Shown here one piece after another: positions 1 through 64,000 of a DNA stretch of 64,000 nucleotides. Source of the DNA: an uncultured Cycloclasticus sp. (GTDB lineage Bacteria > Pseudomonadota > Gammaproteobacteria > Methylococcales > Cycloclasticaceae); assembly GCA_913060865.1 (NCBI GenBank), contig CAJXTU010000002.1:62001-126000 (forward strand), written 5' to 3'. The position numbers and the translations under genes are program-made. Numbering within the stretch: position 1 is the stretch's first letter; every line of letters starts with the position of its first letter. The notes beneath the pieces were generated by a model, which saw nothing but the letters and a program-made list of their open reading frames with translations, ran no database searches and had not been told where the DNA came from.

Positions 1-447
1 ATGCTGGAAATTACTGATGCCGTTATTTCCGTCTGGGGTGCAGATCGGGTTGGGATGCACTTAGCCCCAAGAGGGGATGCACACGACATGGGTGACTCTG
101 ATTTACTGGGTACATTTAGCTATGTTGCAAAGGAACTGGGTAAACGTAAAATTGCTTTTATTTTCGCCCGTGAGCGTGTTAGTGATGAGTGGTTTGCAGC
201 TAAATTAAAAAAAGCGTTCGGTGGGATTTATATTGCCAACCAAGGGCTCACAAAAGAAAGCGCAAGCTCTGTATTAAATTCAAAAGAAGCTGATGCAGTC
301 GCATTTGGCCAGCTTTATATTGCCAACCCAGATTTGTTGGAAAGATTTCAAACTAATGCACCACTCAACACGCCCGATCCAACAACTTTCTATGCCGCTA
401 CCAGCAAGGGATATACCGATTACCCATTTATCTCAGATATAACATAA
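1..447 (+). CDS. Old Yellow Enzyme family NADH:flavin oxidoreductase, C-terminal part
   Basis: This is the last third of an FMN-dependent ene-reductase of the NemA/OYE type; the window begins inside the gene, so the first ATG is unlikely to be the true start. The segment shows the family pattern: the strand around EITDAVISVWGADRVGMHLAPRG, a short GGIYIANQGL strand of the TIM barrel, ADAVAFGQLYIANPDL (FMN phosphate-binding side) and the terminal PDPTTFYAATSKGYTDYPF motif typical of NemA and GTN reductases. Family members reduce activated alkenes, maleimides and nitro-esters with NAD(P)H in the cytoplasm. The natural substrate cannot be told from this fragment. It ends in TAA, with nothing of its operon visible downstream. 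Confidence 0.9.
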   Translation: MLEITDAVISVWGADRVGMHLAPRGDAHDMGDSDLLGTFSYVAKELGKRKIAFIFARERVSDEWFAAKLKKAFGGIYIANQGLTKESASSVLNSKEADAVAFGQLYIANPDLLERFQTNAPLNTPDPTTFYAATSKGYTDYPFISDIT

Positions 448-920
448 AGCATACGCTAAATTGAGATTCTCTAGCATCCAGCTCATTATGGGTAAATCAG
501 AGCACCTGATGCAAGAACGTCAAAAACTTGGGAAAAGTGCAACTTAGGACAGCCGTTTTAACAAGCTATGGCGTTTTTTAGAGCTGACTAACCAAACTCA
601 TTTCAAGTTATCCGACTTCTTGGTTTCTTGAAAGTTACCCACCCCTTGGTTTCTTGGTTTCTTGGTTTCTTGGTTTTTCGGCCCGCTCGCTTTGCTTGCT
701 ACCGTTATTTCGCAAATCAGCTCAGCTCATAATCTGCCTCGTTTGGCATATTGCACTCCTTTACGGAAACGGGTATCAACCCATTTTCTGCAAGCAACCA
801 AACCCCACAAATCTCTTTGTTCTTTAACCTACAATTAAGTCTTCGCTATATCACCCTCAAGCCTGTTAATTTAGTGAGAACACCCATCATTACAATTAAA
901 ACTATTATTTCTTAAGCATA
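448..920. other. Intergenic stretch with short octamer repeats, no gene seen
   Basis: There is no convincing coding region between the OYE gene and the groEL terminator. The only structure I see is four head-to-tail copies of CTTGGTTT, with a related partial copy about 20 bases upstream. The rest has no long open frame and no recognisable RNA. Confidence 0.5.
645..676. repeat. Four tandem copies of the octamer CTTGGTTT
   Basis: Four exact, uninterrupted copies of the 8-bp unit lie in non-coding DNA. A related CTTGGTTTCTTG occurs just upstream, separated by an unrelated stretch. This looks like slippage-generated microsatellite DNA. Confidence 0.85.
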
Positions 921-945
921 AAAAAACCCCGCATAAAGCGGGGTT
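921..945 (-). terminator. Rho-independent terminator of groESL
   Basis: On the minus strand an 8-bp perfect stem (AACCCCGC / GCGGGGTT) closes a 5-base loop and is followed by a run of T. It lies about 30 bases after the groEL stop codon, so it ends the groES-groEL transcript. Confidence 0.9.
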
Positions 946-971
946 CTTAATCTTACGACGTGGAAGTCGAT

Positions 972-2657
<1,686 letters not shown>

Positions 2658-2669
2658 TTAAATTTTAAA

Positions 2670-2957
2670 TTACTCAACAACCGCAATGATGTCGCCTTCG
2701 TTCATCACCAATAATTCTTTGCCGTCTACTTCAACTTCTGTACCTGCGTACTTGCCAAACAATACGTTGTCGCCAACTTTTACAGACATTGGGCGTGTAT
2801 CGCCTTTGTCATTTGTAGAGCCATTACCAACAGCAAGAATCTCACCGCGGCTTGGTTTTTCTTTTGCTGAATCTGGAAGCACGATACCACCTGCGCTTAA
2901 TGCTTCTTCTTCAACACGTTTAATAATGACGCGATCACCTAATGGACGTAAATTCAT
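2670..2957 (-). CDS. groES: 10 kDa co-chaperonin GroES
   Basis: Lid of the GroEL chamber, 95 aa, the standard length. It opens with [14 protein letters not shown]. The mobile loop that contacts GroEL ([19 protein letters not shown], about residues 17-35) and the [15 protein letters not shown] core are present. An AGGAGA ribosome site stands 7 bases before the ATG. It is the first gene of the operon, with an untranslated leader of about 140 bases between the promoter/CIRCE region and the start codon. Confidence 0.99.
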
Positions 2958-3075
2958 GTATCAATCTCCTAATTGTTTAATACGATTTCAATAAATAGCT
3001 ATACGGATATGGGGCGACGATTGTATAAATCAACCCCATCCATACAATTAAAATTCATTCTATTTTGCTGGTGAG

Positions 3076-3102
3076 TTAGCACTCAACCACAAAGAGTGCT
3101 AA
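3076..3102. promoter_or_regulatory. CIRCE operator (HrcA site) of groESL
   Basis: The sequence is TTAGCACTC, a 9-base spacer, then GAGTGCTAA, a perfect match to the inverted repeat bound by the heat-shock repressor HrcA. It is placed upstream of groES and touches the predicted -10 element, which fits direct blocking of RNA polymerase. hrcA itself is not in the window. Confidence 0.95.
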
Positions 3103-3129
3103 TAATAGCCTTTGCTTGCTAGCTGTCAA
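3102..3129 (-). promoter_or_regulatory. Sigma70-like promoter of groESL
   Basis: On the minus strand TTGACA, a 16-base spacer and TATTAT. The -35 is a perfect consensus and the last base of the -10 is the first base of the CIRCE repeat. I see no CCCATNT-type -10, so sigma32 control of this promoter is not suggested. The start site itself is inferred. Confidence 0.7.
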
Positions 3130-3186
3130 GCAATGGATACAAAACTCAGTTAATATAATTGCAACAAAAACGACCCCCAAATACTC

Positions 3187-3927
3187 ATGAACGACGACCA
3201 ACTATTAAGATACAGCAGGCAAATTATGCTGCCTTCGATTGACATTGAAGGCCAACAAACACTACTCGATTCACGTGTACTTATTATTGGCATGGGCGGG
3301 CTAGGTAGCCCCGTTGGGCTTTACCTTGCAGCAGCAGGCATTGGGCACATGGTTATTAGCGACTTCGACGACGTTGACCTATCTAATTTACAACGCCAAG
3401 TTGCTCATACAACAAACAACATTGGACTATCCAAAGTTGAATCGGCCAAACAAACGTTCCACGCAATCAACCCGCTAATTAACATTACAGCCATCAACAA
3501 AAAGCTAGAAGGCGATGAGTTATTAGAACAAGTTAAACAAGCCGACCTTGTTGTGGATTGTAGCGATAACTTTGAAACTCGCTTCGCCATTAATGATGCG
3601 TGTGTTGCCGCTAAAACCCCCTTAGTCTCCGGCGCTGCTATTCGGTTTGAGGGACAAATTTCCGTGTTTGATTCACGCGACGAAAAGTGCCCATGCTACA
3701 ACTGCTTATACCCACGCGATGGCGCGGTGGCACAAAGCTGCTCTGAAAACGGCGTAATAGCACCCATCACAGGCATTATTGGAAGCATGCAAGCCTTAGA
3801 AGCCATTAAGGTTTTGACCGGCGCAGGCAAATCACTACAAGGCCGCGTGTTATTGCTCGACGGCCTATCAATGGAATGGCAAAGCATGCAACTACCGCGC
3901 AACCCAAAGTGCCCAACTTGTTCATAA
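3187..3927 (+). CDS. moeB: HesA/MoeB/ThiF family sulfur-carrier adenylyltransferase
   Basis: E1-like enzyme that activates the C-terminal glycine of a small sulfur carrier (MoaD or ThiS) with ATP. At 246 aa it matches MoeB/ThiF. It has the nucleotide-binding GMGGLGSP at 35-42, the LQRQVAH arginine loop near 68-74 and DCSDNFETR at 124-132. Two Cys pairs, C170/C173 and C242/C245 (CPTC at the C-terminus), should hold the structural zinc. C185 in the SENG loop is the likely thiol. No rhodanese domain is fused. No molybdopterin or thiamine gene is adjacent, although a molybdoenzyme (msrP) and thiO occur elsewhere in the window, so MoeB versus ThiF cannot be settled from context. Confidence 0.88.
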   Translation: MNDDQLLRYSRQIMLPSIDIEGQQTLLDSRVLIIGMGGLGSPVGLYLAAAGIGHMVISDFDDVDLSNLQRQVAHTTNNIGLSKVESAKQTFHAINPLINITAINKKLEGDELLEQVKQADLVVDCSDNFETRFAINDACVAAKTPLVSGAAIRFEGQISVFDSRDEKCPCYNCLYPRDGAVAQSCSENGVIAPITGIIGSMQALEAIKVLTGAGKSLQGRVLLLDGLSMEWQSMQLPRNPKCPTCS

Positions 3928-3947
3928 TTTAAAGTCGGATGTACCGT

Positions 3948-4077
3948 GCTATGTCAAAAAAATTAAGGCGATAAAAGGTCCACGTTTGACTCTTAATATC
4001 ACAATACATGGAAGTACTATCCACTTATGTGCCATTAATACGTGATTAATAAGCACCGCTTATTAACACTGTTAGGC
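3948..4077 (+). other. Possible degenerate attC-like recombination site
   Basis: The left end (GCTATGTCAAAAAAATTAAGGCG) resembles the left end of the next site, and the right end (CGCTTATTAACACTGTTAGGC) has an L''-like CGCTTATT and a GTTAGGC R''-like core. The length of about 130 bases is in the range of long attC sites. The left core is imperfect, so this is the weakest of the series. Confidence 0.35.
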
Positions 4078-4197
4078 TCGTCTGTTATTATTCGTGCAAT
4101 TGTCTTGTTTATTTTTCGTGGCGGTTGCAAAATTTGGTTTGGGTTTGTGGCGGTAATTTCTATCATGCTAAACTCGTAATGTCGGCGGTGTAAAATC
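4078..4197. other. Non-coding segment between attC-like sites
   Basis: About 120 bases lie between the GTTAGGC core and the next GCCTAAC core, with no usable open frame. If the flanking sites are real, this would be an empty or decayed cassette. Confidence 0.3.
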
Positions 4198-4252
4198 GCC
4201 TAACAAAAAAATCAAGCGGCGGACAAAAGAGGCGCTTATTTTGGCGTTATGT
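4198..4252 (+). other. attC-like site 1 (integron cassette recombination site)
   Basis: A 55-base imperfect palindrome with the layout of a short attC: left core GCCTAAC, L' TCAAGCG, a central AT-rich part, L'' CGCTT and right core GTTATGT. AAGCG pairs with CGCTT. It shares the 16-base string TAACAAAAAAATCAAG exactly with attC-like site 2. The DUF2335 pair begins about 60 bases after the right core. Confidence 0.6.
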
Positions 4253-4310
4253 TTTCTCCTGAATATTAACTACCCTTGCTATTATTGAAAGTAATAGTAA
4301 TAATGATCTT

Positions 4311-4496
4311 ATGAAATCTCTTACCAAAAACCTTATTACAGGCGTTGGCAGCTTGCTTAGCATTTTTCCTAACACTAATTACGCCCAATTAGTGCCTAAG
4401 CAAACAGCGGCTGAGCGCATGCGGTCTCATTGGGAGAATACAGGTAGTTATATCTCTAAATCTATAGAGCAATTCGGCAATGAGCAATCGAAATAA
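4311..4496 (+). CDS. Small conserved protein paired with DUF2335
   Basis: A 61-aa protein starting MKSLTKNLITGVGSLLSI and ending in a charged helix. It has the pattern of short proteins I associate with the position just upstream of DUF2335 genes (an N-terminal GVGS segment, a central RMRSHWENTG motif, a C-terminal EQFGNEQ-like tail). Its last 17 bases overlap the next gene in another frame, so the two are probably translated together. There is no signal peptide or clear transmembrane helix, although the N-terminal 20 residues are fairly hydrophobic. The function is unknown. It lies inside a segment bracketed by attC-like sites. Confidence 0.7.
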   Translation: MKSLTKNLITGVGSLLSIFPNTNYAQLVPKQTAAERMRSHWENTGSYISKSIEQFGNEQSK

Positions 4497-4869
4497 AAAT
4501 AAATCCGTAAGCGCCAAAAAAACACCACAAAAACAAGTCACAAACCAAGTTACCCATCAACAGTTTAGTGGGCCAATACCGCCTCCTTCAATTTTAAGTG
4601 GCTACGATAGTATCGTGCCCGGTGCCGCAGAAAGAATCCTACGAATGGCTGAGGAAGATGCTTCGCACCAAAGAAATATTGAGCATCTAGCTATAACTTC
4701 AACTAAAAGCGAAGTAAGACTTGGTCAATTTTTTGGCTTAATCGTAAGTTTGTCAGCACTTGCATTAGCTGGCTTTGCCGTACTACATGACCAACCATGG
4801 GTAGCAACACTTCTAGGCGGCGGCACTCTTGTCGGTATTATTTCAGCCTTTCATCAAAAATCTAAATAA
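4480..4869 (+). CDS. DUF2335 domain membrane protein
   Basis: 129 aa with the DUF2335 signature: a polar N-terminus, then SGPIPPPSILSGYDSIVPGAAERILRMAEEDASHQRNIE (about residues 30-68), followed by two predicted membrane helices (about 85-102 and 108-122) and a short basic tail. The family is of unknown function and is frequent on accessory DNA. The stop codon TAA is immediately followed by the ACATAAC core of attC-like site 2, the arrangement expected of an integron cassette gene. It is probably an inner-membrane protein with its N-terminus in the cytoplasm (inference). Confidence 0.85.
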   Translation: MSNRNKNKSVSAKKTPQKQVTNQVTHQQFSGPIPPPSILSGYDSIVPGAAERILRMAEEDASHQRNIEHLAITSTKSEVRLGQFFGLIVSLSALALAGFAVLHDQPWVATLLGGGTLVGIISAFHQKSK

Positions 4870-4950
4870 ACATAACAAAAAAATCAAGTCGTTCGCTATG
4901 CTCACTGGGACGCGCAAAGAGACGCGCGCGTCTTACTTAAAACGTTATGT
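4870..4950 (+). other. attC-like site 2 (integron cassette recombination site)
   Basis: The outer cores ACATAAC and GTTATGT are exact reverse complements. Inside are TCAAGTCG near the left and TTACTTAAAAC near the right (AAGT/ACTT pairing), and a central GACGCGC ... GCGCGTC stem. It directly abuts the DUF2335 stop codon on the left, and its right core contains the stop codon of the minus-strand toxin gene. Confidence 0.65.
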
Positions 4951-5205
4951 GCCGTAATGGTATCGGAGCTGTGCAATTAGAATAGTGTCATATTGATGTT
5001 TATAAACGATCCTATGTTCATCGTTTATACGCCGTGACCAATATCCAGATAATCCATGCTTTAAAGGTTCAGGTTTGCCAATACCTTCTTGAGGAGTTCT
5101 TTGGATATTTTTAATGAGTAAATTAATACGTTTAAGTATTTTTTTGTCGGTGGTTTGCCAGTAAAGGTATTCTTCCCAAGCTTTTGTTGAAAATGTTAAC
5201 TTCAC
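4945..5205 (-). CDS. yoeB: YoeB/Txe family mRNA interferase toxin
   Basis: 86 aa, the family length. Residues Glu46, Arg65, His83 and Tyr84 fall at the same positions as the catalytic residues of E. coli YoeB, so the toxin looks active. Family members cut mRNA in the ribosomal A site. Translation starts with GTG, which overlaps the antitoxin stop (GTGA), ensuring coupling. The stop codon lies inside the right core of attC-like site 2, and the pair runs opposite to the other cassette gene. It is probably retained as a stabilising or addictive cassette (inference). Confidence 0.93.
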   Translation of the reverse strand: MKLTFSTKAWEEYLYWQTTDKKILKRINLLIKNIQRTPQEGIGKPEPLKHGLSGYWSRRINDEHRIVYKHQYDTILIAQLRYHYGT

Positions 5206-5453
5206 TCAATAAGCTCTCTTTCAGTTCCGTTACCAGTTTCAAGCTCGGCCATGGATTCTAAAAGGCTTCTAGCATTTGCAGGGGATCTTAGTAAATATGT
5301 AGTTTCCTGCATGGCGTTATAATCTTCTAACGACATCATAACAACAGGATCTTCACTTTTACGTGTAATAATAATTGGTGCGTGATCATTACAGACACGC
5401 GCCATTGTCTTTGCTAAATTTGCTCTAGCAGCGGTATAACTTATTGCATCCAT
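5202..5453 (-). CDS. yefM: YefM/Phd family antitoxin
   Basis: Antitoxin that neutralises YoeB and represses its own promoter by the N-terminal DNA-binding fold. I chose the ATG at 5453 (MDAISYTAARANLAKTM, 83 aa) rather than the longer ORF-track start because GGAG stands 6 bases before it and the family begins at this point. The DNA-binding half has the expected pattern (AARANLAKTMARVCNDHAPIIITRK) and the middle VVMMSLEDYNAMQET is classic YefM. The C-terminal half, rich in Glu and Ser, is the toxin-binding tail. Confidence 0.92.
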   Translation of the reverse strand: MDAISYTAARANLAKTMARVCNDHAPIIITRKSEDPVVMMSLEDYNAMQETTYLLRSPANARSLLESMAELETGNGTERELIE

Positions 5454-5506
5454 GTGGAACTCCAAAGTGTTCATGTACATTAATTGGTACATCATAGCGT
5501 ATTGGC

Positions 5507-5605
5507 ATATAACAATTCACTCAAATAAATAAATAACAGTTGGTTTTTGCTCCTTCGTCGCTTATTTTAAGCAAAAATTATTTTCCGCTTAGCAAAGCGT
5601 TAGCA
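5507..5605 (+). other. attC-like site 3 (weaker)
   Basis: The ends ATATAAC and GTTAGCA have attC core character. The centre holds an imperfect palindrome: AAATAA-(CAGTTGG)-TTTTTGCT pairs with AGCAAAAATTATTT, leaving a 7-base bulge on one side as attC sites do. An AGCG precedes the right core. The left core departs from the consensus at one position, so I am less sure of this site. Confidence 0.4.
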
Positions 5606-5645
5606 CTAATTTAATAAAACCCAAATTAATCAAAGGCAATAAACA

Positions 5646-6089
5646 ATGGAATTAAACGTATACCTTTCTGGTGAAATACACACCGATTGGCGAGAAAAAA
5701 TAATAGCGGGTTGCGAAGAAAGCGACCTTTCAATTTCATTTTCGTCCGCCGTAACAAATCATGAAGCAAGTGATGGCGCGGGCGATGTATTAGGCGCTGA
5801 AGACAGCGGTTTTTGGCGCGATCATAAATCGGCCAAGGTGAACGCGATACGCACTAAAACATTAATAGAAAACTGTGATGTAGCGATTATTCGTTTTGGC
5901 GATAAGTACAAACAATGGAATGCTGCGTTTGATGCCGGTTATTGCGCTGCATTGGGTACGCCCTACATTACATTGCATGCCGAAGATATTATTCACCCGC
6001 TTAAAGAAGTAGATGCCGCAGCACTCGCATGGGCTACAACGCCTGAGCAGGTGATTGAAATTCTAAGCTATGTCGTTAGCACAAAATAA
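5646..6089 (+). CDS. ytoQ: YtoQ family protein
   Basis: 147 aa, full length for the family. It opens MELNVYLSGEIHTDWRE and carries the family-specific GAEDSGFWRDHKSAKVNAIRT stretch (about 48-70) and the IIRFGDKYKQWNAAFDAGYCAALG segment (about 81-104), which resembles the nucleoside 2-deoxyribosyltransferase fold. The biochemical function is unknown to me. An AAAGG sits 9 bases before the ATG. It follows attC-like site 3 directly, but no attC-like site follows it, so it may be a last cassette or an ordinary chromosomal gene. Confidence 0.88.
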   Translation: MELNVYLSGEIHTDWREKIIAGCEESDLSISFSSAVTNHEASDGAGDVLGAEDSGFWRDHKSAKVNAIRTKTLIENCDVAIIRFGDKYKQWNAAFDAGYCAALGTPYITLHAEDIIHPLKEVDAAALAWATTPEQVIEILSYVVSTK

Positions 6090-6144
6090 AAGTTAAAATT
6101 GAGAAAAACATAAGTACTTGCTTTCATCTGCAATAAACCTATAC

Positions 6145-6176
6145 TTGAACTAATTCAATAATTTACTGACTATAAT
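6145..6176 (+). promoter_or_regulatory. Candidate promoter of pqqA
   Basis: A perfect TATAAT -10 lies 34 bases before the pqqA ATG. The best -35 candidate is TTGAAC, but the 20-base gap is longer than ideal, so only the -10 is persuasive. pqqA therefore appears to have its own transcript. Confidence 0.35.
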
Positions 6177-6209
6177 AAGCATTAAAAACAGACTAGTAGG
6201 AGAAACATC

Positions 6210-6284
6210 ATGAAATGGGAAACACCAACATATAAAGATTTACGTTTCGGTTTTGAAGTAACGATGTACATCTATAACCGATAG
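6210..6284 (+). CDS. pqqA: PQQ precursor peptide PqqA
   Basis: A 24-residue peptide absent from the ORF track: MKWETPTYKDLRFGFEVTMY followed by IYNR. Glu16 and Tyr20 form the invariant E-x3-Y pair that PqqE crosslinks in the first step of pyrroloquinoline quinone synthesis. An AGGAGA ribosome site lies 7 bases before the ATG. The leader binds PqqD before processing. It has its own -10 element and a strong terminator, and sits 7.6 kb upstream of pqqBCDE with an opposite-strand envelope cluster and an IS relic between. High local expression of the peptide relative to the enzymes is plausible. Confidence 0.97.
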   Translation: MKWETPTYKDLRFGFEVTMYIYNR

Positions 6285-6294
6285 ATAAAAATTT

Positions 6295-6333
6295 TCATTA
6301 AAAAGGGCTCCTATTAAGAGCCCTTTTTAATGA
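6295..6333. terminator. Strong terminator after pqqA, probably bidirectional
   Basis: A perfect 16-bp stem (TCATTAAAAAGGGCTC / GAGCCCTTTTTAATGA) with a 7-base loop. It has A tracts on the left and T tracts on the right, so it can end both pqqA (plus) and the lpoB transcript (minus), whose stop codon lies about 20 bases away. Confidence 0.9.
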
Positions 6334-6354
6334 AATAAACTAAATAAATTTATG

Positions 6355-6888
6355 TTATAAAAAACTTCTTTTACCCTTTGCCAACGTTAGCAAGCCGGAC
6401 CACTGCCCCTTCATTTCACCATCTAAAGTCATCATTTTTAATTCTAATTTATAACCAACAAGCTGTTGCCCATTAGAACCAAATTGACGATTAGACGATA
6501 ATTCAGAACGTACAACATAGTCGAAACTTGTCGCCGATGTATCGACCAACCTTAACAACCCAGAGTTCAGTAATGTTTCGGTAATGCGATCATAAATATC
6601 TTGCATCCTTATACTTTCATTATCTGTATTATTTCTTAATTTAGCCAAAATCAGTCGGGGCCTCTTATTGCCCCATGTTTGTACCAGGCTGGAAGATAGC
6701 ATTTTATTAGTTACCGTTTCTGCCAGCTCAGTATAATCAGCCATAGTTAGTTCAGCAGATAGGTGCCCTTTTTCACCCGACCCCACTATTGACACATTCG
6801 ACTGGCCTCCAGTTATAAGAGGGTTAGTCTGGCAGGCAGACAGAACAGCCGCTACCGCTAATAAGGTTGAAATTTTTAAAGTTTTCAT
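6355..6888 (-). CDS. lpoB: Penicillin-binding protein activator LpoB
   Basis: Outer-membrane lipoprotein that reaches through the periplasm to stimulate the PBP1b peptidoglycan synthase. 177 aa. The signal peptide ends at a lipobox (VLSAC, Cys19). The core follows the LpoB pattern: MADYTELAETVTNKMLSSSLVQ, RPRLILAKLRNNTDNESIRMQDIYDRITETLLNSGLLRLVD, then a terminal strand with GQWSGLLTLAKGKRSFL. The linker after the Cys is short. It is the last gene of a five-gene minus-strand cluster and follows ycfL, the same pairing as in enterobacteria. AGGAT precedes the ATG. Confidence 0.93.
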   Translation of the reverse strand: MKTLKISTLLAVAAVLSACQTNPLITGGQSNVSIVGSGEKGHLSAELTMADYTELAETVTNKMLSSSLVQTWGNKRPRLILAKLRNNTDNESIRMQDIYDRITETLLNSGLLRLVDTSATSFDYVVRSELSSNRQFGSNGQQLVGYKLELKMMTLDGEMKGQWSGLLTLAKGKRSFL

Positions 6889-6938
6889 AAATATCCTATT
6901 TATTTAGTCTGAAGTTTTAGTCAAAATTGAGCATCACT

Positions 6939-7397
6939 TTATCGGTCAGGGTTGCTTTTTTCTTGGTGAATAAAGAAATCATCAGGTAATCTAACAGTCA
7001 TCGTTAAGGTGTATGCCTGAGGTGTGACTCCAAGTGTTTGGAAACTTTTTATTTCCCTTGGGCCTAAGCTAAAACGCTTCCAAACTGTATTTTGGTTTAT
7101 GCTGAAGCCTTGTTGATCCTCCCAAGAGTACATGTATTCCAATGAATAACGGTTATTAGATAAATTTTGCACTGATACCTCTGCGCGCTGAAGCTGGCCC
7201 ACTGAACCAAAACGAACATCAACTAGATCTATCTTTCCAACCAAGTCTTTTGAGCCAGCAATCAATCGAGCACGTGCGTGCGCTGTACTAACTGTATTTT
7301 GCTGATGATTTCGAACAGTCGGGTGTTGCCCAATACTGTCAACAGTATTACACGCTGTTAAGAAAATACAGCCTATCAATATACATATAGTTTTCAT
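6939..7397 (-). CDS. ycfL: YcfL family lipoprotein (DUF1425)
   Basis: 152-aa putative outer-membrane lipoprotein. I placed the start at 7397 because this ATG overlaps the upstream stop as ATGA and gives a normal signal peptide MKTICILIGCIFLTAC with a LTAC lipobox. The mature part has a beta-sandwich look (VDVRFGSVGQLQRAEVSVQNLSNNRYSLEYMYSWEDQQGF, then PREIKSFQTLGVTPQAYTLTMTVR), as in YcfL. The precise role is not established, and the conserved linkage with lpoB suggests cell-wall synthesis. A break of about 50 bases separates it from lpoB. Confidence 0.85.
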   Translation of the reverse strand: MKTICILIGCIFLTACNTVDSIGQHPTVRNHQQNTVSTAHARARLIAGSKDLVGKIDLVDVRFGSVGQLQRAEVSVQNLSNNRYSLEYMYSWEDQQGFSINQNTVWKRFSLGPREIKSFQTLGVTPQAYTLTMTVRLPDDFFIHQEKSNPDR

Positions 7398-8977
7398 TTC
7401 ACTTTCACCCACATTTTGTCACTACTAGCCGTATATAACGTTTTATTTAACGATCTTGCATAAACGATATTATGACTACCTTTATCAATCTTGACGAGCT
7501 TACTGCTCAGACGTTTACCTTGCCTATTATAAGTGGCGATTTTAATCTGCGAAACAGACTTAGGGACGTAAAATCGTGCAGCCATTAATCTTGATGGTAA
7601 TGTTGTCCAAGAACGCGTATCAGGGTGGACCATTTTATCCCGTTCAGATTTCACCTTATTAACCAACGAACCAAAAACTCCTGCACTTTGCGCAGCTTGA
7701 TTCCAGGCATGCCCTTCGACAACATTACGTATAACCGTCGTCATCATACGTAATTGTGCTAATGGCCCTGCTTCTTTTTGATGGCGCAACGCTAAAGCCG
7801 TAATATCGGCTACTTCAGAGAGTCTAGCCCAACGTTTACCAGTCGATGTTTGTGCCTCAATACGATATACCTGAGAGTCTACTGCCTCATAAATAGGTAA
7901 CTCAATAATTGTTGGCGGCCCAAACCCCAAGCTAAGGTCAAATTTCAGAAGTTTTTTCTCGGGTGCAAAACCATCGCCTGCGATAACATGAACCAAACGA
8001 CGCTCCGTAGACGCGGGCTTTTTAATGTCCTTAATAGCTTGTTTAATAACATCACTTTTAGGATTAAGCTCAAGCGCCTTTTTGTAGGATATTCGAGCAT
8101 TATCTCTAAGACTTCTATCTTCATAGCTATCCAGCTCTTGTACTACGCCTGCAACATAAAAACCGAATGGATTAACAAATGCGCTGGCTACTTTAGATGC
8201 TTGCTTATTAGAGCCTTTGTATTGATTTTTTATTATTGAACCAAAACCAACATTTGCCAGCTCGGCTCCTTTTTCTTTTTGCTCTTTTTCCTCTTTAGCT
8301 ATTTCTTTTTTCGCTTCACGAATTTTCTCATCAAATGCTTCTTTTTCCATGTTTTGTAAATCAATCGCTCGCCGTGTCACGTTATACGCATTACGGTCAC
8401 CTTCTAGCAGGTAGGCTATCGACTTGTAATTAAGCATCAAGACACGTTCAAAACCAACACCTGGATACTCACCCAACTCTTCATTGCCACTGATTGTTGA
8501 GACACCCGCAGATCCTAAACCTGATAAGAAGCTTGAAACACTACCCCTCTCTTTTTTAGCCACTTGAGATCTTTCTGCACTGGAAAAACTTGCTTGGGCC
8601 AACGTCACATCTTCTGCATCCAGCGCCATCAGCCCCAGCTCTAAATTAGCCAACAAATCAAGTTTATTTGGATCCGTAATACCTTTTTGGCGTAATTTAA
8701 TCGCTTGCTCAACCTCTCCAGATGAAATCATATTTTTAATGGCTAACATATCTCTTGTATAGCCTTCGTAAGCAACCTTTCTATTGGAGCTTACCCCTGC
8801 CTTCAATGAAGCAGGCTTTGTCGCAACACTTTTTTCTGTTGTATTTTTTACCGCAGCGTCACCTACTGCACTCACCGCTTTTGAAAATGACGATAATGCA
8901 TCAAAAGCAAACAAGCTTGTAGAAAAGCAAGCCATACAGATAATAAAAATACGAATTATTAATTTATTAGAATTCAT
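7394..8977 (-). CDS. COG3014 family protein, exported, TPR-like
   Basis: 527 aa with a Sec signal peptide (cleavage probably after SLFA). A Cys just before it (CMAC) is a poor lipobox match. The middle (about 55-330) is helical and TPR-like: FERVLMLNYKSIAYLLEGDRNAYNVTRRAIDLQNMEKEAF, a highly charged KEIAKEEKEQKEKGAE coiled segment, then DNARISYKKALELNPKSDVIKQA. The C-terminal 180 residues are predicted mostly beta and contain AGDGFAPEKK and IELPIYEAV typical of COG3014 proteins. The family is uncharacterised, and I know it from clusters with YcfL, LpoB and CsgG-like genes. It overlaps ycfL by ATGA, so the two are translationally coupled. Confidence 0.85.
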   Translation of the reverse strand: MNSNKLIIRIFIICMACFSTSLFAFDALSSFSKAVSAVGDAAVKNTTEKSVATKPASLKAGVSSNRKVAYEGYTRDMLAIKNMISSGEVEQAIKLRQKGITDPNKLDLLANLELGLMALDAEDVTLAQASFSSAERSQVAKKERGSVSSFLSGLGSAGVSTISGNEELGEYPGVGFERVLMLNYKSIAYLLEGDRNAYNVTRRAIDLQNMEKEAFDEKIREAKKEIAKEEKEQKEKGAELANVGFGSIIKNQYKGSNKQASKVASAFVNPFGFYVAGVVQELDSYEDRSLRDNARISYKKALELNPKSDVIKQAIKDIKKPASTERRLVHVIAGDGFAPEKKLLKFDLSLGFGPPTIIELPIYEAVDSQVYRIEAQTSTGKRWARLSEVADITALALRHQKEAGPLAQLRMMTTVIRNVVEGHAWNQAAQSAGVFGSLVNKVKSERDKMVHPDTRSWTTLPSRLMAARFYVPKSVSQIKIATYNRQGKRLSSKLVKIDKGSHNIVYARSLNKTLYTASSDKMWVKVK

Positions 8978-9000
8978 AACGATTTGCTGGCTCTCTGAAA

Positions 9001-11496
9001 TTAGAAATTTGGCCGTCTAACGGCGGGGGCTGGCTTGCTTTCAGCTTGTTTTTCTCGACGCCCTATGGGGACTAACTCACCTTTTTGACGAGCCGATAAA
9101 TCATCACTGATTTGAGTCGCTATTTCAGTTGTTAACAGGTCCAACAAATCATTTACTGCAAGCGCATGACTATCTACTTTCTTAATCCTTTCATTAACCC
9201 TCACCTTAATAGCACTAGTTAAACGGCCAGAATGGACATCAATTAATCGAACACCAGCCTCCACCGTACCAAAGTAACGTATTTGAATCTCATTGGTATA
9301 AGGCACTTCTTTTCTTTCTGTACGAATCAGAAAATCATCAATAGCAGCATGAATAAGGTAGTCAGCACCCTTCAATTCGGTTAGCGTACTGTCAGGTGCT
9401 GAACCCGCTGCAATCGAAGTAAACGCTTTTTCATCCAAAATCTGATCAATCTCCTTACGCTCCATAATATCGAACTCTGGAAATTGTGATAATTTAATCA
9501 TCAAATCATTGGTAATACGCGCATCATTAATCCCCACTAATTGCTGGTTATTACCGCGAGGATTTATTTTAATTTTCCCTACCGCTAACGTCAGCACCTT
9601 CCCGTCATTCTTTGTCGCATCACCACCCGTACGTTGTGGAGCTATTGATGCCAACCCTTGCTGACTAAGCCGACCTTTAGAGCGCTCCTGTCGCTTTAAA
9701 ATATCACCTGTTAACAAAGCGATTCCATTTACCGCTACTTTTGAGCGAGCATCCTCTACCTCAGTTAACTCAACAGTACCTAGCTCTGCTTCTGCCACAC
9801 CTAGTTGAACACCTGTATCTGGGTCAATGATCGCTTCGCCTGGGCGAACGGCACGAAGTTTTTCACCAACAGATAAACCACCATCGGTACCTCTATTGAT
9901 GTAAGCAACACCTGACACAATAGCAGCCACCTTGATAGGGTATATGGCATTCATTAAATTAACAGTAACCTGGTCAGCAAATGTATCTGCAAGCTCAGAA
10001 ATAATCCTAGTATCAGAGCCCGTTTTCTCTACCGATTGACTCACAGAAATTTTACGTGACTCCATAATATCGCCAGTGCGTGCATCAACAATACGCATAT
10101 TGCCGTCAATATGTCCTGCCTGTGATACAAACGTACGAGAAGAACCCGGCAAACGGGCTGTTCGCTCTTCTATCGTAAAACTAGCAACACTCCCAATAGC
10201 AATATAATCAGCACCTTTTAACTGGCCCATCGCTGACACCATATCTCGGTTCTCTGCCATCGCCTGTGCTAACTGCTCATTAATCAATTGGTCGGTTTCT
10301 TGGCGGTCAATTAATTGAAAGCGTTTAGTTTGTGCTAAACGAGAAATTAAAGTGTCAGTAAAAGCGGGTATGTGTAAATTAGCATCAATACCCGTCGAAG
10401 CCGTAGAATGAGCTTTAACAAGGCCAACAGCTAAACGAGGCCGCTGAGCAGACTTACCCTCTATATTTGAACCTCTATGTAACGAAGGTGCCGTTTTTCC
10501 AGATACTAAACTGCTTTCTTTTTTCTGAGCTATAGCTAAATCATCGACTTTAAAATCACCTTCAACTACTGAGAGAACGGAGAACGTTTTCTGAACCTGG
10601 CTTACTTTAGCCAGGCCAACCTTTTTGCGTAATTTGCCAATTGAAATGCCCGAAGCATCTTTAATGTCTTTGCCCTCACGAGAAACCGTATAGAAATCAC
10701 CAACGGTGACTTGCTCATTACTACCCCGGTTCACAACCCAGGGGTCGGCGCTAATTATTTGCGCTGGAAAAATCATATCCAATACACTAACCGCCGCTTG
10801 CTGACCAAGGTGATCAAACATTGAATATTCATCCTGCGTAGGTTCTTTTCCTGTAAACGCAGTTTCAGAAATTTTAGTACGAAGACTATCAGCACCAATG
10901 ATACGCCCCGTAACTGTAGCTATAACTCGCAAACGTAAGCGTGCATCCACCTGATTTTTAATCACTACGCGATGGCTATCACTGAATGGAACCGCTGTCT
11001 TTTTTAGTGAACCCGTTTGCTTCTCAAGCACAGCATAAACAATATAATCTGCACCAACAGCTGTACCCAGATTCTTAAATTCTTTAAGGCGATCATTATG
11101 ATCTGCTGCAGAACTTGCTGCAGCTATTGTCCAACCATTAACATCCGCTAAATTATCGACCGTTTCCTCGATCACCTTATCCAGGTCTGACTCTTTTGTA
11201 TCTGCACCAAATTGTTGCTCACGGATAACATGACGCAACGCACTACGTTCTACAATATCAAAACGTTTAGTCCCCGATAGTTGCTCAATTAAGCGCGCAG
11301 CCAAACCATCTGGCAAAGTACGAATATTCCCTTGAACTGTACGGTCAGGGTGAAAGTCTCCTTGACCCATGACGGCAATTTTTACTTTATTTTTCTGTTG
11401 TTGTAACGTTTCAGGTGACGCCAGTAATAGTTGGCTAACTAACAACAACATTAATCCTGTTGTTACAAAAAAGGTGTTTTTCTTCAATCCATTCAT
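9001..11496 (-). CDS. Exported protein with three tandem CsgG-like domains
   Basis: 831 aa, signal peptide MNGLKKNTFFVTTGLMLLLVSQLLLAS and no lipobox. Three copies of a CsgG/LpoB-type module can be aligned by eye: LIEQLSGTKRFDIVERSALRHVIREQQF, LISRLAQTKRFQLIDRQETDQLINEQLA and LMIKLSQFPEFDIMERKEIDQILDEKAF, each followed by a GADYI(V/A/H) strand. Copies one and two are followed by a small beta domain (VNRGSNEQVTVGDFY and INRGTDGGLSVGEKL ... IIDPDTG), which resembles the C-terminal domain of FlgT. The third copy lacks it. AGGAAGG precedes the ATG. Single CsgG domains form pores or scaffolds at the outer membrane, but a triple version has no assigned role that I know of. Confidence 0.8.
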   Translation of the reverse strand: MNGLKKNTFFVTTGLMLLLVSQLLLASPETLQQQKNKVKIAVMGQGDFHPDRTVQGNIRTLPDGLAARLIEQLSGTKRFDIVERSALRHVIREQQFGADTKESDLDKVIEETVDNLADVNGWTIAAASSAADHNDRLKEFKNLGTAVGADYIVYAVLEKQTGSLKKTAVPFSDSHRVVIKNQVDARLRLRVIATVTGRIIGADSLRTKISETAFTGKEPTQDEYSMFDHLGQQAAVSVLDMIFPAQIISADPWVVNRGSNEQVTVGDFYTVSREGKDIKDASGISIGKLRKKVGLAKVSQVQKTFSVLSVVEGDFKVDDLAIAQKKESSLVSGKTAPSLHRGSNIEGKSAQRPRLAVGLVKAHSTASTGIDANLHIPAFTDTLISRLAQTKRFQLIDRQETDQLINEQLAQAMAENRDMVSAMGQLKGADYIAIGSVASFTIEERTARLPGSSRTFVSQAGHIDGNMRIVDARTGDIMESRKISVSQSVEKTGSDTRIISELADTFADQVTVNLMNAIYPIKVAAIVSGVAYINRGTDGGLSVGEKLRAVRPGEAIIDPDTGVQLGVAEAELGTVELTEVEDARSKVAVNGIALLTGDILKRQERSKGRLSQQGLASIAPQRTGGDATKNDGKVLTLAVGKIKINPRGNNQQLVGINDARITNDLMIKLSQFPEFDIMERKEIDQILDEKAFTSIAAGSAPDSTLTELKGADYLIHAAIDDFLIRTERKEVPYTNEIQIRYFGTVEAGVRLIDVHSGRLTSAIKVRVNERIKKVDSHALAVNDLLDLLTTEIATQISDDLSARQKGELVPIGRREKQAESKPAPAVRRPNF

Positions 11497-11514
11497 AACT
11501 ACTGCCTTCCTAGT

Positions 11515-12420
11515 CTATTGTGGTTTACGGACAATATCGCCTACTCCAATCGGGGCGTTTTCTGGGTCTTCCTCAGAAACGATTGCTCCATAGCTTGCTT
11601 TGGGATTAATTCTAACAATTTCAATTGTTCCAACAAACTCCTCACCAGAACCAAGAGACTCGCCTGTATCAGGGTCAATTAATTCTTCACCTGCAAAAAA
11701 CACTTCATATTTTTGACCTTTTTTCAGACCACCATCTTTACCGCGATTAATAATGACTTGATTTTTACGTGTTCGCTTAACGACTTTCATAGGGTAAACA
11801 GCATCAACAAATTGGTCGGCCAAATTCGCCGACACCTCTTTTGCCATTTTTGTAAAGTGCGTGTTATTGGGCACCCCACTCTTGCCATTCACAATGATTG
11901 ATTTTGTTGCAAATGAGCTTTTAAGGTCGAAAGTTGATACCACCTGCCCCGACGCCGTATCGACCATCTGAGCTGTTAGGTGAATTAAACCAGAGTCTTG
12001 TCGTTTGTACTTATCATCAAAATTTGGTAGTGCTTTATGAGAACGATAAAACTTGAAGTTTTGTACCTTCGGCAAAATAAGATAGTGTGCATTAGACATT
12101 GCCCCTGTTGTCGCGGCATCGCCTTTGGCTAGATCAGATTCGGCAAACTTTTGCTCTTCCCTAATGTCAGCCATCACTTCTTTATTGCGGCTCAGTACTC
12201 GAAACTTTCTTGTATTACGGAACGAACTTTCCAACTCAGCCCAAAGCAACTCTAAATTCAGGTGTTTGCGGGAGTACTTACTGACTTTTTCACCAACTTT
12301 AGGCTCTTTAATAGCCACAGCAGGCTGATCAGCCGCCAAAACATTTTGCGTAAAAAGACAAGCCAATAAGGCAACAAAAACAAGCGGTAAAAAAAAGACT
12401 TTTTTTATCAACGTAACCAT
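11515..12420 (-). CDS. Exported CsgG-like protein with FlgT-C-like domain
   Basis: About 301 aa from the ATG at 12420. The ORF track runs 16 codons further upstream, and a TTG eight bases inside is also possible given GGGG spacing. The signal peptide ends near VLA-ADQPA. An internal LLAC could alternatively serve as a lipobox. The body carries one CsgG module (LLWAELESSFRNTRKFRVLSRNKEVMADIREEQKF, then NAHYLILPKV) and one INRGKDGGLKKGQKYEVFFAGEELIDPDTGESLG domain, clearly paralogous to domain 2 of the 831-aa neighbour. It is the first gene of the cluster and lies 18 bases before it, so co-transcription is likely. Confidence 0.8.
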   Translation of the reverse strand: MVTLIKKVFFLPLVFVALLACLFTQNVLAADQPAVAIKEPKVGEKVSKYSRKHLNLELLWAELESSFRNTRKFRVLSRNKEVMADIREEQKFAESDLAKGDAATTGAMSNAHYLILPKVQNFKFYRSHKALPNFDDKYKRQDSGLIHLTAQMVDTASGQVVSTFDLKSSFATKSIIVNGKSGVPNNTHFTKMAKEVSANLADQFVDAVYPMKVVKRTRKNQVIINRGKDGGLKKGQKYEVFFAGEELIDPDTGESLGSGEEFVGTIEIVRINPKASYGAIVSEEDPENAPIGVGDIVRKPQ

Positions 12421-12719
12421 CCCCAGAATGTAAGTTAGTAAGTAACAAAACAACGGACGAATAGCCAACCAATTAAAAAAAACCTTACCTCTCTATACAA
12501 AAAAATCCGTAAATTAAGGCTTCAACAAGCAACAAATTCATCCATGAGCTCATGAGAATACCAGATAAAAATATGTTGTCAACACATTGGATTAGCCATC
12601 AGCATAACACCCAAATCATGGCGCTCAACTGTTAAAGTTTCGCATGCTAAAACCATTTACTCCACAGCCAGACTTGTTCGTTTCAAGCGCAAATCTTAAC
12701 CATCCTGCTCTACATGCGC
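12421..12719. other. Leader of the CsgG-like cluster and junction DNA
   Basis: About 300 bases between the first envelope gene and the transposase relic. No credible gene is present. The small ORFs called here on both strands have no recognisable motifs. The promoter for the minus-strand cluster must lie here or just upstream, but I cannot pick one with confidence. Confidence 0.4.
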
Positions 12720-13645
12720 TTGATAATACTGATTCTTTCTTGATTGGCCACCGGTTGAACAGATATCTATTTAATTTACCCTTCAAACACAGTGCATCCA
12801 AGCCATCCGCTGCCAACATTGTTTCGCAGTTTGCTGCTGGGGATGCGGTATCGTTTGTCCGACGTTCAGCTGGCTCAGTGCCTACACAGAGACTTATTGA
12901 TTCGCAAGTTTTGTCACCTTAAACTTGGCACGACCGTTCCGGAGGCATCAACGTTAGGCTAATTTAGCAATAAACTGGTCGGGCATAACTTATGCTATCA
13001 AGTATTGCGTGAGATCAATCGTCAGTTTGAGGCCAAGAACATCATTATGACCGAAGGGCGAATCAATATTATCAACACCACACCGATAGAAACCGCTCAA
13101 TCAGGGCGAGGCATAAGCAAAGATACGCACGTAAAGTGATATTCAAAGGCTGGATGGTCTACAAAAAAGACAGTCGTGACCGAACTAAACCTAGTTCGCC
13201 TTCTCCGTTCATACTAGGGTAGATGAAGATGGTTTTATTCACCTTTGAAAAATCACCTCTGGTAATGTCCATAATAGCTAGGAACGAGACACTCTACTGC
13301 TTGGTGGCGGGGCTGCTTTATATGCGGATGCCGCCTACAGCTCAGAAGAAACGCGAGACACGTTGAAACGCTGTAATATTGACATTTAGGTTCAACGTAA
13401 AGAACTGCGAATAAAGGCCATCATGTCCGCATTGCGGTCACACGTGCAGGCGGTGAACGTCCCTTTGCAACATATAAGCGACACACTCGGTTCACATAGG
13501 GCTTGCTAAAAATATCACCGCCTACGATATCGCTGTGATGGCATTGAATACTCGTAAAAGTACGACATTTCTAGAGTTGTATGGCTTAATTGATTCGACT
13601 AACCAGGATAGATGCGTCTATAGCACATAGAAAAGCCAGAAAATG
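12720..13645 (+). pseudogene. Decayed IS5-family transposase
   Basis: Pieces of one transposase can be read across several frames with at least three in-frame stops and several shifts. In order they are: RLSDVQLAQCLHRDLLIRKF; TVPEASTLG, a stop, then FSNKLVGHNL; LREINRQFEAKNIIMTEGRINII; HTRVDEDGFIH; ALYADAAYSSEETRDTL; VQRK; and NKGHHVRIAVTRAGGERPF followed by ATYKRHTRFT, a stop, GLLKN and ITAYDIAVMALNTRKSTTFLELYGLI. These are the DDE-type (RNase H fold) blocks of an IS5-family enzyme. I could not find its terminal inverted repeats. It stands between the CsgG-like cluster and pqqB and may have taken part in separating pqqA from pqqB. Confidence 0.85.
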
Positions 13646-13894
13646 GCCAAAAGCACCTTTGCTAAAAGCTATATTGACCAGCTTTATCCGTAACCATTGA
13701 AAATAAAATCGAAACTCAACATTGATGATAAAAATCAGTAGTTATACTGGGAGCTAACCTATTTAAACAATTTCACATCTTAAAAAAATGTCGACACCAA
13801 CAACTTATTTCTTATAGAAAATTCAATTTCAACTATAATCGACGCCATCTTCAACATGCCGAAAAAGTAACCTCCAAATAAAAAGACTCTATCT

Positions 13895-14803
13895 ATGCAA
13901 ATTCGTGTTTTAGGTTCTGGCGCTGGCGGCGGTTTTCCGCAGTGGAACTGTAGCTGCCCAAATTGTAAGGCTGTACGCGCAGGAACCATTAAAGCCTCTA
14001 CGCGCAACCAATCATCCATTGCGGTGTCATCAGACGGCGAACATTGGGCGCTGTTTAATGCTTCCCCCGATGTACGCGCACAATTAGAAAACTTCCCCGA
14101 AATTCACCCAAAAAACAAAGTACGCGGCACCGGTATTGAGGCCATTGTGATGTTCGATTCACAAATCGATCACGCCACCGGTTTATTAATTTTGCGTGAA
14201 GGCGACCCACTGACCATCTATTGCACTGATATGGTGAAGCAAGACCTCACCACTGGCTTCCCTATTTTTAATATTTTGGAACACTTTTGTGGCGTTGAGG
14301 ATCACCCTATTCCATTGAATGGTGATGCGTTTACCATTCCAAATATTGATGACCTTGAGTTCACCGCGTTGCCATTAAAAAGCAAAGCGCCGCCGTATTC
14401 GCCGCACCGTAACGACCCGCACGAAGGTGATAACATTGGGATGATTATTCGCCAAATTTCAACCGGCAAAACAACCTTCTACGCCCCGGGCTTAGGTGTG
14501 ATTGAACCGCACGTTGAGCAAGCAATGATGCAAGCAGATTGCGTATTAGTTGACGGTACATTCTGGACAGACGATGAATTAGCTTCCGTTGGCAGACCCT
14601 TATTGGCTCGTAACATTGGGCATTTGCCGCAATCGGGCAAAGGTGGCATGATTGAGTTTTTAGACACGCTGGATAAACCGCGCAAAATCCTGATTCATAT
14701 CAACAATACCAACCCAATTCTAAATGAAGAATCTAAAGAACGCGATATACTGACCCAACACGGCATTGAAGTGTCGTTCGACAATATGAATATTGAACTG
14801 TAA
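13895..14803 (+). CDS. pqqB: PQQ biosynthesis protein PqqB
   Basis: Metallo-beta-lactamase-fold protein of the PQQ pathway, 302 aa, standard length. It begins [24 protein letters not shown], with the CxCxxC cluster that binds structural zinc, and keeps the [19 protein letters not shown] segment. It is thought to act as an oxygenase hydroxylating the crosslinked Glu-Tyr, or in export; the biochemical role is less firm than for the other Pqq proteins. It is the first gene of a tight pqqBCDE operon, with pqqC starting 3 bases after its stop. No strong ribosome site is visible before the ATG. Confidence 0.97.
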
Positions 14804-14805
14804 TC

Positions 14806-15528
14806 ATGACAGAACAAACACCTTGGTCAGCAACAGAATTTGAAATGAAAATTCGCGATATGGAGCGTTTTTACCATATCAATCATCCGTACCATGTGAT
14901 GATGCACGAAGGCACACTCAACAAAGAACAAATACGTGGCTGGGTCGCAAACCGTTTTTATTACCAAGTGAACATCCCACTAAAAGACGCGGCGATTATG
15001 GCGAATTGCCCCGATAGAGACACTCGTGCTCAGTGGGTTCAACGCATTATCGATCACGATGGCGCACCCGGAGAAATCGGCGGTATTGAAGTGTGGTTAC
15101 AACTGGGCGAAGCCGTTGGTTTAACACGCGAAGAAGTATTATCTGAAGAACACGTACTACCCGGTGTTCGCTTTGCTGTGGATGCCTACGTTAACTTTGC
15201 GCGCCGAGCCGATTGGCACGAAGCAGCCAGCTCATCATTAACTGAATTGTTTGCGCCAAAAATTCATCAGCAACGGTTGGATAACTGGCCCGAACACTAC
15301 CCTTGGATTGATTTAAAAGGTCTAACTTATTTTCAGAAACGACTCAGCGAAGCGCGGCGTGATGTTGAGCACGGCCTTCGCATTACGCTTGACTGGTATA
15401 AAACCCGTGAACAACAAGAAAAAATGCTGGGCATTTTAAAGTTTAAACTCGACATCCTTTGGACAATGGCTGACGCGATGCACATGGCCTATATTCATAA
15501 GATGCCACCGTACCACACGGTAAAATAA
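14806..15528 (+). CDS. pqqC: Pyrroloquinoline-quinone synthase PqqC
   Basis: Cofactorless oxidase catalysing the last step, ring closure and eight-electron oxidation of AHQQ to PQQ. 240 aa, all-helical TENA/THI-4 fold. Recognisable blocks: [15 protein letters not shown] near the start, [43 protein letters not shown] in the centre, and [27 protein letters not shown] toward the C-terminal half, all matching PqqC closely. The last base of its stop codon is the first base of the pqqD start (TAATG), so translation is coupled. Confidence 0.98.
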
Positions 15529-15803
15529 TGAGCTTACTAACCGACCATGCTTTACAAATAGCGCCAGGCTATCGCTTGCAATGGGAAGAAGCACAAAACA
15601 TGTTTGTGTTACTTTACCCAGAAGGCTTAATTGAACTAAACCAAAGTTCAGCAGAAATTTTGCAGGTTTGTGATGGCACAAAAAAACTAGCTGATATCGT
15701 TCACGTATTAGAAACAAAATTTGAAACGACGGGCTTAGAAAGCGACATTGTTAACTTCTTAACTATTGCATTAGATAATGGCTGGCTTACTCAACGCGCC
15801 TAG
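15528..15803 (+). CDS. pqqD: PqqA-binding chaperone PqqD
   Basis: 91-aa RiPP recognition element that holds the PqqA leader and presents it to PqqE. It contains the family pattern [40 protein letters not shown] followed by a helix [12 protein letters not shown]. Length and residues are normal. It overlaps pqqC by one base and pqqE by 26 bases, matching its need to be made in step with PqqE. Confidence 0.96.
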
Positions 15804-16902
15804 CCCGCCGCGCTGGCTTTTAGCGGAGCTAACCTACGCCTGCCCATTGCAGTGCCCATACTGTTCTAACCCATTAGATTACGCCAACTTATCTAATGAA
15901 CTTTCAACTAACGACTGGAAACGCGTGCTCAAGCAATCACGTGACATGGGCGCGGTACAACTCGGCTTTTCCGGTGGTGAACCGCTGGTTAGAAAAGACC
16001 TTGTAGAACTCGTCGAGTACTCACACGAACTGGGTTATTACATTAACCTCATCACATCCGGTTACAACATGGACGAGGCGAAAATTATAGAACTGAAAGA
16101 AGCAGGCTTAGATCATATTCAAGTTAGCATTCAAGCCAGTTCGCAAGAATTAAACGATTTTATTGCCGGCACAAAAAGCTTCGAACACAAAAAGTCGGTG
16201 GCCAAACTGATCAAAAAGCATGGCTACCCAATGGTGTTATGCGTGGTTTTACATCGTCAAAATATTCATCAAATGAAGGATATTTTAGACATGGCCATTG
16301 AGCTAGGCGCCGACTTTGTAGAACTTGCAAACACACAATATTATGGTTGGGCACATCACAATCGCGACCAGCTCATGCCAACGCAAGAGCAGTTACAAGC
16401 CGCTGAAGCGATTGCTAATGAGTATCGAGACACTCAAAAAGGCAAAATGAAAATTTATTACGTTGTGCCTGATTACTACGAAGGCCGACCAAAAGCCTGC
16501 ATGAACGGCTGGGGAACAACATTCCTGACTATCGCACCCGATGGTGTCGCGCTACCGTGCCACTCAGCACGCCAATTACCTAACTTCGACTGCCCGAATG
16601 TTAACGATTCATCCATAAGCGACATTTGGAATAAATCCAAGGCGTTCAATTATTTCCGTGGCGATGATTGGATGAAAGAGCCGTGTAGAAGCTGCCCTGA
16701 AAAAGACAAAGACTTTGGCGGCTGTCATTGCCAAGCTTTTTTATTAACCGGCGATGCAACGAATACTGATCCGGTTTGTGATTTATCGCCGTTGCATCAC
16801 ACCGTAACCGATGCGATAGACAAAGCCGCGCAAACAAACCAAACGGTTCAACAACCGCTGTTATTTAGAAACAGCAAAAACTCTAAATTGTTTAACCACT
16901 AA
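15778..16902 (+). CDS. pqqE: Radical SAM enzyme PqqE
   Basis: Forms the carbon-carbon bond between the Glu and Tyr of PqqA. 374 aa. The radical-SAM cluster motif is CPLQCPYC (Cys22, Cys26, Cys29), followed by the [16 protein letters not shown]-binding segment. The SPASM domain with auxiliary iron-sulfur ligands is complete: LPCHSAR, then [19 protein letters not shown] and a late Cys in DPVCDLSP. The start ATG lies inside pqqD. A 25-base gap with AAAGGA separates it from frmA, which may be read through from the pqq operon. Confidence 0.98.
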
Positions 16903-16906
16903 CTAA

Positions 16907-18037
<1,131 letters not shown>

Positions 18038-18051
18038 ATAATAACCTTCCC

Positions 18052-18999
18052 TCAGCTTGTTAATACAAAGCGATCGGTTGCTGACACTAAGGCATCAATC
18101 ATTTCATCGCCGTGCGTTAAATGTGTCGCATGAGGCAATTCAATAAAATTAGCGTTAGGAATCGCTTGCGCTAAGGTAAACGATGACTCAATAGGGCACA
18201 TATAATCTTTTCTGCCATGGATGATCGTGCACGGTATGTCCAATAAACGAATCGCATTATCAACTATTTGGTTTTCTTTAATAAAATAACGGTTCATTCC
18301 GTAATGCGTTTCAATTCGGGCTTGCGAAATAGCGGTATCGGGCACCTCGCCGTCTAACTCACCCGCATTAAAAGCATCACCTAACACCACTGCACCGCCC
18401 CACGCATCCCATTCACGAGTTGTCTCTTGCTGAACCTCTTTATCATCAATATTCAAACGTTGATAATAGGCACCCAACACATCTTTACGTTCATTGGTCG
18501 AAATATGCTGGGTAAAACGGCTCCATGCTTTTGGGAATAGGCGGCTAGCACCGTCTTTAAAAAACCAATCTGCATCCATAGAACGCGCTAAAAACGTGCC
18601 ACGGAGAATTAAACCCAACACCTTTGAAGTATGCATTTGAGCATACAAAAGCGCTAATGTAGCCCCCCACGAACCACCAAACAATAGCCATTTTTCAATG
18701 TTTAATTTTTTACGAATCATCTCCATATCCGTTATCAAGTGATGCGTTGTATTACGTGTTAAATCACCTGATGGACGAGAGCGACCCGCTCCACGCTGAT
18801 CCATTAAAATAATATGGTACTTTTGCGGGTTAAAAAAACAACGATGATGCTCTTTACAACTAGACCCCGGCCCACCATGTAAAAAAATAACAGGCAAGCC
18901 ATTAGGATTACCCGATTGCTCGTAATACACCTCATGCCCATCGCCTGTTTCAAGCCAGTCGGTAGTAAATGGTTCTATTTCTGGATACAAGGTATTCAA
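18052..18999 (-). CDS. pip: Proline iminopeptidase
   Basis: Alpha/beta-hydrolase that removes N-terminal proline from peptides. The fold markers are FLHGGPGSSCKEHH (oxyanion loop), MDQRGAGRSRPSG and the nucleophile elbow GGSWGA. A late DYMCP and HATHLTHGD hold the probable acid and His. No ATG is available: an in-frame TAA lies 9 bases before the first possible codon, and all candidates are TTG. I chose the TTG giving (M)NTLYPEIEPF because AAAGGA lies about 9 bases before it and family proteins begin this way. The ORF-track start is 10 codons earlier. It is convergent with frmA. Confidence 0.92.
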   Translation of the reverse strand: MNTLYPEIEPFTTDWLETGDGHEVYYEQSGNPNGLPVIFLHGGPGSSCKEHHRCFFNPQKYHIILMDQRGAGRSRPSGDLTRNTTHHLITDMEMIRKKLNIEKWLLFGGSWGATLALLYAQMHTSKVLGLILRGTFLARSMDADWFFKDGASRLFPKAWSRFTQHISTNERKDVLGAYYQRLNIDDKEVQQETTREWDAWGGAVVLGDAFNAGELDGEVPDTAISQARIETHYGMNRYFIKENQIVDNAIRLLDIPCTIIHGRKDYMCPIESSFTLAQAIPNANFIELPHATHLTHGDEMIDALVSATDRFVLTS

Positions 19000-19098
19000 T
19001 ATCAACAATCCTTTAAATTCATCGTTCAAAGCTGATTAGCATCAGCAAGTTTCAGCTTAGATTACGCTATACTAAGTATTTTTAAAACCTTACTTTCC

Positions 19099-20181
19099 AT
19101 GTTTGATTTCCTCATTATTGGCGGCGGTATTATTGGTTTATTAACCGCTAAAGAGCTGCAAAAAACCGGCGCTAAGGTTGCTATTATTGAAAAAAATAGC
19201 CCCGGTCAACAAGCGACTTGGGCTGCTGGTGGAATTTTATCGCCTATGCGGCCTTGGCTATATTCTAGCCCTGTTAATGCGATCAGCTCACTCAGCCAAG
19301 TAGTCTATCAACAACTATCAACTGAACTCCATGATGAAACAGGCATAGACCCTGAATGGGTGTTGTCGGGTATGTTAGTGCTGCATGATGATGAAATGGC
19401 TCAAGCGATTCAATGGTGCGAACAAAACGATTCGCCTATTGAAGTACTAACCGTCAACGAGTTAAGTCGCCAATTCGGTCATTTAAAACCGTTGGGGCAA
19501 ACTGCTATTTATCGTAGCGATGTAGCCACTATTAAGCCACACAAATTATCTGCTGCTTTAACACGGTATTTAACCGCTAAAGGTGTCAGCTTTTATAACA
19601 GCCAAGAAGCCAAGCAACTTACCTCAACAGATCAGACCATTACCGGCGTTCAGCTCGCTAACTCAACCGTTAGTGCGGGTGAATATATTATTTGTGGTGG
19701 CGCATGGAGCACACAATTAATACCCGATGTTTGCCCTAAGCCCATTATTACCCCCGTTAAAGGGCAAATGCTTTGCTTTCCTCCCACTGAACTTTCTAAC
19801 CTTTGCATGGTGATGGATGGCAACCGTTATATTATCCCCCGAAAAGGTGGGCGAATTGTTGTTGGTAGCACGCGCGAAAACACTGACTTTGATGCCAGCA
19901 CGACACAAGCCGCCTATGACGATCTTAAAGGTTTTGCTCAGCAGCTTTATCCCGCACTGGCTAACATTGAACCCGATGCGCATTGGGCGGGGTTAAGGCC
20001 CACTTCGCCTCAGAGCATTCCCTATATTTGCCGAGTAGAGCCCTTCAATAACTTAAGCCTTAATGCCGGACATTATCGTAATGGTATTGTTACTGCGCCT
20101 GCGAGCGCCGAACTGATGGCAGATATACTATTGAATAGAATCACCAAAATAGACACCGAGCCCTACAAAATAACGCGCTAA
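19099..20181 (+). CDS. thiO: Glycine oxidase ThiO
   Basis: FAD-dependent oxidase that converts glycine to the imine used for the thiazole ring of thiamine. 360 aa. N-terminal FAD fold FDFLIIGGGIIGLLTAKELQ, then the DAO-family SPGQQATWAAGGILSPMRPW segment, central KGQMLCF and PRKGGRIVVGSTRE, and the C-terminal HWAGLRPTSPQSIPYI ... NAGHYRNGIVTAP flavin-binding end. It stands alone here: no thiG, thiS or thiC is adjacent and I see no TPP riboswitch in the short leader. Confidence 0.93.
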   Translation: MFDFLIIGGGIIGLLTAKELQKTGAKVAIIEKNSPGQQATWAAGGILSPMRPWLYSSPVNAISSLSQVVYQQLSTELHDETGIDPEWVLSGMLVLHDDEMAQAIQWCEQNDSPIEVLTVNELSRQFGHLKPLGQTAIYRSDVATIKPHKLSAALTRYLTAKGVSFYNSQEAKQLTSTDQTITGVQLANSTVSAGEYIICGGAWSTQLIPDVCPKPIITPVKGQMLCFPPTELSNLCMVMDGNRYIIPRKGGRIVVGSTRENTDFDASTTQAAYDDLKGFAQQLYPALANIEPDAHWAGLRPTSPQSIPYICRVEPFNNLSLNAGHYRNGIVTAPASAELMADILLNRITKIDTEPYKITR

Positions 20182-20237
20182 TTTCCTCGCTAAATACCCT
20201 ATGCTATACTGCAAAAACGGGAAAAAAGGTGATGCTT

Positions 20238-20651
20238 ATGATCGAAAAAACAAACAGACAATCCGTTAAATATTTACTGAGAGAACATGGCATTGCGCCG
20301 ACTCAACAACGTATTCAAATTGCGGACTTTCTATTTAGTAAACAACAACACGTCAGCGCCGATCAAATTTTATCCCACGTTCAAATTGGTCACCCGCCTG
20401 TTTCAAAGGCAACGGTTTATAACACGCTGGGGTTATTTGCTAACAAAGGCTTATTGCGAGAAGTTATTATTGACCCAAACAAAGTTTTTTACGACACCAA
20501 TACCGAGCACCACCATCATTTTTATAACACCGATACCAGCACATTAACCGATGTTAAAGATGGTGACATTACTATCAATAACCTGCCTACACTACCCAGC
20601 GGAACTAATTTTCAATGCGTAGACGTGGTTATTAAAGTTCGCAACCAGTAA
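20238..20651 (+). CDS. Fur-family transcriptional regulator (Irr/PerR-like)
   Basis: 137 aa from the ATG with AAGG 8 bases upstream (two earlier starts are possible). The winged helix is HGIAPTQQRIQIADFLFSKQQHVSADQILSHVQIGHPPVSKATVYNTLGLFANKGLLREV. The dimer/metal domain carries DTNTEHHHHFYNTDT, the His-rich site of Fur proteins. The C-terminal CxxC pairs of Fur and PerR are missing, as in Irr-type members, and only one Cys is present. It is probably a metal- or haem-responsive repressor (inference). The 3' neighbour is a tRNA gene; no obvious target is adjacent. Confidence 0.85.
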   Translation: MIEKTNRQSVKYLLREHGIAPTQQRIQIADFLFSKQQHVSADQILSHVQIGHPPVSKATVYNTLGLFANKGLLREVIIDPNKVFYDTNTEHHHHFYNTDTSTLTDVKDGDITINNLPTLPSGTNFQCVDVVIKVRNQ

Positions 20652-20699
20652 ACAACTTGTCGAGCTTTCATTAAGCCCCTATACTTTCACGTTCTTTAA

Positions 20700-20775
20700 G
20701 CCGATGTAGCTCAGGTGGTAGAGCGGCTCATTCGTAATGAGTAGGTCAGCGGTTCGAATCCGCTCATTGGCTCCA
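20700..20775 (+). tRNA. tRNA-Thr (anticodon CGT)
   Basis: A full cloverleaf can be drawn: acceptor GCCGATG/CATTGGC with one G-T pair, D arm GCTC...GAGC, anticodon stem GCTCA/TGAGT with loop TTCGTAA (anticodon CGT, reading ACG), T arm AGCGG TTCGAAT CCGCT, and an encoded CCA end. The discriminator base is T, where the E. coli counterpart has A. Confidence 0.96.
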
Positions 20776-21020
20776 ATTTAATCAATAACTTTCAAAACTA
20801 TAACCTTTAAGTATTTAGACAGTAAGCCTGCGTCCACTTCAATTCGACATGAGATATTTTCACCATAAATTAAAGAGAGTGTAACGATACTGCATCATAA
20901 GGAAAAACCTTAGGATTCACCTTCATTCGTTGTCGAGTTAAACGAGGCTTTTTGAATGAAAAAGGCCCTAGAGTATGTGCGTTCGCTAACCATTTTTTAG
21001 TATAAAACTAGTCGATATCG

Positions 21021-21644
21021 TTAAGCCTTGCTTTCATTAGAAAGTAATACTCTTTTCAATATTTTCCAGCGAAACATCAATAAGGTAACGAGTACAGCGG
21101 CGTAAATAAGTGGTTCTGTGTAATCCAGTTTTGTTAACCAAAAGAAGTGAACAACGCCCATAATCGCTATTAAATACACTGTTCTATGCAGTAACACCCA
21201 CCATTTCCCCAATCGGCGCATCATGCCTGCCGTGGATGTTATCGCTAGCGGTATCAGCATTAAATACGCGAATAAACCTAGCATGATATATGGGCTTTCT
21301 GGCACATCTTCCAGCATATTATCAAGGCTTAATGACTGATCTAAAACGAGCCAAACCAACAGATGTAAAGTGGCGTAAAAGAATGCGAATAAACCAAACA
21401 TGCGCCGGAAGCGTACCGGCAAACTAGACTTGAATAGCCGTTGTAATGGCGACATCGCCAACGTAATTAACAAAAAACGTAACGCCCAATCACCTGTTAT
21501 AAAATGCAACGTTTGAATAGGTTCGGCGCCCAATGAGTTATTAAACCCATCCCAGATTATCAATATGAACGGTATTAAACAGACGTTAAAAACAGTTGTT
21601 TTTAATAGGGTTAGCTGATCTTTAGAGCACTTTTTTTTCACCAC
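21021..21644 (-). CDS. msrQ: Haem-binding membrane subunit MsrQ
   Basis: Inner-membrane cytochrome that passes electrons from the respiratory chain or flavin reductase to MsrP for repair of oxidised methionines in periplasmic proteins. 207 aa with about six hydrophobic helices of the ferric-reductase-like family. Family motifs: GDWALRFLLITLAMSPLQR, RRMFGLFAFFYATLHLLVW (haem His), LGKWWVLLHRTVYLIAIMGVVHFFW (further His ligands). It follows msrP by 16 bases on the same strand. The 240-base stretch between it and the tRNA shows nothing clear beyond a weak hairpin. Confidence 0.95.
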   Translation of the reverse strand: MVKKKCSKDQLTLLKTTVFNVCLIPFILIIWDGFNNSLGAEPIQTLHFITGDWALRFLLITLAMSPLQRLFKSSLPVRFRRMFGLFAFFYATLHLLVWLVLDQSLSLDNMLEDVPESPYIMLGLFAYLMLIPLAITSTAGMMRRLGKWWVLLHRTVYLIAIMGVVHFFWLTKLDYTEPLIYAAVLVTLLMFRWKILKRVLLSNESKA

Positions 21645-21660
21645 TTAAATCATACCTTCT

Positions 21661-22629
21661 TTAAAAAAATTGCCGAAGGTTCATGCCTTTATATAAATGC
21701 GCTACTTGTTCACCGTAACCATTAAATAGCTCCGTATCACGTTTGGGGGTAAATAATGGTGCGCCGATCACCCTTTCTCGGCTTTGACTCCATCTTGGAT
21801 GAGGTACTTGCGGGTTTACGTTGGCGTAAAAGCCGTACTCATGTTTCGCCGATTCGTTCCATGATGTTTTTGGCATATGCTCTGTGAATCTAATTTTAAC
21901 GATGGATTTAATGCTTTTAAAACCATATTTCCACGGCACTATTAAACGCAGTGGCGCACCGTTTTGATTCGGCATTTCTTCGCCATACAAGCCGGTTGCC
22001 ATGAGTGTTAGTGGGTTCATTGCTTCGTCCATTCTCAGCCCTTCGACATACGGCCATTTTAGTGTACGGCTTTTTTGCCCCGGCATTTGCTCGGGGTCAT
22101 AAAGCGTTGTGAATTCCACATACTTTGCTTTTGACGTTGGTTCCATTTGCTTGATCAACTCGGCTAATGAAAACCCAATCCACGGTACGACCATTGACCA
22201 TGCTTCTACACAGCGCAAACGATATATACGCTCTTCGAGTTGCTGGCGCTTTAAAATATCTTCCAAGTCATAAACACCTGGCTTACCCACTTCGCCTTCA
22301 ACGGTTACGCTCCAAGGCTTGGTTTTAAGCAAGTGCGCACGCACGGCAGGGTCACCTTTCGCTGTGCCAAATTCGTAGAAATTATTGTAGGTCGTTACGT
22401 ATTCATAAGGCGTTGGTTTCTCTTTAATTGAAAACTGACTACTCACGTAATTTTCAATCTTATTACCCGCCCATAACGTGCTGGGGGCTAGGCCACCCGC
22501 AAGCATTAAGCTTGAACTTTGCGCTAAAAACCGCCTGCGTGAAGAAGATATTATTGTTCGGCTTTTATCAAAATCATCTTTGGGCGTTACATCGTTATCA
22601 GTGAGAGACAGCGGCTTTTTAATAAGCAT
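21661..22629 (-). CDS. msrP: Protein-methionine-sulfoxide reductase catalytic subunit MsrP
   Basis: Periplasmic molybdopterin enzyme reducing methionine sulfoxide in exported proteins. I set the start at the ATG at 22629 (MLIKKPLSL), which has AAAGGA 6 bases upstream, giving 322 aa; the ORF track adds 22 unlikely residues. A twin-arginine signal ([11 protein letters not shown]) exports the folded, cofactor-loaded enzyme. The molybdenum ligand lies in [18 protein letters not shown]. The tail [30 protein letters not shown] matches the family. It forms an operon with msrQ. Confidence 0.96.
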
Positions 22630-22693
22630 TAGAGTTCCTTTGTTGTTATTACTTAAAACGATAGACCTCATCGTACCGTAAAACCTTTCAGAC

Positions 22694-22718
22694 AAAAAAA
22701 CGGGGCCAAGGCCCCGTT
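22694..22718 (-). terminator. Terminator of hsp20
   Basis: On the minus strand AACGGGGCC / GGCCCCGTT is a near-continuous palindrome (effective loop CCAAGG or smaller) followed by seven T. It lies 22 bases after the hsp20 stop codon. Confidence 0.85.
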
Positions 22719-22739
22719 GTTAACATAAAACTATGTCTT

Positions 22740-23177
22740 TTAATTATCTTTATCATTAACCTTTATACGTTTTGGCAATACCGCCGGCTTCTTTGGAATA
22801 ATCAATTCAAGAACACCTTTCTCGTAATTTGCGCTCACTTTATTTTCATCTGTTGTATCAGGTAATACAAAGCGTCGATAAAAAGTACCGTTGAAACGCT
22901 CCACACGTTTATAGCCATCTTTCTCTTCTTTTGATTCACTAGAACGCTCACCCCGAACAGTTAAAATGCCGTCCTCCATCGTCACATCAATCTCGTGTGG
23001 GTCTACACCCGGCACATCAGCATGAAGAACAAAACGTTCATCTTCTTCTTTAATATCCACTGCTGGTGTCCAAGTTGAGGTTGAAGAAACACTGTCTTCA
23101 TCATCTGAAAACCTGCGGCTTAAATCGTTTCCATAACGTCCTAAAAGGTTCCATGGTTCATATCTTGCAATTGCCAT
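22740..23177 (-). CDS. Small heat-shock protein, Hsp20/alpha-crystallin family
   Basis: 145-aa ATP-independent holdase. The start at 23177 (MAIARYEPWNLLGRYG) has AGGAG 7 bases upstream; the ORF track extends 47 residues too far. The alpha-crystallin domain runs about 40-135 (TPAVDIKEEDERFVLHADVPGVDPHEIDVTMEDGILTVRGER ... YEKGVLELIIPK). The typical I-x-I/V tail appears as KRIKV. A sigma32-like promoter lies just upstream, so it should be heat-inducible independently of groESL. Confidence 0.95.
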   Translation of the reverse strand: MAIARYEPWNLLGRYGNDLSRRFSDDEDSVSSTSTWTPAVDIKEEDERFVLHADVPGVDPHEIDVTMEDGILTVRGERSSESKEEKDGYKRVERFNGTFYRRFVLPDTTDENKVSANYEKGVLELIIPKKPAVLPKRIKVNDKDN

Positions 23178-23211
23178 ATCAATTCTCCTATTTAAGTTAT
23201 TTACAGTATTT

Positions 23212-23240
23212 AAATAGGGATATATGAGCATCTTTTCAAG
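23212..23240 (-). promoter_or_regulatory. Sigma32-like heat-shock promoter of hsp20
   Basis: On the minus strand CTTGAAA, a 14-base spacer, then CCCTATTT. This agrees closely with the RpoH consensus (CTTGAAA and CCCCATNT). It ends about 35 bases before the hsp20 ATG, and its -35 runs across the stop codon of the upstream transporter gene. Confidence 0.75.
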
Positions 23241-24564
23241 CCTTATCTTGCGCTTTTTCGTGGTTTTTAATAAAGAAAACCGCTGCTGCCGTGATAAAAC
23301 ATAACGAACCAAACACAATAAAGTTCACATCTAAACCAAGCGATGCAGCGACTAAAGCACCCGCTAATAACGGGCCAACAATAGACCCGATCCGTCCAAT
23401 ACCTAACGCCCAACCCACCCCGGTAGAGCGAATATGGGTTGGGTACATATAACTGGCAAGAGCATTCAAGCTAACTTGACCACCTACAACGAAGAAACCT
23501 GCAAAAAATGACAGTATCATTACCATATTGAGTGACGAACCAAACTGACCTACGGCCATCATGCTTATTCCAGCCAATATAAAGCATATCGTTAAGACCC
23601 TTTTTGAGCCCCAATAAGCAATAAACTTAGCTAATACAAAAGGAGCAAGTGCCCCACCAATATTCAAAATGACTACCGTTTTAGTGGCCTCACTTAACTG
23701 GTAACCTGCCTCCACCAGTAAAGTGGGGATCCAACTATATAAGAAGTAAGCCACCATTAAGTTGCAGAAAAATACTGCCCATATCAACAAGGTGTCAATA
23801 TGCCTTCGCTCCATAAACAGTGCTTTAACGGGAAAGTGTTTTTCAACGGGGTGATGATGAAAGACGCTATCTTGCTTAATATCGTGCCGACGCTCTATCT
23901 TTTGTGCAATGGTACACAGTAACTTGTCGTTATCATTCTCGTGCTCTACTAAAAACCGAGGTGACTCAGGTAAGAAGAAAATTAACACTGGAACCAGCAA
24001 TAAGGGCATTATTCCACCCACGTAAAACAAAGAGGCCCAGCCATAAGCTGGAATAATTTCGGACGCGACTAAGCCCCCAGTTATGCCACCAATTGGCATC
24101 CCAAGAAATATCACGGCTATAGCAATATTTCTATGCCGAGTCGATACATATTCGGTCATCAGCGCCATAGCATTTGGCATAGCACCACCTAGCCCAAGAC
24201 CAGTGAGGAAACGTAGCAAAACAAGGTCATCATAGTTATCTATAAAGCCCGTCAACAAGGTACATAAACCAAATACAAACACGCTGAAAATAACAGCATA
24301 ACGTCGACCAAACTTATCACCCATTGGCCCTAATATTAACGCGCCCAACATCATGCCGAACAAGCCCGCAGAGAATACATAACCTAGCTCACTTTTAGGT
24401 ATCTCAAGTGCCGCGCTAAGGTTGGGCGCAGCAAAGGCGATAGCTAATACATCAAAGCCATCAAAAATTATAATTAATGCGCAAAAAAACATCACTAATC
24501 GTTGGAAGCCACCTAAGGGGTTTTCTTCAATAATAGCGGCCATATCTAATGCTTTTTCACTCAT
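23236..24564 (-). CDS. MFS transporter, aromatic acid:H+ symporter (AAHS) family
   Basis: 442 aa, twelve predicted membrane helices. The AAHS signatures are FDGFDVLAIAFAAPNL in helix 1 (the conserved acidic pair), GDKFGRRYAV in loop 2-3 and the ESPRFLVEH after helix 6. Relatives such as PcaK and BenK import 4-hydroxybenzoate, benzoate or similar acids by proton symport. The substrate cannot be read from sequence. It overlaps the upstream DUF5519 gene by ATGA, so the two are co-translated, and no ring-cleavage genes are near. Confidence 0.88.
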   Translation of the reverse strand: MSEKALDMAAIIEENPLGGFQRLVMFFCALIIIFDGFDVLAIAFAAPNLSAALEIPKSELGYVFSAGLFGMMLGALILGPMGDKFGRRYAVIFSVFVFGLCTLLTGFIDNYDDLVLLRFLTGLGLGGAMPNAMALMTEYVSTRHRNIAIAVIFLGMPIGGITGGLVASEIIPAYGWASLFYVGGIMPLLLVPVLIFFLPESPRFLVEHENDNDKLLCTIAQKIERRHDIKQDSVFHHHPVEKHFPVKALFMERRHIDTLLIWAVFFCNLMVAYFLYSWIPTLLVEAGYQLSEATKTVVILNIGGALAPFVLAKFIAYWGSKRVLTICFILAGISMMAVGQFGSSLNMVMILSFFAGFFVVGGQVSLNALASYMYPTHIRSTGVGWALGIGRIGSIVGPLLAGALVAASLGLDVNFIVFGSLCFITAAAVFFIKNHEKAQDKA

Positions 24565-25037
24565 GATGCTGCTCCCGAAGTGTTTTTAGCGTTCATCAAT
24601 GAGGCATCAACTATCTTCATCACCGTATCCATTTCTTCGATGTTTCTTGGCGCATAAACTAACGCAATGGTGTCAGGAATAGGCCCTCTTCCGGCCAGTG
24701 GGTGCTGCTCGCCCCATTGGCTATCTATGACTGTTTTGAAATCTTCTTCAGATAGGGCAACATGTAAACTACCATCATACGCTGGATGAATATGCGCAAA
24801 CTCTCGCCCGATCATAAAACCGTTAGCACAATTACACGCTTGGTCTTCATTTAGCCAAAGCGCTTCAGCACCCGGTACCGAAATAATGCTGGGGCGGCGA
24901 CTCACGTCATCAAAGTGAAATAGTTTATCTTTAAATAACTGGTGACACTCAGCACTGGGAGTTTGCGTTAATTGTTCATGCGGGTTGGTATTCGTTGTTT
25001 CTGGACGTTCCCCCTCCCGGGTAGATATGTTCAACAT
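24561..25037 (-). CDS. DUF5519 family protein (annotated as luciferase family)
   Basis: 158 aa cytoplasmic protein. After a polar N-terminus of about 40 residues the core reads RPSIISVPGAEALWLNED, then FMIGREFAHIHPAYDGSLHVALSEEDFKTVIDSQWGEQHPLAGR and IALVYAPRNIEEMDTVMKIVDAS, the pattern of DUF5519 proteins that databases call luciferase family although no light-producing chemistry is shown. Conserved His residues (HIHP, HPLAG) could bind a metal or ligand (inference). It overlaps the AAHS transporter gene by ATGA, which suggests a shared small-molecule substrate or regulation. Confidence 0.8.
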   Translation of the reverse strand: MLNISTREGERPETTNTNPHEQLTQTPSAECHQLFKDKLFHFDDVSRRPSIISVPGAEALWLNEDQACNCANGFMIGREFAHIHPAYDGSLHVALSEEDFKTVIDSQWGEQHPLAGRGPIPDTIALVYAPRNIEEMDTVMKIVDASLMNAKNTSGAAS

Positions 25038-25085
25038 GTTTTGCCTTATAATTTAATCTAACAATAACTTAGCTTACACTAACTC

Positions 25086-25580
25086 ATGAGTCGTTATCGA
25101 CCCCCTGCACCACCAAAATCGCCTTATATTACTAAAAAAGGCTTTGAAAAATTACAAGCCGAAGAGAAAGCCTTATGGCTAAAACGCCGAGAGGTTGTCA
25201 CGGCCTTATCTGCTGCTGCTGCTGAAGGCGATCGCTCGGAAAATGCAGAATACATCTACCGTAAAAAAGAGCTACGTGAACTTGACAGACGCATTCGCTA
25301 TTTGCAAAAACGGCTTCCTGACCTTAACGTGGTATCTGAAAAACCAAGCACACTGAATCAGGTTTTTTTCTCCAGTATTATTACCTTAGAAGATGACGCC
25401 GGTAATGAAACAACTTACCGCATCGTTGGGCCGGATGAAATAGATCATCAGCCACATTACATTAGTATGGACTCGCCCGTTGCCAAAGCCTTATTTAAAA
25501 AGCGGTTGGATGATGAGGTGGTCGTTAATACACCTGCCGGTCAAATCTCTTACCTTATCATTGCCATCGGCTATGAATAA
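25086..25580 (+). CDS. greB: Transcription elongation factor GreB
   Basis: Rescues backtracked RNA polymerase by stimulating transcript cleavage. 164 aa. The N-terminal coiled coil includes YITKKGFEKLQAEEKALWLKRREVVTALSAAAAEGDRSENAEYIYRKKELRELDRRIRYLQKRL, with the acidic tip residues GDRSENAEY between the helices. The C-terminal FKBP-like part has YRIVGPDEID and SPVAKALFKKRLDDEVVVNTPAG. The basic N-terminal MSRYRPP and the IYRKK motif point to GreB rather than GreA. It overlaps ychJ by 8 bases. Confidence 0.97.
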   Translation: MSRYRPPAPPKSPYITKKGFEKLQAEEKALWLKRREVVTALSAAAAEGDRSENAEYIYRKKELRELDRRIRYLQKRLPDLNVVSEKPSTLNQVFFSSIITLEDDAGNETTYRIVGPDEIDHQPHYISMDSPVAKALFKKRLDDEVVVNTPAGQISYLIIAIGYE

Positions 25581-26055
25581 TTCTTTATGCCCTTGTGGCT
25601 CGCTTATAGCCTATTCACAATGCTGCGCCCTGTTTATTAATACTTCGCTACTGCCACAAACAGCTGAACAGCTGATGCGTTCTCGATTTACTGCCTTTTA
25701 TTTAAATGAACACACGTACTTGCTTGATACCCACCACCCTAGTCAGCGTGAAGCGGGTGAATTAGAAGCCATAGAGAAAGATCAATCCACCACTGATTGG
25801 ATTAAGCTGATCATTCACCGAACACAACTTGGGCGTAAAAATGACTTAACGGGCACCGTAGATTTTTCCGCTTATTTTAATCAAGAGGGTGATTTTTTCG
25901 AGCTACGTGAGTCCTCAAATTTTATTCAAGAAAACTCACAATGGTTCTACCTTGATGGCGAACCACATATTCAACGCAGTGAACTTAAGTTTAAAAGAAA
26001 CGACCCTTGCTGGTGCAACAGTGGGAAGAAATTCAAGCACTGCCATGCATCATAA
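25573..26055 (+). CDS. ychJ: YchJ family SEC-C motif protein
   Basis: 160 aa. I set the start at the ATG overlapping the greB stop (MNNSLCPCGS); the ORF track begins earlier in a greB shadow. It has an N-terminal SEC-C zinc knuckle (CPCGSLIAYSQCC), a middle NTF2-like part (TAEQLMRSRFTAFYLNEHTYLLDTHHPSQR ... EFFELRESSNFIQENSQWFYLDG) and a C-terminal second SEC-C (NDPCWCNSGKKFKHCH). Function is unproven, and zinc binding is expected from the Cys pattern. Confidence 0.92.
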   Translation: MNNSLCPCGSLIAYSQCCALFINTSLLPQTAEQLMRSRFTAFYLNEHTYLLDTHHPSQREAGELEAIEKDQSTTDWIKLIIHRTQLGRKNDLTGTVDFSAYFNQEGDFFELRESSNFIQENSQWFYLDGEPHIQRSELKFKRNDPCWCNSGKKFKHCHAS

Positions 26056-26125
26056 AATTCAAGTTGTCACTTGATTACTCAACTCATCGGCGCATAATTA
26101 ATACACATGTTTACAATAACAGATA

Positions 26126-27109
26126 ATGAGTAAGCACCCAGATACTAAATCGCCAGTGCCTAGTGAGGCATTACCCGCGCATCGAGTTTTAGATAGCATT
26201 GCTATTCCAACTTTTGCGATCAATAGCCAACATGAGATAACGCATTGGAATAGAGCACTCGAGAAAGCATCAGGCCTTCTGGCCGTGGATATGATCGGCA
26301 CTAAGAATCAATGGAAACCCTTTTACCCAAACCCACGACCTACCTTGTCCGACCTTATCGTCGAAGGGGCAAAAGACGAGCATGTTTCACAGTTTTATAC
26401 TAATAAATATCAACGATCTAACCTGTTAAATAACGCATACGAGGCCGAAGACTTTTTTCCTAACATGGGTATGGGGGAATGGCTTTCTTTCACCGCCGCG
26501 CCTATTTTTGACGACGATAACAACATTATCGGCGCAGTTGAGACCTTAACTATTATTAGTGATCGAAAACATGCCGAAAAAAAGCTCATGGATAGTCAGC
26601 ATAAATATCGCGAGCTAAGCACGCTTGACGATTTAACTCAGTTATTTAATGCACGACACTTTTTTGAAAAAGTAGAAGAAGAGATCAGCCGTAGTGACCG
26701 ATACAGCCAAGCACTATCTATTTGCATGCTCGATTTGGATGATTTTAAAACCATCAATGACACATACGGCCATCAGTTTGGAAACACTGTGTTGACTGAG
26801 TTTGCTAATATTATAAAAAGAAATATTCGCCATGTTGATATGGCCTTTCGATATGGCGGTGAAGAGTTCGTTATTCTATTTCCATTTGTTATAGCTCATA
26901 GTGCGCTGACCGTGGTTGAAAAAATTCTCACTCAACTTGAGCACGTTGACTTCAAAGCAGACAATGGCGATATTGTTAATATTACCACCAGTGCTGGTCT
27001 TGCTACCTATTTTGCTAAAGAAGGCCAAGATAGTTTTATTAAGCGGGTTGATAAAGCCATGTACCACTCAAAATCTAATGGTAAAAACCAAATCAGCATC
27101 GCTGAGTAA
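26126..27109 (+). CDS. PAS-GGDEF diguanylate cyclase
   Basis: 327 aa, no membrane helix. A PAS sensor (about 20-145) ends in the DRKHAEKKL linker helix. The GGDEF domain (about 165-325) has the active-site loop GGEEF at 244-248 and an inhibitory RxxD site (RHVD, 235-238) exactly five residues ahead, so it should make cyclic di-GMP and be subject to product inhibition. DLDDFKTINDTYGH holds the metal and nucleotide residues. The ligand of the PAS domain is unknown. It is probably monocistronic or leads into the Dabb gene. Confidence 0.93.
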   Translation: MSKHPDTKSPVPSEALPAHRVLDSIAIPTFAINSQHEITHWNRALEKASGLLAVDMIGTKNQWKPFYPNPRPTLSDLIVEGAKDEHVSQFYTNKYQRSNLLNNAYEAEDFFPNMGMGEWLSFTAAPIFDDDNNIIGAVETLTIISDRKHAEKKLMDSQHKYRELSTLDDLTQLFNARHFFEKVEEEISRSDRYSQALSICMLDLDDFKTINDTYGHQFGNTVLTEFANIIKRNIRHVDMAFRYGGEEFVILFPFVIAHSALTVVEKILTQLEHVDFKADNGDIVNITTSAGLATYFAKEGQDSFIKRVDKAMYHSKSNGKNQISIAE

Positions 27110-27137
27110 GCGTCTTTTAAACTAAAAAACTCTATTC

Positions 27138-27440
27138 ATGGTTAAACATATTGTTTTATGGACTCTGCACGATAATGCCGAGGGCAACACTAAGCAACAA
27201 AATGCATTATTGGCAAAAAACCGCTTAGAAGCATTAAAAGAATACATTACCGACATTATTGAAATCGAAGTGGGTATCACCCATATTGGCCAAGGCAGCT
27301 CTGTAGATATGGCGCTGTATTCCACTTTTGAAAATGAAGCTGCGCTTAAACGCTACCAAGCTCACCCTGAGCACCAAAAGGTATTACCTTTCATTACGTC
27401 CACTCGCCACGTTATTGATGATGAGGTGTCACCCGTATGA
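27138..27440 (+). CDS. Dabb family protein (stress-responsive A/B barrel)
   Basis: 100 aa, single Dabb domain: MVKHIVLWTLHD, a helix with LEALKEYITDIIEIEVGITHI, then DMALYSTFENEAALKRYQAHPEHQKVLPFI. The YQAHPEHQ motif is diagnostic. Such dimeric barrels range from stress proteins to small cyclases, so the role here is open. The stop overlaps the next start (ATGA). Confidence 0.9.
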   Translation: MVKHIVLWTLHDNAEGNTKQQNALLAKNRLEALKEYITDIIEIEVGITHIGQGSSVDMALYSTFENEAALKRYQAHPEHQKVLPFITSTRHVIDDEVSPV

Positions 27441-27643
27441 ATTCTAGCGACTTCGGTTTATGGGCTATGCTAGCTTTTTGGGCCAGCGCCATTGGTGGAA
27501 TATACCTGGCAGTGCAATGGGCCAACAAGAAAGGTAAAAAAAGCCCTGCACCACGTGACGTGATGATTAAATCGCTCGATAAACGGTTAGCTGAAGGTGA
27601 AATAACGCCGGAGGAATACCAACGGCGATTAAAAGACTTATAA
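27437..27643 (+). CDS. Small membrane protein with SHOCT motif
   Basis: 68 aa. One membrane helix (about 8-26, LWAMLAFWASAIGGIYLAVQW), a basic linker, then a C-terminal SHOCT segment LDKRLAEGEITPEEYQRRLKDL. SHOCT motifs are thought to mediate oligomerisation or protein contacts. It is translationally coupled to the Dabb gene. The function is unknown. Confidence 0.8.
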   Translation: MNSSDFGLWAMLAFWASAIGGIYLAVQWANKKGKKSPAPRDVMIKSLDKRLAEGEITPEEYQRRLKDL

Positions 27644-27649
27644 GCCTTA

Positions 27650-30600
27650 CTAGCCCACCCACTTTCTCGCATTCCGGAACATTCTTAACCACGCACCATC
27701 TTCACCCCATTCTTCAGGTGACCAACTATTTTGTACTGTTCTAAAACAACGTTCTGGATGCGGCATCATAATCGTAAAACGCCCGTCATCTGTCGTTAAA
27801 CCCGTAACCCCTTGCGCTGACCCATTCGGGTTAAATGGGAACTGCTCGGTCACCTCACCTTCGTGATCAATATAGCGTAAAGCAACATGGCCTTTTTCAT
27901 TCACGTTGACATATTCCGCCCGGCCTTCACCATGCGCTACAGCAACAGGCATTTGCGAACCTTCCATTCCTGTTAGTAAAACAGAGGGCGACTGCTGAAT
28001 TTCAACCATCGCCACTCGCGCTTCAAACTGCTCAGATTCATTTCTAACAAAATGAGGCCAAGCCTGAGCACCCGGAATAAGTTCGCGTAAATTAGACAGC
28101 ATTTGACAACCGTTACACACTCCTAAGCCAAACGTATCGGTGCGATTAAAGAAGTCGCTAAACGTCGTGCGAGCACGCTCGTTAAATAAGATCGACTTCG
28201 CCCAACCTTCACCGGCACCTAATACATCACCATAAGAGAATCCACCGCACGCCGCCAAGCCAACAAATTCAGACAAATCTTTCTGCCCTGAAATAAGCTC
28301 ACTCATGTGAATATCAATCGATTCAAAGCCTGCTTTATCAAAAGCCGCCGCCATCTCCACATGCCCATTAACGCCTTGTTCGCGTAATATCGCCACTTTT
28401 GGACGCTCATTTGAGGAATCTAACTTACTAACTATGTTTTCCTTTGGGTTAAAACTTAAATGGCTAAATAACCCTGTGTCTTCATTATTAACAATTCGAT
28501 CAAATTCTTGTTGCGCACAATGAGGGTTATCTCTTAACGACTGGAGTCTGTACGATGTTTCCGACCATGCCTGTTGTAAATCGGCACGCGACTCCTCCAA
28601 AACTGTTTCCCCAGCCTGCGTTACAACGATGCGCTGAAACGAATACGCTGTGCCTATAACAGACACGCAATCGGCCATGCCTTGCTGTTTAAATGCTTCT
28701 AATACAGAAGCTTCATGTGCTTTAGACACCTGAATAACAGCACCTAGCTCTTCATTAAATAAACAACTAAGCACATCGCCTTCAATATCTACGATTGCAC
28801 CACAACGACCTGCAAATGTCATTTCACATAAAGTCGCCCATAAACCACCATCTGAGCGATCATGGTAGGCCATCAGTTTTCCGTCTTCATTGAGCTGCTG
28901 TATTGTGTTAAAAAAGCCTTTGAACACATTAGCATCATCTAAATCAGGTACAGATTTGCCCATCATTTGTTGCGTTTGAGCTAGCACGGAACCGCCCATA
29001 CGGTTTTTACCGGCTCCTAAGTCAATCAAAATTAAACTATTATCAATGTCTGTTTTTAACTCTGGCGTGAGCGTTTTACGTACATCTTTAACGGGAGAAA
29101 ATGCTGTAATAATGAGTGAAAGAGGTGAACTCACTACTTTTTCATTACCGTCTTCTTTCCACGCCATTTTCATCGACATAGAATCTTTACCCACAGGAAT
29201 CGCAAGTCCTAAGGCTGGACACAATTCCATGCCCACTGTTTTTACCGTATCAAACAAGGATGCATCTTCACCCGCTTCACCGCAAGCCGCCATCCAGTTA
29301 GCAGATAAGCAGACTTCATCTAGGCTTTTAATGTTTGATGCTGCTAGGTTTGTTAACGCCTCACCTATCGCCATTCTTCCTGATGCGGGGCCATCAATTA
29401 GCGCCAATGGTGTACGTTCACCCAACGACATGGCTTCGCCTGTGTAATGATTAAAACCACTCGTCGTTACGGCCACATCTGCCACTGGAATCTGCCAAGG
29501 GCCCACCATTTGATCACGCGCAACTAAGCCCGTTACTGAACGATCACCGATATGGATAAGGAATGATTTGTCCGCAACGGCTGGAAAACGCAAGACGTCA
29601 AAGGCAGCCTTTTTTAAATCAAACGCGTCTGCATCGAAGGCCGGCACATTGCTTTGAACATGACTAACAGAACGTTCCATTTTTGGCGGCTTACCAAATA
29701 ATAACGACATGGGTAAGTCGATGGGTTGGTTATCAAACAACGTATCATTCAATACCAGTTGTTCTTCAGCTGTCGCCTCACCGATGTGGGCAAATAAACA
29801 GCGTTCACGCGCGCATAACTGTTTAAACTCTTCTAATCGGTCGGCTTTTAAGGCTACAACATATCGCTCTTGCGATTCATTACACCAAATTTGCATCGGC
29901 GATAAACTGCTATCGGCGCATAAAATATCGCGCAGTTCAAAACGGCCGCCTAAGTCACAATCGTGAATAATTTCAGGCACCGCATTAGATAAGCCACCCG
30001 CACCCACATCATGAATGGAGATAACGGGTGTGTTATCACCCATTGCATTACACGCCTCTATCACCTCTTGGCAACGGCGTTGCATTTCGGGGTTTTCGCG
30101 TTGAACGGAGGCAAAATCTAACTCTTCAGAGCCTTCACTAGAGGTTTGTGAAGAGGCCGCGCCACCGCCTAAACCAATCAACATAGCAGGCCCACCCAAT
30201 ACGATAATGGGCGAACCGGGTTCAATTTTTTGCTTTAACGCGTGCATTGGACGAACTGAACCAACCCCACCTGCGAGCATAATCGGTTTGTGATAGCCTC
30301 TTGCTTTTTGCTTATTCGTTTCCGGTACATCTTGTTCAAATGTTCGGAAATAACCAGTTAGGTTTGGGCGCCCAAATTCATTATTAAACGCTGCTCCACC
30401 AAGTGGCCCTTCGAGCATAATATCAAGTGCTGACGCAATACGATCAGGCTTGCCGATACATTGTTCCCACGGTTGTGAAAATTCTGGAATATTAAGATGT
30501 GAGACTGTAAAGCCGGTTAAACCTGCTTTAGTACGCGAGCCTCGACCAGTTGCGCCTTCATCACGAATTTCACCACCGGAACCCGTTGCCGCACCAGGGT

Positions 30601-31507
30601 ATGGTGAAATAGCCGTTGGATGGTTATGTGTTTCTACTTTCATTAAGTATGGCACGTGCTCTTCCACAAAGTGGTACGAGCGACTGTCAGGATCGCGAAT
30701 CAACACATCCGCATCACTGCCTTCTGCCACCGCCGCATTATCGCTGTATTTTGAAATAATCCCTTTCGGGCTGTGCTTGGCGGTATTTTTAATCATGCCG
30801 AACAAGGTTTCTTCTTGTTGCTCACCATCTATTTCCCAATCAGCATTGAATATTTTATGTCGACAATGTTCGGAGTTTGCCTGCGCAAACATCATCAATT
30901 CAATGTCATTCGGGTTCCTACCTAGGGCTGTGAAATTATCAACCAAATAATCAATTTCATCGATTGATAAAGCCAATCCCATTGTTTTATTAGCCGATAC
31001 TAAAGCCTGCTTGCCCTCAGCTAAAATATCAACAGACGCCAACATACCCGGAGCGGCATGAACAAACATATCATCAGCTTGTTGGCCTTCACGCAATACA
31101 CGTTCCGTCATGCGATCATGTAGCAGCTCACCCACTTCTACAAGCTGTTGTTCGGTAAGCTCACCTTGTACGTAATAAGCAATACCACGTTCCAATCTAT
31201 TGATTTGTGCTAGACCACAATGCTGTGCAATATCCGTTGCTTTGCTTGACCAAGGCGATAAGGTACTGGCCCGTGGCACAACCAATAAGCGCGTTCCTAC
31301 ATGCTCAATACCATCACTTTTAGGCCCATAGGTTAAAACACGTTTCAGCGTATCTAAGTCGTTGCCTGACAAAGTCCCCTCTACATCAGCGAAATGAATA
31401 TACTCTGCGCTAATATCGCTAACCTGCTGGACTGTTTGTGTGATTTTATTTAATAAGCGTTGTTTACGAAAAGCGGATAACGCTTTGCTGCCAATGAGTT
31501 CAAGCAT
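27650..31507 (-). CDS. purL: Phosphoribosylformylglycinamidine synthase PurL, large single-chain form
   Basis: Fourth step of purine synthesis: FGAR plus glutamine and ATP to FGAM. 1285 aa, the long gammaproteobacterial form with all parts fused: an N-terminal PurS-like region, a linker, two AIR-synthase-like halves ([34 protein letters not shown] is the ATP/substrate site) and a C-terminal glutaminase with nucleophile VCNGCQM, then HGEGRAEY and MPHPERCF. No residue loss is seen. Its 3' end is convergent with the SHOCT gene, 6 bases apart. Confidence 0.99.
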
Positions 31508-31628
31508 GTGGAGTCTCTTTACTTTTAATGTTTGTTGTTATGTCCCAAGGACATTAATTTCATATTGGTATTTAATTCGACGTTCACCCTAGCGGGCAAC
31601 CATCTCATCCATGTGTATAAATGACACA

Positions 31629-32387
31629 TCACCCAGCTAACGTACACCAGGGTAAACCTTCGTCTTGGTCGATAACGTTTAACCAAGCCCGATCACACTC
31701 AATAGCCTGACTCACACTGTCTAGTACGAGTTCATGACTATTATTCTTTTCGCTGACATGCGCCAATACTAAGTGCTGTAAGCGGTCTGTATTTAGGCGC
31801 TGCAATAAACCAATCGCCTGTTGATTATCTAAATGCCCCCAATCACCCATAACACGTCGTTTTAGTGATTCGGGATAAGCCCCATTCAGCAACATATCTC
31901 GGTCATAGTTACACTCAAGCAACAACGCATCGCAATCCATTAATACATCAACCATATGTTGCGTGATAGAGCCGGTATCGGTCATAACGCCTAGCTTTAA
32001 GTTATTCGACCGAAATACGAACTGTGTCGGTTCACGTGCATCATGCGGCACTAAAACAGGTTCTATTGAAATATCACCTAATTCAAAACTTTTATGGCTA
32101 TTAAAGCATTGCACTGAATCAATGTTTTTGATCATCGCGCCCGTACCATGACTGGCCCAAACAGGAATATTGTAACGACGTGCATATCGAGCGACACCAC
32201 CCACATGATCACCGTGCTCGTGGGTAACAAGAATCGCACTAATATCTTTTCCAGAAACGCCCAAGCGCTCCATCCGTTTGTCGGTTTCCTTTATAGAAAA
32301 ACCATTATCAATCATCAACGTAGTCTCGTCGAACTGGACCAGTGTAGAGTTACCCCGACTACCGCTACCTAGCGATGCAAATCTCAA
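31629..32387 (-). CDS. MBL-fold metallohydrolase (YycJ/WalJ-like)
   Basis: 252 aa with the motif THEHGDHVGG (His56, His58, Asp60, His61) and later GVMTDTG, plus ECNYD and HVS ligands, a complete two-metal site. Proteins of this type, encoded after bamC in many gammaproteobacteria, are thought to be cytoplasmic phosphodiesterases or nucleases; the substrate is unknown. Its start overlaps the bamC stop (ATGA), so it is in the dapA-bamC operon. Confidence 0.88.
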   Translation of the reverse strand: MRFASLGSGSRGNSTLVQFDETTLMIDNGFSIKETDKRMERLGVSGKDISAILVTHEHGDHVGGVARYARRYNIPVWASHGTGAMIKNIDSVQCFNSHKSFELGDISIEPVLVPHDAREPTQFVFRSNNLKLGVMTDTGSITQHMVDVLMDCDALLLECNYDRDMLLNGAYPESLKRRVMGDWGHLDNQQAIGLLQRLNTDRLQHLVLAHVSEKNNSHELVLDSVSQAIECDRAWLNVIDQDEGLPWCTLAG

Positions 32388-33004
32388 GGTGCAAACTGAT
32401 CCAATAAATCTGTTAGCAAGGTTTTAGAAGCCAAGTTATCTATACGAACTTTTTCCTCATCCAACACACGAATGGCAATACCACCTTCGGCACGTTTTAG
32501 CTCCAGCACATACACCTCGGTGTCAGCCTTTTTCCAAAAAGATAAACTTGAAAGCATACTGCTTGAGCCATCATCTTTCGCAATATTTAAATAAACCTGA
32601 TTTGATTGGCGGTTTTTATCTTCAATGTCATAGCCTTTCTCATCCAGTGCGCTGATTGTTTTACGCCATGCATTACGCAAACTATCACGGACGAGCAGAT
32701 AGCTATCCACTCCATTTTGTATTAGCTCAGCACTCGGCTGAAGGTCACTTAACGGTGTTGTTTCAACAACCGCAGTATCCGTTGGCATTTCAATCCTTTT
32801 TTTCGCGCCACCATCATATTCATCTTTAATCGTTCCGCCCGACAAACCTGGTGGCACTTCTAAAGAAGGTAACTCATGGGCTTTTTTATACTCATCTCTT
32901 TGATCTATAAAAACATCATCGACTGAAGGCATCAGCCCGCACGCACCCAATAGGCTTGCTAGCATGACGGTTGATGTTAATCTAACTATTGCTTTAATTT
33001 TCAT
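32384..33004 (-). CDS. bamC: Outer-membrane assembly lipoprotein BamC, short form
   Basis: Part of the BAM complex that inserts beta-barrel proteins. 206 aa: signal peptide with LLGAC lipobox (Cys22), an unstructured N-terminal stretch that clamps BamD (DQRDEYKKAHELPSLEVPPGLS), then one helix-grip domain (residues about 90-205, LVRDSLRNAWRKTISALDEKGYDIEDKNRQSNQVYLNI). The second helix-grip domain of the roughly 344-aa E. coli protein is absent. Its position directly after dapA is the classic gene order. Confidence 0.9.
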   Translation of the reverse strand: MKIKAIVRLTSTVMLASLLGACGLMPSVDDVFIDQRDEYKKAHELPSLEVPPGLSGGTIKDEYDGGAKKRIEMPTDTAVVETTPLSDLQPSAELIQNGVDSYLLVRDSLRNAWRKTISALDEKGYDIEDKNRQSNQVYLNIAKDDGSSSMLSSLSFWKKADTEVYVLELKRAEGGIAIRVLDEEKVRIDNLASKTLLTDLLDQFAP

Positions 33005-33022
33005 TATTTTAACTCTTTAGGT

Positions 33023-33904
33023 TTATTCGGCGGCCAGCATGGCTTTTTTAACGACCTCTTCATACTCTGGGCTTAGCCACGTCATCGGTAAACGAATTCC
33101 TTTTTCGATTAAGCCTAACTCATTGACCGCCCATTTCACCGGAATCGGGCTCGATTGAACAAATAAATCATGGTGCAAAGGCTGGAGTGTTTTGTCGATA
33201 GCTCGGGCGCCTTCAGCATCCCCCGCTAATGCTTTGATACACATTTGATGGTTTTTTGCGGGGGCGACATTACCCGTTACTGTAATTGACCCTTTGGCGC
33301 CCATTAAAATTAAGTCACACGATGTTGCATCATCACCCGAATAAACAGCAAAATTATCATCGCTTAAATCAATCAAGGCTTGGCCGACCGCCAGGTCACC
33401 CGTCGCATCTTTCACGCCAATAATATTTGGAATATGTTTCAGTTGTGCAACTGTTTCAGGCAGCATATTACACGCCGTTCTTCCCGGCACATTATATAAA
33501 ATTTGTGGAATATCTACCGCTTCGGCAATGGCTTTGTAATGTAGCACCAAACCTTCCTGCGTTGGCTTATTGTAATAAGGCGTTACCAGCAAACAAGCAT
33601 CGGCACCTGCTTGAGCTGCACAGCGTGTTAAATCAATCGCCTCTGTTGTTGAGTTTGCGCCCGTTCCAGCAATCACCGGTATGCGGCCAGCGGCTATAGT
33701 GACTACCTGACGGATGATTTGGCAATGCTCTTTTTCATTTAACGTTGCGGACTCACCCGTTGTTCCCATTGCGACGATGGCATCAGTGCCTTGTGCAATG
33801 TGAAATTCAACTAACTGGCGCAAACTCGGCTCATCTAGCGAGCCGTCTTCATGCATAGGGGTAACGAGTGCAACAATACTGCCTTGAAACATAGTTGAGT
33901 CCAA
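33023..33904 (-). CDS. dapA: 4-Hydroxy-tetrahydrodipicolinate synthase DapA
   Basis: Condenses pyruvate with aspartate semialdehyde, the first committed step to lysine and meso-diaminopimelate. 293 aa, TIM barrel. The GTTGESATL loop, the Tyr of YNVPGRTACNM and the Schiff-base Lys in IGVKDATGD are all present. It is first in a dapA-bamC-MBL operon; bamC begins 18 bases after its stop. Divergent from bcp. Confidence 0.98.
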   Translation of the reverse strand: MDSTMFQGSIVALVTPMHEDGSLDEPSLRQLVEFHIAQGTDAIVAMGTTGESATLNEKEHCQIIRQVVTIAAGRIPVIAGTGANSTTEAIDLTRCAAQAGADACLLVTPYYNKPTQEGLVLHYKAIAEAVDIPQILYNVPGRTACNMLPETVAQLKHIPNIIGVKDATGDLAVGQALIDLSDDNFAVYSGDDATSCDLILMGAKGSITVTGNVAPAKNHQMCIKALAGDAEGARAIDKTLQPLHHDLFVQSSPIPVKWAVNELGLIEKGIRLPMTWLSPEYEEVVKKAMLAAE

Positions 33905-34037
33905 TTTTAACGAAAATTTAATGACTATATTTTAAATAGCCACGGTCAGCGGATCATTATACATACATCAATGCTGCAACTAAAAACCAGTCTGCTAAAA
34001 TACTGTCAAAATCAGCCACTTTATAAGGTCATTTCAC

Positions 34038-34511
34038 ATGAATACTGTAGAACTCAATCAGACTGTGCCAGAATTTTCTTGCGCCACAACCGCCGAAGAG
34101 GCATTAACGCTAAGCAGCCTTAAAGGCAAAAACATCGTCATCTACTTTTACCCTAAGGACAACACTCCCGGTTGCACGCAGGAAGGGCAAGACTTCCGCG
34201 ATGCCTACAGCGAGTTTCAAGCCGCTAACACTGAAATTTTTGGCGTCTCTCGTGACTCTGTTCGCGTCCATACCGGCTTTAAAACAAAACATAATTTTCC
34301 ATTCGAACTGATCAGCGATCCTGATGAGTCTTTATGTAAACTGTTTGACGTCATAAAGCTTAAAAAGCTCTACGGTAAGGAACATATGGGCATTGAGCGC
34401 AGCACCTTCCTCATCAATACCGACGGTGTATTAACTCACGAGTGGCGCAAAGTTAAAGTAAAAGAACACGTCGCTGAAGTATTAACCGCCGCAAAGGCTC
34501 TTAATACTTAA
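34038..34511 (+). CDS. bcp: Thioredoxin-dependent peroxiredoxin Bcp/PrxQ
   Basis: 157 aa hydroperoxide reductase. The peroxidatic Cys46 is in YPKDNTPGCTQEGQDFRD. The resolving Cys that E. coli Bcp has five residues on is replaced by Gln, so resolution must use another Cys (Cys100 is a candidate) or an external thiol. The remaining LISDPDESLCKLFDV and GIERSTFLI are typical. Its 3' end overlaps the convergent BON-protein gene by 4 bases. Confidence 0.95.
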   Translation: MNTVELNQTVPEFSCATTAEEALTLSSLKGKNIVIYFYPKDNTPGCTQEGQDFRDAYSEFQAANTEIFGVSRDSVRVHTGFKTKHNFPFELISDPDESLCKLFDVIKLKKLYGKEHMGIERSTFLINTDGVLTHEWRKVKVKEHVAEVLTAAKALNT

Positions 34512-35206
34512 AACCGAAATAAAGGCACAACCTTTTCTACCCCTCTCATAGCCTCAACAAACCGCGCGGCTTGCTGCGCGGTTTGTTGACTTAATTGATC
34601 ACCCAATAAATAGACATATTTATCCGACACGACTACTTTAATCGTATCCGCTCTATCGATGATAGCCGCGTGTAATAACTGATTAACGATCGTTGCGCGA
34701 AGTAAATCATCGTCACTTTGCTCTGTTTCACTCATCGGTGTTGAAACACGAACTTCATTATAAAACCGGTTCACGGTACTGCATTCTTCTGCTGTTTTTA
34801 AATTGAAGCGCCGTCTATCATTGGCCGCTTTTTTAGAGGCTTTTTCTCCGCATACTTGAGCATTCGACGGCTCTACATGGTTAATATCACCCTGCGTCCA
34901 CTGTAAGTGCGCCGCATCAAGAACTAAACGCTGAACTTTGTCTTTTAGCTCCTGGGTTGTTGCTTGCCCAGCAATCAGGACTGAATTACGGTTTCTAGAG
35001 ACAATAATATGGGTATTTTCCCTCAGCATCTCATTGCGTAAAAGAGCGGACTCAACATTGAATTCAAATGCCGCATCTTTTAACTGACCCTCTACACCGG
35101 TAGCATTATCTTCAAAAAATCTATCGGTAAGGGCTGATAACTCAAATGCCTGAGCAGAGGTTGTAGCAAAAATTGACGCGCAAAAAATAGCTTGCAACAG
35201 TTTCAT
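34508..35206 (-). CDS. Exported BON-domain protein
   Basis: 232 aa from the ATG at 35206 with AAAGGA upstream; the 16 extra residues in the ORF track overlap perM. The signal peptide is cut after AQA. Two BON repeats can be seen: LRNEMLRENTHIIVSRNRNSVLIAGQATTQELKDKVQRLVLDAAH with NRFYNEVRV, and LRATIVNQLLHAAIIDRADTIKVVVSDKYVYLLGDQLSQQTAQQAARFVEAMRGVEKVV. BON domains bind membranes or phospholipids. It is probably a periplasmic or outer-membrane-associated stress protein, like OsmY/DolP (inference). Confidence 0.85.
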   Translation of the reverse strand: MKLLQAIFCASIFATTSAQAFELSALTDRFFEDNATGVEGQLKDAAFEFNVESALLRNEMLRENTHIIVSRNRNSVLIAGQATTQELKDKVQRLVLDAAHLQWTQGDINHVEPSNAQVCGEKASKKAANDRRRFNLKTAEECSTVNRFYNEVRVSTPMSETEQSDDDLLRATIVNQLLHAAIIDRADTIKVVVSDKYVYLLGDQLSQQTAQQAARFVEAMRGVEKVVPLFRF

Positions 35207-35228
35207 GGGTGTCCTTTGTAAATTTAAA

Positions 35229-36299
35229 TTATTCGATCTGGTTATTTGCTGCATTATAACGAGTTGGCCATGCCACTAAAACCGCCTGTACCAAAGTTGC
35301 GAGTGGAATTGCAAAAAATACGCCCCAAAAACCCCATATACCGCCAAAAAACAAAATGGCGACAATAATCGCGACGGGGTGAATATTAACCACTTCTGAA
35401 AACAGCAACGGCACCAACACATAACCATCTAGTGCTTGAATTATTAAAAAAATGCTCATCAAATAAACAAACTCATTTCCCCACTGCCACTGCACATAGG
35501 CCACCAATAGCACGGGGATCGTCACCACCGTTGCGCCAACGTAAGGCACCAGAACAGACAAGCCCACCAAGAAACTAAGCAACACGGCGTAGTTTAAACC
35601 TAATAAACTAAAGGCAATAAAGCAGACTACCCAAACAATTAAAATCTCCCAAATTTTACCTCTAACGTAATTGGCAACCTGTTCATTCACAGTCGACCAC
35701 ACTTCTGTCGTCAAACGCCTATTACTAGGAAGAAAACTAGCAAACCATTGCGTGATTTCTTGTTTATCCATTAGAAAAAAGAACACCATCATGGGCACCA
35801 AGAGTAGGTAAATAATTAACGCAACAACATTTAAGACTGACGCCGCCGAAAAGGATAATAAACTCTGCCCATATTTAATCGCCTCAGAACTAACTTGATC
35901 AAAAATCAACTTAACTTGATCTTCGGTAATAAAATTGGGGTATTTTTCTGGTAACGCCGTAAACAAATGAACACCTTGATTGAGCATCGTTGGTAACTGC
36001 TGAGCCAATTGAACCGTTTGTATTGATAGCAAGGGAATAAGCCCAAAAACCATGTATGACAACAGCGCCATAAATAAACTAAACGAGGCGATGACCGCCA
36101 ATTTTCTAGACAAGCCCAGTGTTTGAAATTTGGCGACCATACCTTCTAGCAGGTAAGCAATAACGATGCTCGCCAGCACGGGTGATAGAACATCACCAAC
36201 CCACAAAATAGCTAAAAGCCCAACTAGCAATGTGCCTACCAAGGCTAATGCTTCAGAGTTTCCCAGTACTCGATTAAACCATTGTTTTATATTTTCCAT
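35229..36299 (-). CDS. perM: AI-2E family permease (PerM-like)
   Basis: 356 aa inner-membrane protein with about eight helices. The family pattern includes WVGDVLSPVLASIVIAYLLEGMV, VPMMVFFFLMDKQEI, LNYAVLLSFLVGLSVLVPYVGA and HPVAIIVAILFFGGIWGFWGVFFAIPLATLVQAV near the C-terminus. Family members act as transporters or antiporters with varied substrates; the name AI-2E does not prove autoinducer export. The BON gene follows on the same strand 22 bases later. Confidence 0.88.
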   Translation of the reverse strand: MENIKQWFNRVLGNSEALALVGTLLVGLLAILWVGDVLSPVLASIVIAYLLEGMVAKFQTLGLSRKLAVIASFSLFMALLSYMVFGLIPLLSIQTVQLAQQLPTMLNQGVHLFTALPEKYPNFITEDQVKLIFDQVSSEAIKYGQSLLSFSAASVLNVVALIIYLLLVPMMVFFFLMDKQEITQWFASFLPSNRRLTTEVWSTVNEQVANYVRGKIWEILIVWVVCFIAFSLLGLNYAVLLSFLVGLSVLVPYVGATVVTIPVLLVAYVQWQWGNEFVYLMSIFLIIQALDGYVLVPLLFSEVVNIHPVAIIVAILFFGGIWGFWGVFFAIPLATLVQAVLVAWPTRYNAANNQIE

Positions 36300-37292
36300 A
36301 GAGCGCCTACTTAATTCTTAGATCATCACTTGTTACTAGCCAACCCGCCCAACATTACCCACTCCGTGAGCCAACATATAATAAACACCATATTCACAAA
36401 CCCTAATAACGAGCTAACCCACTTAAAGTATTCAGAGGGTACAATGTAGGCTAACCACCTGCTAAAGCGAAGTCTTACATATCATAACCTGATTTCCTTG
36501 ACCTCATCGCCAACAAAAATATCACTAAAACCGTTCAATGCAGTCCTGCCAAAGCAGATAGACACAAAGAGCTTTAATTGATAGTTGCTAAGTTCTAGCT
36601 ATATTGCAATGATATGCAAGCCACCAACAAGACCACGGGCAACCAAAATCAAATAATAAACCACATAAAAGACTTTAATAAAACAATCCATAACCAACAG
36701 CATATAAAAGCCCGATTAATATTTTAGCAGCGGTTATTCGCACTTTCCTCATACCCACTTCTTGCTAGGTTAATACCAATAGCGCGTTTAGCTAGTATAG
36801 TCTTAAGCTCGATAAAACTTTACAGCCCGCCAAAAGATAACGAAACTTATCACTCTAAAATGACCCAACCATTTTAATGTTTTCCTCTTCCAAAAAAGTT
36901 ATTTATGCGGCGCTTATGGGCAACCGTCTTATTTCTATCACCAAATTTATCGCCGTCTTCTATTCCGGGAGCTCCGCCACCCTATCAGAAGGGAGGGGAC
37001 ATTCCTTAGTTGACACGGGCAACATAGATTTACAGATCAAACAGAACTGTCCGCGCGTCAACCTCAAACGTGTATTCATTGAAGCAGAAGTATGGAGCAC
37101 TCTTACAGCGGAACACCAAAATAATTAAGGGTTTGATTATTGATGAACGATTTAGCACGAACACTAAAAGAAGCCCAATGATGTCTATCATGTAACGACA
37201 ACCAACTTGAGCTTTTTAATTAATAATAAAGATATTAAGAAGTGACAAACTTTTCGCACCGTTGCTGCTTGGCATTTATGGCGAACACTCGA
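36300..37292. other. About 1 kb without a credible gene
   Basis: This is the largest empty stretch of the window. One 83-codon ORF exists (36877-37128) but it has no family resemblance, no ribosome site and a composition unlike its neighbours. I see no tRNA, no strong hairpin terminator and no transposase remnant in any frame. It may hold an old decayed gene, a small RNA or the promoter of perM. Confidence 0.5.
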
Positions 37293-38183
37293 CTAGTTAA
37301 CTGCACTTTTTCGCAGGTTTATTTGTAACAACAAACCCCCAACAATCAGCGCAGCTCCAATTCCTAGCGTTACCGTAAACGGCTCATCTAACCATAAAGT
37401 AGATGACAGGATGCCCATTAATGGCACCATTAAAAATCCTAACGAAACAGTCATGGCGGGTAAAATTTGAGTCACACGCATTGAAGCCCACTGCGCCAAT
37501 GCTGTCGCCATCACCCCGTTATAAAGTAAAATCATGATCAACTCTGAACTCCAAATAACAGGCCGTGTCGTTGAAAACCAGGCATAAGGAACTACAATCA
37601 TTAAGGCCACTATAATCTGCCAAGGCGTTAGCTCCAACACACTACCTTTCCATTGATGCTTCCTGATATGTAAAATTGACAACGCCCACACCAATGCAGC
37701 CACTAATAAGAGCACATTTCCCTTTACCACCGAGGCATCACTCCAGTCAAAACCCAGCGGGTTAAATAACGCTAACAAACCACAAAGCCCAATACCGGCA
37801 CCCACTAGTTTAAGTCGAGACATTGGCTCTTTTAAAAAGAAATACGCGCCAGGCGTAACCCACAACGGCGTGGTATAAGCTAATAACGCTGCTCTTCCAG
37901 CATTCACTTCGGCTAGCCCTACGTTTATTAGGGTGACAAAGATGGCAAACTGCATCACACCCACGCCGAAGACAATGGGTATATCCTGCTTATGCGGCCA
38001 TTTCAAACGCCCCAAAAATAACAGTAAAAGTGAAATCGCAACTAATGCAATACTCAACCTAGCCGCCGTAAACCATAGCGGATCTATTGACCTTAGGCCA
38101 ATCTTCATAATGGGCCAATTTGACCCCCAGATCACTACAACCAACACCAGTAAAAACCAAGCGGAAGATAATACCTTTTTCAC
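37293..38183 (-). CDS. EamA/DMT family transporter
   Basis: 296 aa with ten predicted membrane helices in two EamA halves. The first half contains WGSNWPIMKIGLRSIDPLWFTAARLSIALVAI, and the second WALSILHIRKHQWKGSVLELTPWQIIVALMIVVPYAWFS with PLMGILSSTLWLDEPFTVTLGIGAALIVGGL. Members export or import amino acids, nucleosides and other metabolites; the substrate is not predictable. Divergently arranged with the thioesterase gene. Confidence 0.88.
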   Translation of the reverse strand: MKKVLSSAWFLLVLVVVIWGSNWPIMKIGLRSIDPLWFTAARLSIALVAISLLLLFLGRLKWPHKQDIPIVFGVGVMQFAIFVTLINVGLAEVNAGRAALLAYTTPLWVTPGAYFFLKEPMSRLKLVGAGIGLCGLLALFNPLGFDWSDASVVKGNVLLLVAALVWALSILHIRKHQWKGSVLELTPWQIIVALMIVVPYAWFSTTRPVIWSSELIMILLYNGVMATALAQWASMRVTQILPAMTVSLGFLMVPLMGILSSTLWLDEPFTVTLGIGAALIVGGLLLQINLRKSAVN

Positions 38184-38269
38184 AAATTACTCATCATTTT
38201 ATAAAACTGCCTATAGCATTGCACATGGCTCACCTATAATGTTAAATCATCAACCATTTAGTGATTAAT

Positions 38270-38692
38270 ATGGCTAGATTATCAATAATATATCCAGAAC
38301 ACACCCTGTTTACTTGTAACTTACCCGTACGAATTACCGACATAAACTACGGACAACACCTAGCGCACGACAAACTCATTTCAATGCTGCATGAAGCACG
38401 TGCCCAATTTTTCCTTCATTTTGGTATGCAAGAATCGAATATTTCAGGCTTAGGCATTATCATGGCCGACCTATCCATTTGCTATCAAGCTGAAGCATTT
38501 CACCCTGACCTACTGATGATTGAAATCGCACTCGTTGACCCTAGCCGTTGTGGATGCGATATGGTCTACCGAATAAGTAAAGATAATGGACAGACTATCG
38601 TTGCTACCGCAAAAACAGGCTTAGTTTTTCTTGATTATAAAACAAAAAAAGTAGCCTCTATGCCTAAAGATTTTAAGCAACTGCTGTCATAA
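38270..38692 (+). CDS. 4HBT-type thioesterase superfamily protein
   Basis: 140-aa hot-dog fold protein from the ATG at 38270 (a GTG three codons earlier is possible). The pattern VRITDINYGQHLAHDKLISMLHEARAQFFLHFG, with Asp and the following long helix, and VATAKTGLVFLDYKTKKVASMP at the end, is that of acyl-CoA thioesterases related to YbgC/FadM. Substrate unknown. No operon partner is evident. Confidence 0.85.
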   Translation: MARLSIIYPEHTLFTCNLPVRITDINYGQHLAHDKLISMLHEARAQFFLHFGMQESNISGLGIIMADLSICYQAEAFHPDLLMIEIALVDPSRCGCDMVYRISKDNGQTIVATAKTGLVFLDYKTKKVASMPKDFKQLLS

Positions 38693-38914
38693 AACCGACT
38701 TATTACCTAACCCTATTCTTGCGGCAAGCCTCAACTGACCGTAAACATCTCTGCCTGCGCGATAATAAGAGGCCAACTAAATTTTCTAGTTCCGCATAAA
38801 AAACAGCACAGAAACATAATTTTTGAAGCAAAATAACCCTCTCGTCAATATGCGTTACAATATCCACGCTATCATTAGCCCTAATTTATTATATTCATTA
38901 CACTTAAAACTGAT

Positions 38915-40219
38915 TTGTCGATCCAACATAAACCCACCACATACAAATTACGCGAACTAGGTTTATCTTCCGATAAGCTAGACCGACACGCCGTTTCAAT
39001 TACCGACCGCTTGGTTAACGCGGGCTTTCAAGCGTACCTTGTTGGTGGCTGCGTTCGAGATTTATTACTGGGTATGCACCCCAAAGACTTCGACGTTTCG
39101 ACTAATGCAGAGCCTGAAGAAATTCAAGCGCTTTTCAAAAATTGCCGATTGATAGGTCGGCGTTTTCGATTGGCACACATTCATTTTGGCCGACACGTGA
39201 TTGAAGTTGCGACGTTTCGTGGGCCTCATATCAAACACGATAAAAACGATAGCCACGCCCATAAAGATGGGCGTTTATTGCGCGACAACGTCTACGGCAC
39301 TTTAGAAGAAGACGCATGGCGCCGTGACTTTACCGTTAACGCCTTATATCTAGACCCGAAAAAGAAAACCGTTATAGATTATGTTGGCGGCATTAAAGAC
39401 CATCAAAACAAAGTGCTTCGCCTTATGGGCGACCCTACAACGCGCTTTAAAGAAGACCCCGTTAGACTCATTCGTGCTGTGCGATTTAAAGCGAAATTAG
39501 ACTTCCAGATTGATAACGACACGGCTGAACCCATGCAAAGCATGGCACCTTTATTAAAGGATATTCCAGCCGCACGTTTGTACGATGAAATTCTTAAGCT
39601 CTTTTTAAACACCCAAGCCAGTCAAGTTTTCGAGGTGCTCCGTCAATACGGTTTATTCGAGGCACTCTTTCCCCAAACTGAGCTATGCCTTCAAAAAGCT
39701 GATTCTGACGCACCATTACTGTTGATCAAACAGGCGATGGAAAACACACAGACTCGTTTAAAGAACAATCAACACGTCACCCCCTATTTTTTGTTGGCCA
39801 CCTTGTTATGGGAGCCTGTTCGGCGGCTCAGCGAGCAAAATAGAGCGTCCTTTAGCAGTGACACACAAGCCATCCACGCCGCCGCTAATGAAGTAGTGGC
39901 GCACCAAGTTAGCCGTATCGCCATTCCAAAACGCATGACAACACCAATGCGTGAGGTATGGGCGCTACAACCGCGTTTCCATAAGCAAGTCGGCGTGCGT
40001 TGTTTACGGTTTTTAGAGCACCCGCGCTTTAGAGCCGCATACGACTTTATGCTCCTCAGATCACAATACGGTGAAGTCGACCCGGCAATTGCTGACTGGT
40101 GGACGCACATACAAACCTTAGAGCCTGCCGAGCAGAAACTAATGACTCGCCCAAGCCAATTCAAACACAAAAAAACACCGCGCAAAAAAGCAATTAAAAC
40201 CCCACCGTCTGATAGCTAA
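38915..40219 (+). CDS. pcnB: Poly(A) polymerase I PcnB
   Basis: Adds 3' poly(A) tails to RNA and promotes its decay. 434 aa. The nucleotidyltransferase core is YLVGGCVRDLLLGMHPKDFDVSTNAEPEEI (about 41-71), with the family tag CRLIGRRFRLAHIHFG and RRDFTVNALYLDP. The C-terminal basic tail (KHKKTPRKKAIKT) binds RNA. An in-frame TAA lies 33 bases before the TTG start and no ATG or GTG exists before the conserved core, so initiation must be at TTG or one of the ATT codons. No ribosome site is visible. E. coli pcnB likewise uses a non-standard start. folK follows two bases later. Confidence 0.95.
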   Translation: MSIQHKPTTYKLRELGLSSDKLDRHAVSITDRLVNAGFQAYLVGGCVRDLLLGMHPKDFDVSTNAEPEEIQALFKNCRLIGRRFRLAHIHFGRHVIEVATFRGPHIKHDKNDSHAHKDGRLLRDNVYGTLEEDAWRRDFTVNALYLDPKKKTVIDYVGGIKDHQNKVLRLMGDPTTRFKEDPVRLIRAVRFKAKLDFQIDNDTAEPMQSMAPLLKDIPAARLYDEILKLFLNTQASQVFEVLRQYGLFEALFPQTELCLQKADSDAPLLLIKQAMENTQTRLKNNQHVTPYFLLATLLWEPVRRLSEQNRASFSSDTQAIHAAANEVVAHQVSRIAIPKRMTTPMREVWALQPRFHKQVGVRCLRFLEHPRFRAAYDFMLLRSQYGEVDPAIADWWTHIQTLEPAEQKLMTRPSQFKHKKTPRKKAIKTPPSDS

Positions 40220-40220
40220 C

Positions 40221-40718
40221 ATGGTGGCTATCGCTTATATTGGACTCGGTAGCAATTTAGCAAACCCAGTCCAGCATATCCTGAGCGCTATAGATGATAT
40301 TCGCGCTATGAAAAATTGCTCACTTAAGCTAACCTCACGCCTTTATGAAACGCCACCGATAGGGCCGCAAGATCAACCCAACTATATAAACGCAGCCGTT
40401 AAAATTAGTACCTCTTTAAAACCTTACGAGCTATTAGCGACCTTACAAACTATAGAAAATCAGCATGGCCGAACCCGAGAGACCGGCAGATGGGGCGCAA
40501 GAACACTAGACTTGGATATTTTATTATATGACAGCATCATTTCTAATGACCCAACGTTAACGCTTCCTCATCCAGAGCTACACAATAGAGCCTTTGTTTT
40601 ATACCCGTTGCTAGATTTAGATAAAGACCTAGAAATTCCAACCCTCGGCAAGCTTCAGCCTTTGATTAAAGCACTTAATGAAACGCCACCGCGTATTATC
40701 CACTCATCCATAATTTAA
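40221..40718 (+). CDS. folK: 2-Amino-4-hydroxy-6-hydroxymethyldihydropteridine pyrophosphokinase FolK
   Basis: Transfers pyrophosphate to the pterin in folate synthesis. 165 aa. Motifs IGLGSNLANP near the start, SRLYETPPIGPQDQPNYINAAV, and the signature RWGARTLDLDILLYD with PHPELHNRAFVLYPL. All catalytic residues seem present. It follows pcnB directly, the conserved gammaproteobacterial order pcnB-folK-panB-panC, with dgk inserted. Confidence 0.97.
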   Translation: MVAIAYIGLGSNLANPVQHILSAIDDIRAMKNCSLKLTSRLYETPPIGPQDQPNYINAAVKISTSLKPYELLATLQTIENQHGRTRETGRWGARTLDLDILLYDSIISNDPTLTLPHPELHNRAFVLYPLLDLDKDLEIPTLGKLQPLIKALNETPPRIIHSSII

Positions 40719-40790
40719 CCCGATGAATGCTTGAAACCTATAGCCGTATCGTGCAAAGTTCTCCTCTCATCAATATAAATACAGTAAATC

Positions 40791-41456
40791 TTGGAAAAAC
40801 AAAGTTTAGAAACATCTCTACCCCCTAAATTCATTGTTGTAGAAGGGCCAATAGGCGTTGGTAAAAGCAGCTTAGCGCAAAGACTTGGAGAAAGTTTTGC
40901 TTGCGATGTGGTTAAAGAAAAAGCCGATGAAAACCCTTTTCTTGAGCACTTTTATACCCACACTAACCAGTCTGCTTTACCGGTTCAGTTACACTTTTTA
41001 ACTGAACGTGCAAAACAGTGGAATGAATTAAGTCAAAACGACCTTTTTTCATCCGGCGTGATATCAGACTTTATGCTCGAAAAAGACCGTTTGTTTGCCA
41101 AACTTACTTTAACAGACGAGGAATTTAAGCTTTACGACCAAATGTACCAGTCTCTTGCTATACAAACGACCAAGGCGGATTTAGTCGTCTACTTACAAGC
41201 ACCGGTTGATGCGTTACAATCTCGAATTAAGAAACGTGGTATCAAGCATGAAAAAAACATCAGCGGAGAGTACCTGCAAAAACTATCGGACGCCTACACT
41301 AAATTTTTCCATCATTATGATGCGGGTCCCTTACTCATCGTCAACGCAAGCGATATTAACCCGGTAGACAATGATGATGACTATGAACAACTCCTTAAAC
41401 ATATCTGCGCCACACGCGCTGGTCGCCACTATTTAAACCCTCTTCCTATTTTATAA
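40791..41456 (+). CDS. Deoxynucleoside kinase family protein
   Basis: 221 aa. P-loop VVEGPIGVGKSSLA (residues about 16-29), then the dNK signature KEKADENPFLEHFY and LQAPVDALQSRIKKRG. Enzymes of this family phosphorylate deoxyadenosine/deoxyguanosine, though specificity here is unknown. An in-frame TAA sits 6 bases before the TTG start, so TTG is forced; no clear ribosome site is seen. It lies between folK and panB, as in some pseudomonads. Confidence 0.88.
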   Translation: MEKQSLETSLPPKFIVVEGPIGVGKSSLAQRLGESFACDVVKEKADENPFLEHFYTHTNQSALPVQLHFLTERAKQWNELSQNDLFSSGVISDFMLEKDRLFAKLTLTDEEFKLYDQMYQSLAIQTTKADLVVYLQAPVDALQSRIKKRGIKHEKNISGEYLQKLSDAYTKFFHHYDAGPLLIVNASDINPVDNDDDYEQLLKHICATRAGRHYLNPLPIL

Positions 41457-41474
41457 TCGCCTTCTGAGATCGAC

Positions 41475-42287
41475 ATGAGCCAACATTCAACAACTAAACA
41501 AATCACCAATACCGAGTTATCGGCCATGAAAGCACGTGGCGAAAAGATCGCAAGCCTTACCGCATATGATGCGAGCTTTGCTCACATTCTCGATACTGCT
41601 GGCGTTGAGATGGTGTTAGTTGGCGATTCGTTAGGCATGGTTATTCAAGGGCAGTCCAGCACTATCCCCGTCACCATAGAAGAAATGGCATACCATAGCA
41701 AAATGGTTTCTCGTGGTTTACAGCGTGCCTTACTGGTCACTGATATGCCCTTTATGAGCTATCCCAATCCGCAGGTAGCCGTCGATAATGCGGCTATTCT
41801 TATGCAACAAGGTTACGCCAATATGGTGAAGCTTGAAGGTGGACAAAAAATTCTCGATAGCGTTCAACACATCGTCAACCAAGGCATCCCCGTTTGCGGA
41901 CACTTAGGCCTGCTACCTCAATCGGTTAACCAGATAGGCGGTTATCGCGTTCAAGGTAAAGATGAAGCCCAAGCGAATATTATAATTGAAGATGCAAAAT
42001 GCCTCGAGCAAGCCGGTGCTAGCGCTATCGTTGTAGAGTGTATTCCGGCTTCTTTAGCCAAGCAACTAACCGCTAGCGTAAACATTCCCATTATCGGCAT
42101 TGGCGCGGGAGTGCATTGTGACGGACAAGTTCTCGTTAGTTACGATATGCTTGATATTACCGTTGGCAAACGCCCAAAATTTAGCAAGAACTTTATGCTC
42201 GAAGCGGGTAATATTGCCGACGCTGTTAGCGCTTATGTACACGCTGTTAAAAACAGTGAATTCCCCGCGGAAATACATTCTTTCTAG
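41475..42287 (+). CDS. panB: 3-Methyl-2-oxobutanoate hydroxymethyltransferase PanB
   Basis: First step of pantothenate synthesis, adding a hydroxymethyl group from methylene-THF to ketoisovalerate. 270 aa, TIM barrel. Motifs ASLTAYDASFAHILDTAGVEMVLVGDSLGMVIQG, TDMPFMSY, KLEGG and GHLGLLPQS are all in place. The catalytic Glu is in VVECIPA. panC starts 2 bases after its stop. Confidence 0.98.
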   Translation: MSQHSTTKQITNTELSAMKARGEKIASLTAYDASFAHILDTAGVEMVLVGDSLGMVIQGQSSTIPVTIEEMAYHSKMVSRGLQRALLVTDMPFMSYPNPQVAVDNAAILMQQGYANMVKLEGGQKILDSVQHIVNQGIPVCGHLGLLPQSVNQIGGYRVQGKDEAQANIIIEDAKCLEQAGASAIVVECIPASLAKQLTASVNIPIIGIGAGVHCDGQVLVSYDMLDITVGKRPKFSKNFMLEAGNIADAVSAYVHAVKNSEFPAEIHSF

Positions 42288-42289
42288 TT

Positions 42290-43141
42290 ATGTTCGTTAT
42301 CCATACCATTAACGAACTGCAAGACGAACTCAGGCAACGCCGGCAAGCTAATCAATCCATCGCGCTTGTTCCCACGATGGGCAATTTACACCAAGGGCAC
42401 CTTCAATTGGTTAGCACTGCGCAACAGCACGCCGAAGCTGTTGTTGTCACTTTATTTGTTAACCCCACACAATTTTCTGAAAATGAAGATTTAGATAATT
42501 ACCCCCGAACATTCCAAGATGACTGCCAAAAACTTGAACTACTCAATACGGATATTCTCTTTGCGCCTAGCATTGATGAAATATACCCATTAGGTGGCGA
42601 AAATACCTCTCATGTGCACGTACCCAACATCACAGATGTGCTCTGCGGCGCTTCACGACCGGGGCACTTTGATGGCGTTACGACTATTGTTTGCAAACTA
42701 TTTAACATGACTCGGGCAGATGTTGCTATTTTTGGTGAGAAGGACTTCCAACAGCTCGCCGTTATTCATCGCATGGTCGATGATTTAAATATCCCTATTC
42801 GCATTATTGGTGAACCCATCGTTAGAGAAGCCGATGGTTTAGCGATGAGTTCTCGTAATGGCTATTTATCTAAAGAAGAACGACTGTTAGCCCCTCGCCT
42901 TCATCAAATACTACAATACATTAAACAACTCATTTTGGCTGGTGAGGTTGACTTCAACGCAATCGAGAGCCAGGCAAAAATTGATTTAATCGAAGCTGGT
43001 TTTAAACCTGATTACCTGCATATTTATCAGCGAAACGAACTTAAACCAGCCACTAAAGGCAGCAAGGAACTCATTATTATAGTGGCGGCCGTTTTGGGCT
43101 CTACAAGACTAATAGACAATATACACGTCGATTGCACATAA
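42290..43141 (+). CDS. panC: Pantothenate synthetase PanC
   Basis: Joins pantoate and beta-alanine with ATP. 283 aa. Class-I ligase motifs: VPTMGNLHQGHLQLV (HxGH), FVNPTQFSENEDLDNYPRT, FGEKDFQQLAVI and MSSRNGYLSKEER (the KMSKS-like loop). Normal length and no damage. Eighteen bases separate it from the mechanosensitive-channel gene. Confidence 0.98.
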   Translation: MFVIHTINELQDELRQRRQANQSIALVPTMGNLHQGHLQLVSTAQQHAEAVVVTLFVNPTQFSENEDLDNYPRTFQDDCQKLELLNTDILFAPSIDEIYPLGGENTSHVHVPNITDVLCGASRPGHFDGVTTIVCKLFNMTRADVAIFGEKDFQQLAVIHRMVDDLNIPIRIIGEPIVREADGLAMSSRNGYLSKEERLLAPRLHQILQYIKQLILAGEVDFNAIESQAKIDLIEAGFKPDYLHIYQRNELKPATKGSKELIIIVAAVLGSTRLIDNIHVDCT

Positions 43142-43159
43142 GTACCCAATCTAATTATC

Positions 43160-44908
43160 ATGAAAAAAATACTACTCGCCCTTATCCTCATTCTGAGCGC
43201 TGGCTTTTCTTACTCCGAGGAATCAACAGCCACGGCGACAGCCAACACCATACACATAGCCAGCCCTGAAGAACTAGGCCTCAGCTCTCCGCGGGAAACA
43301 TTTACAACATTCCTGCACAGCATGAATGATATTAAACGCGGCAAACCAGAGCGCATTGATAAAGCAACGAGCACTCTAGATTTATCCGCTATAAACCCGC
43401 TTATTCGAGAAGAAAAAGGCCGTGACCTTGCGTGGATGCTATTGGAAGCCATTGATAAGACTAAAATCGTTAAGCTTGATACTATTCCGGCAAAAAAAAC
43501 AGCTAGCCCTTACGTCTTTGCGCACTATGAAAATGGCAGCATCAGTCTTGTTAAATCACATAATGAGCGCTGGTTGTTTAGCCAAAACACGGTGTCATCT
43601 TTGCCCGCCATTATCGATGAACTTGCGTCTAAAAAGACACTAAAAATTGATGATGAAAACGCTCAATATATACCGTGGCATATTCAATTCCGCCAACAGT
43701 TACCCGATTCACTTAGGACCCGCTCTTTCCTGCTCGAAAACTGGAAGTGGCTAGGTATTTTACTCTCCATTGCCCTAGGCGTTATTGCTGACAAGGCCAC
43801 CTCATTTATACTGCAGTTATTCGTCAGAAATTTCCGTAGTAAAACTAAAACTCAAGCGTTTAAAGATACACCTGAGGACATGCTCAGACCTTTGGCCATG
43901 CTTGTTATGGCCGCGATTTGGTGGGCAGGCTTAAACTTACTCGCGTTACCTGATCAAGCGATGATTATTTTACTGGTTGCGGTCAAAATACTCGCAGGTA
44001 TTGCAGGTGTTTGGGGTGCGTATCGACTCGTTGACTTAGTCACGCTTTACCTACGTTACCAAGCCAGTAAAACGGACAATAAAGTAGATGATGTACTCGT
44101 TCCTTTAATCAGAAAAACACTAAAAGTTTTCGTTACCGTTATTGGCATCACCTTTATTGCATCTAATTTAAATTTAAACGTCTCTAGTCTTCTGGCAAGT
44201 CTCGGGCTCGGTGGCTTAGCCTTTGCTTTGGCGGCTAAAGATGTCGTGCAAAACCTATTTGGCTCTATTACTGTTATTTTGGATCAAACTTTTCATAACG
44301 GTGATTGGATAGTCGTTAATGATATAGAAGGCAGTGTTGAAGAAGTTGGTTTAAGAAGCACTAAAATTCGAACCTTTTATGACTCGCTCATTACACTTCC
44401 TAATTCTATCTTCATCACTGCGAAAGTAGACAACATGGGGCAACGCCGGTACCGTCGCCTTAAATGTAATGTCTCACTAACGTACGACACCCCACCGGAT
44501 AAAATTGAAGCATTCTGCGAAGGGGTGAGAGAAATCATTAGGTTACATCCCTATATGCGAAAAGATTATTTTCATGTTTACCTGAATGCACTGGGCGCAT
44601 CTTCATTAGATGTTCTTGTCTATGTTTTCTGGGAAACACCCGATTGGAGCACTGAATTGCGTGAACGCCAACGGTTCTTATTGGATATCTTGCGCCTTGC
44701 AAAAACTCAACAAATAGACATGGCATTTCCAACTCAAACGTTACATTTATTAACACCTAGTGACACGCAAAACCCTATAAATGACGCACGTTCAGAGTCT
44801 AACTCACCTTCTGTAGACAGTCTTTCAGAACAGTCCAGAAATGCTGCTAAAAACATTGTGTCAAAATCCACAGGTTTAGACATCAAGCCCCCGGCCGTAA
44901 AATTCTAA
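43160..44908 (+). CDS. Mechanosensitive ion channel of the MscS family, with signal peptide and N-terminal periplasmic domain
   Basis: 582 aa. A signal peptide (MKKILLALILILSAGFSYS), a soluble domain of about 170 residues (20-190), then membrane helices and an MscS core about 310-530. The pore helix reads SLLASLGLGGLAFALAAKDVVQNLFGSITVILDQTF, and VEEVGLRSTKIRTFYDSLITLPNS is the beta-domain signature. The C-terminal 60 residues are low-complexity and polar. It opens under osmotic down-shock. It sits between panC and panD, whose joint role it does not share. Confidence 0.92.
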   Translation: MKKILLALILILSAGFSYSEESTATATANTIHIASPEELGLSSPRETFTTFLHSMNDIKRGKPERIDKATSTLDLSAINPLIREEKGRDLAWMLLEAIDKTKIVKLDTIPAKKTASPYVFAHYENGSISLVKSHNERWLFSQNTVSSLPAIIDELASKKTLKIDDENAQYIPWHIQFRQQLPDSLRTRSFLLENWKWLGILLSIALGVIADKATSFILQLFVRNFRSKTKTQAFKDTPEDMLRPLAMLVMAAIWWAGLNLLALPDQAMIILLVAVKILAGIAGVWGAYRLVDLVTLYLRYQASKTDNKVDDVLVPLIRKTLKVFVTVIGITFIASNLNLNVSSLLASLGLGGLAFALAAKDVVQNLFGSITVILDQTFHNGDWIVVNDIEGSVEEVGLRSTKIRTFYDSLITLPNSIFITAKVDNMGQRRYRRLKCNVSLTYDTPPDKIEAFCEGVREIIRLHPYMRKDYFHVYLNALGASSLDVLVYVFWETPDWSTELRERQRFLLDILRLAKTQQIDMAFPTQTLHLLTPSDTQNPINDARSESNSPSVDSLSEQSRNAAKNIVSKSTGLDIKPPAVKF

Positions 44909-44969
44909 TTAATATTAGAATTTTCTAGCCATATGATTTTTAACACATTATTGCAATCGCACATTCTTG

Positions 44970-44998
44970 TTGATGAAAAACAACATATCAGGCATAAT
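44970..44998 (+). promoter_or_regulatory. Candidate promoter of panD
   Basis: TTGATG, a 17-base spacer, CATAAT, ending 33 bases before the panD ATG. The match is good in both boxes and spacing, and it agrees with panD being separated from panC by the channel gene. Confidence 0.5.
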
Positions 44999-45030
44999 TC
45001 TCACCCTTTTAGTAAAACCGCTTAAATCTT

Positions 45031-45411
45031 ATGCGCTCAACAATGCTACAAACAAAGTTACATAGGGCTACTGTCACGCACAGTGAACTGCATTATGAAG
45101 GCTCTTGTGCTATTGACGGAAGCCTACTTGATCTTTCAGGTATCCGTGAATATCAACAAATTGATATCTATAATGTTAATAATGGTGAACGCTTCACCAC
45201 GTATGCTATCCGAGCTGAAGATAATACCGGTATTATCTCTGTCAACGGCGCCGCTGCACGACGAGCCTCTGCAGGTGATATCTTGATTATTTGCGCCTAC
45301 TCAGAGTATAACGAAGCTGAATTAGCAACATTCAAGCCCCGTTTAATCTATCTCGACGATAATAACGGCGTCAAAGAAACAAAAAATGCTATTCCTGTTC
45401 AAGCAGCTTAA
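45031..45411 (+). CDS. panD: Aspartate 1-decarboxylase PanD
   Basis: Makes beta-alanine for PanC. 126 aa proenzyme that cleaves itself between Gly24 and Ser25 ([10 protein letters not shown]) to create the pyruvoyl group. The remaining [40 protein letters not shown] is standard. It has its own candidate promoter and terminator, so it is likely transcribed apart from panBC. Confidence 0.98.
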
Positions 45412-45426
45412 GCATTAACATTCACT

Positions 45427-45456
45427 AAAGCCCGATATCTTCATCGGGCTTTTTTT
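45427..45456 (+). terminator. Terminator after panD
   Basis: AAAGCCCGAT / ATCGGGCTTT stem of 10 bp with a 6-base loop, followed by a T run, 15 bases after the panD stop. Confidence 0.93.
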
Positions 45457-45496
45457 ATGCCTTAAATACACCCCTAGACACCACCTCAAACGAAGC

Positions 45497-46063
45497 GTGT
45501 TTTCACTCAACAAACTCATTGCTCTCATCATACTGTGCCTTTCGCCTTTTGTTGCGATGGCTAATCAACCTTTAGTTGCTGACGTTAGCTACGATAGCGG
45601 TGTTTACAGCTCTAGCCTGTCTGCAAATATACATGCCCAACGTAACGCTGTTTATCAGTTATTAACCGCTTACAATAGCTTAAATACCTTCAGTCGACTC
45701 ATTTATAAAAGCCAGTTATTATCAAATGGGAATTTATTAATCAACATTCGGCACTGCTTTTTCATTATCTGCTTTGACAAACGGCTCACGCTTTCGCTAA
45801 ACGTATCGACTAGCGCCGTTATCGCTCATGTTGTCCCTGAACACAGTGATTTCAAATCTGGCTTGTTGAAGTGGCAGCTATCTGACAGTCAAGCCGGCAC
45901 TTTTATTAGATTTTCTGGCAAACTTGCTCCCGACTTCTGGGTTCCACCCATCATTGGCCCTATATTGATAAAAAATAAGCTTAGAAGTGAAGCAACGTAC
46001 AGCTTTAAACAATTAGAGCACTTATCCCAGGCTAATAATGATCCGCAAAAAAAGGCGCCCTAA
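45497..46063 (+). CDS. Exported SRPBCC/START-like protein
   Basis: 188 aa from a GTG start. The signal peptide is cut near VAMA-NQ. The mature part has the feel of an SRPBCC/polyketide-cyclase-like lipid-binding fold (VYQLLTAYNSLNTFSRLIYKSQLL, DFKSGLLKWQLSDSQAGTFIRFSGKLAPDFWVPPIIGPILIKNKLR). It may bind a lipid or hydrophobic ligand in the periplasm (inference). Its stop codon lies inside the loop of a bidirectional terminator. Confidence 0.78.
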   Translation: MFSLNKLIALIILCLSPFVAMANQPLVADVSYDSGVYSSSLSANIHAQRNAVYQLLTAYNSLNTFSRLIYKSQLLSNGNLLINIRHCFFIICFDKRLTLSLNVSTSAVIAHVVPEHSDFKSGLLKWQLSDSQAGTFIRFSGKLAPDFWVPPIIGPILIKNKLRSEATYSFKQLEHLSQANNDPQKKAP

Positions 46064-46073
46064 GCGCCTTTTT
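46047..46073. terminator. Bidirectional terminator between convergent genes
   Basis: AAAAAGGCGC / GCGCCTTTTT stem with loop CCTAA, preceded by further A and ending in T. It overlaps the stop codon of the SRPBCC gene and lies 17 bases from the stop of the persulfide-dioxygenase gene, so it can serve both. Confidence 0.85.
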
Positions 46074-46089
46074 ATACCCGCTAAACTGA

Positions 46090-47133
46090 CTATCTCTCGA
46101 CGGGAAACCCAGATTTATTCCACTGCAACATACCGCCTTTCATGTTCTTTACATCATGAAAGCCTAAGCCTTTCAAAATAGCAGCGGATGTTGTACTTCT
46201 AGCACCTGAACGACACACTAAAATAATTTCCTTGTCTTTAAACGGCTCCAAATCCTCCAACGTATTGGGGATAGACTTCATTGGAACTAGACGGCTTCCT
46301 GCAATATGCCCTAGCTCACCAACAAATTCTGCATTTTCTCTTACATCAATAATAATACTATCGTTACCGGCTTCTTCAATTCTTGCTTTTACCGAAGCTG
46401 GATCCATTTGTAGCACTTGGTTGAGCTCAGCAACCATTGGGAATTTTATTAGGTCATCGTCAACTTCACTTTGGTTGATCTGTAGCACCTCTTGAATTTT
46501 TTCAGGGAGGGGTAAATTCAAATTTTCCATAATTTCAATATATTGTTCACGCGTTTTTCCTGAAATTCGTGGGTTAGTTGACTTTTCTTGCCCAACCGTT
46601 GACTCTGTATTACCGCGATAATCATGCCCGGGAAATAAAAGCGTTTCGTCAGGCAATGTAAATACTTTATTGATAATTGAATCAAATTGTTGACCCGCAT
46701 CTCCACCCGCAAAATCTGATCGCCCCGTACCTTGAATCAAAATTAAATCACCCGTCAAAATACGGTCTTCATTTACATAAAAGCTAACGCTATCGGGTGT
46801 ATGGCCTGGCGTATGCAGTACTTTGATTTTAATATTACCTACAGTTAACTCATCACCATCTGTATAGCGTTCGTCGACACTCGGTTGAGGTGATAATTCA
46901 TGCATCATCACGTGGCATTGCGTTAGTTTCCTCATCGCTGTACAGGCAGAACGATGATCCGCGTGCGTATGCGTATCTGCTACAAACTTTAGCTTAAGGT
47001 TATGATAGGCCAGTACCGCAAGGTACCGATTTATATTGCTCTCAATCGGGTCGATAATGACTGCTTCACCAGCGTCTAGATCAGCAATTAGATAGGATTT
47101 ACATTGAATATTATTCAGTTCTTGAAAAAACAT
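46090..47133 (-). CDS. Persulfide dioxygenase (ETHE1-like) fused to rhodanese
   Basis: 347 aa. The N-terminal MBL domain (about 1-235) has THTHADHRSACTAM and HTPGHTPDSVSFY with GTGRSDFAGGDAGQQFDSI and FPGHDYRGNT, the ETHE1-type iron site that oxidises glutathione persulfide to sulfite. The C-terminal rhodanese (about 255-345) has the active loop CRSGARST. Joining the two lets persulfide move between sulfur transfer and oxidation. This architecture is known in a few bacteria. It acts in cytoplasmic sulfide detoxification. Confidence 0.93.
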   Translation of the reverse strand: MFFQELNNIQCKSYLIADLDAGEAVIIDPIESNINRYLAVLAYHNLKLKFVADTHTHADHRSACTAMRKLTQCHVMMHELSPQPSVDERYTDGDELTVGNIKIKVLHTPGHTPDSVSFYVNEDRILTGDLILIQGTGRSDFAGGDAGQQFDSIINKVFTLPDETLLFPGHDYRGNTESTVGQEKSTNPRISGKTREQYIEIMENLNLPLPEKIQEVLQINQSEVDDDLIKFPMVAELNQVLQMDPASVKARIEEAGNDSIIIDVRENAEFVGELGHIAGSRLVPMKSIPNTLEDLEPFKDKEIILVCRSGARSTTSAAILKGLGFHDVKNMKGGMLQWNKSGFPVER

Positions 47134-47200
47134 AATCTTATCTCCTTTATTCTATTTATTTATTAGCTTATGCGTATTTTAACTTAACGTTTTTTTATAG

Positions 47201-47977
47201 TCATTGATTTATATCATTAATATCTGACAACCAGCCTATCTCATGAGCTGTTTTACTGCCTATAACGCATTGCCGTAATGAATCTGGCATCACCGATTCA
47301 TTCACACTTATGGGAATTTTACCTGCCATGATTTCTGCTTTTGATTGGTCATAACGTGAATCAGGATCTGCAAAACCACTGGGATATATGGGCTGCCCCG
47401 TTGTTAAAGTATACTTATCTGATGCGCCAACGGTATGTAACATCTCGTGCGCAATCACGACATTATTCTGTTCTTGATAGTTGCCCGAAGCATAAGCATT
47501 CACCACACCTATCAACCCTTTTTGAAGCCCTAGTGAATGAGCTAACTGGCTACTATCATCGACCTGGTGATAACGGACAAAAATATTTACGGTACTTTTA
47601 TCACTGTCAACAGCGTTCTGATAGGACCAAAGCCTCAAGCGCAAACTCCAAAAAATAACCTTCAACACATTTCCGTTGGTTGGCGGCAATGGTGGCTGAG
47701 ATATCACAAGCGGTTTCACACTAATAGCAACAGGATCAAAGTCGTACTCACTATAAACGGCCCACTGTGTTTTAAAAAAAGTACCCACAGAACGATAGTT
47801 TACTTCTGTTAAAGAGTTAATGTACTGCTCCGTTAGCACACTGCCATCGCCGTTAATCGGGTAAATAGAAACCTGCAGTGATTCAGTCCAAGCTGTGCTT
47901 TCTAGCCGCTGTAACTTACTGTAAAAAGCTACAAAGACGAAAACACTTAACAGCAATATAACCCTTAGTGCTTTCAT
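47201..47977 (-). CDS. Exported protein with metzincin-like zinc motif, function unknown
   Basis: 258 aa. An N-terminal signal or anchor (MKALRVILLLSVFVFVAFYS) is followed by a domain carrying VVIAHEMLHTVGASDKYTL: an HExxHxxGxxD zinc-binding site, and about 35 residues on AEIMAGKIP, a candidate Met-turn. This is the metzincin protease pattern with Asp as third ligand. The catalytic Glu is present. The rest shows no family I can name. It is probably a periplasmic or membrane-tethered protease (inference). Upstream and downstream genes are unrelated. Confidence 0.75.
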   Translation of the reverse strand: MKALRVILLLSVFVFVAFYSKLQRLESTAWTESLQVSIYPINGDGSVLTEQYINSLTEVNYRSVGTFFKTQWAVYSEYDFDPVAISVKPLVISQPPLPPTNGNVLKVIFWSLRLRLWSYQNAVDSDKSTVNIFVRYHQVDDSSQLAHSLGLQKGLIGVVNAYASGNYQEQNNVVIAHEMLHTVGASDKYTLTTGQPIYPSGFADPDSRYDQSKAEIMAGKIPISVNESVMPDSLRQCVIGSKTAHEIGWLSDINDINQ

Positions 47978-48058
47978 ATTGAGTGTAATCTTGGGTTATA
48001 TTTGCGATATTTTTTAAAGAACATATAATTATCATTCATTGCTTTACGAGAATCTCTC

Positions 48059-48490
48059 ATGTTAATTGCCATTATTCTGCTCATATTAGTGATCTCGGTA
48101 TTTTTTTACTACAAAAATAATAATTCAAACAAATCCCCTAATCAGCGTAATACACCTATAAAAACCCAACAACAGAAGCTTCAATCAATGATTGATTCAA
48201 AAAGATACTGGGGCTTTAACATCGACTTCATTAACGAAAACCAATGCTGCGAGGCAGCCTTGCAGGCTGCTAAAAAACCATTCCCCATTAATAGTGTCCC
48301 TGCACTGCCATTAGATAATTGCACAAAAAGCATCTGTCGTTGTAAACATGCTGGCTTAGTTGAAAAAAGAAAACCTCTCCAGCAGCGACGTAAAAAAAAT
48401 GATCGGCGCGATAACATTAGATTTGAAGAAATCTCAGACCGACGATCACATACGGACCGACGGTCTGATAATTGGGTGCTACGTAAATAA
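48059..48490 (+). CDS. Small Cys-rich single-span membrane protein
   Basis: 143 aa. One membrane helix at the N-terminus (MLIAIILLILVISVFFYY), a polar linker, then RYWGFNIDFINENQCCEAALQAAKKPFPINSVPALPLDNCTKSICRCKHAGLVEKRK followed by a basic tail with DRRD ... DRRSHTDRRSDNW. The CCxAALQA and C-x4-C-x-C patterns recur in a family of small gammaproteobacterial proteins of unknown function. Cys spacing suggests metal binding or disulfides (inference). Confidence 0.7.
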   Translation: MLIAIILLILVISVFFYYKNNNSNKSPNQRNTPIKTQQQKLQSMIDSKRYWGFNIDFINENQCCEAALQAAKKPFPINSVPALPLDNCTKSICRCKHAGLVEKRKPLQQRRKKNDRRDNIRFEEISDRRSHTDRRSDNWVLRK

Positions 48491-48504
48491 AAAATCGATG
48501 TTTT

Positions 48505-49080
48505 AAGGCTGCTTAACTGCGTTGCATCTACTTAAAATTTCCTGGCCCGGCATACCTGCGTTTTCCCAATATAGAATCAACTCTACACGACAGGTCTGAG
48601 GTTCAATTGGATCCAGAACAGGCGACACTGTATCGTCAATCGTACGATGAACTATGGGCACTGCTTTTTCCGACGTTAATGACCCCAACACTAATCGATC
48701 ACTAAAAAACAGCTGCATTTTTTGCCTAAACGCATGAGGCAATGTTCATTTAGCGTTCGTTATCGGCCCTGCAATCGACGCTGCACCAAATGTATCATGT
48801 CCTTGGGTACGTTTAAAAGCGAGCAATTGCTTCTTTACATTAAACGTTTCTATTTGAGCATCAAACCACAACGATGTATCAATGGCGGTGTGGCTCTTCC
48901 ATTCTTTTAACGTAATAAGAATAATTTTGTCCGCGCCCTAATTCTAATAATTTATCGACCGCCTGCTGTTTTTAAACAGCTCCACATCATCTATTGCAAA
49001 TATAGTTTGCACTCTATGCAACCAAGACAAAATCTCAGTCCATAGAAAAAGAACTGGTTTATAATAAAAATTAAATCTAC
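48505..49080 (-). pseudogene. Decayed gene read in pieces on the minus strand
   Basis: Four protein-like fragments follow one another on the minus strand in shifting frames: TEILSWLHRVQTIFAIDDVELF; then QQAVDKLLELGRGQNYSYYVKRM; then EWKSHTAIDTSLWFDAQIETFNVKKQLLAFKRTQGHDTFGAASIAGPI; then, after a stop and shift, MQLFFSDRLVLGSLTSEKAVPIVHR, ending VELILYWENAGMPGQEILSRC. Together about 190 residues of normal-looking protein are broken by at least three shifts or stops. I do not recognise the family. The 79-aa ORF of the track is the last fragment. Confidence 0.45.
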
Positions 49081-49096
49081 CCCTCCTAACAAAGAC

Positions 49097-49578
49097 ATGA
49101 CATTTAAAACTGCTGATCTATGCGATGATTTTTCCGACACCATACAAGTTGCAACGCCCATGTTTCAATCTTTTGGTGGTAATAGCCGCTTTAGCGGATC
49201 AATTCAAACTGTAAAAATTTTCGAAGATAATGTACTGGTACGTAATATGTTGTCTGAAAAGTCTAATGGTGACGTATTAGTAGTTGATGGTGGAGGTTCT
49301 TTACGCTGTGCGTTACTGGGTGACATGCTGGCAGAAATGGGCTATAAAAATGGTTGGTCTGGCGTTATTGTTTACGGCTGCATTAGAGACTCTATCGACA
49401 TCAATAACATGCCTATTGGAGTACGAGCCTTACAAACTAATCCGTTAAAAAGCATTAAGAAAGGCTGGGGGGAGATAAAAATATTCCCGTCACTTTTGCG
49501 GGCGTCACGTTTAACCCCGACGACTTCTTATATGCCGACGAAGACGGTATTATTCTTTCAAAACAGGCATTAACTTAA
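49097..49578 (+). pseudogene. rraA: Regulator of RNase E activity A (RraA), frameshifted near the C-terminus
   Basis: The first 125 codons are normal RraA: MTFKTADLCDDF, MFQSFGGNSRFSG, VLVVDGGGSLRCALLGDMLAEMGYKNGWSGVIVYGCIRDS, IGVRALQTNP. After KKGW the frame leaves the family, but the next frame continues DKNIPVTFAGVTFNPDDFLYADEDG and IILSKQALT to a TAA at 49578. The break lies in a run of six G (49466-49471); one more G would restore a 160-aa protein. Either a real mutation or a sequencing/assembly slip. RraA binds RNase E and slows RNA decay. The cobalamin adenosyltransferase gene starts right after the restored stop. Confidence 0.9.
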
Positions 49579-49580
49579 TT

Positions 49581-50147
49581 ATGGGACACCGACTTTCTAA
49601 AATTTACACCCGTACCGGTGACTCAGGCACCACCGGTTTAGGCGATGGTAGTCGTGTTGAAAAGGACTCTTTACGCGTTGAAGCTTACGGCACTGTTGAT
49701 GAGCTCAACAGCCAAATTGGGCTCGTTATTGCGTTTGGCCTTGATGAAAAAATAGCCAACCAACTACTCGATATACAACACGATCTATTCGACCTAGGTA
49801 GCGAGCTTTGTGTCCCCGGCTATAGCGCTATTTATGATGCAAACATTGAAGCCTTAGAAAAAATACTTGATGAACACAACGCAAAACTCCCTGCCCTAAA
49901 AGAATTTATTTTACCTGGCGGTAACCTTCCCGCAGCAAGCTGTCATATCGCAAGAACGGTCTGTAGGCGTGCTGAACGCCTTGTCGTTAGCCTAGCTAGG
50001 GAAGAAAACATTAACCCACCTGTTGTAAAGTATCTCAACCGATTATCTGATCTCTTATTTGTTTTGGGTCGAGTCCTTGCTCGTCAAGATGGACAAACTG
50101 AAATTCTCTGGAATAAAGATCGCCAAACCACTAATGACAAAAAATAA
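49581..50147 (+). CDS. Cob(I)yrinic acid a,c-diamide adenosyltransferase, PduO type
   Basis: Transfers the adenosyl group of ATP to cob(I)alamin to make coenzyme B12. 188 aa. Family motifs: KIYTRTGDSGTTGLGDGSRVEKDSLRVEAYGTVDELNSQIG at the N-terminus and CRRAERLVV plus YLNRLSDLLFVLGR in the C-terminal helices. No cobalamin riboswitch is visible in the leader. Its stop codon abuts the ispH ATG. Confidence 0.95.
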   Translation: MGHRLSKIYTRTGDSGTTGLGDGSRVEKDSLRVEAYGTVDELNSQIGLVIAFGLDEKIANQLLDIQHDLFDLGSELCVPGYSAIYDANIEALEKILDEHNAKLPALKEFILPGGNLPAASCHIARTVCRRAERLVVSLAREENINPPVVKYLNRLSDLLFVLGRVLARQDGQTEILWNKDRQTTNDKK

Positions 50148-51086
50148 ATGCAAATACAATTAGCCAACCCACGAGGTTTTTGTGCCGGTGTCGACCGCGC
50201 CATTGAAATAGTAGAGCGTGCTCTAGAACTATTAGGTGCTCCCATTTATGTTCGGCACGAAGTGGTACATAACCGCTTCGTAGTAGAAAATCTAAGGAAA
50301 AGAGGCGCTATATTTGTTGATGAGCTAAACGAGATTCCTGATGGCTCTACCGTTATCTTTAGCGCCCATGGTGTATCAAAGGCGGTGGAAGATGAAGCGA
50401 AACGCCGAAAACTTAATATTTTTGACGCAACCTGCCCGTTAGTGACCAAAGTCCATATGGAGGTTGTTAGTAATGCAAAAAAAGGACGCTACGTTGTTCT
50501 AATTGGCCATAAAGGCCACCCAGAAGTTGAAGGCACCATGGGGCGATACGAACAACAAAACCCAAATGCCAGTATCCTGCTCGTTGAGTCACCAGAAGAA
50601 GTCGCCTCTTTGAGCATCCCTATTAATGTGGAACTTTCTTATGTAACGCAAACCACGCTTTCTATGGATGACACAGAATCAGTGATTGATGCTCTACAGG
50701 CAAAATTTCCACGAATTTCAGGACCTAAAAAAAGCGATATTTGTTATGCCACACAAAACCGGCAAGATGCTGTTAAAGCACTCGCCGCTAGATCAGACTT
50801 AGTCTTAGTGGTTGGCTCTCCCAATAGTTCAAATTCAAACAGGCTTCGCGAGATCGCTGAAAAACTAGGAAAGCACGCATACCTGATTGACGGCGCAGAA
50901 GATATTGATAAAAGTTGGCTCAATGGCGTAGACAATGTCGGCGTCACCGCCGGTGCCTCAGCACCTGAAGAGTTAGTACAACGGGTGATCGAACAACTTA
51001 AAGCATGGGGCGGCACAACGGTTACGGAACATGACGGCATTCAAGAACAAGTCACCTTCTCTTTACCAAAAGCCTTACAAAAGTAG
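50148..51086 (+). CDS. ispH: 4-Hydroxy-3-methylbut-2-enyl diphosphate reductase IspH
   Basis: Last step of the MEP isoprenoid pathway, yielding IPP and DMAPP. 312 aa. The three Fe-S ligands lie in [17 protein letters not shown] (Cys12), [10 protein letters not shown] and [13 protein letters not shown], and the catalytic Glu is in the [17 protein letters not shown] neighbourhood. It is unusual to follow a cobalamin adenosyltransferase directly. A strong bidirectional terminator follows. Confidence 0.98.
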
Positions 51087-51096
51087 TTTTCTTTAC

Positions 51097-51137
51097 AGCA
51101 ATAAAAAAGCGGGCTTAAAGCCCGCTTTTTTATTGCT
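51097..51137. terminator. Bidirectional terminator between ispH and the thiolase gene
   Basis: A 41-base perfect palindrome: AGCAATAAAAAAGCGGGC, loop TTAAA, GCCCGCTTTTTTATTGCT. It has A/T tracts on both sides, 10 bases after ispH and 13 bases after the convergent acetyltransferase gene. Confidence 0.95.
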
Positions 51138-51149
51138 CAGAAATCGCTC

Positions 51150-52337
51150 TTACATGCGTTCCCAAATAGTAGCAATGCCCTGCCCACCACCAATACAAAG
51201 TGTAGCTAATGCATACTTACCTTGAACACGTTCAAGTTCATGCAATGCTTTAACAACGATAATATTTGCTGATGCGCCAATAGGGTGCCCTAAAGAAATA
51301 CCACTACCATTTACATTCACTTTATCCATTGGTAGTTTCAATTCACGACAAACGCTCAATGCTTGTGCAGCAAATGCTTCGTTTACTTCAAACACATCAA
51401 TATCAGCTATTGTTAAGCCTGTAGCTGCTAAAATCTTCTCAACGGCAGGAACGGGGCCAATACCCATAATTTCTGGCGCAACACCGGCGTGTGAATAAGC
51501 CACTAATTTAGCCATTGGCTTTAGTCCACGTGCTTCAGCCGCCTCTTTAGCCATTAGCACCATTGAAGAAGACGCGTCGTTAATACCTGATGCATTTCCA
51601 GCCGTAATTGAACCGTCTTTTTTAAACGCTGGGCGCATACCCGCCAGTTTTTCAACAGTGACGTCTGCGCGAACGTGTTCATCCTTATCAAAAACTGTCA
51701 CACCTTTACGCGTTTTAATTTCAACTGGAACAATTTGTGTATCAAAACGACCCTCGGCTTGTGCACGCGCTGCATTTTGATGACTTGTTACCGCTAATGC
51801 ATCTTGATCTTCGCGAGAAATGTTGTATTTATCAGCTAAATTTTCAGCTGTCATCCCCATATGACCTGTGCCAAACGGGTCAGTTAGCGCAGAAATCATT
51901 AAATCAATCATTTGGCCTGCCCCCATTTTTTGACCCCAACGTGCGCCAGGTAATGCATATAATGAATTGCTCATTGATTCAACGCCAGCACCAATAGCAA
52001 CGTCATAATCACCTAACATAATACCTTGTGCGGCATCTACGATGGCTTGCATGCCACTACCGCATAAACGGTTAACGGCAACACAAGATGTTTCACATGG
52101 AATACCCGCTTCAATTTGAGCAACACGAGCTGTGTAAGGCGCTCTTTCTTCTTCCGGTATCACGGTTCCCATCACCACCATGCCAACTTCTGCTGGTTCA
52201 ATACCCGCTCTAGCAACACTTTCTTTCAAGGTTATCGCCGCTAACGCACTAGGAGCCACTGATTTTAAACTTCCACCGAAATCACCAATCGCAGTTCTAA
52301 CAGCGCTTAGTACGACAACTTCTCTTACTTCACTCAT
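51150..52337 (-). CDS. phaA: Acetyl-CoA C-acetyltransferase (beta-ketothiolase)
   Basis: Joins two acetyl-CoA to acetoacetyl-CoA, feeding polyhydroxybutyrate synthesis or running in reverse in fat breakdown. 395 aa from the ATG at 52337, which has GGAGA upstream; the track adds 4 residues. The nucleophile is in VNRLCGSGMQAI, the bases in GHPIGASANI (His) and CIGGGQGIA (Cys). PHA synthase lies 3.5 kb away on the same strand, without a reductase between; phaA as opposed to atoB naming is by that proximity. Confidence 0.9.
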   Translation of the reverse strand: MSEVREVVVLSAVRTAIGDFGGSLKSVAPSALAAITLKESVARAGIEPAEVGMVVMGTVIPEEERAPYTARVAQIEAGIPCETSCVAVNRLCGSGMQAIVDAAQGIMLGDYDVAIGAGVESMSNSLYALPGARWGQKMGAGQMIDLMISALTDPFGTGHMGMTAENLADKYNISREDQDALAVTSHQNAARAQAEGRFDTQIVPVEIKTRKGVTVFDKDEHVRADVTVEKLAGMRPAFKKDGSITAGNASGINDASSSMVLMAKEAAEARGLKPMAKLVAYSHAGVAPEIMGIGPVPAVEKILAATGLTIADIDVFEVNEAFAAQALSVCRELKLPMDKVNVNGSGISLGHPIGASANIIVVKALHELERVQGKYALATLCIGGGQGIATIWERM

Positions 52338-52421
52338 GCTTCTCTCCAAGTTTTAGGTTATTCTCTAAATATAACAACTTTTCGATTATAGATGCATTGC
52401 AACAAGAAATCACCACATAAC

Positions 52422-53288
52422 ATGAAAACTCAATACGTTACTAGCTGCTCCACTACAGGGTTACACCATTTAGCCTATACCGATTGGGGCGACATAGAAA
52501 ACCCTGACATCCTTATTTGTTCACATGGGTTAACCCGTAATAAACATGACTTTGATGTGCTAGCAAAAAAACTATCGATTAAACGAAGAGTGATCTGCTT
52601 TGATTTACCCGGTCGTGGTGAAAGCAGTTGGCTTAATAACAAATTAGCTTATGACTACAATCAGTATACTGTTGACGCATTGATGATCATCGCCAGAACA
52701 GGCGCAAACAAAGTGAGTTGGCTAGGCACATCGATGGGTGGGTTATTAGGTATGGCACTTGCCTCGTTAGAAAACTCACCGATTAAACAGTTAATCCTTA
52801 ACGATGTTGGACCTTTTATTCCCAAGTCTGCACTCCTGCGTATCGCCGATTATGTTGGCAGCCCACCTTCTTTTGACACAACCGAAGAACTCGAAAGCTA
52901 TATGCGAACCATCTATGCTGGCTTTGGCGAATTAACAAACGAACAATGGAAGCAGCTGGTACAGTATGGACAGCGCGTATTAGATAGTGGTCAATTTACC
53001 CTTAATTATGACCCCGGCATAGCCCAAGCATTTAAAAGCAAGCCACTTGAAGACATTGATTTGTGGCCCGTATGGAACAATATTGAACAACCAACCTTAA
53101 TCATACGTGGTGAGAACTCTGATTTATTAGAACGGCCAACAGCCAAAAGAATGACCGAAACCCACATCAAATCAGAACTATTAAAGATTCCAAATACTGC
53201 CCATTCACCCGCCCTTATGAATAATACCGACATTAACGCCATTGAACGCTGGCTCGATAAAGCCGAACCAAACAGCTTTATCGTTTGA
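52422..53288 (+). CDS. Alpha/beta hydrolase
   Basis: About 288 aa from the ATG at 52422 (an earlier ATG gives 10 more residues; neither has a strong ribosome site). The fold shows CSHGLTRNKHDF, DLPGRGESSWL and the nucleophile elbow LGTSMGG (Ser), with RGENSDLLE (acid) and NTAHSPAL (His). The substrate is unknown. The last 31 bases of the gene plus 16 downstream bases are repeated once more after its stop codon (see repeat entry). Confidence 0.85.
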   Translation: MKTQYVTSCSTTGLHHLAYTDWGDIENPDILICSHGLTRNKHDFDVLAKKLSIKRRVICFDLPGRGESSWLNNKLAYDYNQYTVDALMIIARTGANKVSWLGTSMGGLLGMALASLENSPIKQLILNDVGPFIPKSALLRIADYVGSPPSFDTTEELESYMRTIYAGFGELTNEQWKQLVQYGQRVLDSGQFTLNYDPGIAQAFKSKPLEDIDLWPVWNNIEQPTLIIRGENSDLLERPTAKRMTETHIKSELLKIPNTAHSPALMNNTDINAIERWLDKAEPNSFIV

Positions 53289-53357
53289 GTGAGACTTATG
53301 CCCCTTGGGTATAAAGCCGAACCAAACAGCTTTATCGTTTGAGTGAGACTTATGCCC
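53257..53357. repeat. Two direct 47-bp copies at a 54-bp period
   Basis: ATAAAGCCGAACCAAACAGC... to TATGCCC occurs exactly twice, at 53257-53303 and 53311-53357, with CTTGGGT between. The first copy encodes the last residues (DKAEPNSFIV) and stop of the hydrolase. The second is non-coding and touches the stop codon of the K+ channel gene. Exact identity suggests a recent tandem duplication. Confidence 0.95.
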
Positions 53358-55096
53358 TAACGCTTAACGCTTATATTTTTAGTTCTAAGCCATTTAAAGA
53401 AATCACTGCGAACTAAGTCTTTCCCAGTTAATAGATAATCCAAGGTGTACCTATTAGCCAAGTTCGCCTCTAAAAACACCCTATGTTCCGGCCTCATACA
53501 AAATAGGACCTCATCATCTTCCCTCAATGACAAATCATCAGCCGGTAACACTTTAATGACCTTCCCACGTCGGTGAACTAATGGAATCATTTTCAAGAAA
53601 TCTTCCCTATCTGCAGGATCTCGATAAATATCACCCAAATTAATCTCTTGGTTTTCGAATAATTTCACATAAACAGCCGGTGCTTTCTCCTTATTGATTG
53701 TGTATGTTCTTAGCATCGGCAAATGACCACCCACTTCAAGAGCTAATCTGTTCGTTATATCTGCCAGTTTTGTTGGATCATTTTCATACAGTAATCGTAA
53801 GTGTGCAAAAAATGACTTTAATAAGGGCGCCGTCAACATAAACAACACCATTCGCGCGATCACTAAACTCGGTTGTAAAATAAAATCTACATCTGCTCTC
53901 TTGAAAAGCACTTCATTCACATGCCTATTTTGTCGAACAATAGAAAACAATGAGGCGTTTTCTCTATTCGCTTGATGCACCATACTCAGGTTAAATGTAT
54001 CGTTGTCTGTGCCCGCAATTAAGCCAACGCAATCCAATAGGCCTGCCTTCTTTAAGTTCTCTAAATTTGCTCGACCCAATACAGCGTGATCGGCAATGTC
54101 CTCAATCTTTTCAACTAAGGGCTCTACCACGGTTATATCAATACCCTTTTCTGATAGCTTCTTATAAACAACATTACCCATCCGACCGTGTCCACACAAA
54201 ATCCACTTACCACCTTTTAATGGGCAAATATTTCGATCTAATGTCACCCCAGATTCGCCAGACATCCATTCGTTTAACGTCTGTATCGTTGGGTTATAAA
54301 TGATTAAACTGAGATAGCTTGCAAAAACACGAAATGGGTCGACGACATGGGTATCTCCACCAATAGCAAGAATTTCACTTTCATTATCCGCGGATGTGGA
54401 GCGACAAATAATTTTAATATCCGGCCTTAATATTCTGGCCGATACGGCTACTTTTAAATTAGCTTCTTCATCATTGGATAAAATTAAAACCCCAACGCAT
54501 TTTTCACTTTCTATACCAGCCCCTAATAAATATCGCGGAACTCTTGCGTCCGCGCAAAGCCCTAAAACTTTAGTTGGGTAATCTCGCAGATCGAGTGCTT
54601 TAATTCGCTCATTATCTAACTCAAGCACAACCGCAGAAAACCCCGCTTCGGTCAAACCACGTAATATGAGGCTGCCGGTGTCACCGAAGCCACACACTAA
54701 ATAATACTCTCTAGTTTTTTTTCTAACGGCTCTTATGAATTTTTCTTCTGCAAAGGCAGATTGCAAGTGAGGGTTTTTTAATAATGAAATAATTTTCCCG
54801 ACCGTATAAAGCCAAGTAATCACACTGATATAGAGACAACAAATCGCCCAGACTCTTTGTGCATTACTGAAAGGTACTGGCAACTCACCAAAACCGGTCG
54901 TCGTTGCCGTATAAGCTAAAAAATAGTAGGCATGAAAAAATGACATGTAGGTTGTTTGGCCATTTGCATCTGGCAGGCCAGGGACCAAAACCATTCCCAA
55001 AATACACACCGCATACACCGTTATGAATACGATAATAGGCGTGCGCATATGGCGCAAAACTATAAACGATACCCTACCCAGTGATGAGTCAGACAT
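53357..55096 (-). CDS. Potassium channel with two RCK (TrkA-N) domains
   Basis: 579 aa. Two membrane helices (about 17-37 and 83-105) flank a pore loop YYFLAYTATTTGFGELPVPF, whose filter is TTGFGE rather than the common TVGYGD. Two nucleotide-binding RCK domains follow: YLVCGFGDTGSLILRGL (about 131) and WILCGHGRMGNVVYKKL (about 298). The C-terminal 150 residues have no clear domain. Gating by nucleotide or ligand is expected. It lies 11 bases after the DUF6394 gene on the same strand. Confidence 0.88.
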   Translation of the reverse strand: MSDSSLGRVSFIVLRHMRTPIIVFITVYAVCILGMVLVPGLPDANGQTTYMSFFHAYYFLAYTATTTGFGELPVPFSNAQRVWAICCLYISVITWLYTVGKIISLLKNPHLQSAFAEEKFIRAVRKKTREYYLVCGFGDTGSLILRGLTEAGFSAVVLELDNERIKALDLRDYPTKVLGLCADARVPRYLLGAGIESEKCVGVLILSNDEEANLKVAVSARILRPDIKIICRSTSADNESEILAIGGDTHVVDPFRVFASYLSLIIYNPTIQTLNEWMSGESGVTLDRNICPLKGGKWILCGHGRMGNVVYKKLSEKGIDITVVEPLVEKIEDIADHAVLGRANLENLKKAGLLDCVGLIAGTDNDTFNLSMVHQANRENASLFSIVRQNRHVNEVLFKRADVDFILQPSLVIARMVLFMLTAPLLKSFFAHLRLLYENDPTKLADITNRLALEVGGHLPMLRTYTINKEKAPAVYVKLFENQEINLGDIYRDPADREDFLKMIPLVHRRGKVIKVLPADDLSLREDDEVLFCMRPEHRVFLEANLANRYTLDYLLTGKDLVRSDFFKWLRTKNISVKR

Positions 55097-55107
55097 AGAG
55101 TTAAAAT

Positions 55108-55491
55108 CTATCGACGGGACATTAGTGTTTCAGATACCAATATCACCACAGAAATGACATTAGCAATGAGTGCTCCCCCCGATAAGGACACAATCACAGA
55201 TGTGTTATCGGTGGTTAACCCTGTGCCAGAAATTTGCGTTACATAACCCCAAACAAGTGCGGCTGCTATCAACTGCAAGTTAGCGACTATACTGGTGGAT
55301 AATAAAACGGCACCTACTTGGGTTCGATCACCCAACTTAAGTCCCATTGCAATAAGGTTAACGAAGATTGTTGCAAATAGTTCGTAGATATTATGGTGCC
55401 GGAAATCATCAAGCTCTCCCATAAAAAAGCCAAAGTTGAGTGTCAGCGCCAAAACAATAAAGAAACTAAAGACCACTTTTTCGGCATTCAT
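55108..55491 (-). CDS. DUF6394 family membrane protein
   Basis: 127 aa, about four membrane helices (VVFSFFIVLALTLNFGFFMGELDDF; LFATIFVNLIAMGLKLGDRTQVGAVLLSTSIVANLQLIAAALVWGY; ALIANVISVVILVSET). The NIYELFATIFVN and LGDRTQ segments are typical of DUF6394, which accompanies this type of K+ channel. Its stop lies 11 bases before the channel start; probably one operon and one complex (inference). Confidence 0.8.
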   Translation of the reverse strand: MNAEKVVFSFFIVLALTLNFGFFMGELDDFRHHNIYELFATIFVNLIAMGLKLGDRTQVGAVLLSTSIVANLQLIAAALVWGYVTQISGTGLTTDNTSVIVSLSGGALIANVISVVILVSETLMSRR

Positions 55492-55573
55492 GCTAACTCT
55501 CCATTCGTTATATTTAGTGTAGAGTTAGTTTACCCCTAAGGCCAACGTAATCAAGACCCTATTAATGAATAAT

Positions 55574-55786
55574 TTAGTCCTCGTCTACAGGCTTATTTTT
55601 TTCAAGTGGTAAATTTGGTGACGGCATTTTAACCATCTGAATACGTCGCACACAGTCTTTTATTATCTCAACTCGACGTTCCTCAGAATAAGCAGTCCAC
55701 GAGGTAATTTCATTCAGTAACCGTCCGCAACCAAGACACATATCGTCTTCGTTTAATGTACACAGTCTGACACAAGGCGATTCCAT
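55574..55786 (-). CDS. DUF1289 domain protein
   Basis: 70 aa. The Cys motif MESPCVRLCTLNEDDMCLGCGRLLNEITSW is diagnostic of DUF1289 (four Cys: C5, C9, C17, C20), likely a small iron-sulfur or zinc protein. Function unknown. Transcribed after phaC but beyond its terminator. Confidence 0.88.
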   Translation of the reverse strand: MESPCVRLCTLNEDDMCLGCGRLLNEITSWTAYSEERRVEIIKDCVRRIQMVKMPSPNLPLEKNKPVDED

Positions 55787-55812
55787 AAATTATCCTACAA
55801 GGTCGTTAACGT

Positions 55813-55839
55813 AAAAAAGCCACCGTTTTAGCGATGGCT
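55813..55839 (-). terminator. Terminator after phaC
   Basis: On the minus strand AGCCATCG / CGGTGGCT (one G-U pair) with a 6-base loop, followed by TTTTTT, 58 bases beyond the phaC stop. Confidence 0.8.
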
Positions 55840-55896
55840 TAAATACTGACAGAAAGTACCTAACATATCAGGCACTCATTTATTAATAACTTAAAG

Positions 55897-57618
55897 CTAG
55901 CACGATTTAGCTAATACAAATGAACCTGGTGCTGCTTCTAATTCAGGGTATTTATCTGTCCCTAACTGAATTGGTGCATCAACGGTTTTATCACCCTTGC
56001 TTTTTAGCCATGCATCCCAATGATTCCACCAGCTACCGGGCACTTCTTCAGCCGTTTCTAGCCAATGATCAGCCCCTTTCCCTAGCTCACCATCTTTCCA
56101 GAAATGACGTTTATTTTTACTGGCTGGATTGATAACACCGGCAATATGGCCACTGGCCGATAATACAAATTCCACTTCACCCTTCACCAACTCTGATCCA
56201 ATGAACGTTGTCTTCCAAGGAGCAATATGGTCTTCAATAGCCGATAAGAAGTACACTGGGCAATCAATTTTACCTAAGTCGATATCCACGCCACATAGTT
56301 GAACGCCTTTAGGTTCAGCCAATTTGTTTTCTAGGTACATATTACGTAAATACCATGTGTACATAGCTGACGTCATATTAGTTGAATCGGCATTCCAATA
56401 AAGAATGTCGAATGGAGGCGGTGTTTTACCTTTTAGGTAGTTATTAACAACGTAGCTCCAAATAAGGTCGTTAGCACGTAGCATTGCAAATGTTGTTGCT
56501 AGCTGCTTCCCTGGCATCACACCACCTTCTTTTAATTTATGCTCAAACTGCTGTACTTGAGATTCATCAATAAAGACGCCTAACTCGCCAGGATCAGAGA
56601 AATCTAATAACGTAGTGAAAAATGTCACTGTGGCAAATGGTTTTTTACGTTTAGTGGCTAATACCGCCATCGTTGTTGCCAACATGGTTCCACCAATACA
56701 CCAAGAAACACCGTTAATTTTTTTCGCGCCAGAGATGGCTTTAACTGCATCAATGGCTGGAATTGTACCTTCTGAAATATACTCATCCCACGTCACATCA
56801 CCCAAAGTCTCATCTGGGTTACGCCATGAAACAATATACACATCATTACCTTGTTCTAAGCAATAGCGAACGTATGAATTATGCTCCGATAAATCCAAAA
56901 CATAATACTTATTAATACAAGGAGGAACGATTAAAATCGGACATTCATTCACCTTGTCAGTCATTGGTTTGAAGTGAATTAATTGAATTAATTTATTTTC
57001 AAATACCACTGAACCCGGTGTTGTCGCCAAATTCTCACCTAAGGTGAATTTTGACTCATCCGTCATGCTGATACTTCCTTTATCCATATCTTGCATTAAG
57101 TTTTCAAGGCCAGCTACCAAATTTTGACCTTTGCTATCGATCGTTTCTTTCAGTACTTCAGGGTTTGTTAATGCAAAGTTTGAAGGTGACATCGCGTCTA
57201 TAAATTGACGTGTATAGAAATCACATTTTTTCTTTGTTTTCTCATCTAATGTTGAGTCTTCAACCATGCCGGTCAACCAACGGCTAGACAATAAATAAGA
57301 TTGCTTTAAATAATTATGTACGGGGCTTTCCTCCCACTCATCGCCTGAAAAACGACGATCACCACGTTCTGGCTGTACGACCGATGAACTCGCAGGGTTG
57401 AACATATTGACCCAAAGATTAAACTGGTCTTGATAAAAACCAGACATTGTCTTAACCCACTCTTCAGGGCTTTCCATTGCACGCGTTATAATCGTATTCC
57501 AAGAATTCGCAAACTGCGCCATCATTTCCTTTGACTCATTAGCAGAAAAGTCTTTAAACATAGTGTGACCTCTGCTGGCCATCTTCTCGAATAACTCTTG
57601 TGGGGTTTTATCGTTCAT
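55897..57618 (-). CDS. phaC: Polyhydroxyalkanoate synthase PhaC, class I
   Basis: Polymerises hydroxyacyl-CoA on the granule surface. 573 aa, class I length. A variable N-terminal region (1-180), then the PHA synthase core with ECPILIVPPCINKYYVLDLSEHNSYVRYCLEQGNDVYIVSWRNPDE and the lipase-like box GVSWCIGG, whose Cys307 is the nucleophile. Catalytic Asp and His fall in LSAIEDHIAPW and LSASGHIAGVINP. No phasin or reductase genes adjoin. Confidence 0.96.
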   Translation of the reverse strand: MNDKTPQELFEKMASRGHTMFKDFSANESKEMMAQFANSWNTIITRAMESPEEWVKTMSGFYQDQFNLWVNMFNPASSSVVQPERGDRRFSGDEWEESPVHNYLKQSYLLSSRWLTGMVEDSTLDEKTKKKCDFYTRQFIDAMSPSNFALTNPEVLKETIDSKGQNLVAGLENLMQDMDKGSISMTDESKFTLGENLATTPGSVVFENKLIQLIHFKPMTDKVNECPILIVPPCINKYYVLDLSEHNSYVRYCLEQGNDVYIVSWRNPDETLGDVTWDEYISEGTIPAIDAVKAISGAKKINGVSWCIGGTMLATTMAVLATKRKKPFATVTFFTTLLDFSDPGELGVFIDESQVQQFEHKLKEGGVMPGKQLATTFAMLRANDLIWSYVVNNYLKGKTPPPFDILYWNADSTNMTSAMYTWYLRNMYLENKLAEPKGVQLCGVDIDLGKIDCPVYFLSAIEDHIAPWKTTFIGSELVKGEVEFVLSASGHIAGVINPASKNKRHFWKDGELGKGADHWLETAEEVPGSWWNHWDAWLKSKGDKTVDAPIQLGTDKYPELEAAPGSFVLAKSC

Positions 57619-57711
57619 TCAATTTCGCCTTAAAAATAATTTAATTTATATTGCAATGCCGCATTGTAGACTTTTTTCCCTCTTTTTGCTAGAAGCGTTA
57701 AATCCTACTCC

Positions 57712-58077
57712 TTATTCATCATGATTTTTCTCTGCTAATAATTCACCACTGTCAGACCATGATTTAAACACTCCAACACGCTCCCCTTTGTCTAAATACC
57801 CCGATTCACGTTTTTCACCATTGGGCCAGTACGCCGTTAGCAAGCCATGGTAATCACCACCAACAACGGATGCCTTCAGCGCAATATGCCCTGTTAAATA
57901 CCACGAAATATGCTCGCCCTGCATAACACCTTGAATAAAATCTGTCTCTGATATTTTAACGCCTGATGGATGCCAAATCGTACGTTTCCCATGCATTAGC
58001 TCACCTAGGTATTCGCATTCCTCTACTAGCTTTCCCTCATCATTTTTTTTAACTTTGCGTGTTACTTCTTCAGCCAT
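57712..58077 (-). CDS. YwqK/MORN-repeat family protein
   Basis: About 121 aa from the second of two tandem ATG codons, with AAGGA at better spacing; the track adds 13 residues. Repeats of the MORN-2 type can be aligned: YLGELMHGKRTIWHPSGVKISE, FIQGVMQGEHISWYLTGHIALKA, GDYHGLLTAYWPNGEKRES and DKGERVGVFKSWSDSGELLAE. Some relatives are labelled antitoxins, but I see no toxin partner beside it. Possibly a membrane- or protein-binding scaffold. Confidence 0.82.
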   Translation of the reverse strand: MAEEVTRKVKKNDEGKLVEECEYLGELMHGKRTIWHPSGVKISETDFIQGVMQGEHISWYLTGHIALKASVVGGDYHGLLTAYWPNGEKRESGYLDKGERVGVFKSWSDSGELLAEKNHDE

Positions 58078-58103
58078 CATCGTTCCTTTTTTGTTACAGA
58101 TAC

Positions 58104-58134
58104 AAAAAACGCGCAAAAATTCGCGCGTTTTTTT
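58104..58134 (-). terminator. Terminator after the cytochrome genes
   Basis: On the minus strand AAAAAACGCGCG, loop, GCGCGTTTTTT (ACGCGC/GCGCGT core, 8-base loop) with a long T tract, 22 bases after the stop of the downstream cytochrome. Confidence 0.85.
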
Positions 58135-58155
58135 ATTACATTTAAAACTGATACC

Positions 58156-58485
58156 TTATTTTTTCAACGTACTCAACCCAGTTTGACTCGCAAAGTAAGC
58201 CGCTAAATCAGCCATATCTTCTTCACTCAGCGCCGCTACCGAGGCTTTCATAATAGGGTTATCGCGCTGACCCGATTTATACGCTTTTAACGTATGAAGC
58301 ATATAATCTGCATGCTGCCCTGCTATTGTCGGAAACATCGCACTAGCACTAACCCCATCAGCACCATGGCATGCAGCGCAAGCCGTTGACTTTTCTTTAC
58401 CCGCTTCAATGTTACCCAACGCTAACACACTCGCAGGCAGTGTTATAAGCATGACAGTGGAAATTATTTTAGTTAATTGTTTCAT
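58156..58485 (-). CDS. Small periplasmic cytochrome c
   Basis: 109 aa, signal peptide cut near VLA-LG. Single haem site CAACHG, axial Met likely in DNPIMKASVAALSEEDM. The GVSASAMFPTIAGQHADYMLHTLKAYKSGQRDN pattern is that of cytochrome c4/c5-type monohaem proteins that shuttle electrons to terminal oxidases or dehydrogenases. It follows a similar cytochrome by 32 bases; both probably form one transcript. Confidence 0.93.
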   Translation of the reverse strand: MKQLTKIISTVMLITLPASVLALGNIEAGKEKSTACAACHGADGVSASAMFPTIAGQHADYMLHTLKAYKSGQRDNPIMKASVAALSEEDMADLAAYFASQTGLSTLKK

Positions 58486-58517
58486 TTTCTTCCTCTATAG
58501 ACCTGTTTTTAAAATGC

Positions 58518-58835
58518 TTACTTACCGTCTTGTTCAAAGTATGCTGCGATATCTTGCATATCTTGATCAGATAAATCGACAACATTTCCGTACATCGTTT
58601 CATGAGTCCGTGTGCCGGCTTTATACGCTTTCATGGCTGCCACCAAATAACCGGCGTGCTGACCACCCAGTTTGGGTACATGATAAGTAGGGTATGCATT
58701 GTTATAATTTTTTACACCATGGCAACCTAGGCAAGTCTGCCCTTTAACCGCCCCAACACCAGCATCTCCAGCCGCGTATACCGCTGCAGAAAACGGCATC
58801 CCAACTATCAATAAACTTGCTAATAATCGCTTCAT
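58518..58835 (-). CDS. Small periplasmic cytochrome c
   Basis: 105 aa with signal peptide (cut after VYA-AGDAG). Haem site CLGCHG, then YPTYHVPKLGGQHAGYLVAAMKAYKAGTRTHETMYGNVVDLSDQDMQDIAAYFE. It is a paralogue of the next gene (same GQHAxYxxxxxKAYKxGxR segment), so the pair arose by duplication. Partner enzymes are not adjacent; a PQQ dehydrogenase elsewhere could use them (inference). Confidence 0.93.
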   Translation of the reverse strand: MKRLLASLLIVGMPFSAAVYAAGDAGVGAVKGQTCLGCHGVKNYNNAYPTYHVPKLGGQHAGYLVAAMKAYKAGTRTHETMYGNVVDLSDQDMQDIAAYFEQDGK

Positions 58836-58979
58836 CTTTTTCTTCTCTCTTATTTTTGCACAATCTTTTTAATTCTACTGAAAACAGAAACGTAGTGCTA
58901 GTATTAACCATTTTATCCTACTGATTAGTCATTCAACTCTGTTAAAATTTCTGCTTCAATTTAATCGTAAAAACACCTC

Positions 58980-59231
58980 ATGGCTAACATCACTATTTAC
59001 ACCTCTTCATTTTGCCCGTATTGCGTACAAGCTAAGCGTTTGTTAGATAAAAAAAATATTGCGTTTCATGAAATATCCATCGCCAGTCATCCCGAGAAAA
59101 GAGCTGAGATGATACAAAAAAGTCGGCGAACAACCGTTCCGCAAATTGTTAACGGTGACACACATATTGGTGACTGTATGGAAATTTACGAACTTGAAAG
59201 CGCTGGAAAACTTGACGACTTACTTGCCTAA
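58980..59231 (+). CDS. grxC: Glutaredoxin 3
   Basis: 83 aa thiol-disulfide oxidoreductase using glutathione. Active site CPYC at residues 12-15, followed by the cis-Pro loop TTVPQIV and GDCMEIYEL. hslR follows 6 bases later. Confidence 0.96.
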   Translation: MANITIYTSSFCPYCVQAKRLLDKKNIAFHEISIASHPEKRAEMIQKSRRTTVPQIVNGDTHIGDCMEIYELESAGKLDDLLA

Positions 59232-59237
59232 ATAACC

Positions 59238-59636
59238 GTGGCGAAAGAAAAGCTAGCTCTAACAAAACAACGTTTAGACACTTGGCTATGGGCTGCTCGC
59301 TTTTTTAAAACGCGACGATTAGCAACAGAGGCTATTTCGGGCGGAAAAGTACACCTCAATGATCAACGAGCTAAACCGAGCAAGGAAGTTCGTGTTAACG
59401 ATGAATTACAAATCAACAAAGCAGGTTACCGTTGGGATGTAACCATTATTGGCTTAAATCCACAACGTCGCCCCGCCAAAGAAGCTCAACTTTTATACCT
59501 TGAAAAAGACGACAGCGCGCAACGAAGAAAAGCCCTAGCCGCCCTTAACAAAGACATTAATGCCTCGGCACCTCAATCAGAACGTCCGAATAAGAAACAA
59601 AGACGACAAATTCATCGTTTTAAACAAACTGATTGA
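59238..59636 (+). CDS. hslR: Ribosome-associated heat-shock protein Hsp15
   Basis: 132 aa S4-domain RNA-binding protein that rescues stalled 50S-nascent-chain complexes. The S4 domain reads RLDTWLWAARFFKTRRLATEAISGGKVHLNDQRAKPSKEVRVNDEL, with a basic tail NKKQRRQIHRFKQ. Start is GTG: the grxC stop lies in the same frame 9 bases before, so no longer start exists. Translationally close to grxC. Confidence 0.94.
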   Translation: MAKEKLALTKQRLDTWLWAARFFKTRRLATEAISGGKVHLNDQRAKPSKEVRVNDELQINKAGYRWDVTIIGLNPQRRPAKEAQLLYLEKDDSAQRRKALAALNKDINASAPQSERPNKKQRRQIHRFKQTD

Positions 59637-59647
59637 TCCTACGAGAC

Positions 59648-59965
59648 TTATATACACGATGGTGGAATGGGTAACCCGGCGTATTTATTTGCATATTTTA
59701 GCGGCCCACCTGGAAATAATTGATAGAGATAGATAGACGCACCTTTCTCAGCGCCCAGCTTTTTCTTGATTGCTTGTCCAAATAAGCGTGCATTAGGTTG
59801 ATGATTAAATTCATCATAATAAGCCTGCATAAAATCAATAATTTCCCAGTGCGCTGCCGTCAATATTAACCCGTCTTCAAGAGCCAATGCAGCGGCTACA
59901 TCTTTATTCCACACAGCTCTGTCTTTAAGAAAACCATACTCATCACGGGCTAATTGCTCCAACAT
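59648..59965 (-). CDS. tusE: Sulfur relay protein TusE
   Basis: 105 aa from the ATG overlapping the tusB stop (TGATG); the track uses a TTG three codons earlier. DsrC/TusE fold: LEDGLILTAAHWEIIDFMQAYYDEFNHQPNARLF ... YLYQLFPGGPLKYANKYAGLPIPPSCI. The penultimate Cys takes the persulfide. The second Cys of true DsrC proteins is absent, so this is TusE, passing sulfur to MnmA for tRNA 2-thiouridine. Confidence 0.94.
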   Translation of the reverse strand: MLEQLARDEYGFLKDRAVWNKDVAAALALEDGLILTAAHWEIIDFMQAYYDEFNHQPNARLFGQAIKKKLGAEKGASIYLYQLFPGGPLKYANKYAGLPIPPSCI

Positions 59966-60255
59966 CAATAACAAGACCTCACCGGGTTATTATGTTCAAC
60001 TAAGTCGACAAAACCAGCATAATCCACATACTGAATATGCTTATAACAGCGTGCAACGTCAATCCCTCTTGCCTGCATATCGGGCATTAATGCATAAATA
60101 GCGACACCGTTAATAGGTTTAGACAAAACAGAGGGTAGGGATGTAGCCAGTGCCGCATACACAGCGTCTTCAATCAATAAAATCACATCGTCAACCGACA
60201 CCGTATCGATGCAGTTTATCAACGCGTCACCTTTTTTATTAACAATATATAACAT
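59965..60255 (-). CDS. tusB: Sulfur relay protein TusB
   Basis: 96 aa DsrH/TusB family, small DsrE-like fold: MLYIVNKKGDALINCIDTVSVDDVILLIEDAVYAAL ... ARCYKHIQYVDYAGFVDLVEHN. Part of the TusBCD heterohexamer. It overlaps tusC and tusE by TGATG junctions, so all four genes are coupled. Confidence 0.9.
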   Translation of the reverse strand: MLYIVNKKGDALINCIDTVSVDDVILLIEDAVYAALATSLPSVLSKPINGVAIYALMPDMQARGIDVARCYKHIQYVDYAGFVDLVEHNNPVRSCY

Positions 60256-60611
60256 CAGAAACTAAACACATGGTCCGCTGCATTTATTTGCTTTTTTATC
60301 ACTTCACGGGAGATTGACTTAACACTAATCTCCAGTTTTTCTTCGACTAAGCCCCATACTTCCATTGACTCCTTCTCAACCCACACATCATTGATATCAT
60401 AGATCGGTAGAGCATTTAAAATTGGGAGTATGTTTTTCAAACCCACGCCTTCAGGACACTGGTTTTTTACTAACGCATTAACCCCTTCACCCTCAAACAA
60501 CAACACTACCTTTTGGTCAAAAGCCGCTGCCATTAATGCCATATCTAAGAACTCTTGGCCACACACATTCCCTTGAAGGCTTTTGTTAATAATAAAAAAC
60601 AATGTTTTCAC
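60255..60611 (-). CDS. tusC: Sulfur relay protein TusC
   Basis: DsrF/TusC family. I prefer the GTG at 60611 ((M)KTLFFIINKSLQGNVCGQEFLDMALMAAAFDQKVVLLFEGEGVNAL, 118 aa), which matches the family start, over the ATG seven codons earlier. It overlaps or nearly abuts the tusD stop. It lacks the reactive Cys of TusD, as usual, and serves structure. Confidence 0.88.
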   Translation of the reverse strand: MKTLFFIINKSLQGNVCGQEFLDMALMAAAFDQKVVLLFEGEGVNALVKNQCPEGVGLKNILPILNALPIYDINDVWVEKESMEVWGLVEEKLEISVKSISREVIKKQINAADHVFSF

Positions 60612-60612
60612 C

Positions 60613-61005
60613 TTAAGCACCAAACGTAACATGACGATCTGACTCTATAACCGCCTCCATTAACAATCCTAATCCTGCAATTCGAAACCCATCGGCCAAC
60701 GCATTTTCATAACCGCCTACTTTTGATGCTACCGACTGCTCTAGCAGGCTTCTTCGTTGAGCGGATGATACACATACAACCAAATCCACTCCATGTTCAA
60801 CCTGCAGCCCACTCCACCTTTTCACAATATCTCTTTCGTCGCCCGGTGGTCTTGAATCTCGATGCGCGTTATAAACACCATCGTGGTAAAAAAAAACACG
60901 ATAGATCTCATGACCTTTATCTATAGCCGCCTGGATAAAGTTCCATGCTGTATCAGCAGCTTGGTATTGGTAAGGACTCGCATTAATTTGAATAGAAATT
61001 TTCAT
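60613..61005 (-). CDS. tusD: Sulfurtransferase TusD
   Basis: 130 aa DsrE/TusD family; first gene of tusDCBE. The sulfur-accepting Cys lies in LVVCVSSAQRR. Begins MKISIQINASPYQYQAADTAWNFIQAAIDKGHEIYRVFFYHDGVYNA. It receives sulfur from TusA-type donor and hands it to TusE. Divergent from bepA with a 38-base gap, so the two promoters must overlap. Confidence 0.93.
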   Translation of the reverse strand: MKISIQINASPYQYQAADTAWNFIQAAIDKGHEIYRVFFYHDGVYNAHRDSRPPGDERDIVKRWSGLQVEHGVDLVVCVSSAQRRSLLEQSVASKVGGYENALADGFRIAGLGLLMEAVIESDRHVTFGA

Positions 61006-61043
61006 TTAACTTACTTTTAAACTCAATTACACTGAAACAGCTT

Positions 61044-62546
61044 ATGAACACTCACCATAATATCACGCGCATACGCCGTTTTCTTACCATGCTTTTCGCC
61101 TCGGCATTTACTGTCATTATTGCGGCGAGTGCTTTTGTTTGGTCTAAAGAAAGCATGGCAAACAACCGGATTAAACTCCCAGATATTGGCAACACCTCAA
61201 ATATTATCATCTCTGGTGAATTGGAAAAGAAACTCGGTAAAGCGTTTCTTAGAAGCATCCGTCGAAGTATACCACTCAGTAGTGATCAAGAAATTAACGA
61301 CTACGCCCAACAACTTGGCGACAAAGTCGCTAAATTTAGTGAGCAACCTGACCGACAGTTTAATTTCTTTGTCGTCAGAGACTACCGAATTAATGCGTTC
61401 GCTGGCCCTGACGCAAATATTGGACTGAACACTGGCCTTATCCTAGCGGCAGAATCAGAAAGTGAATTAGCCTCTGTTGTTGCGCACGAAATAGCCCACG
61501 TCACCCAGCAACATTTACAACGCGCGATTGAAACAGCCAGTCAAATGTCTCTACCGAGTGCCGCTGCAACACTCGCTGCAGTTGTTTTAGGAGCTACTGT
61601 ACCGGGTGTTGGCCCTGCTGCCATTTTGGCGGTACAAGCGGGGCAAGTGCAAAAACAAATAAACTTTACCCGAAGCCACGAAGCTGAAGCAGACCGAGTT
61701 GGCGTACAAAACTTAGCCGATGCTGGCTTTGACCCAAGAAGCATGCCTGTTTTCTTTGGTCGGCTTCAAACTGCGACAACCCAATACGGCCAAAAGATTC
61801 CAGAAATATTACTCACCCACCCCGCACCTGTTTCGCGAATTTCAGACACCGCAGCGCGAGCTGAAAAATTTCCTTATAAACAAGTTGAAGACTCACAAGA
61901 TTTTCGTTTAATTCGAATGAAAATTCGCGTTAATAAACAACAACAAACATCAACTAATGAGCTGATACAGGCACTAACAGATGAATCGAAACAAGGCACT
62001 CCAGAGATCAAAGATGCTGCGCGTTACGGTCTCGCCCTCGCCTTAATGAAAGATAGGCAGTTTGAAAAAGCTCGCGTTATTTTATCAGCGCTCAATAAAC
62101 GCAACCCAACTCAACTCCATTATTTAACTGCCCTCGCACTCAATGAATATCGAGATAACAAACCTCAACGCTCTTTAACTTTATTCCATCAAGCAAGGCA
62201 ACAATTCCCTCAAAGCCGCGCCGTTAATTTATTGTATGCAAAGGTTCTGTTACACAATGGCAAACCACAACAAGCATTAACCCATTTAAACGAAGACTTA
62301 CAACGCTACGAGCCTACGCCTGATGTTTACGACCTACTCTCTATCGCTTATGGCCAGGTTGATAACTCAGTAAGAGGTTTCCAGTTTAGAGCTGAATATT
62401 TTTTCTCGCTAGGCTTAACTAAAGATGCCATTATTCAGCTTGAACAAGCGCTACGCGCCGCCGATAATAACTTTTATTTAAGCAGTCAAATTGAAAACCG
62501 CATCAATCAATTCCGAGCCGAACTTAACGCCCCACGATTACTATAA
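61044..62546 (+). CDS. bepA: Beta-barrel assembly-enhancing protease BepA (M48 family)
   Basis: 500-aa periplasmic zinc metalloprotease and chaperone that clears stalled LptD and other barrel proteins. The N-terminal signal is followed by the M48 domain: NTGLILAAESESELASVVAHEIAHVTQQH (HExxH at 148-152) and HEAEADRVGVQNLADAGFDP (third ligand). The C-terminal half (about 300-490) is TPR-like (YGLALALMKDRQFEKARVILSAL ...). It fits with bamC, lptG and lpoB elsewhere in the window as envelope maintenance genes. Confidence 0.95.
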   Translation: MNTHHNITRIRRFLTMLFASAFTVIIAASAFVWSKESMANNRIKLPDIGNTSNIIISGELEKKLGKAFLRSIRRSIPLSSDQEINDYAQQLGDKVAKFSEQPDRQFNFFVVRDYRINAFAGPDANIGLNTGLILAAESESELASVVAHEIAHVTQQHLQRAIETASQMSLPSAAATLAAVVLGATVPGVGPAAILAVQAGQVQKQINFTRSHEAEADRVGVQNLADAGFDPRSMPVFFGRLQTATTQYGQKIPEILLTHPAPVSRISDTAARAEKFPYKQVEDSQDFRLIRMKIRVNKQQQTSTNELIQALTDESKQGTPEIKDAARYGLALALMKDRQFEKARVILSALNKRNPTQLHYLTALALNEYRDNKPQRSLTLFHQARQQFPQSRAVNLLYAKVLLHNGKPQQALTHLNEDLQRYEPTPDVYDLLSIAYGQVDNSVRGFQFRAEYFFSLGLTKDAIIQLEQALRAADNNFYLSSQIENRINQFRAELNAPRLL

Positions 62547-62553
62547 TTTTCAG

Positions 62554-62979
62554 ATGACCGATATAAAAGCACCACCAGGAATTATTAAACGGCTTGCCGT
62601 TGTTGTATACGACCTACTGTTATTGATAGCCATTCTATTTTTAGCCACACTGGTACTGTTACCTTTCCAAGAAAACAACTTGTTCCAACCTAACTCATGG
62701 CAATACTCTGTTTACCTTTTAATTGTCAGCTTCTTTTTTTACGCTTGGTTTTGGACTAAAAGCGGTCAAACATTAGGGCTGCTTGCATGGAAACTACAGG
62801 TGACAGATGAAAACGGCAACAATATCAGTTGGCAGCAAGCATTAATACGCTTCACCGTTGCTATTTTTTCTTGGGGATTATTTGGCTTAGGCTTTATCTG
62901 GGTTCTGTTCAATAAAGACCGCCTTACGTGGCACGATATCGCCTCACATAGCTGCCTACGCTGGAAACAAACTAATTAG
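62554..62979 (+). CDS. RDD family membrane protein
   Basis: 141 aa from the ATG at 62554, 7 bases after the bepA stop; the track start lies in a bepA shadow. Three hydrophobic segments: VVYDLLLLIAILFLATLVLL, WQYSVYLLIVSFFFYAWFW and FTVAIFSWGLFGLGFIWVLF. The RDD signature appears as IIKRLAVVVYDLLLL, with Val in place of the usual Asp, and DRLTWHDIASHSCL closes the domain. The role is unknown (some relatives are ion antiporters). The stop is immediately followed by the lptG stop on the other strand. Confidence 0.85.
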   Translation: MTDIKAPPGIIKRLAVVVYDLLLLIAILFLATLVLLPFQENNLFQPNSWQYSVYLLIVSFFFYAWFWTKSGQTLGLLAWKLQVTDENGNNISWQQALIRFTVAIFSWGLFGLGFIWVLFNKDRLTWHDIASHSCLRWKQTN

Positions 62980-64000
62980 CTAGCCCATACGGCGAATAGT
63001 AAACATAGCCGCTGACAAGGCTAAAAAGAACGGTAACGAGGCCGCTATCACAGGGTGTAAACCGTATAACACGCCGACATTCCCAAACAACCTATCTACT
63101 AAGTTAAAACCAATACCAATCAACGCACCAATCAATATTCTCGTTCCCGTACTACCCGCTCTATTAACACCTAACACCATAGGAATGGCGATCAGTAACA
63201 TCACTAAAATAACGAAAGGGCGAACTAACTTACTCGTGATAGCCACCACGAAACGCGTAGAATCTTGCCCATTATTATCCAAAAACTCAATATAACTCGC
63301 CAAACCGATAATAGATAAACGCTCAGGCTTAACCACAATAACATCCAGTAGCCCTGGGTCTAACAATGACTCTAATTGCGCTGAATCCGAGTTAGACACA
63401 TTCACAGTCTGGTCGGTAATGGTTGTTTGATGTACGTCCTTAAGCTCCCACTTGTTATCAACAAAACTAGCCGTCGCAGCCTGTGTGGTATATTTCAGTT
63501 CATTCGACTCGGTCATCTCATAAATACTGACATCTTTAAGTTCTGATGAATTTGAAATTTCACGAATATTCAAATAAGCATCGCCATCCCTCGTCCAAAA
63601 ACCATACTTTGTTTTTAATGCAACTTGCTCATTTTTTGCGGTGAACTTTAACATTTGCGCGGCTTGCTCACTAACCGGCGCCACAAATTCACTGACTAAT
63701 AAAGAAACAACCATCAGCACCACACCGACGCGAAGCGATGCAAAAATAATCTGCCAACGGCTAATACCTGCCGCCCTCATTGCTGTTAATTCATAATTAT
63801 TCGCCATGCCACCCAGCGTGATTAACGCACCTAATAAAGCCGCTGAGGGAAGTAATTCATAAAAATTCCGAGGCACAATGAGTAGCAAATATTTAAAAAT
63901 CTCAGCAAGGCCATATTGGCCATCGCCCATATCATCCAATTCATCAGCAAAGGTAATCACCAACACCAGCGATAATAAGAATAATAATGCAATGCCGGTG
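62980..64000 (-). CDS. lptG: LPS export system permease LptG (N-terminus outside the window)
   Basis: Inner-membrane permease of the LptB2FGC extractor that starts lipopolysaccharide on its way to the outer membrane. About 340 residues are visible; the first 15-20 lie beyond the window edge. The frame stays open to base 64000 (TGIALLLFLLSLVLVITFADELDD), so the TTG start in the ORF track is artificial. Pattern: NFYELLPSAALLGALITLGGMANNYELTAMRAAGIS, a periplasmic jellyroll domain (FWTRDGDAYLNIREI ...) and C-terminal helices VLGVNRAGSTGTRILIGALIGIGFNLVDRLFGNVGVLYGL. Confidence 0.95.
   Translation of the reverse strand, partial: TGIALLFLLSLVLVITFADELDDMGDGQYGLAEIFKYLLLIVPRNFYELLPSAALLGALITLGGMANNYELTAMRAAGISRWQIIFASLRVGVVLMVVSLLVSEFVAPVSEQAAQMLKFTAKNEQVALKTKYGFWTRDGDAYLNIREISNSSELKDVSIYEMTESNELKYTTQAATASFVDNKWELKDVHQTTITDQTVNVSNSDSAQLESLLDPGLLDVIVVKPERLSIIGLASYIEFLDNNGQDSTRFVVAITSKLVRPFVILVMLLIAIPMVLGVNRAGSTGTRILIGALIGIGFNLVDRLFGNVGVLYGLHPVIAASLPFFLALSAAMFTIRRMG

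Follow-up and report, generated by a model that had tools for sequence, protein, structure and literature searches.

The CsgG/LpoB/TolB-N fold belongs to a ring-forming superfamily, and is also found in proteins that form no rings. PelC and GNA1162 are single-module lipoproteins encoded in other operons than the one described here. The H-ring of Vibrio is composed of FlgT, FlgO and FlgP (PMC7990780). In Helicobacter, the LpoB homologue HP1457 is reported to be syntenic with the lipoprotein HP0018, a partner different from those considered below (PMC11394524).

We analysed a window of 64,000 nucleotides from an uncultured Cycloclasticus sp., where five minus-strand genes at 6355-12420 form one transcription-unit-like block with a strong terminator at its end (Table 1). 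The open reading frames on which the first-pass annotation had based its proposal are real. They are transcribed in the order csg1, csg3, COG3014-type gene, ycfL and lpoB-like; csg1 and csg3 are separated by 18 bases, csg3 and the COG3014-type gene by 23, ycfL and lpoB-like by 50, while the COG3014-type gene and ycfL overlap, as they do in many five-gene relatives. A GTG start at 7412 for ycfL, which gives overlap with the upstream gene, is common to relatives. The five genes thus read as one putative transcription unit. Promoter-like sites upstream of csg1 are no more frequent than in shuffled sequences and represent a consensus match only; the terminator-like hairpin also lies downstream of pqqA on the opposite strand. 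Near the island, at 4945-5495, there is a small gene pair that looks, as judged by eye, like a RelE/YefM-type toxin-antitoxin.

Table 1. Features of the five-gene locus and its borders (positions in the window)
Feature	Position	Strand	Basis
csg1, exported, 301 aa, one CsgG/FlgT_M-like module and one FlgT_C-like domain	11515..12420	-	ORF, Pfam, TsaP match
csg1 CsgG-type module (approximate)	11791..12237	-	
csg1 FlgT_C-like domain (INRG...GEELIDPDTG)	11521..11784	-	
csg3, exported, 831 aa, three CsgG-type modules with two FlgT_C-like domains in between	9001..11496	-	
csg3 CsgG/FlgT_M-type module 1 (residues ~36-243)	10768..11391	-	
csg3 FlgT_C-like domain 1 (residues ~246-323)	10528..10761	-	
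csg3 CsgG-type module 2 (residues ~354-518), best CsgG match of the three	9943..10437	-	
csg3 FlgT_C-like domain 2 (residues ~521-602, YINRG...IIDPDTG)	9691..9936	-	
csg3 CsgG-type module 3 (residues ~635-804), no subsequent FlgT_C domain	9085..9594	-	
COG3014-type exported protein, 527 aa, N-terminal TPR-like helices and beta domain with long helical insert	7394..8977	-	
ycfL, DUF1425 lipoprotein, lipobox LTAC	6939..7397	-	
lpoB-like lipoprotein, 177 aa, lipobox LSAC, without middle segment of LpoB	6355..6888	-	
Promoter-like site, TTGACA-16-TATTCT, extended -10, upstream of csg1	12555..12582	-	consensus match only
Terminator-like hairpin, strong, 20 pairs, 3' of lpoB-like	6293..6335	-	
pqqA, left border of insertion	6210..6284	+	
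Degraded transposase-like remnant, right border of insertion	12960..13620	+	frame-broken translations; IS5-type by eye

The architecture of csg3 appears to be tandem FlgT-like, its repeat unit being nearer to FlgT (M and C domains) than to the CsgG pore. Profile search with CsgG, LpoB and FlgT_C models, which the first-pass annotation had proposed, detects the expected modules. In Pfam, csg3 matches CsgG (PF03783) over three stretches (1e-27, 97.2 bits against a cut-off of 20.8), then FlgT_M (3e-6, 27.8 bits against 31.2) and FlgT_C (4e-6, 27.5 against 27) in that order, and gives a cross-match to LpoB too. The three modules claimed for the 831-aa protein are therefore sound, and the single one claimed for csg1 is weak, scoring marginally for CsgG (3e-4, 20.6 bits against 20.8); a csg1 relative reaches 3e-12. 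The proposed resemblance to the FlgT C-terminus is recovered in both proteins, marginally in csg1 (1e-5, 26.2 bits against 27), and Pfam found no FlgT_N domain in either. Both signatures described earlier occur once per csg3 module, KRFDIVER, KRFQLIDR and EFDIMER at residues 77, 391 and 674 and GADYI, GADYI and GADYL at 148, 428 and 710. In one homologue of csg3 (L019:2912-5818), a third FlgT_C domain, absent in the window protein, follows module 3 at the C-terminus, so the ancestral plan may have been three CsgG-FlgT_C units.

Single-protein phmmer comparison with PDB gave weak matches or none. An AlphaFold model of csg3 based on nine homologues shows a threefold-repeated pattern of helices and long strands; its quality is modest (pLDDT 65.9, pTM 0.36), so that domain-level matches alone count. 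Its closest PDB folds are FlgT (3w1e, 7.6e-12) and the LPHT ring (8z5n, 1.4e-11), followed by the CsgG pre-pore, GNA1162 and the PelC dodecamer. The window csg3 has no lipobox cysteine, and relatives do not conserve a cysteine present in the signal peptide of csg1. Directly upstream of csg1 in a Victivallales locus, an LpoB/CsgG-type domain is fused to an FGE-sulfatase (formylglycine enzyme-like) domain (L030:4150-6198).

The remaining three genes encode a 527-aa protein, which we take to be COG3014, and two lipoproteins. No Pfam or NCBIfam family matched the 527-aa protein; its model (pLDDT 76) combines TPR-like helices with a beta domain, and fold search returned generic TPR matches only. 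One COG3014-type protein carries an inserted PG_binding_1 domain (L019:5892-7760, 9.7e-20). Presence of YcfL between COG3014 and LpoB was correctly recognised (PF07233 DUF1425, 8e-14, 51.7 bits against a cut-off of 28.3). The last gene does belong to the LpoB family as proposed (PF13036, 2.5e-9, 37.6 bits against 22.3) and carries a lipobox, but its product is divergent and shortened: about 21% identical to E. coli LpoB, it has an incomplete globular domain, a middle segment being absent, and scores 48.5 bits against the cut-off of 110.55 of the equivalog TIGR02722. Consequently, of the "five related folds" postulated for the cluster, what stands is five CsgG/LpoB-type modules distributed over three proteins, COG3014 and YcfL having other folds. 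COG3014 apart, all parts of the cluster belong to known families or resemble them.

Is this gene set conserved? COG3014 occurs in 54 of 369 genomes of the class and LpoB in 71; of the 54, 51 also carry LpoB, where 10.4 would be expected (Fisher p=3e-42, a value overstated since related genomes are not independent), a co-occurrence far beyond chance. In 46 of these 51 the two genes lie less than 5 kb apart, and the linkage spans many families. Among the ten genomes with the best csg1-type matches, eight contain COG3014 (p=5e-6) and one further has LpoB about 2 kb away. In a search of plasmids, the 831-aa protein was not found, and the one record with COG3014 was an Aeromonas sequence of chromosome size.

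Mapping the neighbourhoods of 74 loci revealed several variants of gene order. The complete csg1-csg3-COG3014-YcfL-LpoB order is found again in about ten more loci, besides contig-truncated cases, and the conserved operon-like set of exported proteins suggested earlier is thus upheld. Simpler versions are much more widespread: csg1-COG3014-YcfL-LpoB in Methyloprofundus, Bathymodiolus symbionts and others, and COG3014-YcfL-LpoB in other loci, including Aeromonas caviae. In many loci LpoB-COG3014 lies between LPP20 lipoproteins, the only informative recurrent neighbours; these (PF02169; L076-L114) accompany LpoB-COG3014 in many Gammaproteobacteria, often one per side. COG3014 appears to be a lipoprotein in the four-gene type, whereas in the five-gene type its signal seems to be of the ordinary Sec kind, as if csg3 or other lipoproteins stood in for its anchor.

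We tentatively propose, with a probability of roughly 0.45, that the cluster encodes a horizontally acquired, periplasmic, outer-membrane-anchored scaffold resembling an H-ring without flagellar function. Here csg1 and csg3, soluble FlgT-like proteins built of CsgG/FlgT_M and FlgT_C units in alternation, would form oligomers by way of the CsgG/PelC/FlgT fold, COG3014 would serve as hub or peptidoglycan contact by means of its TPR part, and the YcfL and LpoB-like lipoproteins would tether the complex to the outer membrane at its inner face. The LpoB-like protein might possibly contact the UB2H domain of PBP1b. The analysis shows which genes make up the set, their linkage, their domain families and, as read from the sequence, their export signals, and makes horizontal acquisition most likely; that the proteins assemble, form a ring, are anchored and influence peptidoglycan synthesis is our inference.

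The best surviving alternative, which we nevertheless consider unlikely, is a device for activation of peptidoglycan synthase, in which COG3014, together with the CsgG-like proteins, adjusts the action of an LpoB-type PBP1b activator, in growth or envelope stress, and no ring is formed. No partner accompanies COG3014 more constantly than LpoB, in E. coli the genes ycfL and lpoB are adjacent in the same order and both detected by cluster-derived profiles, and the PG_binding_1 insertion mentioned above fits as well. The genome also encodes a PBP1b with UB2H domain (G000:C8:95901-96155, 4.6e-25), and its best LpoB candidate is that of the cluster. However, this candidate has lost a middle segment of LpoB and falls well short of the equivalog cut-off; the tie to peptidoglycan synthesis suggested by the first-pass annotation is therefore conjectural. 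Moreover, UB2H PBP1b is not enriched with the cluster (40/54 against 210/315 genomes, p=0.35; UB2H and FlgH counts among COG3014 genomes were tallied by hand from match listings), and another genome of the genus (G013) has UB2H PBP1b and no LpoB.

Across the class, UB2H PBP1b scores above the cut-off in 250 of 369 genomes, so that most UB2H domains are without a recognised LpoB partner (250 against 71 genomes).

It is improbable that the CsgG-like proteins form a curli-like channel for secretion or export across the outer membrane. Both sequence and structure matches to CsgG would agree with such a channel, as would the first membrane-hairpin segment, similar in length to that of E. coli CsgG. 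In csg3, however, the second-hairpin segment falls short of it by about 15-20 residues in every module (csg1 is less clear), and its loss makes a curli-type channel unlikely. Profile matches to CsgG chains in PDB end at CsgG residue 178, csg3 has no lipobox, and no CsgE, CsgF or amyloid-subunit-like genes were recognised alongside the cluster.

There is equally little to commend the idea that the cluster serves the flagellar motor as an accessory scaffold, in the manner of an alternative H-ring. FlgT is the top structural match, the window genome is FlgH-positive and contains no other FlgT_C protein, and FlgH is enriched in COG3014 genomes (39/54 against 158/315, p=0.003). Yet FlgH is absent in 15 of these 54, so the cluster is not a flagellar part in general, and a flagella-specific role was rejected as general explanation. 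Furthermore, G013 possesses FlgH and no cluster, relatives include Bathymodiolus gill symbionts, and the cluster is not near flagellar genes, FlgH of the window genome lying on another contig.

The genomic position of the cluster bears on the horizontal origin included in our preferred scaffold reading. Elsewhere in the genus, several genomes have moeB-like, pqqA and pqqB close together, with a pqqA-pqqB gap of only tens of bases; in the window, pqqA and pqqB (13895) are separated by about 7.6 kb containing the operon. The operon occupies the same site in a close relative (G001), and the window retains transposase-like debris there. Only 3 of 18 same-genus genomes compared, the window's own included, carry the cluster, which is thus accessory. 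In a quick COG3014 tree, loci of the five-gene type group in a single clade, which has a long branch and full SH-aLRT support; one of its members, a contig-truncated locus, is mislabelled. Records in this clade are labelled Gammaproteobacteria, Rhodocyclaceae, Deltaproteobacteria, Chloroflexota and Verrucomicrobiota, some of which may be binning errors because most are metagenome bins; the two same-genus copies, in G001 and G006, are not sisters. The tree, empty sites and sparse presence in the genus together indicate that the operon is most likely a horizontally acquired island between pqqA and pqqB. This conclusion draws on empty sites in relatives and not on composition, as the GC content of the cluster (41.3% against 42.4% for the window) bears no transfer signal.

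A different insert of about 13 kb occupies the pqqA/pqqB site in another genome of the genus (G004, L148:2485-15456), marking an integration hot spot; its apparent products are a PP2C phosphatase, FHA proteins, a Ser/Thr kinase, trypsin-like proteases and a two-component pair.

It is very improbable that the cluster is a selfish or defence-like island with envelope proteins that affect entry of phage or toxin: the insertion with its transposase-like remnant, the second insert at the same site and the patchy distribution would suit it, but Pfam and NCBIfam show no nuclease, toxin or sensor domain in the five genes and the same core is located elsewhere without recurrent mobile neighbours.

In the open-access literature searched, neither the five-gene assembly nor the name COG3014 was found, in agreement with the earlier claim that the cluster had not been described as a system. 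COG3014 and LpoB are present together in about one seventh of sampled genomes of the class, and now that its gene set is defined and its partners have names, the orphan COG3014 family becomes a testable envelope system. This bears on how H-ring proteins originated and on why UB2H PBP1b so far outnumbers recognised LpoB. A broader proposal, rather doubtful at present, is that COG3014 forms the core of a widespread undescribed ring system of outer membrane and cell wall, a non-flagellar cousin of the H-ring whose outer-membrane collar would be coupled to peptidoglycan synthesis through an LpoB-type contact.

Among known systems, CsgG of the curli channel is of the same Pfam family and core fold as the CsgG-like proteins of the cluster, which differ by missing the second membrane hairpin, by csg3 having no lipobox and by the absence of recognised curli genes alongside. 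TsaP, a type IV pilus secretin partner with LysM and FlgT_C-like domains, resembles the C-terminal domain of csg1 (6ve2, 8.7e-11), but in csg1 no LysM was detected and no secretin was recognised alongside. PelC and GNA1162 have their core fold in common with csg3. The E. coli ycfL-lpoB pair, unlike the cluster, has no COG3014 or CsgG-like gene beside it. The Vibrio H-ring set differs in that no LPP20 protein, the family to which we presume FlgP belongs, was found in the window genome, and the cluster shows tandem repetition, has COG3014, YcfL and LpoB as partners and is not linked to flagella. What the H-ring and the cluster appear to share is a CsgG-like middle domain followed by FlgT_C, in a soluble periplasmic protein that stands alongside outer-membrane lipoproteins.
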